A stretch of DNA of 64,000 nt from an uncultured SAR86 cluster bacterium (GTDB lineage Bacteria > Pseudomonadota > Gammaproteobacteria > Magnimaribacterales > AG-339-G14), in assembly GCA_902635045.1 (NCBI GenBank), contig CACPMT010000002.1:1-64000 (forward strand), written 5' to 3'. Within the stretch, counting starts at the first letter, position 1. Each line of letters starts with the position of its first letter. Of the stretch, positions 1 through 64,000 are shown piece by piece. The position numbers were made by a program, and so were the translations under genes. The notes beneath the pieces were generated by a model. It was not told the origin of the DNA, made no database searches, and saw only the letters and a list, made by a program, of their open reading frames with translations.

Positions 1-546
1 GTAATTGATTAGTATATTTATAAAATAAACGACTAAAACAATCGGAACGCTATAAAAGATTGTGTCTTGAAAAGATTTAAAATCGGGTTTATTGCCTAAC
101 GAAATAGACGCGAAACAAATGGTAAATAGCAAAAGACCGTGACTAAAATTAAATAAAATAAAATGCAAATGGGGAAAGTCAAAAGGAAAATCCGGTTGAG
201 TTAAAGCCATAAGCACTCCTGAAATTCCCCAAAAAAAAGAAATACTAAAGAAAAACCTTATTTTAAAAATCAAGAAAATCGCAATGAATATTGAAGCAAG
301 ATTGCATAAATGCAATGGAAGGGTTGAGATAAAGGTAAATCTCTCTGGATAAAGAGCAGGATAATAGAATGGCTTTGTTAGTTCATTAATTAAAATTATT
401 GCAGCAATTACTATTGATAGGTTGCTTTTAGTTGAATTTCTAGAAAATTTTAAAATGATGGGTAATAAAATTGAAAACGCGATTATCAAAGAAATGGTAA
501 GCAAATGTTCAAATCCAAAAATTTTAAATTCTTCTGCTTCAAACAT
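1..546 (-). CDS. TIGR02206/YwaF-like integral membrane protein (C-terminus off window)
   Basis: Reverse-strand reading from ATG at 546 gives MFEAEEFKIFGFEHLLTISLIIAF...LPLHLCNLASIFI...HFILFNFSHGLLLF with no stop to the window edge; His-containing TM pattern of the family. Absent from ORF track because it is truncated. Confidence 0.65.
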   Translation of the reverse strand, partial: MFEAEEFKIFGFEHLLTISLIIAFSILLPIILKFSRNSTKSNLSIVIAAIILINELTKPFYYPALYPERFTFISTLPLHLCNLASIFIAIFLIFKIRFFFSISFFWGISGVLMALTQPDFPFDFPHLHFILFNFSHGLLLFTICFASISLGNKPDFKSFQDTIFYSVPIVLVVYFINILINY

Positions 547-560
547 ATAATCAATTTTAT

Positions 561-902
561 ATGAAAAATCTCAGTTTTCTCTTCTTATTAATTTTTATGA
601 TTCTAACTTCGTGCACTAATGAAGATTATAAAAACAAAATTAAATGGCAGGATGAATTGGATTATTTCAATGGTGAAAATGCTTTTTATTTTGTAGATGT
701 AGGAGGAAAATCTGCATACATCGGAGGCGTGCTAGAAATATATAGTCTTCAAGATAACTCTTACATAGACAGGATTACTGTAAACGGTTTCGATCTGATC
801 TCTAGAACTGATGGCTATCCTTTATGTAGAATTTGGGGCTTAAGTGGAAAATTAAATAAAGCTACTTATTTATTGGCTAGAAATTGTTCTAGCTCAGATT
901 AA
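561..902 (+). CDS. small hypothetical lipoprotein
   Basis: Signal peptide plus lipobox (LTSC) in MKNLSFLFLLIFMILTSCTNED. Confidence 0.6.
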   Translation: MKNLSFLFLLIFMILTSCTNEDYKNKIKWQDELDYFNGENAFYFVDVGGKSAYIGGVLEIYSLQDNSYIDRITVNGFDLISRTDGYPLCRIWGLSGKLNKATYLLARNCSSSD

Positions 903-1677
903 ACTTATTGTAGAAATCTTCAAACTTTTTTTGAAGTCTTTGCATTCCTGATATCCAGCGGTCATAGTCCGAAGATTTTCTTTTAATATATTCAAGCACC
1001 TCTTTATGAGGGGTAACTAAAAACCGTTCTTTTTTAATTGCGTCTATTACATCCATGGCACATTCATCTGCTGATATCATACCGTCAACTCCAGCTGTGC
1101 CCGCGCCTTGAGCTGTCATTGCAGTTTCAACTGCTTGAGGACATAAGCACGATACTCCAATGCCTTTTTCACCATAAGTAATTTTCAACCATTCAGCTAG
1201 GCTTAAAGCAGCCGCTTTAGTAACTGAATAGGGCGCTGATCCTATTTGTGTTAACAAACCTGCGGCAGATGCTGTATTCATTAAATATCCATTACCTCTC
1301 TCTAACATCTGTGGCAAGACGTACTTTGCAGCATGTATGTGCCCAATTACATTAATATCCCAAATATTTTGCCAATCTTCAGTTGTGACATCGAAAAACC
1401 CTGGAACACCTCCGATTCCAGCATTAGAACAAAAAATATCTATCCCGCCTGCTTTATCGTTCATGTAATTAACCAAAGATTTAATTTCTTCTTCCTTGCT
1501 GACATCAATTTTTAAAGCATCGCAGTTAAGTTCTTTCTTTGTTTCTTCTAATTTTTCTGCATCAACGTCAACTATTAAGACGAATGAGGATTTCTCTTTT
1601 ATGAAAGCTTTGGCCAAAGCCTTTCCAATACCACTAGCTCCGCCGGTTACGACTACTCTTGAATCCAATATATCCAT
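889..1677 (-). CDS. SDR family oxidoreductase
   Basis: TGGASGIG Rossmann motif, NAG, YSVTK active site. Confidence 0.9.
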   Translation of the reverse strand: MDILDSRVVVTGGASGIGKALAKAFIKEKSSFVLIVDVDAEKLEETKKELNCDALKIDVSKEEEIKSLVNYMNDKAGGIDIFCSNAGIGGVPGFFDVTTEDWQNIWDINVIGHIHAAKYVLPQMLERGNGYLMNTASAAGLLTQIGSAPYSVTKAAALSLAEWLKITYGEKGIGVSCLCPQAVETAMTAQGAGTAGVDGMISADECAMDVIDAIKKERFLVTPHKEVLEYIKRKSSDYDRWISGMQRLQKKFEDFYNKFNLS

Positions 1678-3396
1678 TTATTTACCTAATAATTTTATTG
1701 CAGATGCTCTAAGATCTTTTTTGGCAATTTTGCCTGATGCGATCCTAGGCAACTTATCTTTTTGAATCCAGATATGAGCTGGAATTTTAAAATTAGCTAA
1801 TTTAGTAGCTAAAAAACTATTGAGATCAATCTCATTTAATTTACTTTCATCCCTTACACAAACATTAGTAGCTAATATTTCTCCCAGTCTTTCATCAGGC
1901 ACTCCGAATACCGAAGCCTCCAAGACATCAGGATGTTCCGCAATAGCCGCTTCCACTTCAGGACAAGCTATGTTCTCACCACCCCTTATGACCATATCTT
2001 TTTTTCTATCATTTATAAAAAGAAAACCATCTTCATCCAAATAACCAATATCTCCTGTTTTGAACCAACCTTGAGAATCCAAACAATCTTGTGTTGCTTC
2101 AGGATTTTTCCAATAACATCTAAACGTAGCTGCTGATTTTATACAGACTTCTCCATTTTCATTAGTTTCTAAAGTATTTCCATCATCATCAACAATTTTA
2201 AGTTCTATTATTTTAGGAACGGGAAACCCAGTACTCATTGGTTTAGCTAAATAAGTGTCCCCGGTATTATTTGCACCTAAAGCATTCGTCTCTGTTAAAC
2301 CATAACCGATCCCAGGATTAGTTTCTGGCATGTGCTCCTTTTGTTTCTTTACTTGTTCAGGAGGCCTTGGAGCACCTCCGCCATAAAGATCTTTTAATGT
2401 TGAAATGTCTCTAGGATTTTTAATTTGCGCCTCAACCATTTCAGCTGACATGGTAGGCACACCAGTAAAGGCGGTAATTTTTTCTTGTTCAACTAAATCT
2501 AATGCAATATCTGGATCCCATTTGTACATGAGAACGGTTTTTCTGCCAACTGGGATTGAAAGCAAGAAGAGGGCGTGAGAACCGGTGACATGAAATAATG
2601 GTACACCGACTAATGATGCTGCCTGCTCCTCTTCATTTGCTTGCTCTAAAGCTAATGTTTCCTCATCAGAGGCTTCTTTCACCATAGTGGTAAGAAGAAT
2701 CCAATAAAAAGGTGCAAATATAATTCCTCGATGAGTTAGAACAACGCCTTTCGGATATCCAGTACTTCCTGAGGTATACATAATTGATGCATCGTCCTCA
2801 GGATCTATTTCAACATTGTTATCTAATGTCTCCGATTGATCTTTAATAAGTTTATAAAAATCTATATCTTGGTGTTCAGACTTTGATGAACGAACAGAAA
2901 TTTTTGGCAAATCACTGAGTCTCCCTTCCAATCTATCTAATCTTTCTTCGTCACCAATAAATAATTTTGCTTCACTATTAGTCAATCCATATTCTATTTC
3001 ATCACCTTTCCACCAAGAGTTTAATGGCACAACGACACCGCCAATAGAAGTTATTGCCATGTAACAAAACATCCATTCTGGATAATTCCTCATAGAAAAC
3101 GCTACTCTATCTCCTTTTTGAATATTAAATTTTGCTTGAAGAGTATTAGCTAATTGAGCTGTTATTTTTAAAGTATCATTGAATTGAAATCTTTCTTCCT
3201 GATAAACAATATGAGTCCAATCGCCATGCAAAAGGCCTAACTGATAATATTCTCTTAAATTATTCGGTGCTTCCTTGAAAACAAAGTATTCATTTCCTCT
3301 AATGTTTGCCTTTTCTAAGCTAAGTAAGCCCTCCTTGGTAACTTGATCAAGTATCTCTAACCGACCTTGAGTGTTGAATAATTTGCTTGTTGACAT
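1678..3396 (-). CDS. class I adenylate-forming enzyme / acyl-CoA synthetase
   Basis: YTSGSTGYPKGV P-loop, YGLTE, GWFKTGDIGYLDEDGFLFINDRKKDMVIRGGENI. Confidence 0.95.
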   Translation of the reverse strand: MSTSKLFNTQGRLEILDQVTKEGLLSLEKANIRGNEYFVFKEAPNNLREYYQLGLLHGDWTHIVYQEERFQFNDTLKITAQLANTLQAKFNIQKGDRVAFSMRNYPEWMFCYMAITSIGGVVVPLNSWWKGDEIEYGLTNSEAKLFIGDEERLDRLEGRLSDLPKISVRSSKSEHQDIDFYKLIKDQSETLDNNVEIDPEDDASIMYTSGSTGYPKGVVLTHRGIIFAPFYWILLTTMVKEASDEETLALEQANEEEQAASLVGVPLFHVTGSHALFLLSIPVGRKTVLMYKWDPDIALDLVEQEKITAFTGVPTMSAEMVEAQIKNPRDISTLKDLYGGGAPRPPEQVKKQKEHMPETNPGIGYGLTETNALGANNTGDTYLAKPMSTGFPVPKIIELKIVDDDGNTLETNENGEVCIKSAATFRCYWKNPEATQDCLDSQGWFKTGDIGYLDEDGFLFINDRKKDMVIRGGENIACPEVEAAIAEHPDVLEASVFGVPDERLGEILATNVCVRDESKLNEIDLNSFLATKLANFKIPAHIWIQKDKLPRIASGKIAKKDLRASAIKLLGK

Positions 3397-3398
3397 TA

Positions 3399-4163
3399 TT
3401 AAACTACAGTTCCACCGTCAATAACCAAGGTATGGCCATTTACAAAACTACCTGCTTGAGAAGCTAAAAAAACGGCAGCTCCACCAATTTCATCAGGTTC
3501 TCCAATTCTTTTCATAGGACAAGTAGCAGTCGATTGTTTGAGTATTTCTGGATTTTCCCAAAGCGCTTTAGCAAAATCTGTTTTGAATAAACCAGGAGCA
3601 ATGGCATTGGTTCTTATGTTGTATTGTCCAAATTCCAACGCATAGTTTTTAACTAACATGATGTCAGCAGCTTTAGAAATATTATAAGCACCTATAACCG
3701 GACTGGCATTAAGCCCTCCAATAGAGGAGACAATAATAATGCTTCCATCTTTTCGCTCCATCATTTCAGGGATCACCATCTGACAAAGATTGTGGTTACT
3801 TTTGATATTGTTGTTCATTATTTTTTCAAATGCATCATCAGTAATGTCTTTGATGGAACCAAAGTAAGGATTGGTAGCAGCGTTACAGACTAAAATATCT
3901 ATTTGCCCCAATTGAGATCTTGTCTCTTCAACAAGCATTTCAAGAGCGGTTTTGTCAGAAATGTTGCATGGGATGACAATGGCCTTTCCAGCACCTTCGT
4001 CTTTTAAGTTATTGATCTCTTCTGCTGTTGCCTCACAAACATCTACCTTTCGACTTGAAATCACAACATTTGCACCTTGTTTTGCCATAGCCATTGCAAT
4101 TGATTTACCAATACCTTTGGATGAACCGGTAATAATTGCGTTTTTGCCTGTTAAATCAAACAT
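3399..4163 (-). CDS. SDR family oxidoreductase
   Basis: TGSSKGIGKSIA, YNISKAA, C-terminal DGGTVV. Confidence 0.9.
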   Translation of the reverse strand: MFDLTGKNAIITGSSKGIGKSIAMAMAKQGANVVISSRKVDVCEATAEEINNLKDEGAGKAIVIPCNISDKTALEMLVEETRSQLGQIDILVCNAATNPYFGSIKDITDDAFEKIMNNNIKSNHNLCQMVIPEMMERKDGSIIIVSSIGGLNASPVIGAYNISKAADIMLVKNYALEFGQYNIRTNAIAPGLFKTDFAKALWENPEILKQSTATCPMKRIGEPDEIGGAAVFLASQAGSFVNGHTLVIDGGTVV

Positions 4164-4174
4164 TTCAATACTCC

Positions 4175-4963
4175 TTATTTTCCTTTCCAGTTTGGAAGTC
4201 TTTTTTCAGCAAATGCAACTGGACCTTCTATAAAATCTTCGCTGCTAAATAGTTCTCCAACTGCTGAATAGTGAGCTTTCATTGATTTTTCTAAGTCTGG
4301 TTCATTAAAGTTCTCGTAGGCAACTTGTTTTGTTGCTCTTATCGACATAGGTGAGCATTGTTCAATTTGCTTGGCCCAATTTTTAGCTGCTTCAATCAAT
4401 TTATCAGGCTCAACAACTTCATTAACAAAACCCAGTTTCATGCCTTCTTCTGCTGAAACGTGCCTTCCAGTGAGCATCATACCTAAAGCATTTTTCATAC
4501 CTATTTGTCTTGGCAGTCTTTGCATTCCTCCTGCTAAGGCAGCCAAACCTACCTTAGGTTCGGGTAAGGCAAATTTTGCATTGGTTGAAGCTACAATTAA
4601 ATCGCACGCCAAGGCTATTTCAAATCCTCCACCCATCGAGACGCCATTAACAGCAGCTATCAAAGGTTTAGTAAGGTTAAATCTAGAAGTTAGTCCGGCA
4701 AATCCGGTTTGTGTCGACATTTCCATTTTTCCGCCTGCTTGAGCTTGAAATTTAAGATCGTTTCCTGCAGAAAATGCTCTGTCTCCTGCGCCAGTAACTA
4801 TGCCAACCCACAAATCTTCGTCTTTATCAAATTCGTTCCACACTTCATCGAATTCAGCATGCGCTGGTGGATGCAAAGCATTCATTACTTCAGGACGATT
4901 TATTGTGACAGTTAAAATGTGTCCATCTATTTCAGTTGTTAAAAATTCAAAATCAGTTTTCAT
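4175..4963 (-). CDS. enoyl-CoA hydratase/isomerase (crotonase) family
   Basis: AFSAGNDLK, AAVNGVSMGGGFEIALACDLIVAS, crotonase fold motifs. Confidence 0.93.
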   Translation of the reverse strand: MKTDFEFLTTEIDGHILTVTINRPEVMNALHPPAHAEFDEVWNEFDKDEDLWVGIVTGAGDRAFSAGNDLKFQAQAGGKMEMSTQTGFAGLTSRFNLTKPLIAAVNGVSMGGGFEIALACDLIVASTNAKFALPEPKVGLAALAGGMQRLPRQIGMKNALGMMLTGRHVSAEEGMKLGFVNEVVEPDKLIEAAKNWAKQIEQCSPMSIRATKQVAYENFNEPDLEKSMKAHYSAVGELFSSEDFIEGPVAFAEKRLPNWKGK

Positions 4964-5089
4964 ATTTTCTCCCTTAAAAATTGGATGTTTATATTAATAA
5001 AGGTTACCGACCTAGTCTAGAGAGAACTCATGACTTTATTTTTTTTTCAGAACTGTAATAATGCTTAAGGACGAATTTTAGGAGAAGAA

Positions 5090-5857
5090 ATGGATATAAA
5101 TAATAAAGTAGCAGTAATAACTGGTGGAGCCTCAGGTCTTGGGTTAGCTTCTGCTAAATTGCTTAAAGAAAAAGGAGCAAAATTGATGCTTCTAGATTTA
5201 AATGAAGATAACGCAAAAGCTGCTGTAGACGAGCTTGGTGATGTAGCTGACTATTCAATCACAAACGTAATTGAAGAAGAAAGCGTCAAAGCTGCTATTG
5301 ATAAAACCGTTGAAAAATTTGGCGCTGTAAATATCTTGGTCAATTGTGCTGGTATTGGCAGTGCTAGTAAGACTGTGGGAAGAGACGGTCCTCATCCATT
5401 GGATTATTTTAAATTGGTGCTTGATATCAACCTCACAGGAACTTTCAATGCAATTAGATTAGCTGCTGATGCAATGGGTAAAAATGAACCGGGAGATGAC
5501 AACGAATGTGGCGTAATAATTAATACTGCTTCAGTAGCAGCTTTTGATGGTCAAATTGGTCAAGCTGCCTATAGCGCAAGCAAAGGGGGAGTTGTCGGTA
5601 TGACTTTGCCCATTGCAAGAGATTTAGCTCGCATGGGCATTAGAAATAATACCATTGCTCCAGGTATATTTGATACACCGCTAATGGCTATGGCATCTGA
5701 TGAAGTTCGAAAGCCTTTAATAGAAATGACTCAATTTCCAAAAAGATTGGGTTATCCTGATGAATTTGCTAAATTAGTTGTACAAATAATTGAAAATCCA
5801 TTTCTCAACGGAGAAACAATTAGACTTGACGGTGCTATAAGAATGCAGCCTAAGTAA
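5090..5857 (+). CDS. SDR, 3-hydroxyacyl-CoA dehydrogenase type II-like
   Basis: [32 protein letters not shown]; preceded by SD GGAGA. Confidence 0.88.
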
Positions 5858-5936
5858 AAGGATTTTTATAACGATAAATTAGAAGACAAGGAGACTTCTA
5901 AGTGGTAATTTTTAATAAATTCTTTTGGAGAGATCA

Positions 5937-6470
5937 ATGGCATTTAGAAACTTAAGTTTACTTGTTTTATCGTTATTTATTATTGCTGGATGTGGCGGTG
6001 GCGGTGGCAGTAGTGAAACTCCTGCTGCTTCTAATTCTGCAGCTACTGGTTGTTCGCCTAGTACAACTAACTTGTGTATTACAGTTCGTGAAACCGGGGG
6101 CGGCGCATACGGTGGTAATGTAAGTCGTGATTACGCTGTGCAGAATAGTTCGTCTGCTGGAGTTGCAAACAAAGCATTAACACTAAATGCTGGCACTTAT
6201 GTGTTTGATCAAACTGAATCCACTAATGCAACCCATCCTTTGAGAATATCTACAACTGCCGATGGTACTCATGGTGGCGGTTCAGAGTATACAACTGGCG
6301 TAACTGTCACTGGCACTCCTGGGACAGATGGCAAAACTACCATAGTAATCAATGCTCAGACTCCCACAACACTTTATTATTATTGCAGCAGCCACGCTGG
6401 CATGGGAGGTCAAATCAATATTGTCCTAGGAAACCAGTCAGGCCAAGTTGAATTTACTGAAACCCAATAA
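5937..6470 (+). CDS. lipoprotein with C-terminal cupredoxin-like domain
   Basis: ATG at 5937 with SD GGAGA is preferred to the upstream TTG at 5925. Lipobox IAGC followed by GGGGG; HPLRIS...YYYCSSHAGMGG fits type-1 Cu ligands His/Cys/His/Met. Confidence 0.7.
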   Translation: MAFRNLSLLVLSLFIIAGCGGGGGSSETPAASNSAATGCSPSTTNLCITVRETGGGAYGGNVSRDYAVQNSSSAGVANKALTLNAGTYVFDQTESTNATHPLRISTTADGTHGGGSEYTTGVTVTGTPGTDGKTTIVINAQTPTTLYYYCSSHAGMGGQINIVLGNQSGQVEFTETQ

Positions 6471-6488
6471 TTTATTTGAGGATTAAAC

Positions 6489-9419
6489 ATGATTAAAAAA
6501 ATTTTTCTTACCTTCGTATTAATTTTAAATATTAATTTAAATGCAACGGACTACGATGACGATGCAGCAAAAGTTGATTTTTATGTGCCTGGAATTTTGG
6601 CAAACGATGCTTTGTCTCAAGTGAATTTTTTACTTTGTTTTCAAGCAAATACCAATTTTGGAACGTTTGCTAATGCTGGTCCATATAAAGTTTTAATAGA
6701 TGAAGCAGCATGTCAAACAGCCGATGGAGCAGATGCAGCAGCAGAATTACAGGCTGCTACTGGGGGAAGTTCGGAAGTTGCTACAGACTCAGCAGTTGCA
6801 GCTGTGGAAGAGGTTGTATATAGCCCAGGAATAATGAATATAACTTCAGATGCTGATGGTAAGTTAAATGGCGTAGGTTGGTTTGATATTATAATTGATA
6901 TGGATGACAACGTTACGGTTGACTCAACTGCTTACGTTCAAACTGTATTAAGGCAAGACGTTGGAGCAGGACGTCCATATGGTAACTTCACTTTACTTTA
7001 TGAAATTAAAACGAATGAAGCTGTCACTGTATCAGGACAGCAGATTCCACTAGGAACCGCAATTTTAAAAGGTTATCTAGATGTTGAAGGCACTACTTTA
7101 AAATACTACGAAGATGGACCAAATTTTACGCCAAGAGGAATTGTTGGTGTTCTAGGAACAAACAAACGTAATGGTTATTTACTTACAAACATTCAAAAAT
7201 TTTCTGGCAATCCTCCGAATATAACTGTTGATTGGTATCAAGCAAGATATAAATTATTCCAAGATCTTACCGCCAAAGTTTATTGTCAAAAATTTGATAG
7301 AGCCATAAAGTACAATGTAACAGCTCAAGGGTTACAACCCTCTACGACTACTTATGAAGACGCTACAGCTTTTAATAACGAAATTGCTGCAGCTTTTACT
7401 AATCCACCAACTGCCTCTCTTTCTTTGGAAGGAGGAACCAAAGCAACCGTTCGTAACGAGAATTGTTGGAGTACTGATATTGCCGAAGCGACTAGAGTAG
7501 TCTATGAATACGGAACTTATTTGGATACAACTGGAGCTAGATATGACCTTCCTAGTACTTCATTGTCGTTAGAAGCAAATCCTACTGATAATCCTGGTGC
7601 CAATTTAACTCAAAACATTTATGCTCATGCAAGTTATCATGGCACGCACGTAAGAGATTCAGATCAAGCTAAAATTAATAGCAACTTAATTTTTAAAAAT
7701 CAACGAGATTCATCGGATACTGCGGTTTATTCTTTAACCAAAAATTATTATCAGGTTTGGAAAAAAACTTCTGCAACCAAAGCACTCAACCAGTTAGACG
7801 GTATAGGTTTTCAATGGTATGTAGGTGGTCTTAAAACTCATCCAACCTGGAGTTCAAAAATCGGAGCGAGTGGTTTTAGTTGGCCTCTCACCGGAAATTG
7901 CAACGCTGCGCAGGGAAACTGTCCTGAATATTCTGGATATATAACTGTTAACGGTGCGAATAACGTTGTTACTTTTACAGCCACTCACGGCATGAATTGG
8001 AATACTTCGCCACCAATAAAACCATTTGAGTTAAACACGCCTTTGACTTTTACATCGACGCAATGGGTCGCAGCAATGACCGACGGCAGTGGCTGGAATG
8101 AAAGTATGTATTTTCACAATCCAGATTCCAGAGAACAGTACCGACTTCCCTATGCTGCTTTTAATAACACGACTGCGGCAAATGTTAAAATAACTGCAGA
8201 AAATAAAGTCGATATTGCGTCATTAAATGGTAAAACTTTTATCTGTGTTGAAAGATGTTTAGCAAAGGACAACTTAAACAATGCCATAGCCGATGCTTTT
8301 ACTAAAGTTGATGCGGGGGCAAATCCTGCGGTTTTAGGTCATACACCTTATAATTTCACAGGCCCCTTTTTTAAAGTGGCAAGTTATTACGATGGTGGAA
8401 CGGTTAACGAAGATCAAGACGGAAACGAACCAACTGAGGGTGCTGGCAGGTACAACAATATTGGCGGTGTTGTAAATGCTGAATTATCAAGTTATACCGT
8501 GAGTAACGGAGTTCTTGTTGGGTCGGTTAATGACGGAGGAAATATCGAATGGACACCAGCAAATGCAAGTAAGTTAGATCAAAGAAAATATAGGGACGGC
8601 ATCAGAAGATATCAATATAAAACTAAGTATCCTACTTTCACCGTTGATAATTGGACAAGACAATTCGGCCATTCTTTTCGAATGACTGCTATTGATCAGA
8701 CCGACAAAGCTAGCATTAAGTGTAGTACAGTTGGTGGTAACGCAAGAGGCTATACCAATAAATATCGTGCTCAGACAACAGCTGGAGGCTTTAGTACGGA
8801 CGATTCTCTTCTTGTGACTGGCGACGTCTACTATTGTGGTCGGAAAATTAGAGAAGGTGTTGTCGATAGTTATGTTTTTGAGTTGCTCAAAAGACCAGAT
8901 TACAAAATCTTAAAAGATGGTCAAGCGGTAACAATTTCTCCTCCTAAAAGTTATGAATATGCTGTTCCAGCAAGTGGCATAACTTATAATTTTCCTGGTA
9001 CTAATTTAGCCGGTAAGAAATTTACTCTTAAATTTGAAGGCTTTGGTAATCTTCATAATTTTCCAGGAAAAGTTTTCAATACATGCACAGGAGATGTTGT
9101 TGGAAGGTATGTAGATTCTTGGGATGAGTGTTATCGATACATACCAGAATTTACTTTGCCTGATGCAGCCATCCTTACAGACAAAACAGGTAATGAAGAC
9201 ATCCGAGTCAGAGCATTAAGGGGTGATGAGTTTTTAAAACAGTTTGCAACCAATAATCTTCCCGGTAATAGAACTTATGCAGATGATTTGGTTTTACCTA
9301 CTGCTAGTGATTTAGTTACGGTTTCTTCTATTATTGGCACTAAACCAACAACTGGAATCCTCAATGGAGGAAAAGCGTCTGTTATTCACGGTGAAACTGT
9401 AGCAGCTCCAAGTCCATAA
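6489..9419 (+). CDS. large secreted protein of unknown function
   Basis: Signal peptide MIKKIFLTFVLILNINLNAT; 976 aa; several paired Cys; no family recognised; segments resemble ORF 12276..13994. Confidence 0.75.
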   Translation: MIKKIFLTFVLILNINLNATDYDDDAAKVDFYVPGILANDALSQVNFLLCFQANTNFGTFANAGPYKVLIDEAACQTADGADAAAELQAATGGSSEVATDSAVAAVEEVVYSPGIMNITSDADGKLNGVGWFDIIIDMDDNVTVDSTAYVQTVLRQDVGAGRPYGNFTLLYEIKTNEAVTVSGQQIPLGTAILKGYLDVEGTTLKYYEDGPNFTPRGIVGVLGTNKRNGYLLTNIQKFSGNPPNITVDWYQARYKLFQDLTAKVYCQKFDRAIKYNVTAQGLQPSTTTYEDATAFNNEIAAAFTNPPTASLSLEGGTKATVRNENCWSTDIAEATRVVYEYGTYLDTTGARYDLPSTSLSLEANPTDNPGANLTQNIYAHASYHGTHVRDSDQAKINSNLIFKNQRDSSDTAVYSLTKNYYQVWKKTSATKALNQLDGIGFQWYVGGLKTHPTWSSKIGASGFSWPLTGNCNAAQGNCPEYSGYITVNGANNVVTFTATHGMNWNTSPPIKPFELNTPLTFTSTQWVAAMTDGSGWNESMYFHNPDSREQYRLPYAAFNNTTAANVKITAENKVDIASLNGKTFICVERCLAKDNLNNAIADAFTKVDAGANPAVLGHTPYNFTGPFFKVASYYDGGTVNEDQDGNEPTEGAGRYNNIGGVVNAELSSYTVSNGVLVGSVNDGGNIEWTPANASKLDQRKYRDGIRRYQYKTKYPTFTVDNWTRQFGHSFRMTAIDQTDKASIKCSTVGGNARGYTNKYRAQTTAGGFSTDDSLLVTGDVYYCGRKIREGVVDSYVFELLKRPDYKILKDGQAVTISPPKSYEYAVPASGITYNFPGTNLAGKKFTLKFEGFGNLHNFPGKVFNTCTGDVVGRYVDSWDECYRYIPEFTLPDAAILTDKTGNEDIRVRALRGDEFLKQFATNNLPGNRTYADDLVLPTASDLVTVSSIIGTKPTTGILNGGKASVIHGETVAAPSP

Positions 9420-9425
9420 TTTATT

Positions 9426-9446
9426 GACCTTCTTTTTAAGAAGGTC
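9426..9446 (+). terminator. hairpin, terminator-like
   Basis: Perfect 9-bp stem GACCTTCTT-TTT-AAGAAGGTC just after the stop at 9419; weak T tail. Confidence 0.5.
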
Positions 9447-9460
9447 TTAAATTACGCACT

Positions 9461-9718
9461 ATGGATCAAGACAGCTTAAATAGAATCATTGAAATGGCTT
9501 GGGAGGATCGAACTCCTTTCGACGTCATTTATCAAGAATTTGACATCTCACAAAAAGAATTAGAACGCTTGATGAGAAATAATTTAAAGCCCAGCAGCTT
9601 TAAACTTTGGCGCAAAAGAGTCTCGGGCAGAAAAACAAAACATATCGCAAAAAGAAACAATCAGATCGATAGGCATAAATGTGACAGACAGGGAAAACTT
9701 GTTAGCAAAAGAAGATAG
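9461..9718 (+). CDS. TIGR03643 / DUF2805 family protein
   Basis: MDQDSLNRIIEMAWEDRTPFDVIYQEFDISQKELERLMRNNLKPSSFKLWRKRVSGRKTKH is characteristic. Confidence 0.8.
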   Translation: MDQDSLNRIIEMAWEDRTPFDVIYQEFDISQKELERLMRNNLKPSSFKLWRKRVSGRKTKHIAKRNNQIDRHKCDRQGKLVSKRR

Positions 9719-9992
9719 AATTGATTTAATTTATGAATCTTTAAGCAGCAAACTTCCTGATACGTCTATTTCTAAAAATTCTGATGAAGTCTCAATCAAG
9801 ATAAACTCAAATAATCCTGACCCAATTGAAATATCAATTCAATTAATTCAGAACCAATATAGAGTTACTTATTGGGATGGTTATGCAGTAAATGAGTTTT
9901 ACGATTATGCAAACTTGAATAAGGCTCTAAAAAAATTTAACAAATTTACTTTGAAAGCTTTTAATAATATTCAAAAGTTTGGGATCAAATAG
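9681..9992 (+). CDS. small conserved-looking hypothetical protein
   Basis: GTG start inside the 3' end of the preceding gene, overlapping it out of frame; plausible composition. Confidence 0.45.
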   Translation: MTDRENLLAKEDRIDLIYESLSSKLPDTSISKNSDEVSIKINSNNPDPIEISIQLIQNQYRVTYWDGYAVNEFYDYANLNKALKKFNKFTLKAFNNIQKFGIK

Positions 9993-10848
9993 AGCTTATA
10001 AATTCTTTTATATGCAATCCTATGTCATCTGGAGAGTGCTCCTGAATAAAATGATTACCCTTCACGGACACTTCTTTTAAGTTTTTCCAGGTTCTCACAA
10101 ATTCTCTTTGGTCGCCAATTAAGATAGATCCTGGTTCTGCATTGATAAACAGTTTAGGGATATCTGAATCTTTGTGAAATTCAGAATTTTTACTTACTTC
10201 TTCGACAACTTCACTGGGTTCACCCTCGATAGGTATTTGTCTTGGCCATGTAAGGGTAGGGCGTCTGTCTTCGCCAGGGTTTTTAAACGGTCTTATGTAT
10301 TCAGCTTTTTCTTCCTCTGAAAAACCATTGGCTGAATCATTGAGCAAAATTCTTTCGACAAAAATATTTTTTTCCAAAACAATTTTTTCACCAGCTTCAG
10401 ACCTCATTAGTTGAAATATATTTCTGGCATTTTCAGGCCATTGTTCCCATGTTAAAGGCATCACTATTGCTTCCATGAAACTTATGGATTTAATTAGATC
10501 TGAGTTTTCTCTTGCATACTGAAAGCCCATTGCTGAGCCCCAATCATGAATAACCAAATTAATTTGATTTCCTAAATCCAAAGAATTCAATAAAGTTGAT
10601 AAATATTTATATTGGCCATGATATTTATAGTCGGGGTTGTCTATGCCTTCTAATTTTTCTGAATCGCCCATGCCAATTAAGTCTGGAACTATTATTCTTC
10701 CCATGCCTTCAAGATGAGGTGTAATGTTTCTCCACAAAAAAGAAGAAGCAGGATTGCCGTGAAGAAAGACAATTGAGTCTCCTTCACCATGATCTATGTA
10801 AGCCATTTTTTTTCCTAAAATTTCAATATATTTTTTTTCTGCGCTCAT
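9985..10848 (-). CDS. haloalkane dehalogenase-like alpha/beta hydrolase (HLD-II/LinB-like)
   Basis: HGNPASSFLWRN oxyanion/halide motif, VIHDWGSAMGF Asp nucleophile, KGNHFIQEHSPDDIG catalytic His. Confidence 0.85.
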   Translation of the reverse strand: MSAEKKYIEILGKKMAYIDHGEGDSIVFLHGNPASSFLWRNITPHLEGMGRIIVPDLIGMGDSEKLEGIDNPDYKYHGQYKYLSTLLNSLDLGNQINLVIHDWGSAMGFQYARENSDLIKSISFMEAIVMPLTWEQWPENARNIFQLMRSEAGEKIVLEKNIFVERILLNDSANGFSEEEKAEYIRPFKNPGEDRRPTLTWPRQIPIEGEPSEVVEEVSKNSEFHKDSDIPKLFINAEPGSILIGDQREFVRTWKNLKEVSVKGNHFIQEHSPDDIGLHIKEFISSI

Positions 10849-10915
10849 AGTAACTCCTTTATAATCTAGAAATTATAAATTAAAAAAACTCTTTATTTAT
10901 AATTTGGAGGTCATA

Positions 10916-12040
10916 GTGAATAAAATATTTTCAATATTGTTTTTTTTAGGTCTTATTTTAACGGGGATATTTCAATACACTAGAAATCTTGATGTAGAAG
11001 TAAATTATGAGAGATTTAATTTGGTTTCTCCTGGCATTCTAAGAACTCCTGAAGAAAGATTTAAGAATTTAAAGGACTATGATTTTGAACCAAACTATCT
11101 TCAAATCAACGGTTTGAGAATTCATTATTTAGATGAAGGCCCTAAAGACGGCGAGGTGATATTTCTTCTGCACGGACAACCAGCTTGGAGTTATTTGTTT
11201 AGAAAGATGATTCCTACTCTCGTCGGTGAAGGCTACAGAGTAATTGCTCCAGATATGGTAGGTTTTGGAAAATCCGATAAGTACATCAATATTGATGATT
11301 ACTCGCATCAAATGCATGTCGACATAATAACTAATCTGATAAAAGAACTAGATTTAACGGATATAACCGCTCATGTGCATGACTGGGGAGGGTTAGTTGG
11401 TTTGAGAGTTGTTGCTGAAGAACCAGATAGATTTTCAAGAGTAATTGCTTCTAATACAGGTTTAATTGCTCCGGGCAGGGGCTTGATTAACGATATAAGA
11501 GGTTTTTTCTTAGGTCCTATATTTAAATTAACTATTTGGTTGCAGGGTCCAGCGACATGGGAAGAATTTATCGGCGGAAGTGGTTTTAGTAACTGGATTA
11601 GATATTCAAGATACACTGATAACATTGACGTAGGTGGTGTCATGCAAACCTTGGGCTCTGTAAATTCCGAAGAGAGATTGGGATATGAAGCACCTTATCC
11701 AAATGCGTCCTATAAGGCCGGTGCTCAAATTTTTCCATATTTAATTCCTAGCGAATTAAGAAAAAATGAAATGGCTTTCAGAAACGTATTAGAAAAATGG
11801 AACAAACCATTTTTAATCGCAAATAGCGATAATGATCCGGTGACAGGAAACAATCCTGGAATTGTAGAAGGCTTAAAAAGAATTCCTTCCGCGCAAGAAA
11901 TAGTTATAAAAGGTCCAGGACATTTCATACAAGAAGAAGCTGGCCCAGAGTATGCACAACTTATAATTGATTTTATTAATGGAAATCCTCAAGGCTTCGA
12001 AGTAGAAAGTAAAGACGTAAATCTGAAGGAGATTTTATAG
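10916..12040 (+). CDS. haloalkane dehalogenase-like alpha/beta hydrolase (HLD-I/DhlA-like) with N-terminal membrane anchor or signal
   Basis: GTG at 10916 preceded by SD GGAGG (track start TTG 10904 lies on the SD). HGQPAWSYLFRKMIP, HVHDWGGLVGL, GPGHFIQEEAG; hydrophobic N-terminus VNKIFSILFFLGLILTGIFQY. Confidence 0.85.
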   Translation: MNKIFSILFFLGLILTGIFQYTRNLDVEVNYERFNLVSPGILRTPEERFKNLKDYDFEPNYLQINGLRIHYLDEGPKDGEVIFLLHGQPAWSYLFRKMIPTLVGEGYRVIAPDMVGFGKSDKYINIDDYSHQMHVDIITNLIKELDLTDITAHVHDWGGLVGLRVVAEEPDRFSRVIASNTGLIAPGRGLINDIRGFFLGPIFKLTIWLQGPATWEEFIGGSGFSNWIRYSRYTDNIDVGGVMQTLGSVNSEERLGYEAPYPNASYKAGAQIFPYLIPSELRKNEMAFRNVLEKWNKPFLIANSDNDPVTGNNPGIVEGLKRIPSAQEIVIKGPGHFIQEEAGPEYAQLIIDFINGNPQGFEVESKDVNLKEIL

Positions 12041-12149
12041 ATAGAAACTGAAGTTATTAAATTTAATATTTTCCCCAAAAAACCTAATTAGTTCTTTAAA
12101 TTTTTTTTAAATTATATTAAATTTAAAAGGAATTTAAATAGATTAAAAA

Positions 12150-12275
12150 ATGAAGATATTTTTTTTAGTAATCATTTCTTTTCTTATTTTTTCCTGCGGT
12201 AGTGGATCTAATTCAAGTACTGAAGACACATTCCAATTCAAAAATGTTCCAGACGATTTAACGATCTTAGATTAG
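12150..12275 (+). CDS. 41-aa mini-lipoprotein
   Basis: Read directly: MKIFFLVIISFLIFSCGSGSNSSTEDTFQFKNVPDDLTILD, lipobox IFSC; its stop abuts the ATG of the next gene (TAGATG). Not in ORF track. Confidence 0.6.
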   Translation: MKIFFLVIISFLIFSCGSGSNSSTEDTFQFKNVPDDLTILD

Positions 12276-13994
12276 ATGAAGAAAATTCTTTTTTTAACTT
12301 TAATTTTTTCCAGCGGCATATTTTCTTTTCCAGATTTAAATACATTTGATAAATCCAAACCCATCTGGAGAAATGCAAAAATTATATACGTACATCAATA
12401 TATGTTGGACGTTGCTTTTGGCAGAATAAACAGTTACTTATGCCTAATTAATAAGACGGATTACCAAAATAATTCAAATTTGGGAGACGGAATTGGTTAT
12501 AAAGTAATCTTGAACAATTCTGATTGTGAACATGCAGAAGCTTCTATACCTTGGACGGTGGTTTCAAAACAAGAATCAAAGAATGCAGATCTCGACATAG
12601 AACTGTTCAAGTCAGATCAAGCTGTTGACTATAAGTTAAAGATAAACATAGAAGAAGAAGTTTCTGATTCTAATCCTTTTGGAGTATTAACTATAGATTA
12701 TAGTTCCGTATTTAAATCTAATTCGTCTCCTTTATACAATGCATCTTATGAATCAAGAAAACTTTCAGAAAATCAAGTTAAATTTGAAGCAGCTTATTAT
12801 ATGGATGGTGTTGTTATAAATAATTTAATTCCCTTTGAATTCGATAAATATTTTTATTCATCAAAAATTATCCATACATCTAACTCAGGAGGGTATGGGA
12901 CTGCAACTTCGCTCAATTTTAATCCAACTATAGAAATTCCAAATACAGGAGGAGTTAAATACCTTACTTACTTTGCTGCACAGTATCCTCAATATTTTCC
13001 TACAGGTTATACAGGAAATTATCCTGACGGGAATCCAATTTCAATACAGACAGTAAATTTTGCTTACAATGATAAAGTTATTAAATTTGAAGTTACCGAT
13101 GGGTATTCTGGCGTCAAAAATGGTGTTTGGTTAAACGCAGGACCTAATGGTGGTGGAACATTTCAGCGATCTTCTCAAAATTCAGAATTGTGTGTCAATA
13201 GAACCGGAAGTTGGACTTATGTAGGGCCAACAAATTATGGCGTCTATAATACTTCTGGAGATAGAATAAATAACAATCCTGACGGGGATGGAAATCCCAA
13301 CACAGCTTTATCAGTCAATTATAACTTACAAGCCATAAATAATATCACTGCAAATAATGCCACCTTCGATGGAACTATAAAAATTTTTAGTGGTAGCTGG
13401 GTTGGAACTGGTCTCCAATGCAAAAAAATTGCAGATGGAAGCTCTTATGGAAATACTCTTTGTCCTGGAACTACAACAGGAGACGTAAGCACTATAGTTC
13501 TTATTAATGGAGAATATTATTCAAACTTTCCTTTTTTCGACGTTCCGGAAGGTACCGTAGTAACTGATGCTCAAGGTAACGAATACTATATAAGGCAGTT
13601 AGGTGAAAAAAAGGTTTATCCAATGAAACCTGTAGGAGACTCAGATTGCGCTACATTAACTTTGCAAAATACTTTAGATACACCGGACCATAACTTTTTT
13701 AATTATCCAGTTATGAATTTGCCAAAATCAGGAGCTGTTATTATTAATGAATTTTCATCTGATCCACTGGCAGATGAATATTTGCAGGGTAAATCTTTTT
13801 CAAAAAATGGTGACGATGATGGCGATGGCGTCTTAAATTATTTGGATGCTTTTCCGGAAGATGCTCTTAAAAGTTTAGACGCCGACCAAGATGGTATAGA
13901 CGATGCTGTCGATAATAACATTGCTCCATTTCAATTAGATTGGAATAATTTTAAATACTCAGGAAAGTCTCTCTATTCTAATTATTCTAAATAG
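12276..13994 (+). CDS. secreted protein, related to 6489..9419, with C-terminal TSP3-like Ca-binding Asp repeats
   Basis: Signal peptide; DDDGDGVLNYLDAFPEDALKSLDADQDGIDDAVDNN; shared motifs with the 976-aa ORF. Confidence 0.75.
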   Translation: MKKILFLTLIFSSGIFSFPDLNTFDKSKPIWRNAKIIYVHQYMLDVAFGRINSYLCLINKTDYQNNSNLGDGIGYKVILNNSDCEHAEASIPWTVVSKQESKNADLDIELFKSDQAVDYKLKINIEEEVSDSNPFGVLTIDYSSVFKSNSSPLYNASYESRKLSENQVKFEAAYYMDGVVINNLIPFEFDKYFYSSKIIHTSNSGGYGTATSLNFNPTIEIPNTGGVKYLTYFAAQYPQYFPTGYTGNYPDGNPISIQTVNFAYNDKVIKFEVTDGYSGVKNGVWLNAGPNGGGTFQRSSQNSELCVNRTGSWTYVGPTNYGVYNTSGDRINNNPDGDGNPNTALSVNYNLQAINNITANNATFDGTIKIFSGSWVGTGLQCKKIADGSSYGNTLCPGTTTGDVSTIVLINGEYYSNFPFFDVPEGTVVTDAQGNEYYIRQLGEKKVYPMKPVGDSDCATLTLQNTLDTPDHNFFNYPVMNLPKSGAVIINEFSSDPLADEYLQGKSFSKNGDDDGDGVLNYLDAFPEDALKSLDADQDGIDDAVDNNIAPFQLDWNNFKYSGKSLYSNYSK

Positions 13995-14851
13995 TGAAAA
14001 AATTTTTAATTTTTTTTAGTTTAATTTTTTTGTTTTCATGTGGTAATACAGATACTACAAATATTGAAACAAAAGCATTCACGAATAAAAAAACAGCAAT
14101 TTTCTTTATGGAAAATATTCTTGATATAGAGAAGGTTAAACCTTTATTGCATGAAAATTTTAACTTTACTTTTATGGGCAACACTATTATTTCAAAAAAA
14201 GCCTACAATACTAAAGATTGGATTGACCAATGGAACGGAGAAATCATTCCGGCTTTACTGCCGAATGGAATAGAACTATTTATTGAAGATGTAATTTCAG
14301 ATGAAGAGGGAACAGCTGTGCTTCTTAAAGGAGACGCAGAAGGCATCAACGGAGAATATGATAATGATTACGTATTTGTATTTAAGTTCAAAGATGACAA
14401 GATTATTTCCTTGGTTGAATACAACAGTGATTTATTAGTAGCCACGAGACTTTATAAAAACAAACTAGTTTCTACTGATCCTAATAAGATTGGAGATCCA
14501 AAGGAATTTGTAGAAGAATTTCTTATTTACTTTAATGCTCAAGATAAATTGAATATTGAAAAAATTACGAGTTCTCCTTTTTACTTTAATGATCAAAAAT
14601 ACAATAAATATACAGATGCTTTTAATTTTGATGGCTTAAAGAGTAATGGTTGGTCTTATTCATCAGTGATTGATACTAAGACACTATTTAACAATGGTCA
14701 TGCTGCCTTGATTTCCTTTGACTTTGCAAGACACAACAAAGAAGGTAATCCTTACTTAAAAAGTAGAATTTTTTATATGCTAACTGTTGAAGAAGGTAGA
14801 TGGATTTTAAACGGAGGATATACTCCAGGTCCTATTCCAATGGGAAATTGA
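13994..14851 (+). CDS. lipoprotein with SnoaL/NTF2-like region(s)
   Basis: GTG start overlaps preceding TAG by one base; lipobox LFSC; SnoaL-like pattern. Confidence 0.55.
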   Translation: MKKFLIFFSLIFLFSCGNTDTTNIETKAFTNKKTAIFFMENILDIEKVKPLLHENFNFTFMGNTIISKKAYNTKDWIDQWNGEIIPALLPNGIELFIEDVISDEEGTAVLLKGDAEGINGEYDNDYVFVFKFKDDKIISLVEYNSDLLVATRLYKNKLVSTDPNKIGDPKEFVEEFLIYFNAQDKLNIEKITSSPFYFNDQKYNKYTDAFNFDGLKSNGWSYSSVIDTKTLFNNGHAALISFDFARHNKEGNPYLKSRIFYMLTVEEGRWILNGGYTPGPIPMGN

Positions 14852-14897
14852 ACTAAATATATATTCGTATAATATATATTATGTTAAATTAAACAAA

Positions 14898-15917
14898 TCA
14901 ATTTGGAACACCAATTGCTACTGGCCTAATGGGTGAAGCTGCACTCCCTTCGGTTTTTAAAGGTAATATCATTACACAAGAGAGATTAACATTATCTTTA
15001 GCTAAACCTTTTAAATTAAAGTTTTCTAAAGTGTGAACTCCAGATTCAGTTAAAAAATAATGATGGGCTGGATTTGCTATTCCGGGCGGATTCTGTGCCC
15101 TCTCTGGTCCATATTCACCTTCATCTGCAAATGTATCTACTCCCCATGTATCTAAACCAACACCAACTACTTTCTTTTCAGATAAATATTTAACTAAGTT
15201 ATAAGAAACTCCTGGAGCCTTTTGGTAATAAATTTTAAGAATATCTGGGTCTTGATAATTATCACTCCACCCAGTATTGATTAAAACGACATCACCAGGA
15301 AGGATTCCTCTGTCCTTGAGATTTGTTTTTTTTAATGTTCGTTCAATGTGCTTTATCGTTACGTATTCTCCAGCTTTCATAGCTTTGCCATTAAATATGT
15401 GTTTTCTGACGTCTAGAAAAACTGCTGTAGTTACGATTGGTGGAACAGTCTCAATTCCTAATTTTTTTAACGGTGATTCTGGTGTTGGCTTAACTTCTTT
15501 GCCACTAAAATTATTAAAATATTTTAGAGTTGAAAGATCAGCCTCGCCCTCTCCCTCCCACACCTCTTCAGTATGTCCAAAATGTCCCAAAGCATCCATT
15601 TGAGTCCCCTGATTTCCATCGTTAACATTTTCATTAAGAACATCCATAGTAAAGACTTGCCTGGAACCGGCCCAAGGTATTTCTGGTAAAAACTTAGGTT
15701 TATATTCACCTGCAAATGGAGACAATGGCATAGATGATGTTCTGTTATAAGAAAGTTCATAAACTTTTGCATCTGATTTGCTCATCTCTTTAGCGCATCT
15801 TAGATAAGTTTCATTTCCTAAAAGCTTAGTCATCCCTCTTTGATCTTCATATTCTGAATAAAGATTAAGAGAAAAAATAATATAAAAAAAGAAAGATATT
15901 TTTATATATTTACTCAT
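14898..15917 (-). CDS. cyclase family protein (kynurenine formamidase-like, PF04199), secreted
   Basis: ATG at 15917 (MSKYIKISFFFYIIFSLN signal peptide) preferred over the upstream track start. DALGHFGH, GDVVLINTGW, GVGLDTWGVD. Confidence 0.8.
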   Translation of the reverse strand: MSKYIKISFFFYIIFSLNLYSEYEDQRGMTKLLGNETYLRCAKEMSKSDAKVYELSYNRTSSMPLSPFAGEYKPKFLPEIPWAGSRQVFTMDVLNENVNDGNQGTQMDALGHFGHTEEVWEGEGEADLSTLKYFNNFSGKEVKPTPESPLKKLGIETVPPIVTTAVFLDVRKHIFNGKAMKAGEYVTIKHIERTLKKTNLKDRGILPGDVVLINTGWSDNYQDPDILKIYYQKAPGVSYNLVKYLSEKKVVGVGLDTWGVDTFADEGEYGPERAQNPPGIANPAHHYFLTESGVHTLENFNLKGLAKDNVNLSCVMILPLKTEGSAASPIRPVAIGVPN

Positions 15918-15928
15918 ATAGATTCCCA

Positions 15929-17599
15929 TTAATAAATTATAGACGAAGAAACTTTTATATCTGATTCTTTCCATAAGTTTTCAAACATATTAAAAGATTT
16001 TTCAGAATTTAAGCTATCACCAATTTCCTCATAAGCTTTATGCAGTCCATAATATGACCAGCCATTCTTTGGATAATCTTTCAAATCTTCTTTAAATATC
16101 TTTATAGCTTCATAAGGTTTTTCTGATTGTAATAAAACATGTCCTAATGTTTGTCTTGTTGGGTAGTACCAAAAAGGGGGTTCTGTATACGGCAGATTGT
16201 CCTGAAGCAAAACTGCTTTTTCAAAGTTATTTATCGCAGATAAATAATCTTTTTGATACATGCTTATTGAACCCATAGCTAAATTATTTGCAATTTCTAT
16301 CAATTGTTTTGTTGGATGCCCTGCTTTTACCATCGCTTCTACCTCCAAAGAATCCACAAATGAAGTAATTAATTTTTGGTGTTTTTTTGCATTTTCTATA
16401 TCCCCAATCGCAGCATAAGCTACGGATTTAGCATAATTAAAAATACTTCGAGAATACTTAAAATCTTTAATAGGTTCTTCATAATCAAGAATTTCTTGCC
16501 ATTTACCAAATCTAACATAAGAAAGAAGAGGTGGCGTATGAAAAAATTCTAAAAAAGGAACTGATCTAATCTGTTCTTCAGAGACATAGTTTGAAACTTT
16601 TAAAGCTGATTCTATTGATAATTGACTCTTGCCCTCCATAGTTGAGGCAGCCCATAAAAAATGAATGTTATGAGGATAATATAGTGCAGGATAAAAACCC
16701 TGAGCATTGCATTGAGCAATATAATCTTCATCAACTAAAGCAGCATCAATATTAGCTTGCGATGCATCTTTATATCTACCAACTCTCCAATATATATGAG
16801 AAGGCATATGAACTAAATGCCCTGCTCCAGGAACCAATTTACCTAGTCTATCTGCTGCAGCTTCAGCTCTCCCAGGATCACTAGAGGCTTCTACTGCGTG
16901 AATATATAGATGAATTGCCAAAGGATGATTTTCATCTAGTTCAAGAACTCTTTCTAGAGTTGAAATTACTTTCACGGTATCAGGTTTTGGATTTCCATCT
17001 TCTGCCCAATAATTCCAAGGCATCGTGATCATAAGAGCTTCGGCGTATAAAGAAGCAGCATCATTGTCATTAGGATATTTCTTATACAAACCCTCCATTG
17101 ATTTTGCGTAATTTAAATCTAAATCTATTCTTGAGGTCTCTGGGTTACCGTTATATCTAGTTTTCAAAGCTTCTATAAAATCTCTTTCCTTTAAAGAAGC
17201 GCTTTCTTTAAGACTTTCGGCAATTTTAAAAGCCTTAAGTGCCTCTATTCTATTTTCAGGAGACATTACAGCTTTTCCATCGCTTGTGACGTTGATATTA
17301 GGACCTCTAGCTAAAGCTTCGCCCCAAAAACAAATTGCACAATTTGGATCTAATCTTTGTGCAGCTTTAAAACTTCTTACTGATTCTGCATGATTAAAAG
17401 CAAATGCCATAATCAGGCCTTGATCGAAATACTCTTGAACCCCTTCAATATCTGAAGAAATTTTAAATGAATGATTACCTAGTCCTTTCAGCAGAGGTGC
17501 ATTAGCTTTTTTTACTATTTCATCTACATTTATTTGAGATTGATTATCTGAACAAGATAATAAAATTAGTACTGTTAAAAAAAATAAAGTTTTATTCAT
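15929..17599 (-). CDS. tetratricopeptide-repeat lipoprotein
   Basis: Lipobox LLSC; TPR-like repeats, e.g. AESVRSFKAAQRLDPNCAICFWGEALARGPNIN. Confidence 0.8.
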   Translation of the reverse strand: MNKTLFFLTVLILLSCSDNQSQINVDEIVKKANAPLLKGLGNHSFKISSDIEGVQEYFDQGLIMAFAFNHAESVRSFKAAQRLDPNCAICFWGEALARGPNINVTSDGKAVMSPENRIEALKAFKIAESLKESASLKERDFIEALKTRYNGNPETSRIDLDLNYAKSMEGLYKKYPNDNDAASLYAEALMITMPWNYWAEDGNPKPDTVKVISTLERVLELDENHPLAIHLYIHAVEASSDPGRAEAAADRLGKLVPGAGHLVHMPSHIYWRVGRYKDASQANIDAALVDEDYIAQCNAQGFYPALYYPHNIHFLWAASTMEGKSQLSIESALKVSNYVSEEQIRSVPFLEFFHTPPLLSYVRFGKWQEILDYEEPIKDFKYSRSIFNYAKSVAYAAIGDIENAKKHQKLITSFVDSLEVEAMVKAGHPTKQLIEIANNLAMGSISMYQKDYLSAINNFEKAVLLQDNLPYTEPPFWYYPTRQTLGHVLLQSEKPYEAIKIFKEDLKDYPKNGWSYYGLHKAYEEIGDSLNSEKSFNMFENLWKESDIKVSSSIIY

Positions 17600-17661
17600 T
17601 TCTACTCTCCTTAGTAGTAATAATTAATATATCAAAAAAGATAAGTATTTAATGAAAATTA

Positions 17662-20001
17662 TTAAAATTTTAATCTTAATTTAATTATGAATTTATCAAG
17701 TGTTTCATTTGTCCAGGCATCTGAATATATATCTTGAAAATCATCTTGCTGATTAAAAGCTTTTGTAAGCTTTCCTCCTCTTGAATAAACTACGTATAAA
17801 TTAGACAAAGGAGAGAATTCATACTTATATCTTATTTGAAATGCTGTCTCAGATAATTGAAATGCGTTCATGTCATCTGAAGCAGCATTCATATATCCAC
17901 TTGAAGTTACTCTATATGAACGGGGATCTTTTGCTTTGATTCCATATATCTTTCCTTTGATTCTAAATTCTTGATTTGAGCCAATAAAATAATCAATGCT
18001 TAAGCTCGAAGATATCTGTTCTTTATCATAATAGCCAAATAGGTTTTCTTTTCTCCAAATACTCCAGTTTGATTTTTTTTGATATTCAAACCAATCTATA
18101 TTTAGCTGAAATAATCCAGAAGGTTTAAAAACATTAGAATACCCAAAAGAATGACTCTCATTCCTCAAATCTAAATTTTGTTCTTGTGTTTGATAACCAA
18201 AGCTTCCATACGATGCCTTATATATTGATTGAATTTTCTTAGTTCTAGGGCTTGAATACTCAACCATCAATTTAGCCCCAGATAATTCTTCTATAAAGGG
18301 AGCATCTTGATATTTTCTAGTTTCTTCGTAGTCTTTTCCTCGAATGAAATTACAGTAACATTTGAAACCAAGAGATGAGCTATCTCTATATTGAAATTTA
18401 TAATCAAAATACATACCTATTCCATTTCCATAATTGCCATCAACTGATTGTTGATGCAATAACCTAAAACTAAATTCTGTTTGAGATATTGAAGAATCTA
18501 AATTTTTGTTTGGTTTTAAATATTGAAGGTACGTTCCTACTGAAAGATTATCAAACTGTTTAACATATCCCATATCATTGATGTCAAAATTTTCATCGCT
18601 ATAATTGAGAAAATACAGAACGAAAAGTTCTGGCGTTACTCGAACTGTATAATTTGTTTTAAAACCATAGCCCTTTTTCTGAACCCCTTTTTCCTTGATA
18701 TCTATCTCACCTGCCCAACCATAAAGTCTTGAAGCAAAAGAAGGTTTAAAATCAAAATCTATGACATTAGCCATTGCTTTTCTATCGATAGACGGTCTGT
18801 TTACAGAAGTAGTTAAATATCCTACTTTTCCACTATTTTTAGATAAATTTGCTTTATATCTAAAAGCAAAATAATCTCTTCCTTCTGAAAACAGTGAATC
18901 GTCTTCATTAGCCATAAAGAAACCATATTTATTTATTTGCCCTTCTTTTGTATATCTAAGAGCATAATTTATATCCGATGTATCGCTAATTGAACTATCA
19001 CACTCTCCTAAATGAGCTTCGTTGGATTCAGAACATTTATCTGGCGCGCCCCCAATTCTTCTCGTGTTTATGAATCTTAAATCCCAACCTGTAATATCAA
19101 AAAGACTTTGATTTTCGGTAAAAAATGGTCTTTTATCCGGATAAAAAGTTTCATTTGCAGAAAAATTTATAATTACGTCATCGCTCTCAACTTGACCAAA
19201 GTCAGGATTTAAAGAAATATCTAATTTAGATTCTGAATCGATGTCCCAGAATATTTCACCCCCAACATTAAAATTTCTATTATTTTGAATGAAATTATTA
19301 GTACCACTTATATATGGAAAAAAATCTATATTTTCTTTAGATTGATTGTCGTATTTATAATTTGCAATCGATATTTCTTGCATTCTTGATAAAAAAGGCG
19401 AAAGCTCAGCCCATAAGCCTGGCATATTAAAATATTTTGATTCTGATTGAAGTTGCCTGCCAACGGATATTTTAATTTTTCGATAATTCTCTTTCACTTC
19501 TGACATTGGTGCAACGCCCCAGGGAATAAAATATTCTGCATACCAGTTATTTTGTGCTTGAGATGTTTTCGCTTCCCAAATAGCATCCCAATTTTCAGAA
19601 ATATCATTTTCATTAACCCATATTGCATCTCTTAAAGAATCTCCTAAGCTAACAGTAAATTCATAACCAATATTTGCATTTGCATCAAAATCAATAATTA
19701 AAAAAATACGATCCGAATCTACATTAGAAGCATCTCTAGAATGTTTTTGAGAAACTTGAGTGTCCAAGGGTTGCTCATTAGTTATGCCAAAATACAAGCC
19801 GTTTTGATTAGAAAAATATTGGATTTTTGTTTTATATATTGGATCTGACTTATCATTTGGGAAAACTGTTAAAAAATTATTTAACGTTTCAGCATCTTGC
19901 CATTCTTGTTCTGATAGTTTTCCGTCAATAGTTATAGAAAAGATGAAGGAGTTAAAGAAAAATACAATTAAGAAATAATAGAAACTAATCAATCTAACCA
20001 T
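17662..20001 (-). CDS. DUF5916 / CBM9-like outer-membrane protein
   Basis: N-terminal IDGKLSEQEWQDAETLNNF...KTKIQYFSNQNGLYFGI; beta-barrel-like alternation ending in KFIIKLRLKF. Confidence 0.8.
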   Translation of the reverse strand: MVRLISFYYFLIVFFFNSFIFSITIDGKLSEQEWQDAETLNNFLTVFPNDKSDPIYKTKIQYFSNQNGLYFGITNEQPLDTQVSQKHSRDASNVDSDRIFLIIDFDANANIGYEFTVSLGDSLRDAIWVNENDISENWDAIWEAKTSQAQNNWYAEYFIPWGVAPMSEVKENYRKIKISVGRQLQSESKYFNMPGLWAELSPFLSRMQEISIANYKYDNQSKENIDFFPYISGTNNFIQNNRNFNVGGEIFWDIDSESKLDISLNPDFGQVESDDVIINFSANETFYPDKRPFFTENQSLFDITGWDLRFINTRRIGGAPDKCSESNEAHLGECDSSISDTSDINYALRYTKEGQINKYGFFMANEDDSLFSEGRDYFAFRYKANLSKNSGKVGYLTTSVNRPSIDRKAMANVIDFDFKPSFASRLYGWAGEIDIKEKGVQKKGYGFKTNYTVRVTPELFVLYFLNYSDENFDINDMGYVKQFDNLSVGTYLQYLKPNKNLDSSISQTEFSFRLLHQQSVDGNYGNGIGMYFDYKFQYRDSSSLGFKCYCNFIRGKDYEETRKYQDAPFIEELSGAKLMVEYSSPRTKKIQSIYKASYGSFGYQTQEQNLDLRNESHSFGYSNVFKPSGLFQLNIDWFEYQKKSNWSIWRKENLFGYYDKEQISSSLSIDYFIGSNQEFRIKGKIYGIKAKDPRSYRVTSSGYMNAASDDMNAFQLSETAFQIRYKYEFSPLSNLYVVYSRGGKLTKAFNQQDDFQDIYSDAWTNETLDKFIIKLRLKF

Positions 20002-20014
20002 AATAAAGATTTAA

Positions 20015-20269
20015 TTATTGAATGGATCCTAAAATTTTAGCTCTATATATAACCTCTGCATATTGATCGCAATTGAAATCTTTTATAGTTATCCAATCTT
20101 TTAACATGGACTTCTCTTCTTCACTATAAGATCCAATCATGAATGCATAACATGCTTGAAAATCTGATAATTCCTTAAAGGTAATAATAATTTTTTTTTC
20201 TTCAGAAGAATTACAAAATAAAGAAAAAAATATTAAATAGAAAAAAATAATGCTCTTCATATTATTCAA
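20015..20269 (-). CDS. small secreted hypothetical protein
   Basis: Signal-like N-terminus; overlaps the start-side neighbour by 8 nt, as in an operon. Confidence 0.5.
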   Translation of the reverse strand: MNNMKSIIFFYLIFFSLFCNSSEEKKIIITFKELSDFQACYAFMIGSYSEEEKSMLKDWITIKDFNCDQYAEVIYRAKILGSIQ

Positions 20270-21230
20270 TGGCTTTCAATCTTTTTTCAGTTCTGTAGAA
20301 AAAGAAAAAAGACAATGTCGCCAAAGCGCAGATTATATGCCAAAGAGCATGGGGTTGAATAATTGAATCTGGATAACACCATTCAGAATCGGGATTTATC
20401 ATTAAATTTCCTTGCAGCCATATAGTAAATGCCAAAATATAAAAAAAACAACCCGCAAAGAACCAAGGATTATATTTTCTTTTGCTCTCGGGTCTCTGAG
20501 TTGCTATCAATCCTGGAAGCCAAAATAAAAGAGTCCACCAAAATTCTTCAATATTTAAGGCTACATCGTAAGGTGAAGTACCAAATATCCATAAAACGAG
20601 ATAGCCTACAAATCCAGAATAAAATCTCATTGAATTTGAATAGAAATTATATAAAAACTCAGAAATTACCCATAAACCGATTGAAACACCAAATAAACTA
20701 AAACCAATACCCAGTTCTGAACCATAAAACCAACTAAAAAAAGAAAACAAAAATAAAATTACAAAATACGCTTTTAAAAATTGATTCTCTGTCCACCCAT
20801 TTAAAATTTTGAAATTTAAAAGCCAAGGAATAATAATGTAAGCGACCATACTTACATTATCAATCCAAGCTCCCCAAACCGTATGAGTTCCATGCATCAT
20901 CAAGGAACCAGGGCCTAAAAAGATAGATGCAGAGGCATATAGTGTAGAAATAGAAGTAAGCCCAATAAAAAAGTTTTGGCCAGTAACTTCTTCTCTAGAG
21001 AGGATCCAAACCATAAAAATTCCACATAGAATAAAACCAATGTTACTTAAAGCGTTTGATGGTTCCCTAAAATATCCAGAACTTATTCTTTCACACCATC
21101 TAGAACTTTCACCTATTTTGTAGCCCTCCTCAACGGAAAGCATGATGCCTGAGTAGGCAAATAGAAAATAAAGTAGAAAAAAGGCAAGAATAAATGAAAT
21201 TGCAATTGTAAGCGCGTAATCTTTAAGCAT
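20262..21230 (-). CDS. ceramidase-like (CREST superfamily) membrane protein
   Basis: SRWCERISSGYFREPSNALSNIGFI, HGTHTVWGAWIDNVSMV, HALWHIICAL match the WCE / His-Asp / HALWH layout of alkaline ceramidases; multiple TM segments. Confidence 0.65.
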   Translation of the reverse strand: MLKDYALTIAISFILAFFLLYFLFAYSGIMLSVEEGYKIGESSRWCERISSGYFREPSNALSNIGFILCGIFMVWILSREEVTGQNFFIGLTSISTLYASASIFLGPGSLMMHGTHTVWGAWIDNVSMVAYIIIPWLLNFKILNGWTENQFLKAYFVILFLFSFFSWFYGSELGIGFSLFGVSIGLWVISEFLYNFYSNSMRFYSGFVGYLVLWIFGTSPYDVALNIEEFWWTLLFWLPGLIATQRPESKRKYNPWFFAGCFFYILAFTIWLQGNLMINPDSEWCYPDSIIQPHALWHIICALATLSFFFFYRTEKRLKAIE

Positions 21231-21332
21231 TTTGATTATAGTTTCTTATAATAATTAATTGTATTAATAATATGATTATTCTTTAAAGATAGACGCTTAA
21301 TAAATTTTATTCAATTAAGATATTATCTAATT

Positions 21333-21533
21333 ATGGTTTATATTCTCTCGGCAGTCATATTTTTTTTATCTTTCGTATTTAGTTATAAATTTTTCATTGT
21401 TCTTAAAAATAGATACTTAAATTCAATCAAAGATGAAAACTTGTATATGGCATTTGGATTTATGGCTTTGATTTTAACTTCTGCATTTTCACTTTCAACA
21501 TCGGCCTTTTTTTTATATTTATTTAAATCATGA
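21333..21533 (+). CDS. small membrane protein
   Basis: Two hydrophobic segments; overlaps the next CDS start by 4 nt. Confidence 0.5.
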   Translation: MVYILSAVIFFLSFVFSYKFFIVLKNRYLNSIKDENLYMAFGFMALILTSAFSLSTSAFFLYLFKS

Positions 21534-23569
21534 GTAAAGCTCCAGTTCCAAAAAAAATACCAAAAAAATTAGTTACCCATGACGATATAAGAATCGATAA
21601 CTATTATTGGTTAAGAGATGATTCGCGAGCTAATAAAGAAGTTATTTCTTATCTTGAAAAAGAAAATAAATATACAGAAGATTGGTTTTCCAAAAGAAAA
21701 GATTACAAGACTGAAATTTATGAAGAGATGGTTAACAAAATTCCTAATAAAGAAACTTCATTAAAAGTTAAAAGAGATGATTTTTATTATTTTTCTGAAA
21801 TATTTTCTAATGAACAATATAGTCGATATTACAGAGAGCACAAAAACAAAAAAAAAGAACTTTTATTAGATCTCAATACTCTGTCAAAAAATAAAGAATA
21901 TTTTTCTATATCTGGAATTTCGCCCTCCCCTGATCATTCTTTGATTGCATATGGAGAGGATTTATCCGGAAGAAGAGAATTTAATCTAAAAATTAAGGAT
22001 CTATCTACAAACAAAATAATTGATGAAAGCATATTTAATAGTTCAGGCAACGTAGTTTGGGATAACTCGAATGAATTCATCTTTTATACTAAAAAAGATC
22101 CAAAAACTTTGATAACAAATAAAGTCTTCAAACATAAATTAGGAGACAAACAAGAAAATGATTTATTGATTTATCAAGAAAATGATCCTGAGTTTAATCT
22201 TGGCATTTCTAAATCTAGATTGAAGAAATATCTCTTTATAAACATTAGTAAAACCGAATCATCTGAGACCTGGATTTTGGATTTAGCAAAAGATAATGCA
22301 AAACCAATATGTTTTTTAAAAAGACAAGAAAATCATTTATATGGTGTTACAGAAAATGATGATTGTTTTTATGTAATTACCAATATAGATAATTGTAAAA
22401 ATTTTAAACTCGTTAAAACTAACTTAAATCTTTCTAATGATTTATCTAATTGGAAAACAATAATAGATCATTCAGAAGAATCTTATATTGAAGGATTAGA
22501 CACATTTAAAGATTATTTTTATTTAGAAACAAGAGAAGATGGCTTACCTAAGATAAAAAAAATAAAGAAAGATGATCTTTCTGTTGAATACATTAAATTT
22601 GATGATCCTGCTTATAGTTCTTATCTAGCAAATATTGGAGAGTATTCTTCTGAAGAGGTTTTTTATGGCTATTCGAGTCCAAATTGTCAAAGTACTGTTT
22701 TTAAAGAAAATCATAAAAATGGAAAACGCGAAAAAGTTTGGACACAAAATTTAAGTAATTTTGACTCTTCTTTATATAAATCTGAAAGACTCAAAATAAA
22801 AGTCAGGGATGGTAAAAAGGTGCCTGTCTCACTAGTATATAAAAAAGATATCAAGCTAAAAGATTCCCCTCTTTTAATGTATGGATACGGCTCCTATGGA
22901 GCAATCATAGACGCATCTTTTAAATCCTCCATACTTCCTTTATTAGATAGAGGGTTTATTTTTGCAATAGCTCATATTAGAGGAGGCTCAGAAATGGGTC
23001 GTCAATGGTATGAAGATGGCAAAATGCTTAAAAAAATGAATACTTTCTATGACTTTATTGATGTTACTAAAGGGCTTTTAGATTTAGGATTTGGGCATAA
23101 TCAGAAAATATTTGCAAAAGGAGGAAGTGCAGGAGGACTTTTAATGGGTGCAATCATTAATTTAGAACCAGAATTATATAAAGGTGTAATTTCAGCGGTT
23201 CCTTTTGTTGATGTTCTTACGACTATGTTAGATGAATCAATTCCTTTGACAACATTTGAATATAAAGAATGGGGCAATCCAAATAAAAAGAAAGAATATG
23301 ATTACATCAAACAATATTCGCCTTATGATAATTTAAAACCTTCTAAGTATCCTTCTGTCCTGGTTACTTCGAGCCTGCATGATTCTCAGGTTCAATATTT
23401 TGAACCAGCTAAATATGTTCCCAAATTAAGAGAAAATAGCATCTCTAACAATCCGATTCTCTTGAAAATGAATTTAGTTGGGGGCCATTCAGGTAAAAGC
23501 GGTAGATTAAATTCTCTGGAAGAAAGCTCTTTAGATGATGCTTTCTTGCTGAATTTATTAGATGAATGA
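21530..23569 (+). CDS. ptrB: S9 family oligopeptidase B
   Basis: RIDNYYWLRDDSR, AKGGSAGGLLMGA, HIRGGSEMGRQWYEDGK, GGHSGKSGR. Confidence 0.9.
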   Translation: MSKAPVPKKIPKKLVTHDDIRIDNYYWLRDDSRANKEVISYLEKENKYTEDWFSKRKDYKTEIYEEMVNKIPNKETSLKVKRDDFYYFSEIFSNEQYSRYYREHKNKKKELLLDLNTLSKNKEYFSISGISPSPDHSLIAYGEDLSGRREFNLKIKDLSTNKIIDESIFNSSGNVVWDNSNEFIFYTKKDPKTLITNKVFKHKLGDKQENDLLIYQENDPEFNLGISKSRLKKYLFINISKTESSETWILDLAKDNAKPICFLKRQENHLYGVTENDDCFYVITNIDNCKNFKLVKTNLNLSNDLSNWKTIIDHSEESYIEGLDTFKDYFYLETREDGLPKIKKIKKDDLSVEYIKFDDPAYSSYLANIGEYSSEEVFYGYSSPNCQSTVFKENHKNGKREKVWTQNLSNFDSSLYKSERLKIKVRDGKKVPVSLVYKKDIKLKDSPLLMYGYGSYGAIIDASFKSSILPLLDRGFIFAIAHIRGGSEMGRQWYEDGKMLKKMNTFYDFIDVTKGLLDLGFGHNQKIFAKGGSAGGLLMGAIINLEPELYKGVISAVPFVDVLTTMLDESIPLTTFEYKEWGNPNKKKEYDYIKQYSPYDNLKPSKYPSVLVTSSLHDSQVQYFEPAKYVPKLRENSISNNPILLKMNLVGGHSGKSGRLNSLEESSLDDAFLLNLLDE

Positions 23570-23579
23570 TTTTGAAAAA

Positions 23580-25214
23580 TTATCTTGAATAATCTTTTAG
23601 AAGAGTTTTCATCTCTTTTCTTAGAAGAAACATGCCAAATAAATTCGGTAAGGTAGATGCTGCAACCGTAATCAATGCAAAATTCCAAATAACCTCGGTA
23701 TCAATTAAGCCACTTCCAGCAATGAACATTGCAAGTAAATAAAAAATCCTATAGTAAATTAGTGCGTGTTCGCCAAATAAATACAAAGTACATCTGTCTC
23801 CGTAATAGGACCAGGTAATCATTGTAGAGAAAGCAAACAACAATAAACCAATTGAAACAATGAATTCGCCATAGTTACCAAAAAAACCTTTATTGAAAGC
23901 TTTGCTTGTTAAAACTGCGGATTTAACCAAAGACTCCCCTTTCACATTTATTCCTTGTGAGACCAATAGTCCATTCTCAATTTTAATAATTCCTGAAAAC
24001 AACATTTCATCTTTAAAGAAAGTGACATTTTCTGCAATAGATCTATTGTGAAAAACTGTATTTGTATCTTTTGCAATACCATTTTCAATGAAAATTTCCC
24101 CTGAAAAACAATCTCCTCCAGTGTCTCTGCACTCTATATAAGAATTAATTTGGCTCGATATATCTTGTTGTGATTCAGCCTGTCCTAAAAAATAAAGAGA
24201 AGTTTTCTCAAAATCATTTTCATACTTTTCAGTCCATACCCCAGAAGCAAGAATTACAAGACCAGTAAGTGTACATATTATTAAAGTGTCAATGAATGGC
24301 TCTAAAATTGATACAAAGCCCTCTTCTATCGAATGTTTTGTATTAGACGTTGCATGCGCAATTGGCGAAGAGCCTTGGCCAGCTTCATTGGAATATAATC
24401 CTCTTGCAACTCCATATGTAAATGCAGTTGAAAATGAAGCCCCTAAAAATCCTCCTGCAATTGCACTGCCATTAAAAACATCATGGATTATTATGTAAAA
24501 CGAAGGCAATATGTTTGAGTAATTAAAAATAAGTACACTTAAAGATCCTATAACATATATAAGTGCCATCGTTGGGACAATAGATCCAGCAAAGCTAGCA
24601 ATTCTATTTATGCCTCCAATAATGACTAACCCTACTAAAATTGTAATAAGTAGCGAGGATATTATTGGGTTAAAGCCAAAGCTTGAATTTAGTGTGCTCG
24701 ATATATTATCTATTTGAGGCATATTGCCAGAACCAAAAGTAGATACCAAAAGACAAAAAGAAAAAACTATGCCAAGCCATTTCATATTAAGCCCGTTTTC
24801 CATATAGATCATTGGACCTCCTGATACTGAACCAGACTTATCAAGTTTTCTGTATTTATGCGACAAGGTAACTTCTACAAACTTGGTAGTCATTCCCAAA
24901 AATGCTGTGACCCACATCCAAAACAATGCTGCTGGTCCACCAATAAAGATTGCCATTGCAACACCTCCTATATTTCCCGTACCCACTGTGCCGGAAAGAG
25001 CTGTGCTTAGAGCTTGAAACGGACTTGTATAACCATCAGAGCCTGAAAATCCTCCTCTTGAAATTATTCTCCATCCATTTTTAAAATTTCTTATCTGAGG
25101 AAATCCTAAATAAATTGTAAAGAAAACACCCGTAGCTAACAAAGTGAGTGGAAACCACGGCGCGCTTCCAAAATAACTATCTATTAATAAAATATATTTA
25201 TTAAGTTGATCCAC
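23580..25214 (-). CDS. alanine/glycine:cation symporter family (AGCS)
   Basis: GTVGTGNIGGVA, NEAGQGSSPIAHA, FAFSTMITWSYYGDRC. Confidence 0.92.
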   Translation of the reverse strand: MDQLNKYILLIDSYFGSAPWFPLTLLATGVFFTIYLGFPQIRNFKNGWRIISRGGFSGSDGYTSPFQALSTALSGTVGTGNIGGVAMAIFIGGPAALFWMWVTAFLGMTTKFVEVTLSHKYRKLDKSGSVSGGPMIYMENGLNMKWLGIVFSFCLLVSTFGSGNMPQIDNISSTLNSSFGFNPIISSLLITILVGLVIIGGINRIASFAGSIVPTMALIYVIGSLSVLIFNYSNILPSFYIIIHDVFNGSAIAGGFLGASFSTAFTYGVARGLYSNEAGQGSSPIAHATSNTKHSIEEGFVSILEPFIDTLIICTLTGLVILASGVWTEKYENDFEKTSLYFLGQAESQQDISSQINSYIECRDTGGDCFSGEIFIENGIAKDTNTVFHNRSIAENVTFFKDEMLFSGIIKIENGLLVSQGINVKGESLVKSAVLTSKAFNKGFFGNYGEFIVSIGLLLFAFSTMITWSYYGDRCTLYLFGEHALIYYRIFYLLAMFIAGSGLIDTEVIWNFALITVAASTLPNLFGMFLLRKEMKTLLKDYSR

Positions 25215-25217
25215 TTT

Positions 25218-25445
25218 TTAACTTTCTTCAAGAATCTTTGCAGAAAATTCTGTATAACCGCCTACCAAAGTTCCATCTATAGTTATTTGTGGAAATGTTC
25301 TTGCTGAAGGAAATTTTTGAAATAATTCTTCCCTGGTAAAATCTACATCTAACATATATTTCTTAAAATCCAAATTTTTTTGTATACATAAATTTTCAGC
25401 TTTATCACAAAACGGACAATTAGGTTTTGACCAAATTTCTATCAT
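25218..25445 (-). CDS. glutaredoxin
   Basis: CPFC active site, RTFPQITIDGTLVGGYTEF. Confidence 0.9.
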   Translation of the reverse strand: MIEIWSKPNCPFCDKAENLCIQKNLDFKKYMLDVDFTREELFQKFPSARTFPQITIDGTLVGGYTEFSAKILEES

Positions 25446-25478
25446 TGTTTGCTCCTGTAATTAAATATAATATTAGAT

Positions 25479-26165
25479 ATGACCATAGCTCCACTTTTAG
25501 AAGGTTTCAAGTCTTACTTTGCTACTTTTAGTAAATTCACGATTTCAACTTTACCTTTGTTTATATTGCTAGGATTACTAGCCTCTTCTGGAGACATATA
25601 TTTAAACAGCGAAACTTTCTTTACTTGGGGAATTTTACTGTTTATCTTTACCAATCTTTTTTTAACGCCTTTTGTGACTTCATTTTGTATTTTGATGGTA
25701 AATGATCTCAGAGAAAACCGCTTGAAAGAATCAATTGGTTATTACATTGTTTCTTTCCAGCTTGTATTGAGGGTTCTATTATTGACTCTAATTAATGGTT
25801 TGGTTGTTATTGGGGGATTATTGCTATTTATTCTTCCCGGAGTTTATTTGGCATCTCGCCTCCTTTTAAGTCCTTATTTTTTAATATTAGAGGGAAAAGG
25901 CGTTTTGGAATCTTTAGACTTATCTTGGCAATCTACTAAAACTAATCAAAGAAATTATCTCTTATATTTAATTTATTATTGGGCGGCATTAATTTTTGTA
26001 ACTTTTTTCACACTATCTATCATTTCTGCTTTTGCAATAAGCTCTGAGCCTGATGCGAATTTATTTTTTACTAACAGCTTTGCAAATGCCTTTTTATCTT
26101 ATGTCCAATTAGTATTAATCAGCTATCCTTTGCTCTTTGTATATAAAAGTTCTAAAACATCATAA
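25479..26165 (+). CDS. YciC-like integral membrane protein
   Basis: Polytopic; FILPGVYLASRLLLSPYFLILEGKGVLESLDLSWQSTK. Confidence 0.6.
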   Translation: MTIAPLLEGFKSYFATFSKFTISTLPLFILLGLLASSGDIYLNSETFFTWGILLFIFTNLFLTPFVTSFCILMVNDLRENRLKESIGYYIVSFQLVLRVLLLTLINGLVVIGGLLLFILPGVYLASRLLLSPYFLILEGKGVLESLDLSWQSTKTNQRNYLLYLIYYWAALIFVTFFTLSIISAFAISSEPDANLFFTNSFANAFLSYVQLVLISYPLLFVYKSSKTS

Positions 26166-26568
26166 CCAATCTTGTCCACATCCATAGCATAACAACGTTA
26201 CTGGCTAGCCAAACAAGAGCTCTAATGCCGAAATTTGAATTAGATAAAATATGATAAAGAGAGTGAATTATTCTTAAAACCACATAGGAATTGGCTAACA
26301 ATATGAAATACCCATCAACTTTCCCTGTTATGTAAATAGAGATACAAGCAGCATAAAAAAGTACTGTGTACTCAAACAAATTAGTATGGTTTCTATCTAA
26401 TCGTTTAATAAAATCACTCGAATTACTTGGCAAAGGAATACCAAACATTTCTTCAGGTGTATGTTCGTTGTTGCTTACAGCACGGCTTCTTACTACTGAT
26501 TGGACGATCAAGACTGAAAAAGTAAATATAGCCAAATAAAAAATAGGAAGCAAAATATCAGTGTTCAT
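26152..26568 (-). CDS. MAPEG family membrane protein
   Basis: ATG at 26568 with SD GGAG preferred. NHTNLFEYTVLFYAACISIYITGKVDGYFILLANSYVVLRIIHSLYH. Confidence 0.8.
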   Translation of the reverse strand: MNTDILLPIFYLAIFTFSVLIVQSVVRSRAVSNNEHTPEEMFGIPLPSNSSDFIKRLDRNHTNLFEYTVLFYAACISIYITGKVDGYFILLANSYVVLRIIHSLYHILSNSNFGIRALVWLASNVVMLWMWTRLVMMF

Positions 26569-26581
26569 AATTTCTCCTCTA

Positions 26582-27010
26582 TTAAAAAGATGATATGAGT
26601 CTAACCCAAATCCAAACCAAAATAATCCAGCTTGGGACAAAAAATATAGCTCTTAAAGGAAGTACAGAAATAAAATTATTTAAAAAAATGTGATAAATAG
26701 AATGCACAACTCTAAAACCAACAAACCAATAAGCTAACAAAATAAAATAATCATCTACTTTTCCAGTTATATAAATAACCAAGCAAGCAATATAAAAGAA
26801 AACTGGAAATTCAAATAAATTAGCCAAATTTCTTTCTGATTGTCTTATCAAAGCACTAGCAGATCCGGGTGTAGGAATTTTCATTAAATCTTCTGCTTTG
26901 TGTTTTTTATAAATTGCAACATCCATTATGCGAATTATCGTATAAAACAAAAAAACCAATGAAGATAAACCCAACATGTAAAAGATAGGTATAAAAATAT
27001 CAGTGCTCAT
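26582..27010 (-). CDS. MAPEG family membrane protein (tandem paralog)
   Basis: ATG at 27010 with SD GGAGAG preferred. ERNLANLFEFPVFFYIACLVIYITGKVDDYFILLAYWFVGFRVVHSIYH. Confidence 0.8.
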   Translation of the reverse strand: MSTDIFIPIFYMLGLSSLVFLFYTIIRIMDVAIYKKHKAEDLMKIPTPGSASALIRQSERNLANLFEFPVFFYIACLVIYITGKVDDYFILLAYWFVGFRVVHSIYHIFLNNFISVLPLRAIFFVPSWIILVWIWVRLISSF

Positions 27011-27070
27011 AAATCTCTCCAATAATGGAATTTATTTTACACAAAAGTTTTTTTTCTGTCGGTATTTTTG

Positions 27071-27105
27071 AAAACGATTCTCATTGTTATCTTAATTCTC
27101 ATCAG
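27071..27105. promoter_or_regulatory. candidate Fur box(es)
   Basis: AAAACGATTCTCATTGTTATC (reverse GATAACAATGAGAATCGTTTT), then ATTCTCATC; resembles Fur sites and precedes a ferritin-like gene. Confidence 0.4.
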
Positions 27106-27139
27106 ACGTTTTTTAAAAAAATTAGCATATAATTTTCAC

Positions 27140-27580
27140 ATGGAATTAAAAAAATTAGATGAAAAGAAAGTTTGTGATATTTTGAATGAAATCATGGAAT
27201 GTGAATTAGCGGGTGTAGTTAGATACACTCATTCATCGTTAATGGTGACAGGCCCGCATAGGATTCCCATAGTTGAATTTCTACAAGAACAAGCAAATGA
27301 ATCGCTCCTTCATGCACAAAAAGCTGGAGATTTTTTGACAGGTTTAGACGGTCACCCTACCCAAAAAATAGCAAAAATAGTTGAGACAAACAATCATACA
27401 ATAAAAGATATTTTAGAAGAAAGTTTAGAACACGAGCTACTCGCTCTGAGTTTGTATAAAAAACTGTTGAAGGTTGTTGCCGATGCTTCTATATATTTGG
27501 AAGAATATACAAGGACTTTGATTGGTGAAGAAGAACAGCATCAACTTGAGCTGAGGAAAATGTTAAAAGATTTCAGTTAA
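27140..27580 (+). CDS. bacterioferritin/ferritin-like protein
   Basis: MELKKLDEKKVCDILNEIMECELAGVVRYTHSSLMV...EQANESLLHAQKAG...EHELLALSLYKKLL...GEEEQHQLEL. ATG at 27140 is preferred. Confidence 0.8.
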   Translation: MELKKLDEKKVCDILNEIMECELAGVVRYTHSSLMVTGPHRIPIVEFLQEQANESLLHAQKAGDFLTGLDGHPTQKIAKIVETNNHTIKDILEESLEHELLALSLYKKLLKVVADASIYLEEYTRTLIGEEEQHQLELRKMLKDFS

Positions 27581-28024
27581 TTAAAAGTTTCTTTTAAAAC
27601 CATCAACCTCAATTCTAAAATCATCTGTTATTCCCTCTAGTGACCTGATTAGTTCCTTCGATGCTGGCCCCATGACCTGGAAAGATCTTATTTCCATTAA
27701 CTGAAAAAAGGTTTCTTGATATGGTCCTTGCAGAAAATCCACAACATGTTTTTCAGCCGCCTTGCTGTCCTTATAATATTCAGTTAAGGAAATACTTTTC
27801 TTATCGCTGGAAATATAATATTCATAAAATTTAGTCCCCGGTTCGGTTCTTTTTATAAAAACCACCATCTCCTTTACCAAGTTTTCTATTTTTTGAGGTT
27901 CATCGGTGATGACTTTTAAATCCAGGTAAAACTTTATTGATTGGTCGCCTTTAGAATTCCAAATCTCAAAATCGCTATATACAATAGGTGAAATAAAAAG
28001 AAAGATTAAAAAAAATTTTTTCAT
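27581..28024 (-). CDS. secreted antibiotic-biosynthesis-monooxygenase (ABM)-like domain protein
   Basis: Signal peptide; KRTEPGTKFYEYYISSDKKSISLTEYYKDSKAAEKHV. Confidence 0.5.
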   Translation of the reverse strand: MKKFFLIFLFISPIVYSDFEIWNSKGDQSIKFYLDLKVITDEPQKIENLVKEMVVFIKRTEPGTKFYEYYISSDKKSISLTEYYKDSKAAEKHVVDFLQGPYQETFFQLMEIRSFQVMGPASKELIRSLEGITDDFRIEVDGFKRNF

Positions 28025-28082
28025 AGTTGTCCTCTTTAGATAGGAATTTAATTTACAATTAGCCTAACAAAATTTTATATAA

Positions 28083-29369
28083 ATGATACTTTTAAAATTA
28101 ATCATTGAAAATATTTTTAAGGTTATTGTACTTTTTTATTCGTTTATTGCTGACCTTGTAATCACTTCTATTGTATTCATAAGAGAAAAAGAACAGTACT
28201 TAAAAAATTTTAAATTAATCAATATTGAAGGTATTCAGTTTGAAAAAAAAACCATTCTCATAGATGGTTACAAACATCTATACACTACTTGTGGAAACTT
28301 TAATGCTCAAAGCAATCAGACTTTGATTATGATGGGAGGTATACCATCTGATCCTAGTGAGTCATTGTATTGGATGGCATCAGAGTTAATTAAAAAGAAC
28401 CCTTCGTTAAAAATTTTAATTATACATCTGCCTTTCTATGAGAATTATTCAAAAATAGAACTTACGGATGATACTGCAAAATTTAATACTTTAAATCTTC
28501 CTTTCAATAGAGAGAGTTCAAATGCAAATGTAAAAGTTGATCCAAAATTTAGTCACTATAATCAATCCAAAATAGTTGAAAAAATTCTCAATAAGTTAGA
28601 AATCTCTAAAGCTCACTTCATAGCTCATGACAGGGGAGTAATTGTGTTTGAATATTTAATGACTAGGAAAAATGATTTTTTTCTAAGTTTCTCAAGAGGG
28701 GCTCAAGTATGGGACTATTACGAAGAAGAATGGTCAAAATTGGCACCTTTCATCTGTGTAGGTCCTCCCCATAGATTCATGACAAAGCCATGGCAATTAA
28801 AGTTTCTTTTTACCTTGGTTACTTTTTTTGGATTCCCATTAGCAATAAGATCTGAGGGATTTTTGAAGAAATGCAGAGTTGCGAATAAAAACACTGAGCT
28901 TTTCAATCGATTTACTCATTTGACATACAAAACAAATATGGCAAATAAAAATTTTTTGAATAAGGTTAAACAAACTATGCTTCAGACTGACTCTTCATTG
29001 GAAATAGAGAACAGGAAAAATTTACCTAAAGATATTAAGATTATGCAATTCCAAGGAGAAGATGAATTTAAATTAAATTCTAAAAATAAGCTTATATCCG
29101 ACCAACCTTATTTTGGAAAATATAATTTATTTAGAAATGAGATTGAAGACATATATCCTGAATGTTCTCATCAGGTTCATAGCAAATTGCAAAGTAAATA
29201 TATAGATTGTAAAAATGAATATAAAAAAATTAGTCTTTTGCCATCTGCAAGAATGAGTTTTTTTGCCTTAATACCTGATTCTGCACATTTCAATGTAATT
29301 GAAAATCCTAAAGGTTGTGCTTCAGCGGTATACGATTTCATTACAGAATGTAATTTAGGAAAAATATGA
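28083..29369 (+). CDS. membrane-anchored alpha/beta hydrolase with probable Asp nucleophile
   Basis: ISKAHFIAHDRGVIVFEYL nucleophile elbow and late DSAHFNVIENP His; hydrophobic N-terminus. Confidence 0.6.
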   Translation: MILLKLIIENIFKVIVLFYSFIADLVITSIVFIREKEQYLKNFKLINIEGIQFEKKTILIDGYKHLYTTCGNFNAQSNQTLIMMGGIPSDPSESLYWMASELIKKNPSLKILIIHLPFYENYSKIELTDDTAKFNTLNLPFNRESSNANVKVDPKFSHYNQSKIVEKILNKLEISKAHFIAHDRGVIVFEYLMTRKNDFFLSFSRGAQVWDYYEEEWSKLAPFICVGPPHRFMTKPWQLKFLFTLVTFFGFPLAIRSEGFLKKCRVANKNTELFNRFTHLTYKTNMANKNFLNKVKQTMLQTDSSLEIENRKNLPKDIKIMQFQGEDEFKLNSKNKLISDQPYFGKYNLFRNEIEDIYPECSHQVHSKLQSKYIDCKNEYKKISLLPSARMSFFALIPDSAHFNVIENPKGCASAVYDFITECNLGKI

Positions 29370-30172
29370 CCAATGATCTTAAAAAGTGGTTAAATAAAAA
29401 AGAGTCTTCTAAAGAGATTATAACGGATTCATTAATTCAAAAATATAAAGCCTGTTTATCAGCAGATGTAGACGTTAAAAATCTATTAGGCCTTCATTGG
29501 TGTTTAACACAACCTAAAGAAACAAGACTAAATCTGAATATTGACGGCCATATTAAAAAAGGAAACTTTATGCCGCCAATTCCTTTAGAGCAAAGAATGT
29601 GGGCGGCAAGTTCTATTAGTTTTTTTGAAGATCTTTCATCTGTTAATGAAATAGAAAGACTCTCAGAAATAAAAAAAATAGAAAGAAAAATTAGTAAAAA
29701 TTCTGGGGAATTATATTTTGTTGAAATTGAACATAATTATTACTCAGAAAAAACTTTATTAATTAAAGAAACTCAATCATTAGTTTATAAAAAGTTTTCT
29801 TCTAAAAAAATAAAGAAGCCTTTAATTGATCTTGATAATAAAAAAATCCTTAAAAAAGTTATGCCTGACAATACAATGCTATTTAGATTTTCGGCTATTA
29901 CTTTTAACTCCCACAGAATTCACTACGACAAAGACTATGCTATGAAAAAAGAAAACTATCCTGATTTAGTAGTCCAAGGCCCACTAATTGCCACAATTGT
30001 AATGAATCTTATTCAATCAAATAATTTGGCTCATCATTTAAAAGAATTTAATTTTAGAAATGTTTCTCCAGCATTTGTAAATCAAAATTTAATTATTTGT
30101 GCTAACGAAAACGAAGTTTTAGTAGTAAATGACGATAATGAAATTTTAATGGAAGGTAAGTATAAGTTTTAA
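29366..30172 (+). CDS. HTD2 / mesaconyl-CoA hydratase-like hot-dog dehydratase
   Basis: GHIKKGNFMPPIPLEQRMWAASSISFFEDL; RFSAITFNSHRIHYDKDYA; VVQGPLIATIVMNL. Confidence 0.8.
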   Translation: MTNDLKKWLNKKESSKEIITDSLIQKYKACLSADVDVKNLLGLHWCLTQPKETRLNLNIDGHIKKGNFMPPIPLEQRMWAASSISFFEDLSSVNEIERLSEIKKIERKISKNSGELYFVEIEHNYYSEKTLLIKETQSLVYKKFSSKKIKKPLIDLDNKKILKKVMPDNTMLFRFSAITFNSHRIHYDKDYAMKKENYPDLVVQGPLIATIVMNLIQSNNLAHHLKEFNFRNVSPAFVNQNLIICANENEVLVVNDDNEILMEGKYKF

Positions 30173-30175
30173 AAG

Positions 30176-30252
30176 TGGCGCGCCCGGAAGGATTCGAACC
30201 TCCGACACCGTAGTTCGTAGCCACGTGCTCTATCCAGCTGAGCTACGGGCGC
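30176..30252 (-). tRNA. tRNA-Arg(ACG)
   Basis: Reverse strand GCGCCCGTAGCTCAGCTGGATAGAGCACGTGGCTACGAACTACGGTGTCGGAGGTTCGAATCCTTCCGGGCGCGCCA folds as a cloverleaf; loop CTACGAA; CCA encoded. Confidence 0.95.
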
Positions 30253-30273
30253 TTTCGGAATATTCTACAGAAT

Positions 30274-30432
30274 CTAAGAAATTTTTTTATGAATTTCTTC
30301 CCTATGAACTACTATAGAATCTGGTGCATCAATACCTAACCTTACTTGATTGCCCTTCAATTCAAGAACAGTTATTTTGATATTATCTCCAATGACAAGT
30401 GATTGATGTTGTTTTCTACTCAAAACTAGCAA
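30274..30432 (-). CDS. csrA: carbon storage regulator CsrA
   Basis: Reverse strand TTG start at 30432 gives (M)LVLSRKQHQSLVIGDNIKITVLELKGNQVRLGIDAPDSIVVHREEIHKKIS; SD AGGGGGAG. Absent from ORF track. Confidence 0.95.
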   Translation of the reverse strand: MLVLSRKQHQSLVIGDNIKITVLELKGNQVRLGIDAPDSIVVHREEIHKKIS

Positions 30433-30523
30433 TTTTCATCTCCCCCTTAAACAACTTATCAATTATACGACAAGATGTACAATAAAATGCCAAGGAGATT
30501 GTTAATTTTTTAAGTAAGATTTA

Positions 30524-31387
30524 TTAATCTGGATCTAAGCCATATGGAGGTGCAGAAAAATAATTGCTATTTAATAAATAAGTTTTTGTTCTGAGCATAT
30601 CTGCAAGCTCTTCATTTGACAAATCTTCTCCTATTTCAGAATACTTGAAACTATTTCCAACATAAACTGGCACTTCACTATTTATCCTTCTTCTGATTTC
30701 AAAAAATAATAAGGACGACCTTAATACAGCACTAAAATGACTAACTAATTGAAAAGCTAATGAATTTGAACCTGGAAAATTAATTGGTATTATCATTGGA
30801 TCGGTTTGTTTTATAAGCCTAGATGTAAATTTCTTCCATTCACAATCAAAGGCTTTAGATTTTTTTTCGTAAAATTTGAGTGTTGTTGATACCGTTCCTG
30901 AAGGAAATATAATTATGCAACCGCCTTCTGAAATATGTTTTCTAGCTTTCTTTCTGGTTTCTAAGTTAGTTAACAATGCTTTTTTATCTCCTGTGAAGTC
31001 GATTGGTAATAAATTTCCTTTAGTTTCTGGAGCTCTTAATAGTAAGGAATGAACCAATAACTTAAAATCTTTACGCTTTTGACTAACTAGCCAACTCAAA
31101 ATCAATCCGTCTAAAACTCCAAATGGATGATTGGCTACAACTATTGCAGGCCCGGTTGTGGGGATCTTATCTAAGTCTATGTCACTTATATTGATTTTTA
31201 ATTTAAGTAAATCGATGCAGCCATCCCAAAAACTTTTCCAGTGATCAGGGTTTTTTTGGTATCTCCGATAAAGTTTAAATAGTTTAGGTTGACCAGTAAT
31301 GTATTCGATAGATCTTATTAATATTTTTTTTAAAATTGGATCTTCAGGGTCAGCGTAACTGAAATATTTCGAATCTATATAGTCCAT
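30524..31387 (-). CDS. PlsC-like acyltransferase
   Basis: VVANHPFGVLDGLIL (NHX4D-like), IIFPSGTVS. Confidence 0.85.
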   Translation of the reverse strand: MDYIDSKYFSYADPEDPILKKILIRSIEYITGQPKLFKLYRRYQKNPDHWKSFWDGCIDLLKLKINISDIDLDKIPTTGPAIVVANHPFGVLDGLILSWLVSQKRKDFKLLVHSLLLRAPETKGNLLPIDFTGDKKALLTNLETRKKARKHISEGGCIIIFPSGTVSTTLKFYEKKSKAFDCEWKKFTSRLIKQTDPMIIPINFPGSNSLAFQLVSHFSAVLRSSLLFFEIRRRINSEVPVYVGNSFKYSEIGEDLSNEELADMLRTKTYLLNSNYFSAPPYGLDPD

Positions 31388-31395
31388 TTTTTTTC

Positions 31396-31485
31396 TGGCG
31401 GAGAGAAAGGGATTCGAACCCTTGAAGGAGTTTCCCCCTTACCCGCTTTCCAAGCGAGCGCATTCGACCACTCTGCCATCTCTCC
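31396..31485 (-). tRNA. tRNA-Ser(GGA)
   Basis: Reverse strand GGAGAGATGGCAGAGTGGTCGAATGCGCTCGCTTGGAAAGCGGGTAAGGGGGAAACTCCTTCAAGGGTTCGAATCCCTTTCTCTCCGCCA; long variable arm; loop TTGGAAA. Confidence 0.95.
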
Positions 31486-31500
31486 TATTATGACAAACAT

Positions 31501-32274
31501 TTAATCTCTTATACCTATACCTTTTTTTAAGATATACAAACTAACTGAGTAGAAAATTATAATAAAAAAGGAAATCATTAATATGGCAAAGTTAACATTA
31601 ATATCTGAAACACCCAACATACCGTATCTAAATGCATTAACCATATATAAAACTGGGTTTAATTTGGATATAAATTGCCATGTTTCAGATAAGAGGCTTA
31701 TTGAATAAAAAACTCCTCCCAAATAAATTAATGGAGTTAATATAAATGTTGGCACAATATTGATATCATCGAAACTATCTGCAAAAACTGCATTTAATAA
31801 GCCTGCTAGAGAAAATAATATAGCTGTAAGAATTATTACCATTAAAGTTAAAAAAATATTTTGAATAACGATTTCGGTAAAAAATAGAGAAGTAATCAAA
31901 ACAAGCATCCCTACTATAATTCCTCTTGCAACGCCGCCAGCAACAAAACCAATTAAAATTAAATACGTTGGCATTGGAGAAATTAATAACTCTTCTAAAC
32001 TTCTTGAAAATTTATTTCCATAAAAAGAAGAAACAACATTTGAATAAGAATTTGTAATTACAGCAAGCATTATTAAACCTGGTGCCATAAATTGCATATA
32101 TTCAAAACCACCCATTAAACCAATTCTATTTCCTATAAAAGTTCCAAAAATTACAAAGTATAAAATTGTAGTAATAACAGACGGTATTAGAGCTTGTTGC
32201 CATATTCTAAAAAAACGTCTTATTTCTTTGTATGTAAGTGTTTTGAGTGACCTAAATTGTTCAACAGGATTCAT
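31501..32274 (-). CDS. ABC-2 type transporter permease
   Basis: Polytopic; FMAPGLIMLAVITNSYSN; 4-nt overlap with the ATPase gene. Confidence 0.88.
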   Translation of the reverse strand: MNPVEQFRSLKTLTYKEIRRFFRIWQQALIPSVITTILYFVIFGTFIGNRIGLMGGFEYMQFMAPGLIMLAVITNSYSNVVSSFYGNKFSRSLEELLISPMPTYLILIGFVAGGVARGIIVGMLVLITSLFFTEIVIQNIFLTLMVIILTAILFSLAGLLNAVFADSFDDINIVPTFILTPLIYLGGVFYSISLLSETWQFISKLNPVLYMVNAFRYGMLGVSDINVNFAILMISFFIIIFYSVSLYILKKGIGIRD

Positions 32275-33188
32275 CTTTTATTTGTTAAGTTTAAAAACAA
32301 TTCTTCTAGCCTATTTGTTTCATTTGTCATATTAACAACTTCAATGTTATTGTCTGAAAGAAATTTAATAATCTGATTCAAAGAAGTATTTTCGTTAACA
32401 TTAACTGAAAACTGGTTTTCACAGATGAAATTGAAATTCATTTTTGAATGATCTAAGTTAGAAGGTATAGGGTGCCTTAATTCAAATAAATAATTTTGAG
32501 ATTCTAGTTCATTTAGCAAAGAGTTCATTGATGAAGTTTTAATGATTGAACCTTCATCAATAATTGAAATATTTTTACAAAGCTTTTCGGCCTCTTCTAG
32601 GTAGTGAGTTGTTAATATGATGGTGGTTCCCTTTCCATTAATTTCTTTCAAAAAATCCCAAAGCGATCTTCTTAGTTCAATATCTACTCCAGCGGAAGGT
32701 TCATCTAAAATTAAAAGATCAGGATTATTGACCAGGGCCTTAGCAACCATTAGTCTTCTTTTCATTCCCCCAGATAAATTTCTTCCTTGATCGTATCTTT
32801 TGTCCCAAAGGCCGAGAGCTTTCAAATAATAATTAGTGTTTTTTGTAACCTCTTTTGAAGAAAGTCCATAATATCCAGCTTGATGGGATAGAACCTGATA
32901 TACCGTTTCAAACTGATTGAAGTTGACTTCTTGTCCTACAACACCTAACTTTTTTTTAGCAAGGGAATGATTTTTATCAATATCTATTCCTAAAATTTCA
33001 ACTAACCCAGAAGTTTTAGTCACAAGGGAACTAATGATTCCAATCGCTGTAGATTTTCCTGCTCCATTTGGACCCAATAATGCATAAAAATCACCAGACT
33101 CAACTTTTAGTGATATGTTTTTTAGAGCTTCTATCCCACCAGGATAAGTCTTAGAAAGCTCTTCTATATTTAAAGCTATATTTGACAA
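32271..33188 (-). CDS. ABC transporter ATP-binding protein
   Basis: GPNGAGKST, LSGGMKRRLMVAKAL, LLILDEPSAGVD. Confidence 0.95.
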   Translation of the reverse strand: MSNIALNIEELSKTYPGGIEALKNISLKVESGDFYALLGPNGAGKSTAIGIISSLVTKTSGLVEILGIDIDKNHSLAKKKLGVVGQEVNFNQFETVYQVLSHQAGYYGLSSKEVTKNTNYYLKALGLWDKRYDQGRNLSGGMKRRLMVAKALVNNPDLLILDEPSAGVDIELRRSLWDFLKEINGKGTTIILTTHYLEEAEKLCKNISIIDEGSIIKTSSMNSLLNELESQNYLFELRHPIPSNLDHSKMNFNFICENQFSVNVNENTSLNQIIKFLSDNNIEVVNMTNETNRLEELFLNLTNKR

Positions 33189-33189
33189 A

Positions 33190-34365
33190 TTATTTTGTTA
33201 GAAATGACATTCCATCTTCAAGCCCTTTCAGGGTAAGTGGAAACATTTGGTCTTCAATTAAAGACCTTGATAAATCTATAGATGCTGAGTAATCCCAATG
33301 GTCTTCTGGAACAGGATTAAGCCAAATTAGACGTTCATAATTATTAAAAAATTTTTTCATCCATAATGAGCCTGGTTCCTCATTCCAGTGTTCTATGCTA
33401 CCACCAGCATTAGTAATTTCATAAGGAGCCATGGTAGCGTCGCCGACAAAAATTATTTTGTAATCTGATGAGTATTTGTGAAGTATTTCTGTGGTCTCAA
33501 TCCTTTCATTATGTCTTCTTCTATTATCTTTCCAGACAGTTTCATAAATGAAATTATGAAAATAAAAGTATTCAAGATTTTTAAATTCTGTTTTACAAGC
33601 CGAAAAAAGCTCTTCACAAATTTTTACGTGTGGATCCATCGAGCCTCCTACATCAAACAGAACTAACACTTTTACTGCATTAGTTTTTTCAGGAATCATT
33701 TTAATATCTAAAAGCCCAGCATTTTTTGCTGTAGACTTAATTGTTCCGTCTAAATCAAACTCATCTTCTCGAGATTCTCTTACAAACTTCCTTAATCTTC
33801 TTAAAGCTATTTTTATGTTTCTAGTTCCTAATTCGATTGAATCATCTAAATTACGATAATCCCTTTGTTGCCAAACTTTTACTGCTTTATTTTGCTTTCC
33901 CTCACCTCCAACTCTGATTCCTTCTGGATTGACGCCATCGTTACCATAAGGGGATGTTCCAGCTGTACCAACCCATTTATTGCCACCTTCATGTTTGCCC
34001 TTTTGTTCTTCAAGTCTTTTTTTGAATTCATCTAGAAGTTTCTCTAGACCACCCATGGACTTAATGTTTTTTAATTCCTCTTCAGTTAAAAACTTTTCGA
34101 ATTCTTTTCTTAACCATTCGTCTGGAATCATAGCTTGAATGACATCGTCGAGAGTTTCTAGACCCTTAAAATAAATATCAAATGCTCTATCAAACTTGTC
34201 ATAATGTTTCTCATCTTTTACCAAGATCGATCTTGATAAATAGTAAAAATCATTAATGTTTGCAAATGCAATTTGATGTTCCAAACCTTGAATCAAATCA
34301 AGCAATTCTCTCAAAGTACAAGGAACTCCAGTTTCTTTTAAAGTCTTGAACAGATTAATAAGCAT
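33190..34365 (-). CDS. VWA domain-containing CoxE-like protein
   Basis: VLVLFDVGGSMDPH MIDAS-type motif. Confidence 0.88.
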   Translation of the reverse strand: MLINLFKTLKETGVPCTLRELLDLIQGLEHQIAFANINDFYYLSRSILVKDEKHYDKFDRAFDIYFKGLETLDDVIQAMIPDEWLRKEFEKFLTEEELKNIKSMGGLEKLLDEFKKRLEEQKGKHEGGNKWVGTAGTSPYGNDGVNPEGIRVGGEGKQNKAVKVWQQRDYRNLDDSIELGTRNIKIALRRLRKFVRESREDEFDLDGTIKSTAKNAGLLDIKMIPEKTNAVKVLVLFDVGGSMDPHVKICEELFSACKTEFKNLEYFYFHNFIYETVWKDNRRRHNERIETTEILHKYSSDYKIIFVGDATMAPYEITNAGGSIEHWNEEPGSLWMKKFFNNYERLIWLNPVPEDHWDYSASIDLSRSLIEDQMFPLTLKGLEDGMSFLTK

Positions 34366-35226
34366 TTAGGAATTTCCTTCTCTTCTGGTCATAAAGGCAA
34401 GTCTTTCAAGAAGTTGAACGTCTTGTTCGTTTTTAACAAGGGCGCCATAAAGAGGTGGAATTGCCTTGGAAGGATCTCTATTTTTCAATATTTCATCTGG
34501 AAGATCATCAGCCATCAAAAGTTTAAGCCAATCTACTAGCTCTGAAGTAGATGGCTTTTTCTTTAAACCAGGTACTTTCCTAACATCAAAAAATATTTCT
34601 AAAGCTTCTTTAACTAACTTTTCCTTAACTTTTGGATGATGAACTTTTATAATTTTTTTCATAGTTTCTCTGTCAGGGAAAGCAATATAGTGAAAAAAGC
34701 ATCTTCGAAGAAAAGCATCTGGAAGCTCTTTTTCGTTATTACTTGTAATAATTACGATAGGTCTTTTTTTTGCCTTTATAGTTTGTTTAGTTTCATAGAC
34801 ATAAAACTCCATCCTGTCTATTTCTTGTAATAAATCGTTTGGAAATTCAATATCAGCCTTGTCTATTTCGTCAATCAGAAGAACTACTCTTTCTTCTGAC
34901 TCAAAAGCTTCCCATAATTTACCTTTTTGTATGTAATTTGAAATTTCTTTAACTCTTTCGTCTCCTAATTGAGAGTCTCGCAGTCTGGTTACTGCATCAT
35001 ACTCGTAAAGTCCCTGTTGAGCTTTAGTTGTAGATTTGATATTCCATTCAATAAGAGGGACTTTATATGAATCAGCTATTTCTTGGGCTAACATTGTCTT
35101 ACCTGTTCCTGGTTCTCCTTTTATTAAAAGTGGTTTTTCTAGTTCTACTGCTGCGTTTACAGAAAGACTTAAGTCTTCTGTAGAAATATATGATTTAGTT
35201 CCTTTAAATTTCATATTGATCCTCAA
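34366..35226 (-). CDS. MoxR-family AAA+ ATPase
   Basis: GEPGTGKTMLAQEIA, VVLLIDEIDKAD. Confidence 0.93.
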   Translation of the reverse strand: MRINMKFKGTKSYISTEDLSLSVNAAVELEKPLLIKGEPGTGKTMLAQEIADSYKVPLIEWNIKSTTKAQQGLYEYDAVTRLRDSQLGDERVKEISNYIQKGKLWEAFESEERVVLLIDEIDKADIEFPNDLLQEIDRMEFYVYETKQTIKAKKRPIVIITSNNEKELPDAFLRRCFFHYIAFPDRETMKKIIKVHHPKVKEKLVKEALEIFFDVRKVPGLKKKPSTSELVDWLKLLMADDLPDEILKNRDPSKAIPPLYGALVKNEQDVQLLERLAFMTRREGNS

Positions 35227-35264
35227 TTAATTAATCTGAAGCATATATTATCAAAAGACAACAT

Positions 35265-36074
35265 TTATTTCTTCATTCTTAATTTTGCCATTTGTTTGGA
35301 TTGACCTACTAATTTTCCATCAGAATCCCAAATTTCCCTATCTTCTTCCATAAAACCTTTTGTAACAAACTCTGTTTTTGCAGATACTTTTAAAGGCCCT
35401 GGTGAAGGAAAACCTCTTATATGAGATGTAAGAGTTATAGTTGGAACCCACCCTACAGAACCAAGTTTATTAAAAATTGGTGGAGTTGTTGCGTCTAGAA
35501 ATAATATTAAAGTAAATAAATCTACTGTCTCTTTTTCTGGCCATGACATATAAAGTTTTAAAACAGCATCATTTTCTTGTTTGCTGTTTTCCCACCAAAC
35601 AGAGTCTTTGCAATATTTTTTTTCTAAATTTTTTTCTAATTTGGGATTAAATCCTTCTTTGAATGGTTGAAGAATACAATCATCATATGAATCAAAGTTT
35701 GGCTCATTTCGCATGGATAAATCTAATCCATTTGATTTGGAAAAATTTGTAAATGTGCCTGTAAAAATTACTTTAACTTTATTATCTTGAATCAATTCTG
35801 CTCTGGCAGTGCTCATACTTTTACTTTCACTTACTGGGTAAACTTTTACTAAAGACTCTCCAAAATCAAGTCGTTCCAAATAATTAGCAGAAATCGATAA
35901 AGGATCTTTGTGAGTCAATGAGTTCGAAATTGCTTTTGCAGCAAAAGCCATAGAGTATCCACCATTGGGTGTATTTCCGATACTCCACCTATCAGATAAA
36001 TTTCCTGTCCAGAAATTTGTATCCTTCTGGACTGATAAAATATCATCTTTAAAGTTTTCAAATGATGTTTTCAT
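35265..36074 (-). CDS. TesB-like acyl-CoA thioesterase family
   Basis: NTPNGGYSMAFAAKAI...LSISANYLERLDFGES...WVPTITLTSHIRG. Confidence 0.8.
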   Translation of the reverse strand: MKTSFENFKDDILSVQKDTNFWTGNLSDRWSIGNTPNGGYSMAFAAKAISNSLTHKDPLSISANYLERLDFGESLVKVYPVSESKSMSTARAELIQDNKVKVIFTGTFTNFSKSNGLDLSMRNEPNFDSYDDCILQPFKEGFNPKLEKNLEKKYCKDSVWWENSKQENDAVLKLYMSWPEKETVDLFTLILFLDATTPPIFNKLGSVGWVPTITLTSHIRGFPSPGPLKVSAKTEFVTKGFMEEDREIWDSDGKLVGQSKQMAKLRMKK

Positions 36075-36096
36075 TAATTATAAAAGCTAGTTTATA

Positions 36097-36894
36097 TTGT
36101 TCATTATGCCATTTAAATTATTTGATATCGGAGCAAATTTAACCCATAAATCATTTAAAAATGATTTTGATGAAGTCGTGAAAAGATCTTTATCAAAAGG
36201 AGTTAGAAATATATGCATAACTGGGTGTGATTTACCAGATAGTCAAAAAGCATTAGATTTAGCTAAAAAGTTTCCTGACAACCTTATATCAACTTGCGGT
36301 ATTCACCCGCATTATGCAGACTCTTTTAATGAAAACTCTGAAAAAGAGATTCAAGAAATTTGTAAAAATTCTTTAGTTAAAGCTATTGGTGAGACTGGGC
36401 TAGATTTTAATAGAAATTATTCAGATAAAAAAAATCAAATTAAGTCTTTTCTTGCGCATATTAAATTGGCTAATTCTCTAAATTTACCGATGTTTTTACA
36501 TCAAAGAGACGCTCATAAAGAATTTATGAATTGTCTCAATACAGAAACTCCAAAAATAAACTGTGTAGTTCATTGTTTTACAGGAAACAAAAAAGAACTT
36601 TTTGAATATTTAGACAAAGATTTTTATATTGGTTTAACAGGATGGGTATGTGACCCAAAAAGAGGGGCTCATTTAAAGGAATTAATTCCTTTAATTCCAT
36701 TAAACAGACTCCTTATTGAAACAGATAGCCCTTATCTTTTGCCAAAAAATCTTAAAGTTAAGGGAAGAAGAAATGAACCTTGCTTTCTAACTGAAATCTT
36801 AAAAAAAATTATCAAAGAGAGAAGCGAATCAGAAAATGAGATTATAGAAATGCTTTCAAAAAATAGTTTTTGTTTTTTTAACATTCAGCAATAA
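36097..36894 (+). CDS. TatD family hydrolase
   Basis: IGANLTHKSF, GIHPHYAD, AIGETGLDFNR, HCFTGN, LIETDSPYLLP. Confidence 0.93.
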   Translation: MFIMPFKLFDIGANLTHKSFKNDFDEVVKRSLSKGVRNICITGCDLPDSQKALDLAKKFPDNLISTCGIHPHYADSFNENSEKEIQEICKNSLVKAIGETGLDFNRNYSDKKNQIKSFLAHIKLANSLNLPMFLHQRDAHKEFMNCLNTETPKINCVVHCFTGNKKELFEYLDKDFYIGLTGWVCDPKRGAHLKELIPLIPLNRLLIETDSPYLLPKNLKVKGRRNEPCFLTEILKKIIKERSESENEIIEMLSKNSFCFFNIQQ

Positions 36895-38011
36895 TTTTTG
36901 ACTTTATAAGTTCGTCAATTAAGTTTTCCTTTCCAATGCTTTTTATAATTTCTCTTGTGTTTTTTCCTTTTTCAACTGGTGAAAATTTAATTTTTCCAGG
37001 AGTATTTGAAAATCTAGGTGCTGGAGCAGGTTGAATTACGCCGTCAATGTCAATAAAAGTTTCTCTTTCTTTATTATGTTGGTAATTAATTGATTCCTCC
37101 AATGAAAGAACGGGAGCAAAACAAATGTCTCCTCCTTCCATAACTTCGCACCATTCGTCGCGCGTTTTCTCCATAAATTTTTTTTCCATTATTTCTTTAA
37201 ACTCAGGCCATCTAGATCTATCCATTTGATTTTTAAATTTTTCTTTATCGAGCTCTAATCTATTTATAAGCTCTTCGTAAAATTGTGGCTCTATGGAGCC
37301 TACAGATACATACTTTCCATCTTTGCATTCATAACATCCATAAAAATGAGCTGCACCATCTAATAAATTTGATTCCCTATGATCTGTCCATACGCCAGCC
37401 GAATAAAATCCATACATCATAGACATAAGCAGCGCAGAACCGTCTGTCATTGCTGAATCAATTACTTGACCCTTTCCTGATTTTGCAACTTCTACTAAAG
37501 CAGCACAAATTCCCATAGCTAAGAGCATTCCTCCTCCACCAAAATCTCCAACTAAATTTAAAGGAGGGATGGGAGGGCTATTTTTTTTGCCTATTGAAGA
37601 AAGTGCTCCTGTTAATGCTATGTAATTGATATCGTGTCCAGGATCAGATGCAAGGGAGCCATATTGGCCCCACCCTGTCATTCTTCCATAAATAAGCTTT
37701 GAATTAACTTCAAAAAAATCTGAAGGCCCCATTTCAAGTTTTTCCATTTTTCCAGGTCTAAGCCCTTCTATAACAACGTCAGCACTTTTCACTATATCCT
37801 TTATAAGGTTTATGGATTCTTTCTTTTTGAGATCAATGGCAATAGATTTTTTCCCTCTACTTGCAATGTCAGTTTTAGATTTTTGTCCAGCAGATTCTAT
37901 TCTATCAATAACAATAACTTCGGCTCCTAAATCTGCCAAGATCATTCCACAAAAGGGGCCTGGACCTAATGCTGAAAATTCTATAACTTTAATTCCTTTT
38001 AGTGGACCCAT
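36878..38011 (-). CDS. CaiB/BaiF CoA-transferase family (alpha-methylacyl-CoA racemase-like)
   Basis: GIKVIEFSALGPGPFCGMILADLGAEVIVI; VVIEGLRPGKMEKL; GMTGWGQ-like segment. Confidence 0.93.
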   Translation of the reverse strand: MGPLKGIKVIEFSALGPGPFCGMILADLGAEVIVIDRIESAGQKSKTDIASRGKKSIAIDLKKKESINLIKDIVKSADVVIEGLRPGKMEKLEMGPSDFFEVNSKLIYGRMTGWGQYGSLASDPGHDINYIALTGALSSIGKKNSPPIPPLNLVGDFGGGGMLLAMGICAALVEVAKSGKGQVIDSAMTDGSALLMSMMYGFYSAGVWTDHRESNLLDGAAHFYGCYECKDGKYVSVGSIEPQFYEELINRLELDKEKFKNQMDRSRWPEFKEIMEKKFMEKTRDEWCEVMEGGDICFAPVLSLEESINYQHNKERETFIDIDGVIQPAPAPRFSNTPGKIKFSPVEKGKNTREIIKSIGKENLIDELIKSKIIAEC

Positions 38012-38012
38012 A

Positions 38013-40460
38013 TCAATTCATAGCTTTTAGTTTTGTAAGTAGGACCGGCAACAAAAGAAGAGATCCAACAATTGCCATTATCATAGACAAAGAAGTAAAG
38101 ATTCCAAAGAAAATTGTGGGACTAAAGTTTGAAGTCGCCAAGACTAAAAAACCCAAGATAATTGTAATTGAAGTAAAAAAAAGAGCTCGACCTATAGTTG
38201 AATGTGTTTTTTTGGTACTCAACAAATAATCTCCATTCTTTAAAAATTCTTTTTTGAATCTAAAAATATAATGAATTGTATTATCTACGCCCATTCCTAT
38301 ACTTACTGCTGCTACAGTTACTGTCATTACGTCTAAAGGAATTCCAGTTAAGCCGATAGATCCGATTACTGCACCAGCAGCTAGAAAATTTGGCAACATG
38401 CCTATACAAGCTAACTTTATAGATTTAAATAGAAAAAGAAACATTATAAAAATTGATATAAAGACAATACTGATACTGCCAATGAGCGAACCAAATAAAC
38501 TTTGTAATAAGTTGTTATAAATAACTGAAATTCCTGTCAATTTATACTTATCACTTGATATATTAAATTTAGTCTCTAAATCATTTTTAACTGAATTAAT
38601 GAGATCTTTTCTATTAAGGCCTTCATAGGACTCAATTACTCGAGCTGAAAGTCTAACTTGATTATCTCCATTTGTTATGTAGGAAGATAACAGTTGAGAT
38701 TCAATATCTTCGGGAAGAAGTTTTCTTAGTAATGCTAATTCAAAATCAGTTAACCTATTACCATTGTTTGCAATTTCAGCTAATTTTATTCCGCTTGAAA
38801 CGGATAAAACTTTTCCTATTTCCGGTCTATTTTCTAAATAATCGTGTATGGTTTCTAAATAAGCTAAATTATCTGAATTGAACCAATAACCTTGTTTCTC
38901 AATTTCATCATTTAAAATTTCTCCAAAATCGTCGTCGAATTCATCATCAAATATATCGGTTAAATTTTCATTATTTTCTTCTGGCGCATCGATAATAACG
39001 TCAAGAGTGGCAGTACCGCCCAGTTTTTGATCAATCAAAGAAAGGCCTCTGTAAATTTCTGTAGTTGACTTGAAATAATCAATAAACTTATTTTCAACAG
39101 TTAATTTAGAAATACCAAAAATAGAAAGACAAAAAACCATAAAAGATAAAAATACTATTGAAGTCGGATATTTTTCTACAAAACCATGTATGTAAAGAGT
39201 TATTCCTTTTGACTTATCAATACTCAACTTTAAAGACTCTCTTCTAATTAAAGGCATGAATGAGCCAAATAATATAAATGCAAATACAAAAGTAATTGAA
39301 ATTCCTATAACCATTATTAATCCAAAATCTATTATTGGTTTAATATCACTAACAATTAAAGATGCAAAAGCCACAATTGTAGTCAAAGCCGTATAAAGAC
39401 AAGGTAAAAACATTTGACTTAAAGTAATATTAATTAAGTTTTTTTGATCATTTTCTTTATCTAAAACTCCTAATTCTTGATATCTAACAATTAAATGGAC
39501 CATCAGTGAAATACTTATAATCATTAGAATAGATATAAAGTTTGCTGAAACAACAGTAACTTTCCAATCAAACCACCCCACTACACCCATACAAATGGCT
39601 GACGTAACTAATGCGGTAAAAAGCGGCATAAACACCCATATGAAATTTCTAAATATAAGAGATAAAACAAATATAAAAATTAGAAATACTGATAATCCAA
39701 AAACAGTCAAATCTTGTGAAATAAATTTTATCGTATCAACAGTAATCATTGCCCCGCCGCCCAAAAAAAACTCACCGAAATCTTGATAAGAATCCAAAAG
39801 GCTTCTCATTGAAGTCACTAACTTTTCATCTTCTTTCGAAGCAATGTTTCTTTCTGATTCAATATTTTTGTTAATCTCTTCCAGTCTTTGCTCTTTATCT
39901 GGAGTCGTTAAGTCATAAATTTTATATCTTTGTTTTATTAAGTTTTCATAATTTATGTTCCTTTTGAGTGTTACCTGAAAAGCTGTTGTGTTTAAGTCTT
40001 CACTTATCAAAAGGTTCCGATAAACATCATTTGATGAGAATACTCTCTTAGCTAGCTCCAAGTTGGGGTTTTCTGAGTTAAGCGTCTCTACATTTTCTGC
40101 AACGTCGCTTAGCGATATATTTGGATTACTCTCTAATAATGGAACATCCAACAAAGACAAAACACTTTCTACTCTGTTAAAAGAAGAAATCTCATTAACA
40201 ATTTTTTTTATAAGCTGAATAGAAGACTCAGACAAAAGTTCATCTTTTGGAGAAAAAGTAACAATTAAGAAATCATTAGATCCATACTTTTCTGTATTTT
40301 CTCGAAAGAGTTTCAAATCAGGATCATTTTCTAAAAGAAGAGTGTCTGATGATGCATCAAGTTTAAAGTTAGAAACTCCCAAAAGTAAAAAGAGAGCAAA
40401 ACAAAACAATAAAAATAAATTTTTTTTAGGATTTGAAGATATTAAACTTACCAAAGTCAT
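38013..40460 (-). CDS. RND-superfamily (MMPL-like) transporter
   Basis: Two blocks of TM segments; GVDNTIHYIFRFKKEF; sterol-sensing-like layout. Confidence 0.85.
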   Translation of the reverse strand: MTLVSLISSNPKKNLFLLFCFALFLLLGVSNFKLDASSDTLLLENDPDLKLFRENTEKYGSNDFLIVTFSPKDELLSESSIQLIKKIVNEISSFNRVESVLSLLDVPLLESNPNISLSDVAENVETLNSENPNLELAKRVFSSNDVYRNLLISEDLNTTAFQVTLKRNINYENLIKQRYKIYDLTTPDKEQRLEEINKNIESERNIASKEDEKLVTSMRSLLDSYQDFGEFFLGGGAMITVDTIKFISQDLTVFGLSVFLIFIFVLSLIFRNFIWVFMPLFTALVTSAICMGVVGWFDWKVTVVSANFISILMIISISLMVHLIVRYQELGVLDKENDQKNLINITLSQMFLPCLYTALTTIVAFASLIVSDIKPIIDFGLIMVIGISITFVFAFILFGSFMPLIRRESLKLSIDKSKGITLYIHGFVEKYPTSIVFLSFMVFCLSIFGISKLTVENKFIDYFKSTTEIYRGLSLIDQKLGGTATLDVIIDAPEENNENLTDIFDDEFDDDFGEILNDEIEKQGYWFNSDNLAYLETIHDYLENRPEIGKVLSVSSGIKLAEIANNGNRLTDFELALLRKLLPEDIESQLLSSYITNGDNQVRLSARVIESYEGLNRKDLINSVKNDLETKFNISSDKYKLTGISVIYNNLLQSLFGSLIGSISIVFISIFIMFLFLFKSIKLACIGMLPNFLAAGAVIGSIGLTGIPLDVMTVTVAAVSIGMGVDNTIHYIFRFKKEFLKNGDYLLSTKKTHSTIGRALFFTSITIILGFLVLATSNFSPTIFFGIFTSLSMIMAIVGSLLLLPVLLTKLKAMN

Positions 40461-41353
40461 ATTTGATTTTTTATTAATTTTTGTTTTTGGCGAACAGCGA
40501 ACCTTTTTCTATCTTCATCTGTTTTTTCATTTATACAATTATGGCAAGAAATACCTTCCATGTATTCAGGCTTCGATAAATCATCCTTGGACAGTGGTCT
40601 TCTGCAAGCAAAACACTGAAAAAATCCACCAGGATTTAAATCTTTATCTACTGTTACCCTGTCATCAAAAACGAAACATTCTCCTTCAAAACTGTTTTTG
40701 TCTTCAGACTTTTTAAAATAGTTCAATATACCGCCTTCAAGTTGATATACATCGTCAATTCCTTTATCTTTAAAAAGTGCAGATGCTTTTTCACATCTAA
40801 TTCCCCCGGTACAAAAAATACCTATTTTTTTATTTTTAAAATTTTCTTTTGAACTTTCAACAAAATTGCCAAATTCTTTAAAAGTTTTTGTCTCAGGAGA
40901 AATAGAATTTAAAAATGAACCAACTTCAACCTCATAATCATTTCTTACATCTATAACTAATACAGAATCATCTTTTATGAATTCATTCCAATTTTCTGGC
41001 TCAATATATTTGTTTGAATCTTTATTAATCATAATATTTGTTCCAGACGGAACAACTTCTTTTCTCACTTTAACTTTTAGTCTTTTGAAGGGTTGTTTTT
41101 GAGAAAAAGAGTCACGAAATCTGATTGGTCCAAATTTATTTTCTAATAAAGAAATCATTTTATTTAGATTATTTTTTGAACTTGATGAAATAGTAGAATT
41201 TATTCCTTCTTGCGTAAGAATTATCGTGCCAATGATTTTTAAATTGTTAGCTTGCTTTCTTATCCTTTGCTTTAACGAAGATGGATTTTTTATCTTAATA
41301 CAGCTATAGAAAGTATATGTATGAAATCCCTGAGCTCTTTTTTGATCAATCAT
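40457..41353 (-). CDS. trhO: tRNA uridine(34) hydroxylase, rhodanese domain
   Basis: FCTGGIRCEKAS active-site loop; LTQEGINSTIS. ATG 41353 with SD GGAGG preferred over TTG 41365. Confidence 0.9.
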   Translation of the reverse strand: MIDQKRAQGFHTYTFYSCIKIKNPSSLKQRIRKQANNLKIIGTIILTQEGINSTISSSSKNNLNKMISLLENKFGPIRFRDSFSQKQPFKRLKVKVRKEVVPSGTNIMINKDSNKYIEPENWNEFIKDDSVLVIDVRNDYEVEVGSFLNSISPETKTFKEFGNFVESSKENFKNKKIGIFCTGGIRCEKASALFKDKGIDDVYQLEGGILNYFKKSEDKNSFEGECFVFDDRVTVDKDLNPGGFFQCFACRRPLSKDDLSKPEYMEGISCHNCINEKTDEDRKRFAVRQKQKLIKNQI

Positions 41354-41654
41354 TTCCTCCGCCAAGACACTTTGGAGAATCTAAACTTTCTCCTGTTTTT
41401 TCTTTCCATTCTTCAGGAGTGAAAGGATGTATGGCTATTGCATGAATCTTCTGCATTTCTTCATTTAGAATTGAATATACTAATTGGTGCCTTTTTACAG
41501 CTTTGAAATCGTGAAACTTTTCAGAAACAACAATTATTTTAAAATGTGATTCAGCTCCGTCAGGCACATTATGATTTGGTGATTCATTGATGACATCTAA
41601 AAACCAAGGATTCAAATCTTCATTTAATTTATTTTCAATTTCGTCTTTAATCAT
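41346..41654 (-). CDS. BolA family protein
   Basis: ESHFKIIVVSEKFHDFKAVKRHQLVYSILNEEMQKIHAIAIHPFTPEEW. Confidence 0.92.
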   Translation of the reverse strand: MIKDEIENKLNEDLNPWFLDVINESPNHNVPDGAESHFKIIVVSEKFHDFKAVKRHQLVYSILNEEMQKIHAIAIHPFTPEEWKEKTGESLDSPKCLGGGND

Positions 41655-43071
41655 TTGAGTAATTTAGTTCTCCTAAATTTTCTTCATGAGTCGATCTTGT
41701 CATTCTTACTCTAGAAAAGACAAAAATTGCGGATATCCAGAGAACGGCGGAGATTGAAATTGCCAACAGGCCTACGTTATTTAGTATGCTTGATTCTACT
41801 TCTCCTGCAATAGCTCCTTGCGGCCAGTATGAATAAGACAGAATAAGGCCAGCAAAAAAAGCTCCAGCGCCGCTCATGCATTTAGCTGCAAAAGATCTTG
41901 CGGCTAATAAAGTTCCTTCCATTCTTCTTCCTGTTTTCTTTTCTACCTCTTCGACGGTATCAAAGACCATAGAAGCAAGAGTTGTATAGGAAATTATTTG
42001 AGCACTAACTGCTATCCAATGAAAAATTAAAACCAAAGGTAAAATTAAATTTGAATCATTACTTGGAAGAAAATCCAAAATTCTTAATAGAATAATCAAG
42101 TTCTCTGCAACAAAAGCAAACATGAATAGATAAAGAATAGTAGTCCTCTTTCCAAATTTTGCTGCAAGATATGGTGAAACTTTCAATCCTACTAACGGAG
42201 TAAAAAATAGCGTTAAACCAATAGTAAGTATATTAAAAGGAGTAAACTCCCAAAAATAACTATAAAAAAACAAAGTTAAGTTTGTTGCTATTCCTGACGC
42301 AATACTAGTTATAATCATAGCTAAAAACAAAACTAAATAATCTCTACTAATTGTGATTGTTTCCCAAAGCTCCATCAAAGTTCGTTTTAAAGAAATTTTT
42401 CTTATCTCAGGAGAATGTAAATCTTTTATATGTTTATGAGTACCTAAAGCAGTAACCATAATTGCAACAAACATAACTAGACTACAAACCAATCCATAAA
42501 TTTTCCATGTTTCAGGTAAATATCTAGCATCAGTAGTTCCTGTGTAACTACTATAAACAACGAATATCCAAAGAGAATTCCAAACTAAAAGTCCGCCCCA
42601 CCAACCAAACCAATATCTATAGGAAAGCAAAGAACTCCTTTCTACATAGTCTTTAGACAATTCAGGACCCAAGGCTGTACTAGGAATTTCATAAAAAGTA
42701 ATTGCCGTTCTAATAAAAACACCTACTCCTAATAAGTAAAAGAAAAGTTGTGTTTGGGTCAATGCTTCAGGTGGATCCCATAAAAGAAAGAAGGATAAAC
42801 TAACTGGTACTGCTGAAAAATACATAAACGGATGTCTTCTTCCCCAAGAAGATCGGTGTCTGTCTGAAAAATACCCAACGAGGGGATCGGAGAAAGCATC
42901 AAATACTAACATCAATAAAATTGCTAACCCAGCTAAATCAGGTGCCAATCCAAAAATTTGCACATATACAAACAATAAAAAATATGCAAATGCATTATCT
43001 TTAATTCCATAAGACATTGACCCAAATCCATATAAAAATTTGGTAAGGAAGGGTAATTTTTTTGCAGTCAT
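41647..43071 (-). CDS. MFS transporter, GPH-like
   Basis: DAFSDPLVGYFSDRHRSSWGRRHPFMY. Confidence 0.9.
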   Translation of the reverse strand: MTAKKLPFLTKFLYGFGSMSYGIKDNAFAYFLLFVYVQIFGLAPDLAGLAILLMLVFDAFSDPLVGYFSDRHRSSWGRRHPFMYFSAVPVSLSFFLLWDPPEALTQTQLFFYLLGVGVFIRTAITFYEIPSTALGPELSKDYVERSSLLSYRYWFGWWGGLLVWNSLWIFVVYSSYTGTTDARYLPETWKIYGLVCSLVMFVAIMVTALGTHKHIKDLHSPEIRKISLKRTLMELWETITISRDYLVLFLAMIITSIASGIATNLTLFFYSYFWEFTPFNILTIGLTLFFTPLVGLKVSPYLAAKFGKRTTILYLFMFAFVAENLIILLRILDFLPSNDSNLILPLVLIFHWIAVSAQIISYTTLASMVFDTVEEVEKKTGRRMEGTLLAARSFAAKCMSGAGAFFAGLILSYSYWPQGAIAGEVESSILNNVGLLAISISAVLWISAIFVFSRVRMTRSTHEENLGELNYSND

Positions 43072-43075
43072 TTTA

Positions 43076-45319
43076 CTAAAGTTGGTTTATATAAATTGGC
43101 GATGACCAAGCTCTTTCCTCTGATAACATTGTACAGTTATCATTCCTATCAGTCTGATATCCACCATAACAAATATTTACTTTTTTACAATTTCCATTTT
43201 CATCATAATCACATCTTAAATTACCACCGTTAATTCTTAAAGAAGGTTCCTCAATTGCTCTAACATAATAAAGACTATCTCTACCATTTTTTGAATAATC
43301 TGGATCTGAAAATCTAAATCTGCATTCCCCTTGCGAATTAGGCTTACATTTGTGAACTTTCCAAACGTCTTGTATTAAGTTTTCTACTGGCTCATCATTA
43401 TAATTTTGAGGAGTAATTTTTATTACCTCTATTCTTGTTATTTCTCTTCTTTCATCAGATGGATTAAAACATTCATTTTTACAAAGCTTCATGATTTTTT
43501 CATTTTCAGTCTTGGATAAACCTAAATCAGGACAGCCAGGTTTTTGTTTAAATGAACCAACTGCTTTAACTTCGAAAACTGGATTTTCAGACATTTCTAT
43601 TTTTGATCCCATAGGCTTTCTTCCGTATTTTGAATTGATGACGTCAAACCATAATAATATTCTTGGCCCGCTTGTTGCATAAGTTTCTTTATTTTTAAAT
43701 CCTTCCCAAATTCCCTTTCTATCTCTTTTTGATACATGAACTGCTGCTAGTCCTCCAGTAGTAAAAAATGAAGACTGCCTTTCAGCTTCAAACATTGTTA
43801 ATTCGGAGGCAGTATTAATTTCGCTAGGGATAACTTCCCAAGGAATGTCTGATTTTTCTTCTTCAGGATAAATATTATTATAAAAAAATTCATTTGATGG
43901 ACCATTTGCTTCAGTTGTTACAAGTCTATCAATAGCTTTATAGCCAGTTCCTGGTCTGGCTCTATGATTATCACTTGATGCAATAAAACCGAAATCAAAA
44001 GAATTAATTTTATCTCCTTCAAATTTTCTTAATGCTAAAGCATATTGCACTGAAGCATTAGGCCTCATATTAAAAGCAGGTACAAAACAATCTTTGCATT
44101 GGCCAGAATCGAGCCAATCAGCTGGTTCCGCTCCCATGACCGACCAATGACCATATTGACCTCCTTCAATATAAGTTTGTCGAGCCAATTCAGCCCTTGC
44201 TAAACAAATTTCTTCACTGGATCCATTGTTTAAACATCTCTCTTGGATGATCTCCCCTGCCCTCCAACAAGAAGGTAAATAATCTTCTGTTGGTGAAGGA
44301 CAAGTTTTTAATCCGTTTTTAGATATAGTGCCTGTCCAATTTCTAAATTCTTCGGAATTCCCATGTCCTGAAAAAACTTCAATTGAAATTTGCATCGAGG
44401 GATCATGCATTTCATTTAACAGTTGTTTATCCCAGCTTGATTCTGTAGGGGTGTAGTAACCCCAAGTATTTCCATGCGGAATTACTATCGAATCAGAATC
44501 AACAGTTTTTAAAATTGAAAATAAATCTTTAGGTGTAAATACAGATTTATAACAATCAGAATAATTCATATCGTTTGGATCGCAATCTGGATTAGCTAAT
44601 ACTTCTTCATAAAAAGCTATAAAATCTGCGTATCTATTTCTATTTGAAAAATCAACTACAGATGCAGAAAGCATATTGATCTTTGCGTTGACCAATCCAT
44701 CGCGATCTCTAAATCCTCCTGAGGTATAACCTGCAGCTCCAAAAGGAACTTCAGGAAGGAGCTTTTCATCTGTTTCTAAAAAAAGTACATTTTTGTGACC
44801 GTAATGATCGTCTTTGTTATCTGGATTTATCTGGGTCCATTCGTATCCGACAAAACTTATTAAATCTTTAACTCTGTCACCTTTATGAACCGCTTCACAG
44901 TTCTGAACTGCTTTTATAGTTTCAGCCCACTTTCTTGGTGTGCTTGCTTCGGCATGATCGGTATTTACCCAAAAATCTATTGCGGAACAAAATCTTGCAT
45001 AATCGCAAGCTTCAGCCATTAAATGAGGCCCCTCTCCATTAAAATTTTTAAGACTCCACAAAAATGCATCTGTTGAATAAGTAGAGTGGACATGAGTATC
45101 GCCAAATACAATCTGTTTTTCTGTATTAGTATGTTTTAACTGAGATTGGATTTTTGATTGGAGAAGGTAATCAGGATAAGGTTTATTTAAATTTTTTCCG
45201 GCTGTTTCAAGAGTTCCAAAAAAATTAAAGAAAAAAGCAAAATAGTATGCAGAAACTAAAATTAAAAGCGTAATGAAAGAGCTTGCTAGCCAAAAAATAG
45301 ATTTTAAAAATATCTTCAT
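43076..45319 (-). CDS. DUF3604 domain protein (PHP-like), N-terminal anchor
   Basis: FGDTHVHSTYSTDAF, FWVNTDHAE, GYEWTQ, IPHGNTWG, SSDNHRARPGTGYK. Confidence 0.88.
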   Translation of the reverse strand: MKIFLKSIFWLASSFITLLILVSAYYFAFFFNFFGTLETAGKNLNKPYPDYLLQSKIQSQLKHTNTEKQIVFGDTHVHSTYSTDAFLWSLKNFNGEGPHLMAEACDYARFCSAIDFWVNTDHAEASTPRKWAETIKAVQNCEAVHKGDRVKDLISFVGYEWTQINPDNKDDHYGHKNVLFLETDEKLLPEVPFGAAGYTSGGFRDRDGLVNAKINMLSASVVDFSNRNRYADFIAFYEEVLANPDCDPNDMNYSDCYKSVFTPKDLFSILKTVDSDSIVIPHGNTWGYYTPTESSWDKQLLNEMHDPSMQISIEVFSGHGNSEEFRNWTGTISKNGLKTCPSPTEDYLPSCWRAGEIIQERCLNNGSSEEICLARAELARQTYIEGGQYGHWSVMGAEPADWLDSGQCKDCFVPAFNMRPNASVQYALALRKFEGDKINSFDFGFIASSDNHRARPGTGYKAIDRLVTTEANGPSNEFFYNNIYPEEEKSDIPWEVIPSEINTASELTMFEAERQSSFFTTGGLAAVHVSKRDRKGIWEGFKNKETYATSGPRILLWFDVINSKYGRKPMGSKIEMSENPVFEVKAVGSFKQKPGCPDLGLSKTENEKIMKLCKNECFNPSDERREITRIEVIKITPQNYNDEPVENLIQDVWKVHKCKPNSQGECRFRFSDPDYSKNGRDSLYYVRAIEEPSLRINGGNLRCDYDENGNCKKVNICYGGYQTDRNDNCTMLSEERAWSSPIYINQL

Positions 45320-46107
45320 TTCCGTCTTCTTACCTCTTCTTCTGATTCTTCAATAAATTTATTTAATAAATCATCATTTTTAATCTTGTTCTGATCTTGT
45401 CTAAAATTAAAACCAGATTCTGTAACCCATGCAACACTATTTTTTTCTTGAAGTAATCTTACATTGGTTTTTTTAAAAAATGGGATCAAAATCATTCCTG
45501 TTATAAATCCTCCAATATGAGCTAAGTAGGCAGTGCCACCAGATGAATCAAGCGAACCAGGGAGGCTAAAAAATTGTCCTAAAATCCAAATTCCAAGAAC
45601 AATAAATGCTGGCACTCTAATCATTTGAATAAAAATAATTATAAAAATTAAACACCTAACATTTGCCCTAGGAAATAACAATAAATAAGCTCCTAATACT
45701 CCTGCAATAGCTCCACTAGCACCCACCATGGGTATATCTGAATTTGGATCAACAATTCCTTGAAGAAGAGCTCCAGAGGTGCCACAGAGGATATAAAAAA
45801 TAAAAAATTTTAATTTACCCATTGAATCTTCAACGTTATCGCCAAATATCCATAAATAAAGCAAGTTTCCAATAATGTGAGCGAAGCCTCCATGAACAAA
45901 CATAGAAGTTATCACTGGAAAAAATGCCTCTAAAAATGAAGCTGAATTAAAAAAATTTGAAGGTATAAATCCAAAATTGTAATAAATAGATGGATTCATT
46001 TCTGAAAGAATCTGTAAAAAAAAGACAAATAAACAAAATCCAATTAGAAAGTAAGTAACAATCGGAGAACTGTTACTGGGATTATCATCAGAAATAGGAA
46101 AAAACAT
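45316..46107 (-). CDS. rhomboid family intramembrane serine protease
   Basis: HGGFAHIIGNLLYLWIFGDNVED; GASGAIAGVLGAY; AHIGGFITG. Confidence 0.93.
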   Translation of the reverse strand: MFFPISDDNPSNSSPIVTYFLIGFCLFVFFLQILSEMNPSIYYNFGFIPSNFFNSASFLEAFFPVITSMFVHGGFAHIIGNLLYLWIFGDNVEDSMGKLKFFIFYILCGTSGALLQGIVDPNSDIPMVGASGAIAGVLGAYLLLFPRANVRCLIFIIIFIQMIRVPAFIVLGIWILGQFFSLPGSLDSSGGTAYLAHIGGFITGMILIPFFKKTNVRLLQEKNSVAWVTESGFNFRQDQNKIKNDDLLNKFIEESEEEVRRRK

Positions 46108-47561
46108 TATTTTTCTGCATATCCTAATGATCCAATAGCTTCATGATGTGAGTCTCTGGAAATGTTATAGAGAAATAAAAATGATGTTCCAATTAAAGTT
46201 AATAAAGGTCCCACAGTAATTTGGAAAAGTACAAGTTCGTTGATAGGAGGTTTTGATTCTGAATTGGTTGCAATGTTTGGATCAAAGTTCAGGTATTGTA
46301 AAACAAGTCCTAATATGAAGATTCCTAAACCAGAGAGAATTTTCTGTATTAATCCTGGTCCTGTCATAAAGATTCCTTCATCTCTTCTACCAGTATTTAT
46401 TTGACTATTTTCAACAATATCGTAAATCATTGAAATAACTAACGTAAATCCCATAGCTCTGAGTAAGTCTTCAATTCCTGTGTGAAGAATCAATATCCAC
46501 CAAATTAAATCTGTATTGTTTTCAGGAAAAAGAGTCATTGAAGTGTAAGGATCTAATAACCTAAGCGCCAAGGGAATGGGAGCAGTTAGAATTGTTATTA
46601 CAAAAACTGTTATACATACATTCCTTTTTTCCTGTCCATTTGCGATAGTCGCAGCCAAAATAGCTCCTAAGATTGCACCTACTCCTGAAACAACAGGAAA
46701 AAGAGCCAAAACCTCTGGTGTCCATTCCCAAAAAAATTTGTTTATATAGACACCAACACCTGTACTTATTCCAATTTGTAGCCCTAAAAAACTTCCAGAA
46801 ATAAGCGTTGCGAGCCAAGATTTATTCGAAAAACATTCAAGCAGTTCTTGAAAAAGTTTATTTAATGAAAAGCTTTTTAAAGATTCTGGCTTGTGTAACT
46901 CTGGAATGTATTTGTGAGTACTAATGCATGAAGTAAGACCAAAAATAAGAATCATTATTGCTGACGAGAGGCCCAAATACGTATAAGAAACTGGATTCAA
47001 GAAAGCCATATCTTTTTTATATTTTTCGGTTTCAGTTAGAAAAAATTCATACATCAAGTAACTAAGAATTATTGCTCCCATAACCCCCATAACATACGAC
47101 CAGCCTGTTACGAATGTTCTCCTGTCATATCCTTTTGTTAATTCTGGTCCTAATGCTGCTCTGGGAGTTTCATAAAAAGTTAAAGAAATTCTTATTAAAA
47201 TAACTAAAAATAATAACTTCCAAAAAAGAAAGTTTTGATCCGTTGACGAAGGAATAGAGAATAAAAAATAAAATCCTAATGCTAAGGGAATTAAACTCAA
47301 ATACACAAAAGGATGTCTTCTTCCCCATTTAGATTTAAATCTATCAGACCAAGCACCAACCAAAGGATCAGATATAGCATCGAAAACCAAAGAAATTCCT
47401 AAAGCTGTAGATGCAAGAACAGCGCTGAGACCTAGAACTTGGTTATAGTAAAACAAGATCCATCCACCAAAAATAACAGAATTAATACCTACTGTCCCTG
47501 AGCCAAAGGCATACAGTATTAAGTTCAAATTACTTACACCTTTTTCAATTGAATCTTTCAC
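46107..47561 (-). CDS. MFS transporter, GPH-like
   Basis: DAISDPLVGAWSDRFKSKWGRRHPFVYLS. Confidence 0.9.
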   Translation of the reverse strand: MKDSIEKGVSNLNLILYAFGSGTVGINSVIFGGWILFYYNQVLGLSAVLASTALGISLVFDAISDPLVGAWSDRFKSKWGRRHPFVYLSLIPLALGFYFLFSIPSSTDQNFLFWKLLFLVILIRISLTFYETPRAALGPELTKGYDRRTFVTGWSYVMGVMGAIILSYLMYEFFLTETEKYKKDMAFLNPVSYTYLGLSSAIMILIFGLTSCISTHKYIPELHKPESLKSFSLNKLFQELLECFSNKSWLATLISGSFLGLQIGISTGVGVYINKFFWEWTPEVLALFPVVSGVGAILGAILAATIANGQEKRNVCITVFVITILTAPIPLALRLLDPYTSMTLFPENNTDLIWWILILHTGIEDLLRAMGFTLVISMIYDIVENSQINTGRRDEGIFMTGPGLIQKILSGLGIFILGLVLQYLNFDPNIATNSESKPPINELVLFQITVGPLLTLIGTSFLFLYNISRDSHHEAIGSLGYAEK

Positions 47562-47600
47562 TAAGCTAATATAAATTTAATATTTTATGGGAGAGCTAAT

Positions 47601-48503
47601 ATGTCTAGTTTAAAGGATAAAATTGCAATAATCACTGGTGCTGGAAGAGGAATTGGAAAAGAAACTGCCCTTTATTTAGCAAAAAAAGGTGTAAAAGTCT
47701 TAGTAAACGATTTGGGTGCAAACCCAGATGGAAGCGGCGAAGAAAAAATAGCTGATGAAGTTGTTAAAGAAATAGTCTCTTCAGGAGGTGAAGCTTTAGC
47801 TAATTATGAAAGTGTAGATTCTTATGAAGGTGGCAAAAATATCTTTGACTCAGCTTTAAGCGAATTTGGAGCAGTAGATATACTTGTTAACAATGCTGGA
47901 ATCCTAAGAGATAAAACATTATTCAATATGGAGGAATCTGATTGGGACGCAATAATGGCTGTTCATCTAAAAGGTCATTTCAATTGCACGCAACCTTTCG
48001 TTCGTTATATCAGAGAAACAAATAGACTGAACTGTAAGATAATAAATATGTCATCAGTATCTGGGCTGATAGGAAATTTTGGTCAAACTAATTATGGTGC
48101 AGCAAAAGCAGGAATTGCTGGGTTTTCAAGATCACTTTCAATGGAAATGGCTAAATATAAATGTTCTGTTAATACAATTTCTCCTGGAGCTGCAACTAGA
48201 CTAACTATAGATTTAATGAAAGCAGCTGGTAGAGAGGTAGATGAAAATGACTGGAAGCAGGGTCCACAACAAATTGCTCCAGTGATTGCCTGGCTTAGCT
48301 CAGATGAAGCTAATGAAATCACCAACCAAATTTTTCACGTATCACAAGGGAATGTAGGTATTATGCAACAGCCAGCTGTCATTAAGTCTTTCAAAAGTGA
48401 TGACATTTGGGATCTAGATAAACTCAGTATGATAATTCCAGATTTAGTGGATGCAAAGAAAATGCATGACGAAGAAGTAGAAAAAAAAGGTGAGCCTAGT
48501 TAG
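47601..48503 (+). CDS. SDR family oxidoreductase (multifunctional type 2-like)
   Basis: TGAGRGIGKETA, NNAGILRDKTLFNM, YGAAKAG. Confidence 0.9.
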   Translation: MSSLKDKIAIITGAGRGIGKETALYLAKKGVKVLVNDLGANPDGSGEEKIADEVVKEIVSSGGEALANYESVDSYEGGKNIFDSALSEFGAVDILVNNAGILRDKTLFNMEESDWDAIMAVHLKGHFNCTQPFVRYIRETNRLNCKIINMSSVSGLIGNFGQTNYGAAKAGIAGFSRSLSMEMAKYKCSVNTISPGAATRLTIDLMKAAGREVDENDWKQGPQQIAPVIAWLSSDEANEITNQIFHVSQGNVGIMQQPAVIKSFKSDDIWDLDKLSMIIPDLVDAKKMHDEEVEKKGEPS

Positions 48504-49072
48504 GCTTCTGATTTATAAATAGACTTTTTAGTTTGCGACAGAACGTTCTTTAACATTGGCATGAAAGTTTCAATTGGTAAAGTATCGTAATCTGGATCAA
48601 AAGAATTTTGATCGTAACGTGCACAAAACTCGACGCAGTCTTTCCAATGCTCACTGTCTTTGTATTTATCTCTCATGTGTCTATCAAGACCTAAAAAATG
48701 AAAAAAATAATATCCTTGAAAAATTCCGTGATGTTTTAATATCCAAAAATTCTTTTCAGAAATATAAGGTTCCAATAAAGTAGCTGCAAAGTCAGCGTGA
48801 TTTGCTGGGGCTAAAATATCTCCAATATCATGAAGAAGAGCACACACAACGTATTCCTCGTCTCGACCATCTCTATAAGCTCTTGTAGCGGTTTGCAAGC
48901 AATGAGTATATCTATCTACCGCAAATCCGCCATTATCACCTTTAAGCATATCTAAATGCTGAATAATTCTTTCTGGAAGATTTACAGCATGTTCCATTGC
49001 AGCCTCAGCAATAGGAATATAATCCTCTGCTGTTCCATTGGTCATTTCTCTAAACTTTGCTACTTTAGTCAT
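48500..49072 (-). CDS. HD-domain protein, possibly mixed-valent diiron oxygenase (PhnZ/MIOX-like)
   Basis: YTHCLQTATRAYRDG, LLHDIGD, NHADFAATLLEPY, LKHHGIFQGYYF, RYDQNSFDPDYDT: His/His-Asp/His/His/Asp order. Confidence 0.7.
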   Translation of the reverse strand: MTKVAKFREMTNGTAEDYIPIAEAAMEHAVNLPERIIQHLDMLKGDNGGFAVDRYTHCLQTATRAYRDGRDEEYVVCALLHDIGDILAPANHADFAATLLEPYISEKNFWILKHHGIFQGYYFFHFLGLDRHMRDKYKDSEHWKDCVEFCARYDQNSFDPDYDTLPIETFMPMLKNVLSQTKKSIYKSEA

Positions 49073-49084
49073 ATCTTTATTTTA

Positions 49085-49531
49085 TTATACTTTTTTTAAA
49101 AAATAACCAAAAAAATACCCTCCCGCAAATCCTGCCATGATGTGCAGTAAAGTTCCTATTGAAGTTCTATTTCCAGCAATTATTTGTGTTTCAAATAAAA
49201 GAGCAACAGTTAAAACTAAAATCAAAGCAATACACGTAGATCCAGCAATTGCATACGAAAAAGGTTCTGAGATTAATTTAACATTAAAATATTTTCGAAT
49301 TACAAAAGTTATTAAAAACGCAATAAAAAATCCCACCAAAAATAATAAGAATAGCGTCACTCCTAAATTGAACCAATCATGAATTAGACTAGCTATGAAT
49401 AAATTTAAGGTCGTAGGCATGTCAATACTAGTCAACCAAATTGTATAACTTGCGGTTGTTATTGGCACACTCAAAAAAGAAGTGATAATTGCAGCAAATA
49501 ATAATAAGGACGTAATTCTTATAAATCTCAT
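49085..49531 (-). CDS. hypothetical integral membrane protein
   Basis: Four hydrophobic segments; GTLLHIMAGFAGGYFFGYFLKK. Confidence 0.6.
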   Translation of the reverse strand: MRFIRITSLLLFAAIITSFLSVPITTASYTIWLTSIDMPTTLNLFIASLIHDWFNLGVTLFLLFLVGFFIAFLITFVIRKYFNVKLISEPFSYAIAGSTCIALILVLTVALLFETQIIAGNRTSIGTLLHIMAGFAGGYFFGYFLKKV

Positions 49532-49532
49532 G

Positions 49533-50636
49533 CTATATTTTTTTTACTTTAATTAACTGACCGTTTTTTTTATCAGTTATTATCATTAATTCTCCATTAG
49601 CTAAAGTTATGATGTTTCTAATCCTCTTGCCAATTTCTTCAAATAAAATTTCTTCGCTTATAACTTCATTTTTTTCATTCAACTCTAATAATCTCACATC
49701 TTGATAAACCAAATTGGATATAAAAATTTTATCCTTCCACTCTGGAAAAAGATCTTTTTCATAAATTGTCATGCCAGATGGCGCGATTGAGGGTGTCCAA
49801 TAGTAAATAGGTTGTTCCATTCCTTCTTTTTCCTTAAACGGTGAAATCAAAGCGCCAGAATAATCAATGCCATGAGTTATTGCAGGCCATCCATAATTTA
49901 AGCCCGGTTTAAGAATATTTAATTCATCTCCTCCTCTTGGACCATGTTCATTTTCATAAACTATGCCATCTTTATCTTGAAAAATACCTTGAGGATTTCT
50001 GATTCCATAGCTCCAAATTTCAGGTAGTGCGCCCGGTACATTTAAGAAAGGATTATCTTCAGGAATGGATCCATCATCATTTATCCTCAATACTTTTCCA
50101 AAGTGATTATCTAAAAACTGTGCAGATTCTCTAAAATCAAATCCATCGCCACTGGTTATCATCAGAGTTCCATCATTAATAAAAAAAAGTTTTGCTCCGA
50201 AATGAGCAGGAGCGTTTCTATTGGCTTTTGCTTGAAAGATATTTTCTTTTTCAGTTAATTTAAAATTTTCAATTTTAGCTCTATCCACAAACAATGTATT
50301 TAGTTTCTTTTTTTCATCGATATATGCAGAGTATGAAAAATAAATCCAACCATTATTTTCATAATCTGGGTGCAAAACAATATCTGAAAGGCCCCCTTGC
50401 CCTCTAAATAAAACTTCTGGTACGTTTGAAATTTCAGTTATTTTAGAGCCATTTTTTGAGATCAATTTTAAATTACCAGGCAGTTCCGTAAGAAGAAATT
50501 CTCCACTCGACAGCTCTACCAAACTCCAAGGATGATCCAAACCGTCTACAAGAACTTCTAAGTCATAATTTTTCTCACCTAAAATGTTAATAGACAGAGT
50601 AAAAATTGGAATAAAAAATATTTTAAAAAAATTCAT
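49533..50636 (-). CDS. PQQ-dependent sugar (aldose) dehydrogenase-like
   Basis: GLDHPWSLVELSSGEFLLTELPGNL; GYGIRNPQG-like WSYGIRNPQGIF; HGPRGGDELNILKPGLNYGWP. Confidence 0.9.
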   Translation of the reverse strand: MNFFKIFFIPIFTLSINILGEKNYDLEVLVDGLDHPWSLVELSSGEFLLTELPGNLKLISKNGSKITEISNVPEVLFRGQGGLSDIVLHPDYENNGWIYFSYSAYIDEKKKLNTLFVDRAKIENFKLTEKENIFQAKANRNAPAHFGAKLFFINDGTLMITSGDGFDFRESAQFLDNHFGKVLRINDDGSIPEDNPFLNVPGALPEIWSYGIRNPQGIFQDKDGIVYENEHGPRGGDELNILKPGLNYGWPAITHGIDYSGALISPFKEKEGMEQPIYYWTPSIAPSGMTIYEKDLFPEWKDKIFISNLVYQDVRLLELNEKNEVISEEILFEEIGKRIRNIITLANGELMIITDKKNGQLIKVKKI

Positions 50637-50681
50637 ACAATCATTTTAATTAAAAATTTATAAAAATATAAATTTTTTGGT

Positions 50682-51659
50682 TTAGAAAGAAGACAAAAAA
50701 GCTTTAATTTGAATTTTGTTATTTAAATTTACACCCTTTACGAGTCCATCAATTAAAGTATTAAGTTCATTTGACATTTCAAATAATTCTAAGAGGCTTT
50801 TTGAATTAGCAAGGTAAGTAATATTTTCTTCAAACAAAAGGTTTTTTAATTCGATTTGATTAGTTTTTAAAAAAATTGAATTTCTTATAATTTTTGAAAA
50901 CCAATTTAACTTTTTTAGTAAATTTGAATCATCCCATTTGGAAGCTATTTTTTCTATATCTTTTGATGAATTACATTTTACTAAATCAGACGAAAAATCT
51001 TCTATTTCTTGTCTTGCTTGTTTAATTAAGTCTGAACTTAAATCAGTAAGATTAATATCTTCTAAAAAATTTAATTCTTGAGCATCTACTTTGATATTAA
51101 TAGATTTCAACCAATTTAATATTTCTTTCTTTGCTGGAGAATGAATTGATACATGATTAAGTCTGCTAAGAAGAGTTGGTTGAAGAAGATAAGGCTTTGA
51201 AGAAGTCAAAAAAATATATGTATTTTTTGAAGGCTCTTCTAAAGTTTTTAGTAAAAAATTTTGAGACTCTGCATTCATATTTTCAGCAGAACTAATATGT
51301 ATTATCTTTGATTTACTTATTAGTGGCGTTTCATGCAGGAAATTGAGAATACCTTTATTTTCTCTATCTTTTCCATTTCCTCTTAGTTGAGAGATTTTTA
51401 TAACTTTATTCTCATCCTCTGGTTGAATAAATTTAAAATCAGGATGTGTTCTTGACTGAAAAGAGTTACACGACACACATTTTCCACAATGATTAAAAAG
51501 TTCAGAGGAGTTGAGACATAAAAGAGATTTAGATAACTCTAAAGAAAAATAAGATTTTCCAATACCTGATTTACCAGAAAATAATTGAGAGTGCGCTAAC
51601 TTATCAGTATAAAAATAATCTAAATATTTTTTTAACCAGGGATACTTAATATTAACCAC
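50682..51659 (-). CDS. holB: DNA polymerase III subunit delta'
   Basis: AAA+ clamp-loader fold; Zn Cys cluster CLNSSELFNHCGKCVSC; downstream of tmk. Confidence 0.88.
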   Translation of the reverse strand: MVNIKYPWLKKYLDYFYTDKLAHSQLFSGKSGIGKSYFSLELSKSLLCLNSSELFNHCGKCVSCNSFQSRTHPDFKFIQPEDENKVIKISQLRGNGKDRENKGILNFLHETPLISKSKIIHISSAENMNAESQNFLLKTLEEPSKNTYIFLTSSKPYLLQPTLLSRLNHVSIHSPAKKEILNWLKSINIKVDAQELNFLEDINLTDLSSDLIKQARQEIEDFSSDLVKCNSSKDIEKIASKWDDSNLLKKLNWFSKIIRNSIFLKTNQIELKNLLFEENITYLANSKSLLELFEMSNELNTLIDGLVKGVNLNNKIQIKAFLSSF

Positions 51660-52260
51660 TTATTCTGCTCTTTATTAAATTGACAGCCTTTTTAAATAAT
51701 TCTTCTTCTGAAATTGAAGAATCAAATAAAACTATTCTTGCGCTATCATTTTTTGCTAAATCTAAATAAGATCTTCGAACATTTTCATGGAAATTTAAAT
51801 CTTCTTTTTCAAATCTATCTAATTTATTTCTTTTTCTAGCTCTGCTCAATCCAATTTGAACAGGCACATCTAACAAAATTGTTAAATCTGGAATTGGAAA
51901 GTCTAACGCCTTAAACATTTTTTTGATGATTTTTTTATCAAGATTCCTGCCGCTTCCTTGATAAGCGAGGGTTGAATCTAAATATCTATCACAAAAAATT
52001 AATTTATTTTTTTGAAGGTTTGGTCGTATTATTTTTTGAACATGTTCTGCTCTATCTGCCAAAAGAAGCAATAATTCTGATGTTGGGTCAAAAGAATATT
52101 TGGGATTTAATAAAATTTTTCTAATCTCTTTTCCTAAATCGGTTCCACCTGGCTCTTTTGAAAAAAAGGCTTCTAGCTTGCTGCTTTTAAAATATTTTTT
52201 TAATTGCGCTATCAAAGATGATTTGCCTGAGCCTTCTATACCTTCAAAAGTAATAAACAT
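51652..52260 (-). CDS. tmk: thymidylate kinase
   Basis: FITFEGIEGSGKSS, DRYLDSTLAYQGSGR. Confidence 0.95.
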   Translation of the reverse strand: MFITFEGIEGSGKSSLIAQLKKYFKSSKLEAFFSKEPGGTDLGKEIRKILLNPKYSFDPTSELLLLLADRAEHVQKIIRPNLQKNKLIFCDRYLDSTLAYQGSGRNLDKKIIKKMFKALDFPIPDLTILLDVPVQIGLSRARKRNKLDRFEKEDLNFHENVRRSYLDLAKNDSARIVLFDSSISEEELFKKAVNLIKSRISG

Positions 52261-52262
52261 TA

Positions 52263-53183
52263 TTAGTTAAGTTGATATTTTTTTATTGCTTCGACATGTT
52301 CAGAATAACTTTTTGAAAATTGGTGAGCGCATTTACCCTTGCTCACAAAATATAGATATTCACTATGCGTGGGATTTGCTGCAGCAATCAGAGACGATTT
52401 AGATGGTGTTGAAATAGGTTTAGGGGGCAATCCATAGTTAGTGTAACTGTTGAAAGGCGTACTTTTTCTAAGATCATTTTTAGTCAAATTACCATTAAAA
52501 TTTTCAATACCATAAATAACTGTTGAGTCTATTTGTAATTTCATTCCTTTCTCTAGTCTATTATAAATAATCCCTGATATTAAGCTTCTCTCATTGGGGC
52601 ACGATTCTTTTTCTAGGATAGACGCAATCGTAATTAAATCGTAAACATCTTTGACTATGTTATTTTCTTTAATTTTTTCAAATTGTTCTGTAGCTATTAA
52701 CAATTGAGTATTAAAAGCTTCGTTTAATAATTCATTTATATTTTCACCCAATTCAAAATAATAAGTATTTGGATGAAACATTCCTTCTAGTTCACATTCT
52801 TCAAGGCCCTTATAAATACAAAAAGAATTTTGTTCTTTATCAGATAAAAATTGTGACAATATTGAGCCCTCCGGAATATAGAAAGATCTATAATAAATTT
52901 TTCCTTTTGCTAAATTCATAGAAAAAGAAAACAAATCAGAACCTTTATCTATTAAATACTCCCCTTTTCTTAAAGATTTATCTGCTCCTGAAGTATAAAA
53001 ATAAAAATCAATAAGAAATGGAATGGTAATCTTCAGATCATCTAACCTATTTTTTATTATGCTGAAGGATTCACCATCTTTAATTAAAAAAATGTGATTT
53101 TGAGCAACATTAAAGTTTTTGTTTGTTAAAAAAAGAAAAGCTGAAAAAAAATAGATAAAGAAAAAAAATATTAATGAACGCAC
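52263..53183 (-). CDS. mltG: endolytic transglycosylase MltG
   Basis: EGMFHPNTYYF, ASILEKESCPNERSLISGIIYNRLEKGMKLQIDSTVIYG. Confidence 0.93.
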   Translation of the reverse strand: MRSLIFFFFIYFFSAFLFLTNKNFNVAQNHIFLIKDGESFSIIKNRLDDLKITIPFLIDFYFYTSGADKSLRKGEYLIDKGSDLFSFSMNLAKGKIYYRSFYIPEGSILSQFLSDKEQNSFCIYKGLEECELEGMFHPNTYYFELGENINELLNEAFNTQLLIATEQFEKIKENNIVKDVYDLITIASILEKESCPNERSLISGIIYNRLEKGMKLQIDSTVIYGIENFNGNLTKNDLRKSTPFNSYTNYGLPPKPISTPSKSSLIAAANPTHSEYLYFVSKGKCAHQFSKSYSEHVEAIKKYQLN

Positions 53184-54425
53184 TTAACAGTATTCACTAA
53201 AAATTAACGATACATTTGTGCCGCCAAAACCAAAAGTATTATTCATTACTGATTTTATATTCCTTTCTTCAGATTGATTAGCAACTAAATGTAGATTTGC
53301 CTCATTATCTGGAGAATTTAAATTTATTGTTGGTGGGACGATATTATTATTGATAGAGCAAATGCTAAATATAGATTCAATTGCACCAGCGGCTCCTAAC
53401 AAATGACCAGTCATAGATTTTGTAGAACTAACTAAAATAGAGTCAGCACTATTTTTGAAAACTTCTTTAATTGCCATTGATTCAACAACATCTCCGAGGG
53501 GTGTAGATGTTCCATGGGCATTGATGTGCTCGATATCTGATATGTCAAGCTGGCTATCTTTTAAAGCATTTGTCATTGCAAGCTTGGCTCCTATTCCGTC
53601 TTCAGCAGGCGCAGTAATATGGTAAGCATCGTCACTTTGACCGAATCCAGTAACCTCAGCGTAGATTTTTGCTGATCTCTTCCTGGCAGCTTCTAATTCT
53701 TCAAGAATAAGAACACCTGCGCCTTCTCCAAGAACAAATCCATCTCTTCCTTTATCCCAAGGACGACTGGCTTCTTCAGGAGAATCATTCCTCGTTGACA
53801 ATGCTTTAGCAGCATTAAATCCAGCCATCCCAAGAGGTGAGATAGCAGCCTCAGCTCCACCAGCAACCATAACGTCTGCATCTCCATAAGAGATACTCCG
53901 AGCTGAATAGCCGATGCTGTGTCCTGCAGAAGAGCAAGCAGATACCATAGATAAATTTGGTCCTTTAAAGCCATATTTGATAGCTATGTTTCCTGATGCC
54001 ATATTTATAATAGAACCAGGTACAAAAAATGGAGAAATTCTTCTAGGTCCCTTTTCTTTCAGAATAATGGCATTTTCTTCTATGGTAGAAAGTCCACCAA
54101 TACCAGAACTAACTGATACTCCAATATTTTCTAATTCATAAGAATCTAAAAAACCAGAATCATTGATGGCCTCGATTGCAGCGGCTGTGCCATATTGAAT
54201 AAATAAATCAGTTCTTCTCGCTTCTTTTGGATCAATACAATCTAAATCTTCAAAACCCTTTACGGTAGCCGCAAATTTAGTAAGAAAATTTTCAGTATCA
54301 AAATTTGAAATTAATACAGCTCCGCTCTTACCCTCAATCGCATTTTGCCATGATGTTTTCGCAGAATTTCCTAAAGGACTAATAAGTCCTAGGCCAGTGA
54401 CAACGACTCGCCTTTTTTGATCCAT
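53184..54425 (-). CDS. fabF: beta-ketoacyl-ACP synthase II
   Basis: VVVTGLGLISPLG, VSACSSAGH, HGTSTPLGD, TKSMTGHLLGAAG. Confidence 0.95.
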   Translation of the reverse strand: MDQKRRVVVTGLGLISPLGNSAKTSWQNAIEGKSGAVLISNFDTENFLTKFAATVKGFEDLDCIDPKEARRTDLFIQYGTAAAIEAINDSGFLDSYELENIGVSVSSGIGGLSTIEENAIILKEKGPRRISPFFVPGSIINMASGNIAIKYGFKGPNLSMVSACSSAGHSIGYSARSISYGDADVMVAGGAEAAISPLGMAGFNAAKALSTRNDSPEEASRPWDKGRDGFVLGEGAGVLILEELEAARKRSAKIYAEVTGFGQSDDAYHITAPAEDGIGAKLAMTNALKDSQLDISDIEHINAHGTSTPLGDVVESMAIKEVFKNSADSILVSSTKSMTGHLLGAAGAIESIFSICSINNNIVPPTINLNSPDNEANLHLVANQSEERNIKSVMNNTFGFGGTNVSLIFSEYC

Positions 54426-54432
54426 TTAAGTT

Positions 54433-54666
54433 TTAAGATGCAGAATCAATATAATCTACTGCATCTTGAACAGTAGAAATTTTTTCAGCCTCTTCATCAG
54501 GGATTTCTATTTCGAATTCTTCTTCAAAAGCCATGACAAGTTCCACTGTATCCAAAGAGTCAGCTCCTAGATCATCAATAAATGATGCGCCGGTGGTTAC
54601 TTCTTCCTCACCAACTCCAAGTTGTTCGCAAACAATTCTTTTTACTCTATCTTCAGTACTGCTCAT
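54433..54666 (-). CDS. acpP: acyl carrier protein
   Basis: ATG 54666 with [37 protein letters not shown]. Confidence 0.97.
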
Positions 54667-54704
54667 ATCAAACTCTCCATTAAAACTATGCAATTATATA
54701 CCAA

Positions 54705-54726
54705 TCTAGAAAAAAATCTTTCTAGA
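54705..54726. promoter_or_regulatory. 8-bp stem-loop in the fabG-acpP gap; TATAAT lies just downstream on the minus strand
   Basis: TCTAGAAA-AAAATC-TTTCTAGA; minus strand then reads TTGGTATATAATTGCATAG before acpP. Confidence 0.4.
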
Positions 54727-54733
54727 AATTTTT

Positions 54734-55468
54734 TTACATAAATAAGCCACCATTTATGTGTACAGTTTGTCCAGTAATATAATTTGCCTCATCTGAGGCT
54801 AAAAACTTAACAAGACTAGCAATTTCTTCAGGTTTTCCTAGTCTTTGTAAAGGGATCTCGCTTTTAACAACGCTAAGGTATTCTTGATCTAAATCTTTCA
54901 ACATATCTGTTTCAATAAAACCTGGTGCAACGCAATTAACGGTTATATTCTTACTTCCAACCTCTCTAGCTAAAGTTTTTGACATCGCCTCTATACCAGC
55001 TTTGGCAGCTACATAGTTTGATTGTCCTTTATTACCAAGTGCAGCAGCAGCAGATGAAATATTGATAATCCTGCCCCATTTGTTCTTTAACATACCTCTT
55101 AAAAAGTTTTTCATCAGTTTAAACTGACCTGTTAAATGAACGTTCAAAACTTCTGCCCAATCTTGCTCAGACATCCTTAACATAAGATTATCTCTAGCTA
55201 TGCCTGCATTATTCACTAAAATATCTGGGCTTAAGCCCTCTTCTTTCATATTTTTAAAGAAGTTTTCAATAGAATTAGTGTTATTTAAATCTAATTCTAA
55301 TGCGTGGCCAGAGATATTATTGTCGCTGAACTTTTTTTTAATCATTTCTATTCCATTTGATGATGTCGCAGTGCCAATCGGAATAAATTCGTCATTTAGA
55401 AAAAACTCAAGTATAGAATTGCCTATACCCCTCGAAGAACCAGTAACTAATACTTTTTTTTTGGACAC
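54734..55468 (-). CDS. fabG: 3-oxoacyl-ACP reductase
   Basis: VTGSSRGIGNSI, NNAGIARDNLMLRMSEQDW, YVAAKAG, ITGQTVHINGGLFM. Confidence 0.93.
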   Translation of the reverse strand: MSKKKVLVTGSSRGIGNSILEFFLNDEFIPIGTATSSNGIEMIKKKFSDNNISGHALELDLNNTNSIENFFKNMKEEGLSPDILVNNAGIARDNLMLRMSEQDWAEVLNVHLTGQFKLMKNFLRGMLKNKWGRIINISSAAAALGNKGQSNYVAAKAGIEAMSKTLAREVGSKNITVNCVAPGFIETDMLKDLDQEYLSVVKSEIPLQRLGKPEEIASLVKFLASDEANYITGQTVHINGGLFM

Positions 55469-55469
55469 T

Positions 55470-55676
55470 TTACTCGGGAGACGCCTCAGTATCTCTTTCT
55501 TTCACTTTTACTTCCATAACCTTTTTGCCTTTGTAAAAACCATCTTCAGTCATGTGGTGTCGTAAGTGTCTTTCTCCAGTAGTTTGATCGGTTGAAAGTG
55601 TAGGAGATTTAAGGGCATTATGAGATCTTCTTGCCCCTCTTCTCGATCTTGAAACTTTACTTTTTTGAACAGCCAT
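55470..55676 (-). CDS. rpmF: 50S ribosomal protein L32
   Basis: [53 protein letters not shown]. Confidence 0.97.
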
Positions 55677-55694
55677 AATAATTAGAAATGGATT

Positions 55695-56639
55695 CTAGGT
55701 TAAAAATGAATTTGATTCACTATTTTTTATCATTTTTTTAAATTCTTTTGGATCTTTGGAGGATACTTTTAAATTTAAATCTTTAATTTCTATAAGACTA
55801 GAATGCAAATACATTCTATTAAGGCCATGCCTTAAAAATTTTTTATCTTTTTCTTTGTTGCCATATTTTATATCTCCAACGATTGGGAAGTCGTTTGAAG
55901 AGGTATGCACTCTAATTTGATGCGTTCTTCCTGTTATTAAATTACATGATAATTTTGTAAAAAATTTACTTTTTTCAATAATTTGAAATTCTGTAATTGA
56001 ATTCTTTCCATTTTCAGAAACCTTAACCATTTTTTCACCTGAAATAGTTATGTTTTTTTCTAACTTATTTTCTATAAATATTCGATCTTTAGGCCATTGT
56101 CCATGAACTAATGCAATATATTTTTTTTTAATTTTTCTTTCTCTTATTAACGAATTACAAGTTCTTAAAAATTTTTGTTTTTTTGATATTAACTGACATC
56201 CAGATGTATTTTTATCTAACCTATGAACTAACTTGCAATTTCTGTATTCTTTTCCAAAGTTTCTTACAGCTTCTATAAGACCAATGGATATTCCGCTTCC
56301 ACCATGAGAAGCAATCCCAAAGGGTTTATCAATAACAAGGCAGTTATTGTCTTCGAAGATAATGTTATTTTGTAATATTTTAATAAGGGATATTGAGGGA
56401 ACTTTATCAGACCTAATTGGCAAATTTAAAGGTGGAATTCTTATCAAATCATCTTTAGAAATTTTGTAGGATACCTTCTTCCTTAGGCTATTTACCCTGA
56501 CTTCTCCTTTTCTAATTATTGAATAAATCTTTGATTTTGGAATGCCTTTAAGAAAATTCAAAAGAAAGTTATCCAATCTTTGTCCAGTATGATCATTGTC
56601 AACAATTATCTTTTGAACTTTATTAGATTCTGTTTTCAT
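55695..56639 (-). CDS. rluC: 23S rRNA pseudouridine synthase RluC-like
   Basis: S4-like N-terminus; LVHRLDKNTSGCQLISK; TGRTHQIRVH; beside rne. Confidence 0.92.
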   Translation of the reverse strand: MKTESNKVQKIIVDNDHTGQRLDNFLLNFLKGIPKSKIYSIIRKGEVRVNSLRKKVSYKISKDDLIRIPPLNLPIRSDKVPSISLIKILQNNIIFEDNNCLVIDKPFGIASHGGSGISIGLIEAVRNFGKEYRNCKLVHRLDKNTSGCQLISKKQKFLRTCNSLIRERKIKKKYIALVHGQWPKDRIFIENKLEKNITISGEKMVKVSENGKNSITEFQIIEKSKFFTKLSCNLITGRTHQIRVHTSSNDFPIVGDIKYGNKEKDKKFLRHGLNRMYLHSSLIEIKDLNLKVSSKDPKEFKKMIKNSESNSFLT

Positions 56640-56769
56640 AAAAAGATTTGATTCTATACCTTAAAGACATATAAAATAAGTTTTTCTAATTTGAATCGCA
56701 ATATTAAGTAAGACGTGAAAAAGTTCATCTTAGATATTTTAAATTAATAAGCTTTAAATATAATTTTTA

Positions 56770-56817
56770 GTTTCTAAACCATAGGTAGCAAAGGCGTAAA
56801 ACCTACTTTATAGAAAC
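56770..56817 (+). promoter_or_regulatory. stem-loop in rne 5' leader; candidate autoregulatory (rne5-like) element
   Basis: GTTTCTA-AACCA-TAGGT-AGCAAAGGCGTAAA-ACCTA-CTTTA-TAGAAAC: two stems with an internal loop. TATAAT at 56759-56764 sits directly upstream, so a start just after it would include the hairpin. Confidence 0.5.
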
Positions 56818-56873
56818 ATTTCTTGCAGAGATTAACTCTGTCAATCATATTTATTGCGTTATGGAGATGTCCA

Positions 56874-58949
56874 ATGAAAAGGATGCTAATTAATGCTACT
56901 CAGCCAGAAGAACTAAGAATTGCTGTTACTGAAGGTAACACCCTGTTTGACTTAGATATAGAAAATATTGCTGAGATACGAAGAAAAGGGAATATTTATA
57001 AAGGAAGAGTTAGTAGAGTAGAACCTAGTTTAGGAGCAGCATTTGTTGATTTTGGTGCTGAAAGACATGGTTTTCTACCTTTTAAAGAAATTGCTCCTCA
57101 GTTTTTACCCAAGAATAAAAAAAACAACGAGCGTTTTTCTATAAAAGATTGCTTAACAAAAGATCAAGAGATAATTGTTCAAGTTGAGAAAGATGAGAGA
57201 GGCAGCAAAGGAGCTGCATTAACAACAATTATAAGTTTAGCTGGAAGATTTTTAGTTTTAATGCCAAATAATTCTAGAGCCTCAGGAATTTCAAGAAGGC
57301 TTGACCCTACCGAAAGAGAGAAATTAAAAGCAAAAGTTGAAGCATTGAATGCTCCAAAAGAAATGGGAGTAATTGTTAGAACTGCTGGCGAAGGGAAAGA
57401 CCCTGAAGAACTTAAATGGGATTTGCAATATTTATTGAAAGTTTGGGATGCTATTACTGAAGCTAATGTATTAAAAAAATCTCCATTTTTAATTTATAAA
57501 GAAGATGACATTATCATCAGAACTTTAAGAGATTATCTAAGAGAAGATATCGAAGAAATATGGATAGACACTAAAGAGGCATTTGAACAGGCAGAAGAGT
57601 TTGTAGAAAGAGTCATGCCTGATCAATTAAAAATGTTAAATAGGTATGAAAATACTTTACCCCTCTTCACTAGATATCAAATTGAATCACAAATAGAAAC
57701 AGCATATCAAAGAGAAGTTAAATTAGAGTCTGGCGGATCAATTGTCATAGACGATACAGAAGCTCTAGTTGCTATTGATATTAATTCATCTCAAGCCACG
57801 TCAGGAAAAGATATTGAAGAAACAGCAACTAACACAAATCTTGAAGCATGTAGAGAAATTGCTAGACAGTTTAAATTGAGGGACATAGGTGGATTAGTAG
57901 TTATAGACTTTATAGACATGATGAAATTAGAAAATAAGAGAGCTGTAGAAGACGAGATGAGAAAAGCTTTATCTAATGATAGAGCTAGAGTTCAAATAGG
58001 AAGAATTTCTAAATTTGGTTTACTTGAGTTATCCAGACAAAGACTAAGATCATCTCTATCTGAAAGATGGACTCAAGACGTAAATACTTTATCTACTTCA
58101 GTTTTAAGGCTGATAGAAGAGGAAACTAGTAAACAAAACACAAGTGAAGTAAGAGCAATTGTATCCCCAGATATGTCCTCCTTGCTTCTTAACGAGAGAA
58201 GGATTCGACTTAATGATATTGAGGCTAGATCAAATATAAAAGTTGTTGTAATTTCAGATGCTACAAGGCCTGACTCAAGATTTGAAGTACTAAGAATAAA
58301 AGATGGGAAGGTGGTTGATCCTGATAAAAGTAAGTCATCATTATCTGCTGCAGAACAATTTGAAAAGAAAAAGAAGAAAATATTCAAAAAAGAAGAAGCT
58401 GCAGTCAACATAAAACCTTCTGCAAGACCTAAAAAAGGGATTATTTCAAAAATTGTAGGTATGTTCTCTTCAAAACAGCCAAAAAAAATTAAGGTTAAAA
58501 CCCCTCCAAAAAACTTTAAGAGAAAAAATAACAGAAAAACTTATCCAAAAAAGGTAAGCAAAAACCAGAGCATAAAAAAAAGAGATTTTGGGAGTAAACA
58601 AAATAAAAAAGAGGTTAAGGCTAAAAATACTGAAATTAAACAAACTCAAAGACCAAAAAAATTAAGTAGGCCTAAAAAAGATGAAAAGAGCTTTTCAGAA
58701 AACAGAAAAGATCTCAAAGAGAAACAAATTAATAAGATTAAAAATTTAAAAGAAAAAGAGTTAAATAAAAATGATAAGACTGAAGAAACAAAAAATATCA
58801 GCAATAAAGAGGATATAAAACCAAAAAAACTTAGTAGGCCAAAAACTGAGAAACCCCTCAGCACCGAAGAAAAGAAGCAATCATTCGAAAATAAAAAATC
58901 TAATTCGAATGAAAGAGCTTCAAATGATCCTAGAAATAATTCTACTTAA
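56874..58949 (+). CDS. rne: ribonuclease E (short, Zn-link-lacking)
   Basis: MKRMLINATQPEELRIAVTEG; S1 domain; VAIDINSSQATSGKDIEETA; IGGLVVIDFIDMM; basic low-complexity tail. ATG 56874 with SD GGAG preferred. Confidence 0.95.
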   Translation: MKRMLINATQPEELRIAVTEGNTLFDLDIENIAEIRRKGNIYKGRVSRVEPSLGAAFVDFGAERHGFLPFKEIAPQFLPKNKKNNERFSIKDCLTKDQEIIVQVEKDERGSKGAALTTIISLAGRFLVLMPNNSRASGISRRLDPTEREKLKAKVEALNAPKEMGVIVRTAGEGKDPEELKWDLQYLLKVWDAITEANVLKKSPFLIYKEDDIIIRTLRDYLREDIEEIWIDTKEAFEQAEEFVERVMPDQLKMLNRYENTLPLFTRYQIESQIETAYQREVKLESGGSIVIDDTEALVAIDINSSQATSGKDIEETATNTNLEACREIARQFKLRDIGGLVVIDFIDMMKLENKRAVEDEMRKALSNDRARVQIGRISKFGLLELSRQRLRSSLSERWTQDVNTLSTSVLRLIEEETSKQNTSEVRAIVSPDMSSLLLNERRIRLNDIEARSNIKVVVISDATRPDSRFEVLRIKDGKVVDPDKSKSSLSAAEQFEKKKKKIFKKEEAAVNIKPSARPKKGIISKIVGMFSSKQPKKIKVKTPPKNFKRKNNRKTYPKKVSKNQSIKKRDFGSKQNKKEVKAKNTEIKQTQRPKKLSRPKKDEKSFSENRKDLKEKQINKIKNLKEKELNKNDKTEETKNISNKEDIKPKKLSRPKTEKPLSTEEKKQSFENKKSNSNERASNDPRNNST

Positions 58950-59763
58950 ATCTATTCTTATATGCTTCAATCAATTTTCCGGAGATTGAAACATTTGAAG
59001 GGGGAACATTAGGCAAATTATTTACGTTAAACCAGTTTGCTTGATCAATCTCAACTTTGTCGGGAATGATTTTTCCTGATTTATATTCTGCAAAATATCC
59101 AAGCATTAGTTGACTAGGAAAAGGCCAAGTTTGACTTCCAAAATAATTTATATTGCCTACCTCCACCCCAACCTCTTCAATTACTTCTCTTTTCAGAGCC
59201 TCTTCAACTGATTCTCCGGGCTCTATAAAACCGGCAAGAGTACTGTAGAAGTTTTCTGGAAAATTGATGTTATGAGCTAATAGTACTTCGTTTTCTTTGT
59301 GAATCAATGTTATGACACATGGAGCTATTCGAGGATATACAGGATCAGCATCACATTTTGTGCATATCATTGCTCTTTCTTTTTGTTCCTCTTTGAGCGG
59401 AGAGCCACATTGTCCACAAAATTTATTTGATTTTGACCAATTAATTATTTGTAAAGCTCTTGATATTGCACCAAATAACTCATCAGGAACCCTTCCGAAT
59501 AAAGCTCTAAGATTTAAAAATTCATGATTTTCTAATATACATTCAGTTTTTTTTACAGAAATTACATAGCAAGGGTTCTCGTCTAAATAACCAAGAAAAT
59601 GTTTTTCGTTGACATCTAATCCTGACCATTTAAGCTCATCGTTTGAAATAGGTCTTATGAATTGCTCGTTTGAAAAAATTAACAAAGAATCATTATCGAT
59701 CACAAAGAACTTTGACTCTTTGTTATCTTTTTCAATAAAATTACTGGGTCTAAAATTTATCAA
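58942..59763 (-). CDS. nudC: NADH pyrophosphatase, Nudix
   Basis: [22 protein letters not shown] zinc ribbon; Nudix [43 protein letters not shown] start. Confidence 0.92.
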
Positions 59764-59774
59764 TATATTTTTCC

Positions 59775-61226
59775 ATGCTTTTAAACTTTTATAACAACTT
59801 CCTTGGAGAATCTCCCAAATGGTATAAGAATTTAATAATTCTTTTTTTAGTCTCTAATCCTCTAATATACATCTTTTTGATTAACATTGGTTCTGAAGCC
59901 GGCTTCATTATGGGGTGGATTATTTTAGCTCAATTCATTCTAACTCTTGCAATGGCTCTGAATTGTTACCCTCTTCAACCAGGAGGGTTAATTGCAATCC
60001 AATCGGTTTTGATGGGTCTTACCAACACAAAAAATATATATCATGAAGTAGAATTAAATTTAAAAGTTATCTTGCTGCTTGTGTTTATGGTTGCAGGAAT
60101 ATATTTCATGAAGGATTTCCTTCTATATATTTTTACAAAACTTTTAGTTAACGTCAGAAACAAAAGGACTTTATCTGTTTTATTTGTGATAAGTGCAGCA
60201 GTGTTATCAGCTTTTTTAGATGCTCTCACAGTAACTGCTGTTTTAATAGCAGTAGCAGTTGGATTTTATTATGTTTTTCAAGAAGCTAAAAAATCTGAAT
60301 CTGATCTAGATCAGTTCAAAGCATTTCTGAGAAATTTGCTTATGCATGGAGCAGTTGGTACTGCATTGGGAGGAGTAAGCACTATTGTAGGGGAACCCCA
60401 AAATTTACTAATAGGATCTATTGCTGGATGGGATTTTCTAGAGTTTTTTATTCAAATGCTTCCGATTTCACTACCAGTTTTCATTTTCGGACTCTTAACT
60501 TGTTATTTTATAGAAAAATTTAAATTATTTGGATACGGCGCTGAACTCTCAGATGAATTGAGATTAGTTATTGAAAATTTTGGACATGAAGAAGATAAAA
60601 AAAGAACCTCTAATGATAAAGCTAAATTATTTGTTCAACTTGCAGTTGTGATTATTTTAATTTTATCGCTGGCTTTCAATTTAGCTGCAGTAGGCTTAAT
60701 AGGATTGATGGTTATTGTTCTCTTAACTGCCTTCAATGGCATCATTAAAGAACATGACCTTGGGAAGGCTTTTGAAGAAGCTTTGCCTTTTACAGCTTTA
60801 TTGGTAGTTTTTTTTGTGATAGTTGCTGTAATTCATGATCAACATTTATTTTCTCCTGTAATAGGTTATGTTCTTACTTTAAATTTTGACTTACAAGTTC
60901 CAATGTTTTTTCTTGCTAACGGGGTACTTTCAATGATCAGTGATAATGTATTTGTTGCAACGATTTATATTAGTGAAGTAAAAGAAGCATTAGATACTGG
61001 TTTGATAAATAGAGAACAATTTGATTTATTGGCTATTGCTATAAATACTGGAACTAACCTTCCAAGTGTTGCAACGCCAAATGGTCAAGCTGCATTCTTA
61101 TTTTTGTTAACTTCATCAATTGCCCCTCTGATTGGTCTTTCTTATTTTAGAATGGTTCTTCTGGCTTTACCTTATACGATTGTTTTGACAGTAATTGGAT
61201 TATTCTCGGTAATTTATTTTTTATAA
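59775..61226 (+). CDS. nhaB: Na+/H+ antiporter NhaB
   Basis: [66 protein letters not shown]. Confidence 0.95.
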
Positions 61227-61229
61227 TTT

Positions 61230-62195
61230 ATGGATAGATCTTTTTGTATAGCCCCTATGATGGCTAGAACAGATAAACATTTTAGATATTTAGTGAGACA
61301 ACTTACTAAGAAAGCTGTTCTTTTTACTGAAATGATTCATACCAACTCTATTTTATTTGGAAATAGAAATAAGTTAGATGATTACTTTCAAATAGAAAAT
61401 CCAATAGTCTTACAATTAGGTGGAAATGATCCAGAGTCATTATCAAAAGTCTGTCAAATGGCCGAAAATTACAACTACGACGAAATAAATTTAAATCTTG
61501 GCTGCCCAAGTCCAAAAGTCAAAAGTGGCAATTTTGGAGCTGCCCTTATGAATCATCCTGAAATAGTAAAAAGGTGTTTAGTAGCAATGAAAGAAAACTC
61601 ATCTAAAACTATTTCTGTGAAAATAAGATTAGGGATAAATGACAATGATATTGATGAAAGTTTAGACGATTTTATTTATCAGCTTTCAGAAACAGGTATA
61701 AAAGTTTTTTATGTTCATGCTAGAAAAGCAATTTTAGATAAATTAAGCCCTAAAGATAACAGAGAAATACCCCCATTAAATTATGCAAGAGTAAAAAAAT
61801 TAAAAAAGGATTTTCCTAATTTAGAAATAATTATCAATGGAGGAATAATTGACTACTTTAATCAAAAAAAAGAGTTTTCTGAATTAGATGGAATCATGAT
61901 AGGAAGAGAAGCCTATTCTTACCCAAGAAAATTAAAAAATATTGATTCAAATTTTTATGGTATTGCAGACGCTAATAGATCTCTATCTGATATTACAAAA
62001 AATATGTTTGATTATTTTGAAACTTTAGATAATCAGAATGATATAAAGAAAGGATTAATACACATGCATGGCCTTTATAATGGTCTTAAGAATGCAAAAA
62101 AAATAAGAATTCTTCTTTCTAATTCTTGCTACTTTAAGCCAGCAAAAAATGAGATCATTGATCTTATAAATGATAATTTTAAAAATGTAGCATGA
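61230..62195 (+). CDS. dusA: tRNA-dihydrouridine synthase A
   Basis: FCIAPMMARTDKHFRYLVRQLTKKAVLFTEMIH, NLGCPSPKVKSGNFGAALM. Confidence 0.93.
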   Translation: MDRSFCIAPMMARTDKHFRYLVRQLTKKAVLFTEMIHTNSILFGNRNKLDDYFQIENPIVLQLGGNDPESLSKVCQMAENYNYDEINLNLGCPSPKVKSGNFGAALMNHPEIVKRCLVAMKENSSKTISVKIRLGINDNDIDESLDDFIYQLSETGIKVFYVHARKAILDKLSPKDNREIPPLNYARVKKLKKDFPNLEIIINGGIIDYFNQKKEFSELDGIMIGREAYSYPRKLKNIDSNFYGIADANRSLSDITKNMFDYFETLDNQNDIKKGLIHMHGLYNGLKNAKKIRILLSNSCYFKPAKNEIIDLINDNFKNVA

Positions 62196-62650
62196 AGAAT
62201 TTCTTTAAAGGCTTTTTTAATAAGACAGTAAGTCAAGAACCTGCAACTTCTAACTCAGTTTTGTTATCTGCAATTTCACTTATGATAGAGGTCAGTCTAG
62301 CTGATGAAATAATGGATATATCTGAACTTGAAACCTTAAAAAAAGTCTTACTAAATGAGTTTGAGGTTAAAGAAAATGATCTAGAGAATTTGATATCAGA
62401 TGCAAAAAAAAATCAAAACTCATCAACTTCTTTATACGAATTTACTAGAAAAATTAATGACGAATACGAATTCGATGATAAAAAGAATTTAATTTTATCG
62501 ATGTGGAAAATTGCTTATGCTGATGGAAATATTGATAAATATGAAGAATATGTAATTAGAAAAGTTTCAGACTTAATATATATATCTCATCCAGATTTTA
62601 TTGAATCAAAGCAAAAAGCAAAAAGAGAATATGAAAATAGAAAAACCTGA
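62192..62650 (+). CDS. TerB-like domain protein
   Basis: EVSLADEIMDISELETLKKVL...MWKIAYADGNIDKYEEYVIRKVSDLIYIS. Confidence 0.85.
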   Translation: MKNFFKGFFNKTVSQEPATSNSVLLSAISLMIEVSLADEIMDISELETLKKVLLNEFEVKENDLENLISDAKKNQNSSTSLYEFTRKINDEYEFDDKKNLILSMWKIAYADGNIDKYEEYVIRKVSDLIYISHPDFIESKQKAKREYENRKT

Positions 62651-63881
62651 ATCAGTTGGTCTTTCATCAAAAAGATTGAAAGATTTTGACAAAATGCTTA
62701 TGGAAAAATACGTTGGTCCTGAAAAATTAGCTGGAACACAGACTCTAGTTGCTAGAAAAGGATCGATTGTTCATTTTCATTCTCAAGGAAAGAGAGATCT
62801 AGAAAATGATTTGCCTATAGATGAAAATACTCTCTTTAGAATTTATTCAATGACTAAACCTGTTACTGGTGTGGCTTTGATGCAACTTTTTGAGAAAGGT
62901 TTTTTTCAATTATCAGATCCTGTATCAAAATTTCTTCCTGAATTTGATAATCAACAAGTTTATGTTTCGGGTTCTTACCCTCTCTTTATGACGGAACCAG
63001 TGAAAAGACCAATGGTTATTCGCGATTTATTAACTCATACTTCTGGGCTAAGTTATAGTATAAATTTTAGGTCTCATGTTGACGATGCTTATCGTAAAAT
63101 CTTTAAAATATCTGATCCAACAAAAGCATTAGTTTCTAAAGAAAAAGTTGATTTGGAAGAATTTACAAAACGAATCGCATCTCTTCCATTAGAATTTAGT
63201 CCAGGCGAACAATGGCTTTACAGCGTTTCAATAGACGTTTGTGCCAGATTGGTTGAGGTTATTTCTGGAAAAAAAATTGATCAATATTTTGAAGATTACA
63301 TTTTTAAACCTTTAAAAATGGAAAAAACTAGTTTCTATGTTCAAGAAAAAGACCTTAAAGATTTAGCAGTCTGCTATCACAGAGATGAAAACAAAAAAAT
63401 TACAATTCATGATCCTGGTGATACAAAAAGTAGATATTCTGCTCCAAGAGACTTTAATGGCGGTGGAAGTGGGTTGATTAGTAATGCAAAAGAATATTAC
63501 AGGTTTCTTCAAATGCTTCTCAATGGAGGCGAATTAGAAGGTGAAAGAATTCTATCAAGAAAAACAATCGAGTTAATGACTTTAAATCATTTACCGGATA
63601 ATCAAACAATGGCTGATATGGGCTCTAGTGGAAGTTTTAGTGAAGTTAGATATCATGGAATGGGATATGGTCTTAGCATGGCAGTAACAACTGATCCTGC
63701 TGCAAGCCAAAGTCCTTTAAGCAAAGGAAGTTATAATTGGGGAGGTATGGCGAGTACTTATTTTTGGATTGACCCTAAAGAAGATTTATTAGCAATATTC
63801 ATGACACAATTTATTCCTAGTGATGCTTTTCCTCTTCGACCTCAGATGGCCACAATGGTATATGGTTCGTTTATTGATTAA
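62631..63881 (+). CDS. serine hydrolase, beta-lactamase/esterase family
   Basis: RIYSMTKPVTG (SxxK), YSVSIDV, GGGSGLISNAKEYYRFLQML. ATG 62631 overlaps the TerB 3' end. Confidence 0.9.
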   Translation: MKIEKPESVGLSSKRLKDFDKMLMEKYVGPEKLAGTQTLVARKGSIVHFHSQGKRDLENDLPIDENTLFRIYSMTKPVTGVALMQLFEKGFFQLSDPVSKFLPEFDNQQVYVSGSYPLFMTEPVKRPMVIRDLLTHTSGLSYSINFRSHVDDAYRKIFKISDPTKALVSKEKVDLEEFTKRIASLPLEFSPGEQWLYSVSIDVCARLVEVISGKKIDQYFEDYIFKPLKMEKTSFYVQEKDLKDLAVCYHRDENKKITIHDPGDTKSRYSAPRDFNGGGSGLISNAKEYYRFLQMLLNGGELEGERILSRKTIELMTLNHLPDNQTMADMGSSGSFSEVRYHGMGYGLSMAVTTDPAASQSPLSKGSYNWGGMASTYFWIDPKEDLLAIFMTQFIPSDAFPLRPQMATMVYGSFID

Positions 63882-64000
63882 TCAAAATCATCGTCAAATA
63901 GAGATTCTTCCAGTTCTCCGTCTCTAATTTCATATTCTCTTCTTTGCAGATATGCATCTCTATAAAAACTATATTGGTCATTTCCACTGAGATCAGAAAT
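63878..64000 (-). CDS. C-terminus of an unidentified protein (start beyond window)
   Basis: Reverse strand open frame ISDLSGNDQYSFYRDAYLQRREYEIRDGELEESLFDDDFD*; convergent overlap with preceding gene. Confidence 0.5.
   Translation of the reverse strand: MSDLSGNDQYSFYRDAYLQRREYEIRDGELEESLFDDDFD

Follow-up and report, generated by a model that had tools for sequence, protein, structure and literature searches.

Two pairs of adjacent genes in a SAR86 genome each appear to encode one lipoprotein in a two-gene (split) form, with the two halves exported separately and a short motif at the end of the first half binding the second. We place the probability of this reading at about three in four. The cassettes are interpreted in this way because other Pseudomonadota carry the lipobox, the Gly linker, the motif and the A domain in one chain. 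Adjacent genes that form one chain elsewhere are a classic sign of products acting together.

In the proposed mechanism, the product of the small gene would consist of a lipid anchor, a tether rich in Gly and Ser, in some cases extended by another domain, and a short motif at the C-terminus. The gene after it would encode the large body, which is rich in beta structure, would carry disulfides and has a Sec signal peptide of its own, and the anchor and body halves would cross the membrane by separate export. The motif, which sits just ahead of the body domain in one-chain relatives, would bind to the body, probably by contributing a complementing beta-strand to it, and this binding would tie the body to the outer membrane.

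Two cassettes in one SAR86 window

The window, i.e. the whole stretch of 64,000 nucleotides that was analyzed, originates from a SAR86 genome of 1.1 Mb. All open reading frames of the initial annotation were recovered in place, as were, in cassette B, the junction TAGATG and the overlap of stop and start by one base (TAGTG). The anchor half of cassette A, lipoprotein A (positions 5937-6470, + strand), is 177 aa long from its ATG. The codon of its lipobox Cys (5991-5993, +) is followed by a GGGGG linker, and the mature part of ~160 aa includes a spacer with HPLR and YYCSSHAGM(GG) motifs. The spacer is labeled cupredoxin-like on the strength of the YYCSSHAGMGG motif only; no match to support the label was found in Pfam, NCBIfam or PDB sequences. 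At its C-terminus, lipoprotein A carries SGQVEFTETQ (6438-6467, +), the equivalent, degenerate in the window's genus, of the motif shared by the partner lipoproteins and of its internal counterpart in the fused proteins described below. The body half, A (6489-9419, +), comprises 976 aa with its own Sec signal peptide, eight conserved Cys and a conserved C-terminal P-S-V-I-H-G.

In cassette B, the anchor half (12150-12275, +) has only 41 aa, 26 of them in the mature protein, and ends in NVPDDLTILD (12243-12272, +). It is followed by the body half, B (12276-13994, +; 572 aa), which has its own signal peptide, and by a SnoaL-like lipoprotein of 285 aa (13994-14851, +). The C-terminus of B (window ~13800-13920) contains an Asp-rich stretch that by eye resembles a calcium-binding (thrombospondin type 3-like) repeat; Pfam gave no match to it. 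Two haloalkane dehalogenase genes lie between the cassettes, one at 9985-10848 (-; PRK03592, E 3e-109) and a second, encoding an N-terminal membrane segment, at 10904-12040 (+; PRK00870, E 2e-93).

Homology of the A and B bodies

Of 101 genomes, among them the window's own, 33 contain relatives of A and 11 contain relatives of B. A scan of the genome collection added 34 loci, including K189A, TMED92 and FRAM18 Pseudomonadales records. In a BLASTP comparison of A with B, the N-terminal block alone is well matched (E 5e-4). Profile-profile alignment of 40 A with 10 B sequences by hhalign reveals three homologous blocks in the same order: an N-terminal block (A1-181/B1-152; E 7e-11 to 6e-10, or 6e-8 without the signal peptide) and, aligned as separate segments, a middle block (A311-358/B284-337; E 1e-4) and a C-terminal block (A864-911/B394-443; E 3e-6). 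Reversed and column-shuffled control profiles gave no E below 0.047. The three ordered motifs that had been noticed in both proteins are thus shared above chance, and the suggestion that A and B belong to one novel family is upheld by an HMM-HMM match in three blocks. Between the middle and C-terminal blocks, A is ~500 aa longer than B. A domain duplication in A had also been proposed; a search for an internal repeat found none.

The family is marked by C50 and C75 in the N-terminal block, C326..Y-G-x-Y in the middle block and T-[DN]-x-x-G at the end of the C-terminal block, together with the elements of a motif-ending lipoprotein, either in an adjacent gene or fused to the N-terminus. The invariant cysteines of the A and B bodies suggest that disulfides may form, as expected of an exported protein. 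Neither A nor B has a significant match in Pfam or NCBIfam, and searching PDB sequences with profiles gave no real match for either. Annotated relatives were sought among plasmids, and none were found. The AlphaFold2 model of A is confident (pLDDT 82, pTM 0.72) and mostly beta. A Foldseek comparison of this model with the PDB gave a best E of 0.006, and a comparison with BFVD likewise gave no fold match; the result applies to A, set against solved (PDB) and viral (BFVD) structures only. The outer-membrane and surface beta proteins BtuB, LbpB and OspA resemble the model in their long antiparallel beta-strands and appear as weak Foldseek rows only, but with TM-scores by query length of at most 0.11 and no E below 0.001 they are not a real fold match. 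Since no catalytic family or fold was recognized, we lean weakly towards a binding or structural rather than an enzymatic role for A and B.

Partner lipoproteins and one-chain homologues

After removal of redundancy, 63 of 65 A/B relatives have a lipobox-containing open reading frame directly upstream: all 10 relatives of B and 53 of the 55 of A, with a contig end cutting two of these partners. Among control genes from the same loci, 9 of 536 have an upstream lipoprotein, and in 2 of 536 it is no longer than 100 aa. The earlier proposal that each body has a dedicated lipoprotein therefore holds across the family. Tandem copies of A each have their own partner. One orthologous pair of A genes (L071/L109) has no adjacent lipoprotein. 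The partner gene ends between -32 and +29 nt from the start codon of the body gene, and at most B loci stop and start codons are directly adjacent (gap 0). Most partners have 40-90 aa; a second size class of 156-180 aa includes the cupredoxin-like ones of the window's genus, and a third spans 500-990 aa. The two ends of the partner are constant, with a lipobox and Gly/Ser tract at one and the C-terminal motif at the other, and the middle is variable, giving a spacer of ~10 to >900 aa. At three loci (L054, L055 and L064; e.g. L064:6471-8165), another GGGG-lipoprotein of 560-580 aa lies directly upstream of a gene for 183-188 aa; it does not have the P-x-x-I-x-x-V-E tail and may represent a separate pairing.

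The C-terminal motif shared by the partners is P-x-x-[IV]-x-x-[VI]-E, with an EM score of 123.5 compared to a maximum of 91.6 across 60 shuffles. In one group, pairwise comparison counts 42 synonymous and 4 nonsynonymous changes in the motif codons and 13 and 112, respectively, in the signal peptide of the same genes; the pair counts are non-independent events, and their direction is clear. Judged by these substitution patterns, the motif codons are under protein-level constraint.

A class-wide search identified relatives in 14 further Gammaproteobacteria, and a phylum-wide search yielded more, including genomes from other classes. Many of these relatives outside SAR86, in other Pseudomonadota, are single-chain lipoproteins in which the lipobox is followed by a Gly tract, the segment G-[LV]-x-[LM]-P-x-x-[MIL]-S-V-[VI], tens of residues and the entire A domain. 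One of them, L148, holds the whole A domain (A 11-970 aligned to L148 76-840, 3e-47). A 13-residue matrix built from split tails of all clades detects the segment that follows the linker and precedes the A domain in 8-9 of 10 fused chains, with none of 2000 shuffles reaching the sum; the matrix was made after the fused sequences had been seen, and its p-value is to be weighed together with the visible alignment. An earlier 8-residue, SAR86-biased matrix gave a weak signal in the fused proteins. One fused group has a long insert between the Gly tract and the body, and a KVSVVD segment is still found ahead of the body. The split form also occurs outside SAR86 (L142, L149, L151, L152 and L164), where the small lipoprotein again carries the motif at its end. 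A tree of 38 body sequences has three changes between the fused and split states, at least two of which are forced by supported branches.

We infer that the halves rejoin outside the cytoplasm, non-covalently and via the motif. From its pattern and position, the motif would bind as a beta-strand, and the body would probably reside at the outer membrane and may be exposed on the surface. In an AlphaFold2 prediction in which the small lipoprotein of L098 was read through into the A body, the motif is disordered (pLDDT 22-29) and forms no strand; the alignment, drawn from certain loci only, contained few paired rows and no fused homologues, so that this is a weak test, though one that lends the proposed binding no support. 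Stop-codon read-through as a means of making the fusion was considered and rejected: orthologues do not share a stop codon (the window has TAG and L086 has TGA), and the body has retained a signal peptide of its own.

Envelope-protein operons often include small lipoproteins, and the partners might accordingly be independent envelope proteins that share an operon with the body, their motif serving some other purpose such as sorting to the outer membrane or interaction with export machinery. That AlphaFold2, with shallow pairing, does not dock the motif would fit this explanation. However, the same motif occurs inside fused homologues, just ahead of the body. Being internal there, it is not a C-terminal sorting signal. 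The pairing moreover holds for 63 of 65 relatives and persists outside SAR86, and we regard independent function as unlikely. The directly adjacent stop and start codons at most B loci would also suit a small reading frame that acts mainly as a translational leader, providing initiation and coupling for the large gene, with an irrelevant peptide. The range of gaps, partners as large as 500-990 aa, motif codon changes that are synonymous and keep the protein, and the presence of the same peptide within fused proteins make this very improbable. A frameshift or assembly error in a single lipoprotein gene could be imagined from the existence of fused homologues, but dozens of genomes keep the split and a second signal peptide is conserved at the N-terminus of the split bodies, so that this explanation is refuted in practice.

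The surroundings of the genes offer a further alternative, in which A and B work with the dehalogenases in a catabolic module, as adhesins, receptors or secreted enzymes. A dehalogenase is found near A at 15 loci, and the initial annotation had linked the two. However, this is conserved synteny confined to one SAR86 family: three genera have the dehalogenase genes next to A, in convergent orientation, whereas neither the fourth genus nor the relatives outside SAR86 have them near A. A catabolic module is extremely doubtful, and both haloalkane dehalogenases are neighbors outside the system. The SnoaL-like lipoprotein, previously counted as part of cassette B, follows B only in the window's genus and is an accessory gene outside the core unit.

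Separately from the split-lipoprotein reading, several other genes were noted in the vicinity. A protein of ~340-370 aa resembling an outer-membrane barrel recurs next to A and its lipoprotein in family f3 of SAR86 and in the K189A and TMED92 relatives (L111:6142-7155, L104:6096-6938, L113:14099-15214 and L112:14295-15410); a relative was sought in the window's genome and none was detected. A gene for a ceramidase-family membrane protein (PF05875, E 4e-13) lies 11 kb from A in the window (20262-21230, -), and in another SAR86 family the same gene overlaps or directly follows A (L068:9840-10811; L067:5539-6486). The window also encodes a DUF5916 protein of 779 aa (17662-20001, -), adjoining a TPR lipoprotein of 556 aa and a putative cyclase. 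A gene for a DUF2805/TIGR03643 protein (9461-9718) is followed by a 103-aa reading frame (9681-9992), and SAR86 genera g1 and g2 have this pair next to A as well.

Relation to known systems and significance

The partners resemble lipobox-plus-Gly-tract lipoproteins, in which an LxxC lipobox precedes a CGGGG(S) stretch; the NCBIfam model NF058595 ('lipo-invert') overlaps the lipobox/Gly region of lipoprotein A alone (E 0.011). In contrast to those proteins, the anchor here terminates in a conserved motif, and a gene of its own encodes the body. Pilins of chaperone-usher and type V pili use donor-strand complementation, and by analogy the short beta-strand peptide could complete the fold of another chain. 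Unlike the components of these pili, the present proteins show no homology to pilins, chaperones or ushers and have single-chain homologues, and strand insertion is a proposal. SAR86 accounts for ~2-6% of surface-ocean microbial communities, and the main text of a paper describing a SAR86 isolate mentions neither lipoproteins nor dehalogenases (PMC11582366). Our search of open-access papers returned nothing relevant on lipoproteins that are split or anchored by a strand, or on an earlier description of such a system in SAR86.

The A/B family is absent from all domain databases searched and has no solved fold. The occurrence of this large exported family as one membrane-anchored chain in many Proteobacteria and as two side-by-side genes in SAR86 suggests that the halves meet outside the cytoplasm, and the fused and split versions constitute a natural experiment that predicts which piece binds which. 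We slightly favor the broader view that a lipoprotein was repeatedly broken right after its docking strand, the large half gaining a signal peptide and rejoining non-covalently at the membrane, which would be a general strategy for holding a very large exported body in place with a tiny lipid adaptor. The signature of a small Gly-rich lipoprotein next to a large exported protein helps to annotate reading frames of ~40-60 aa that gene callers may miss.
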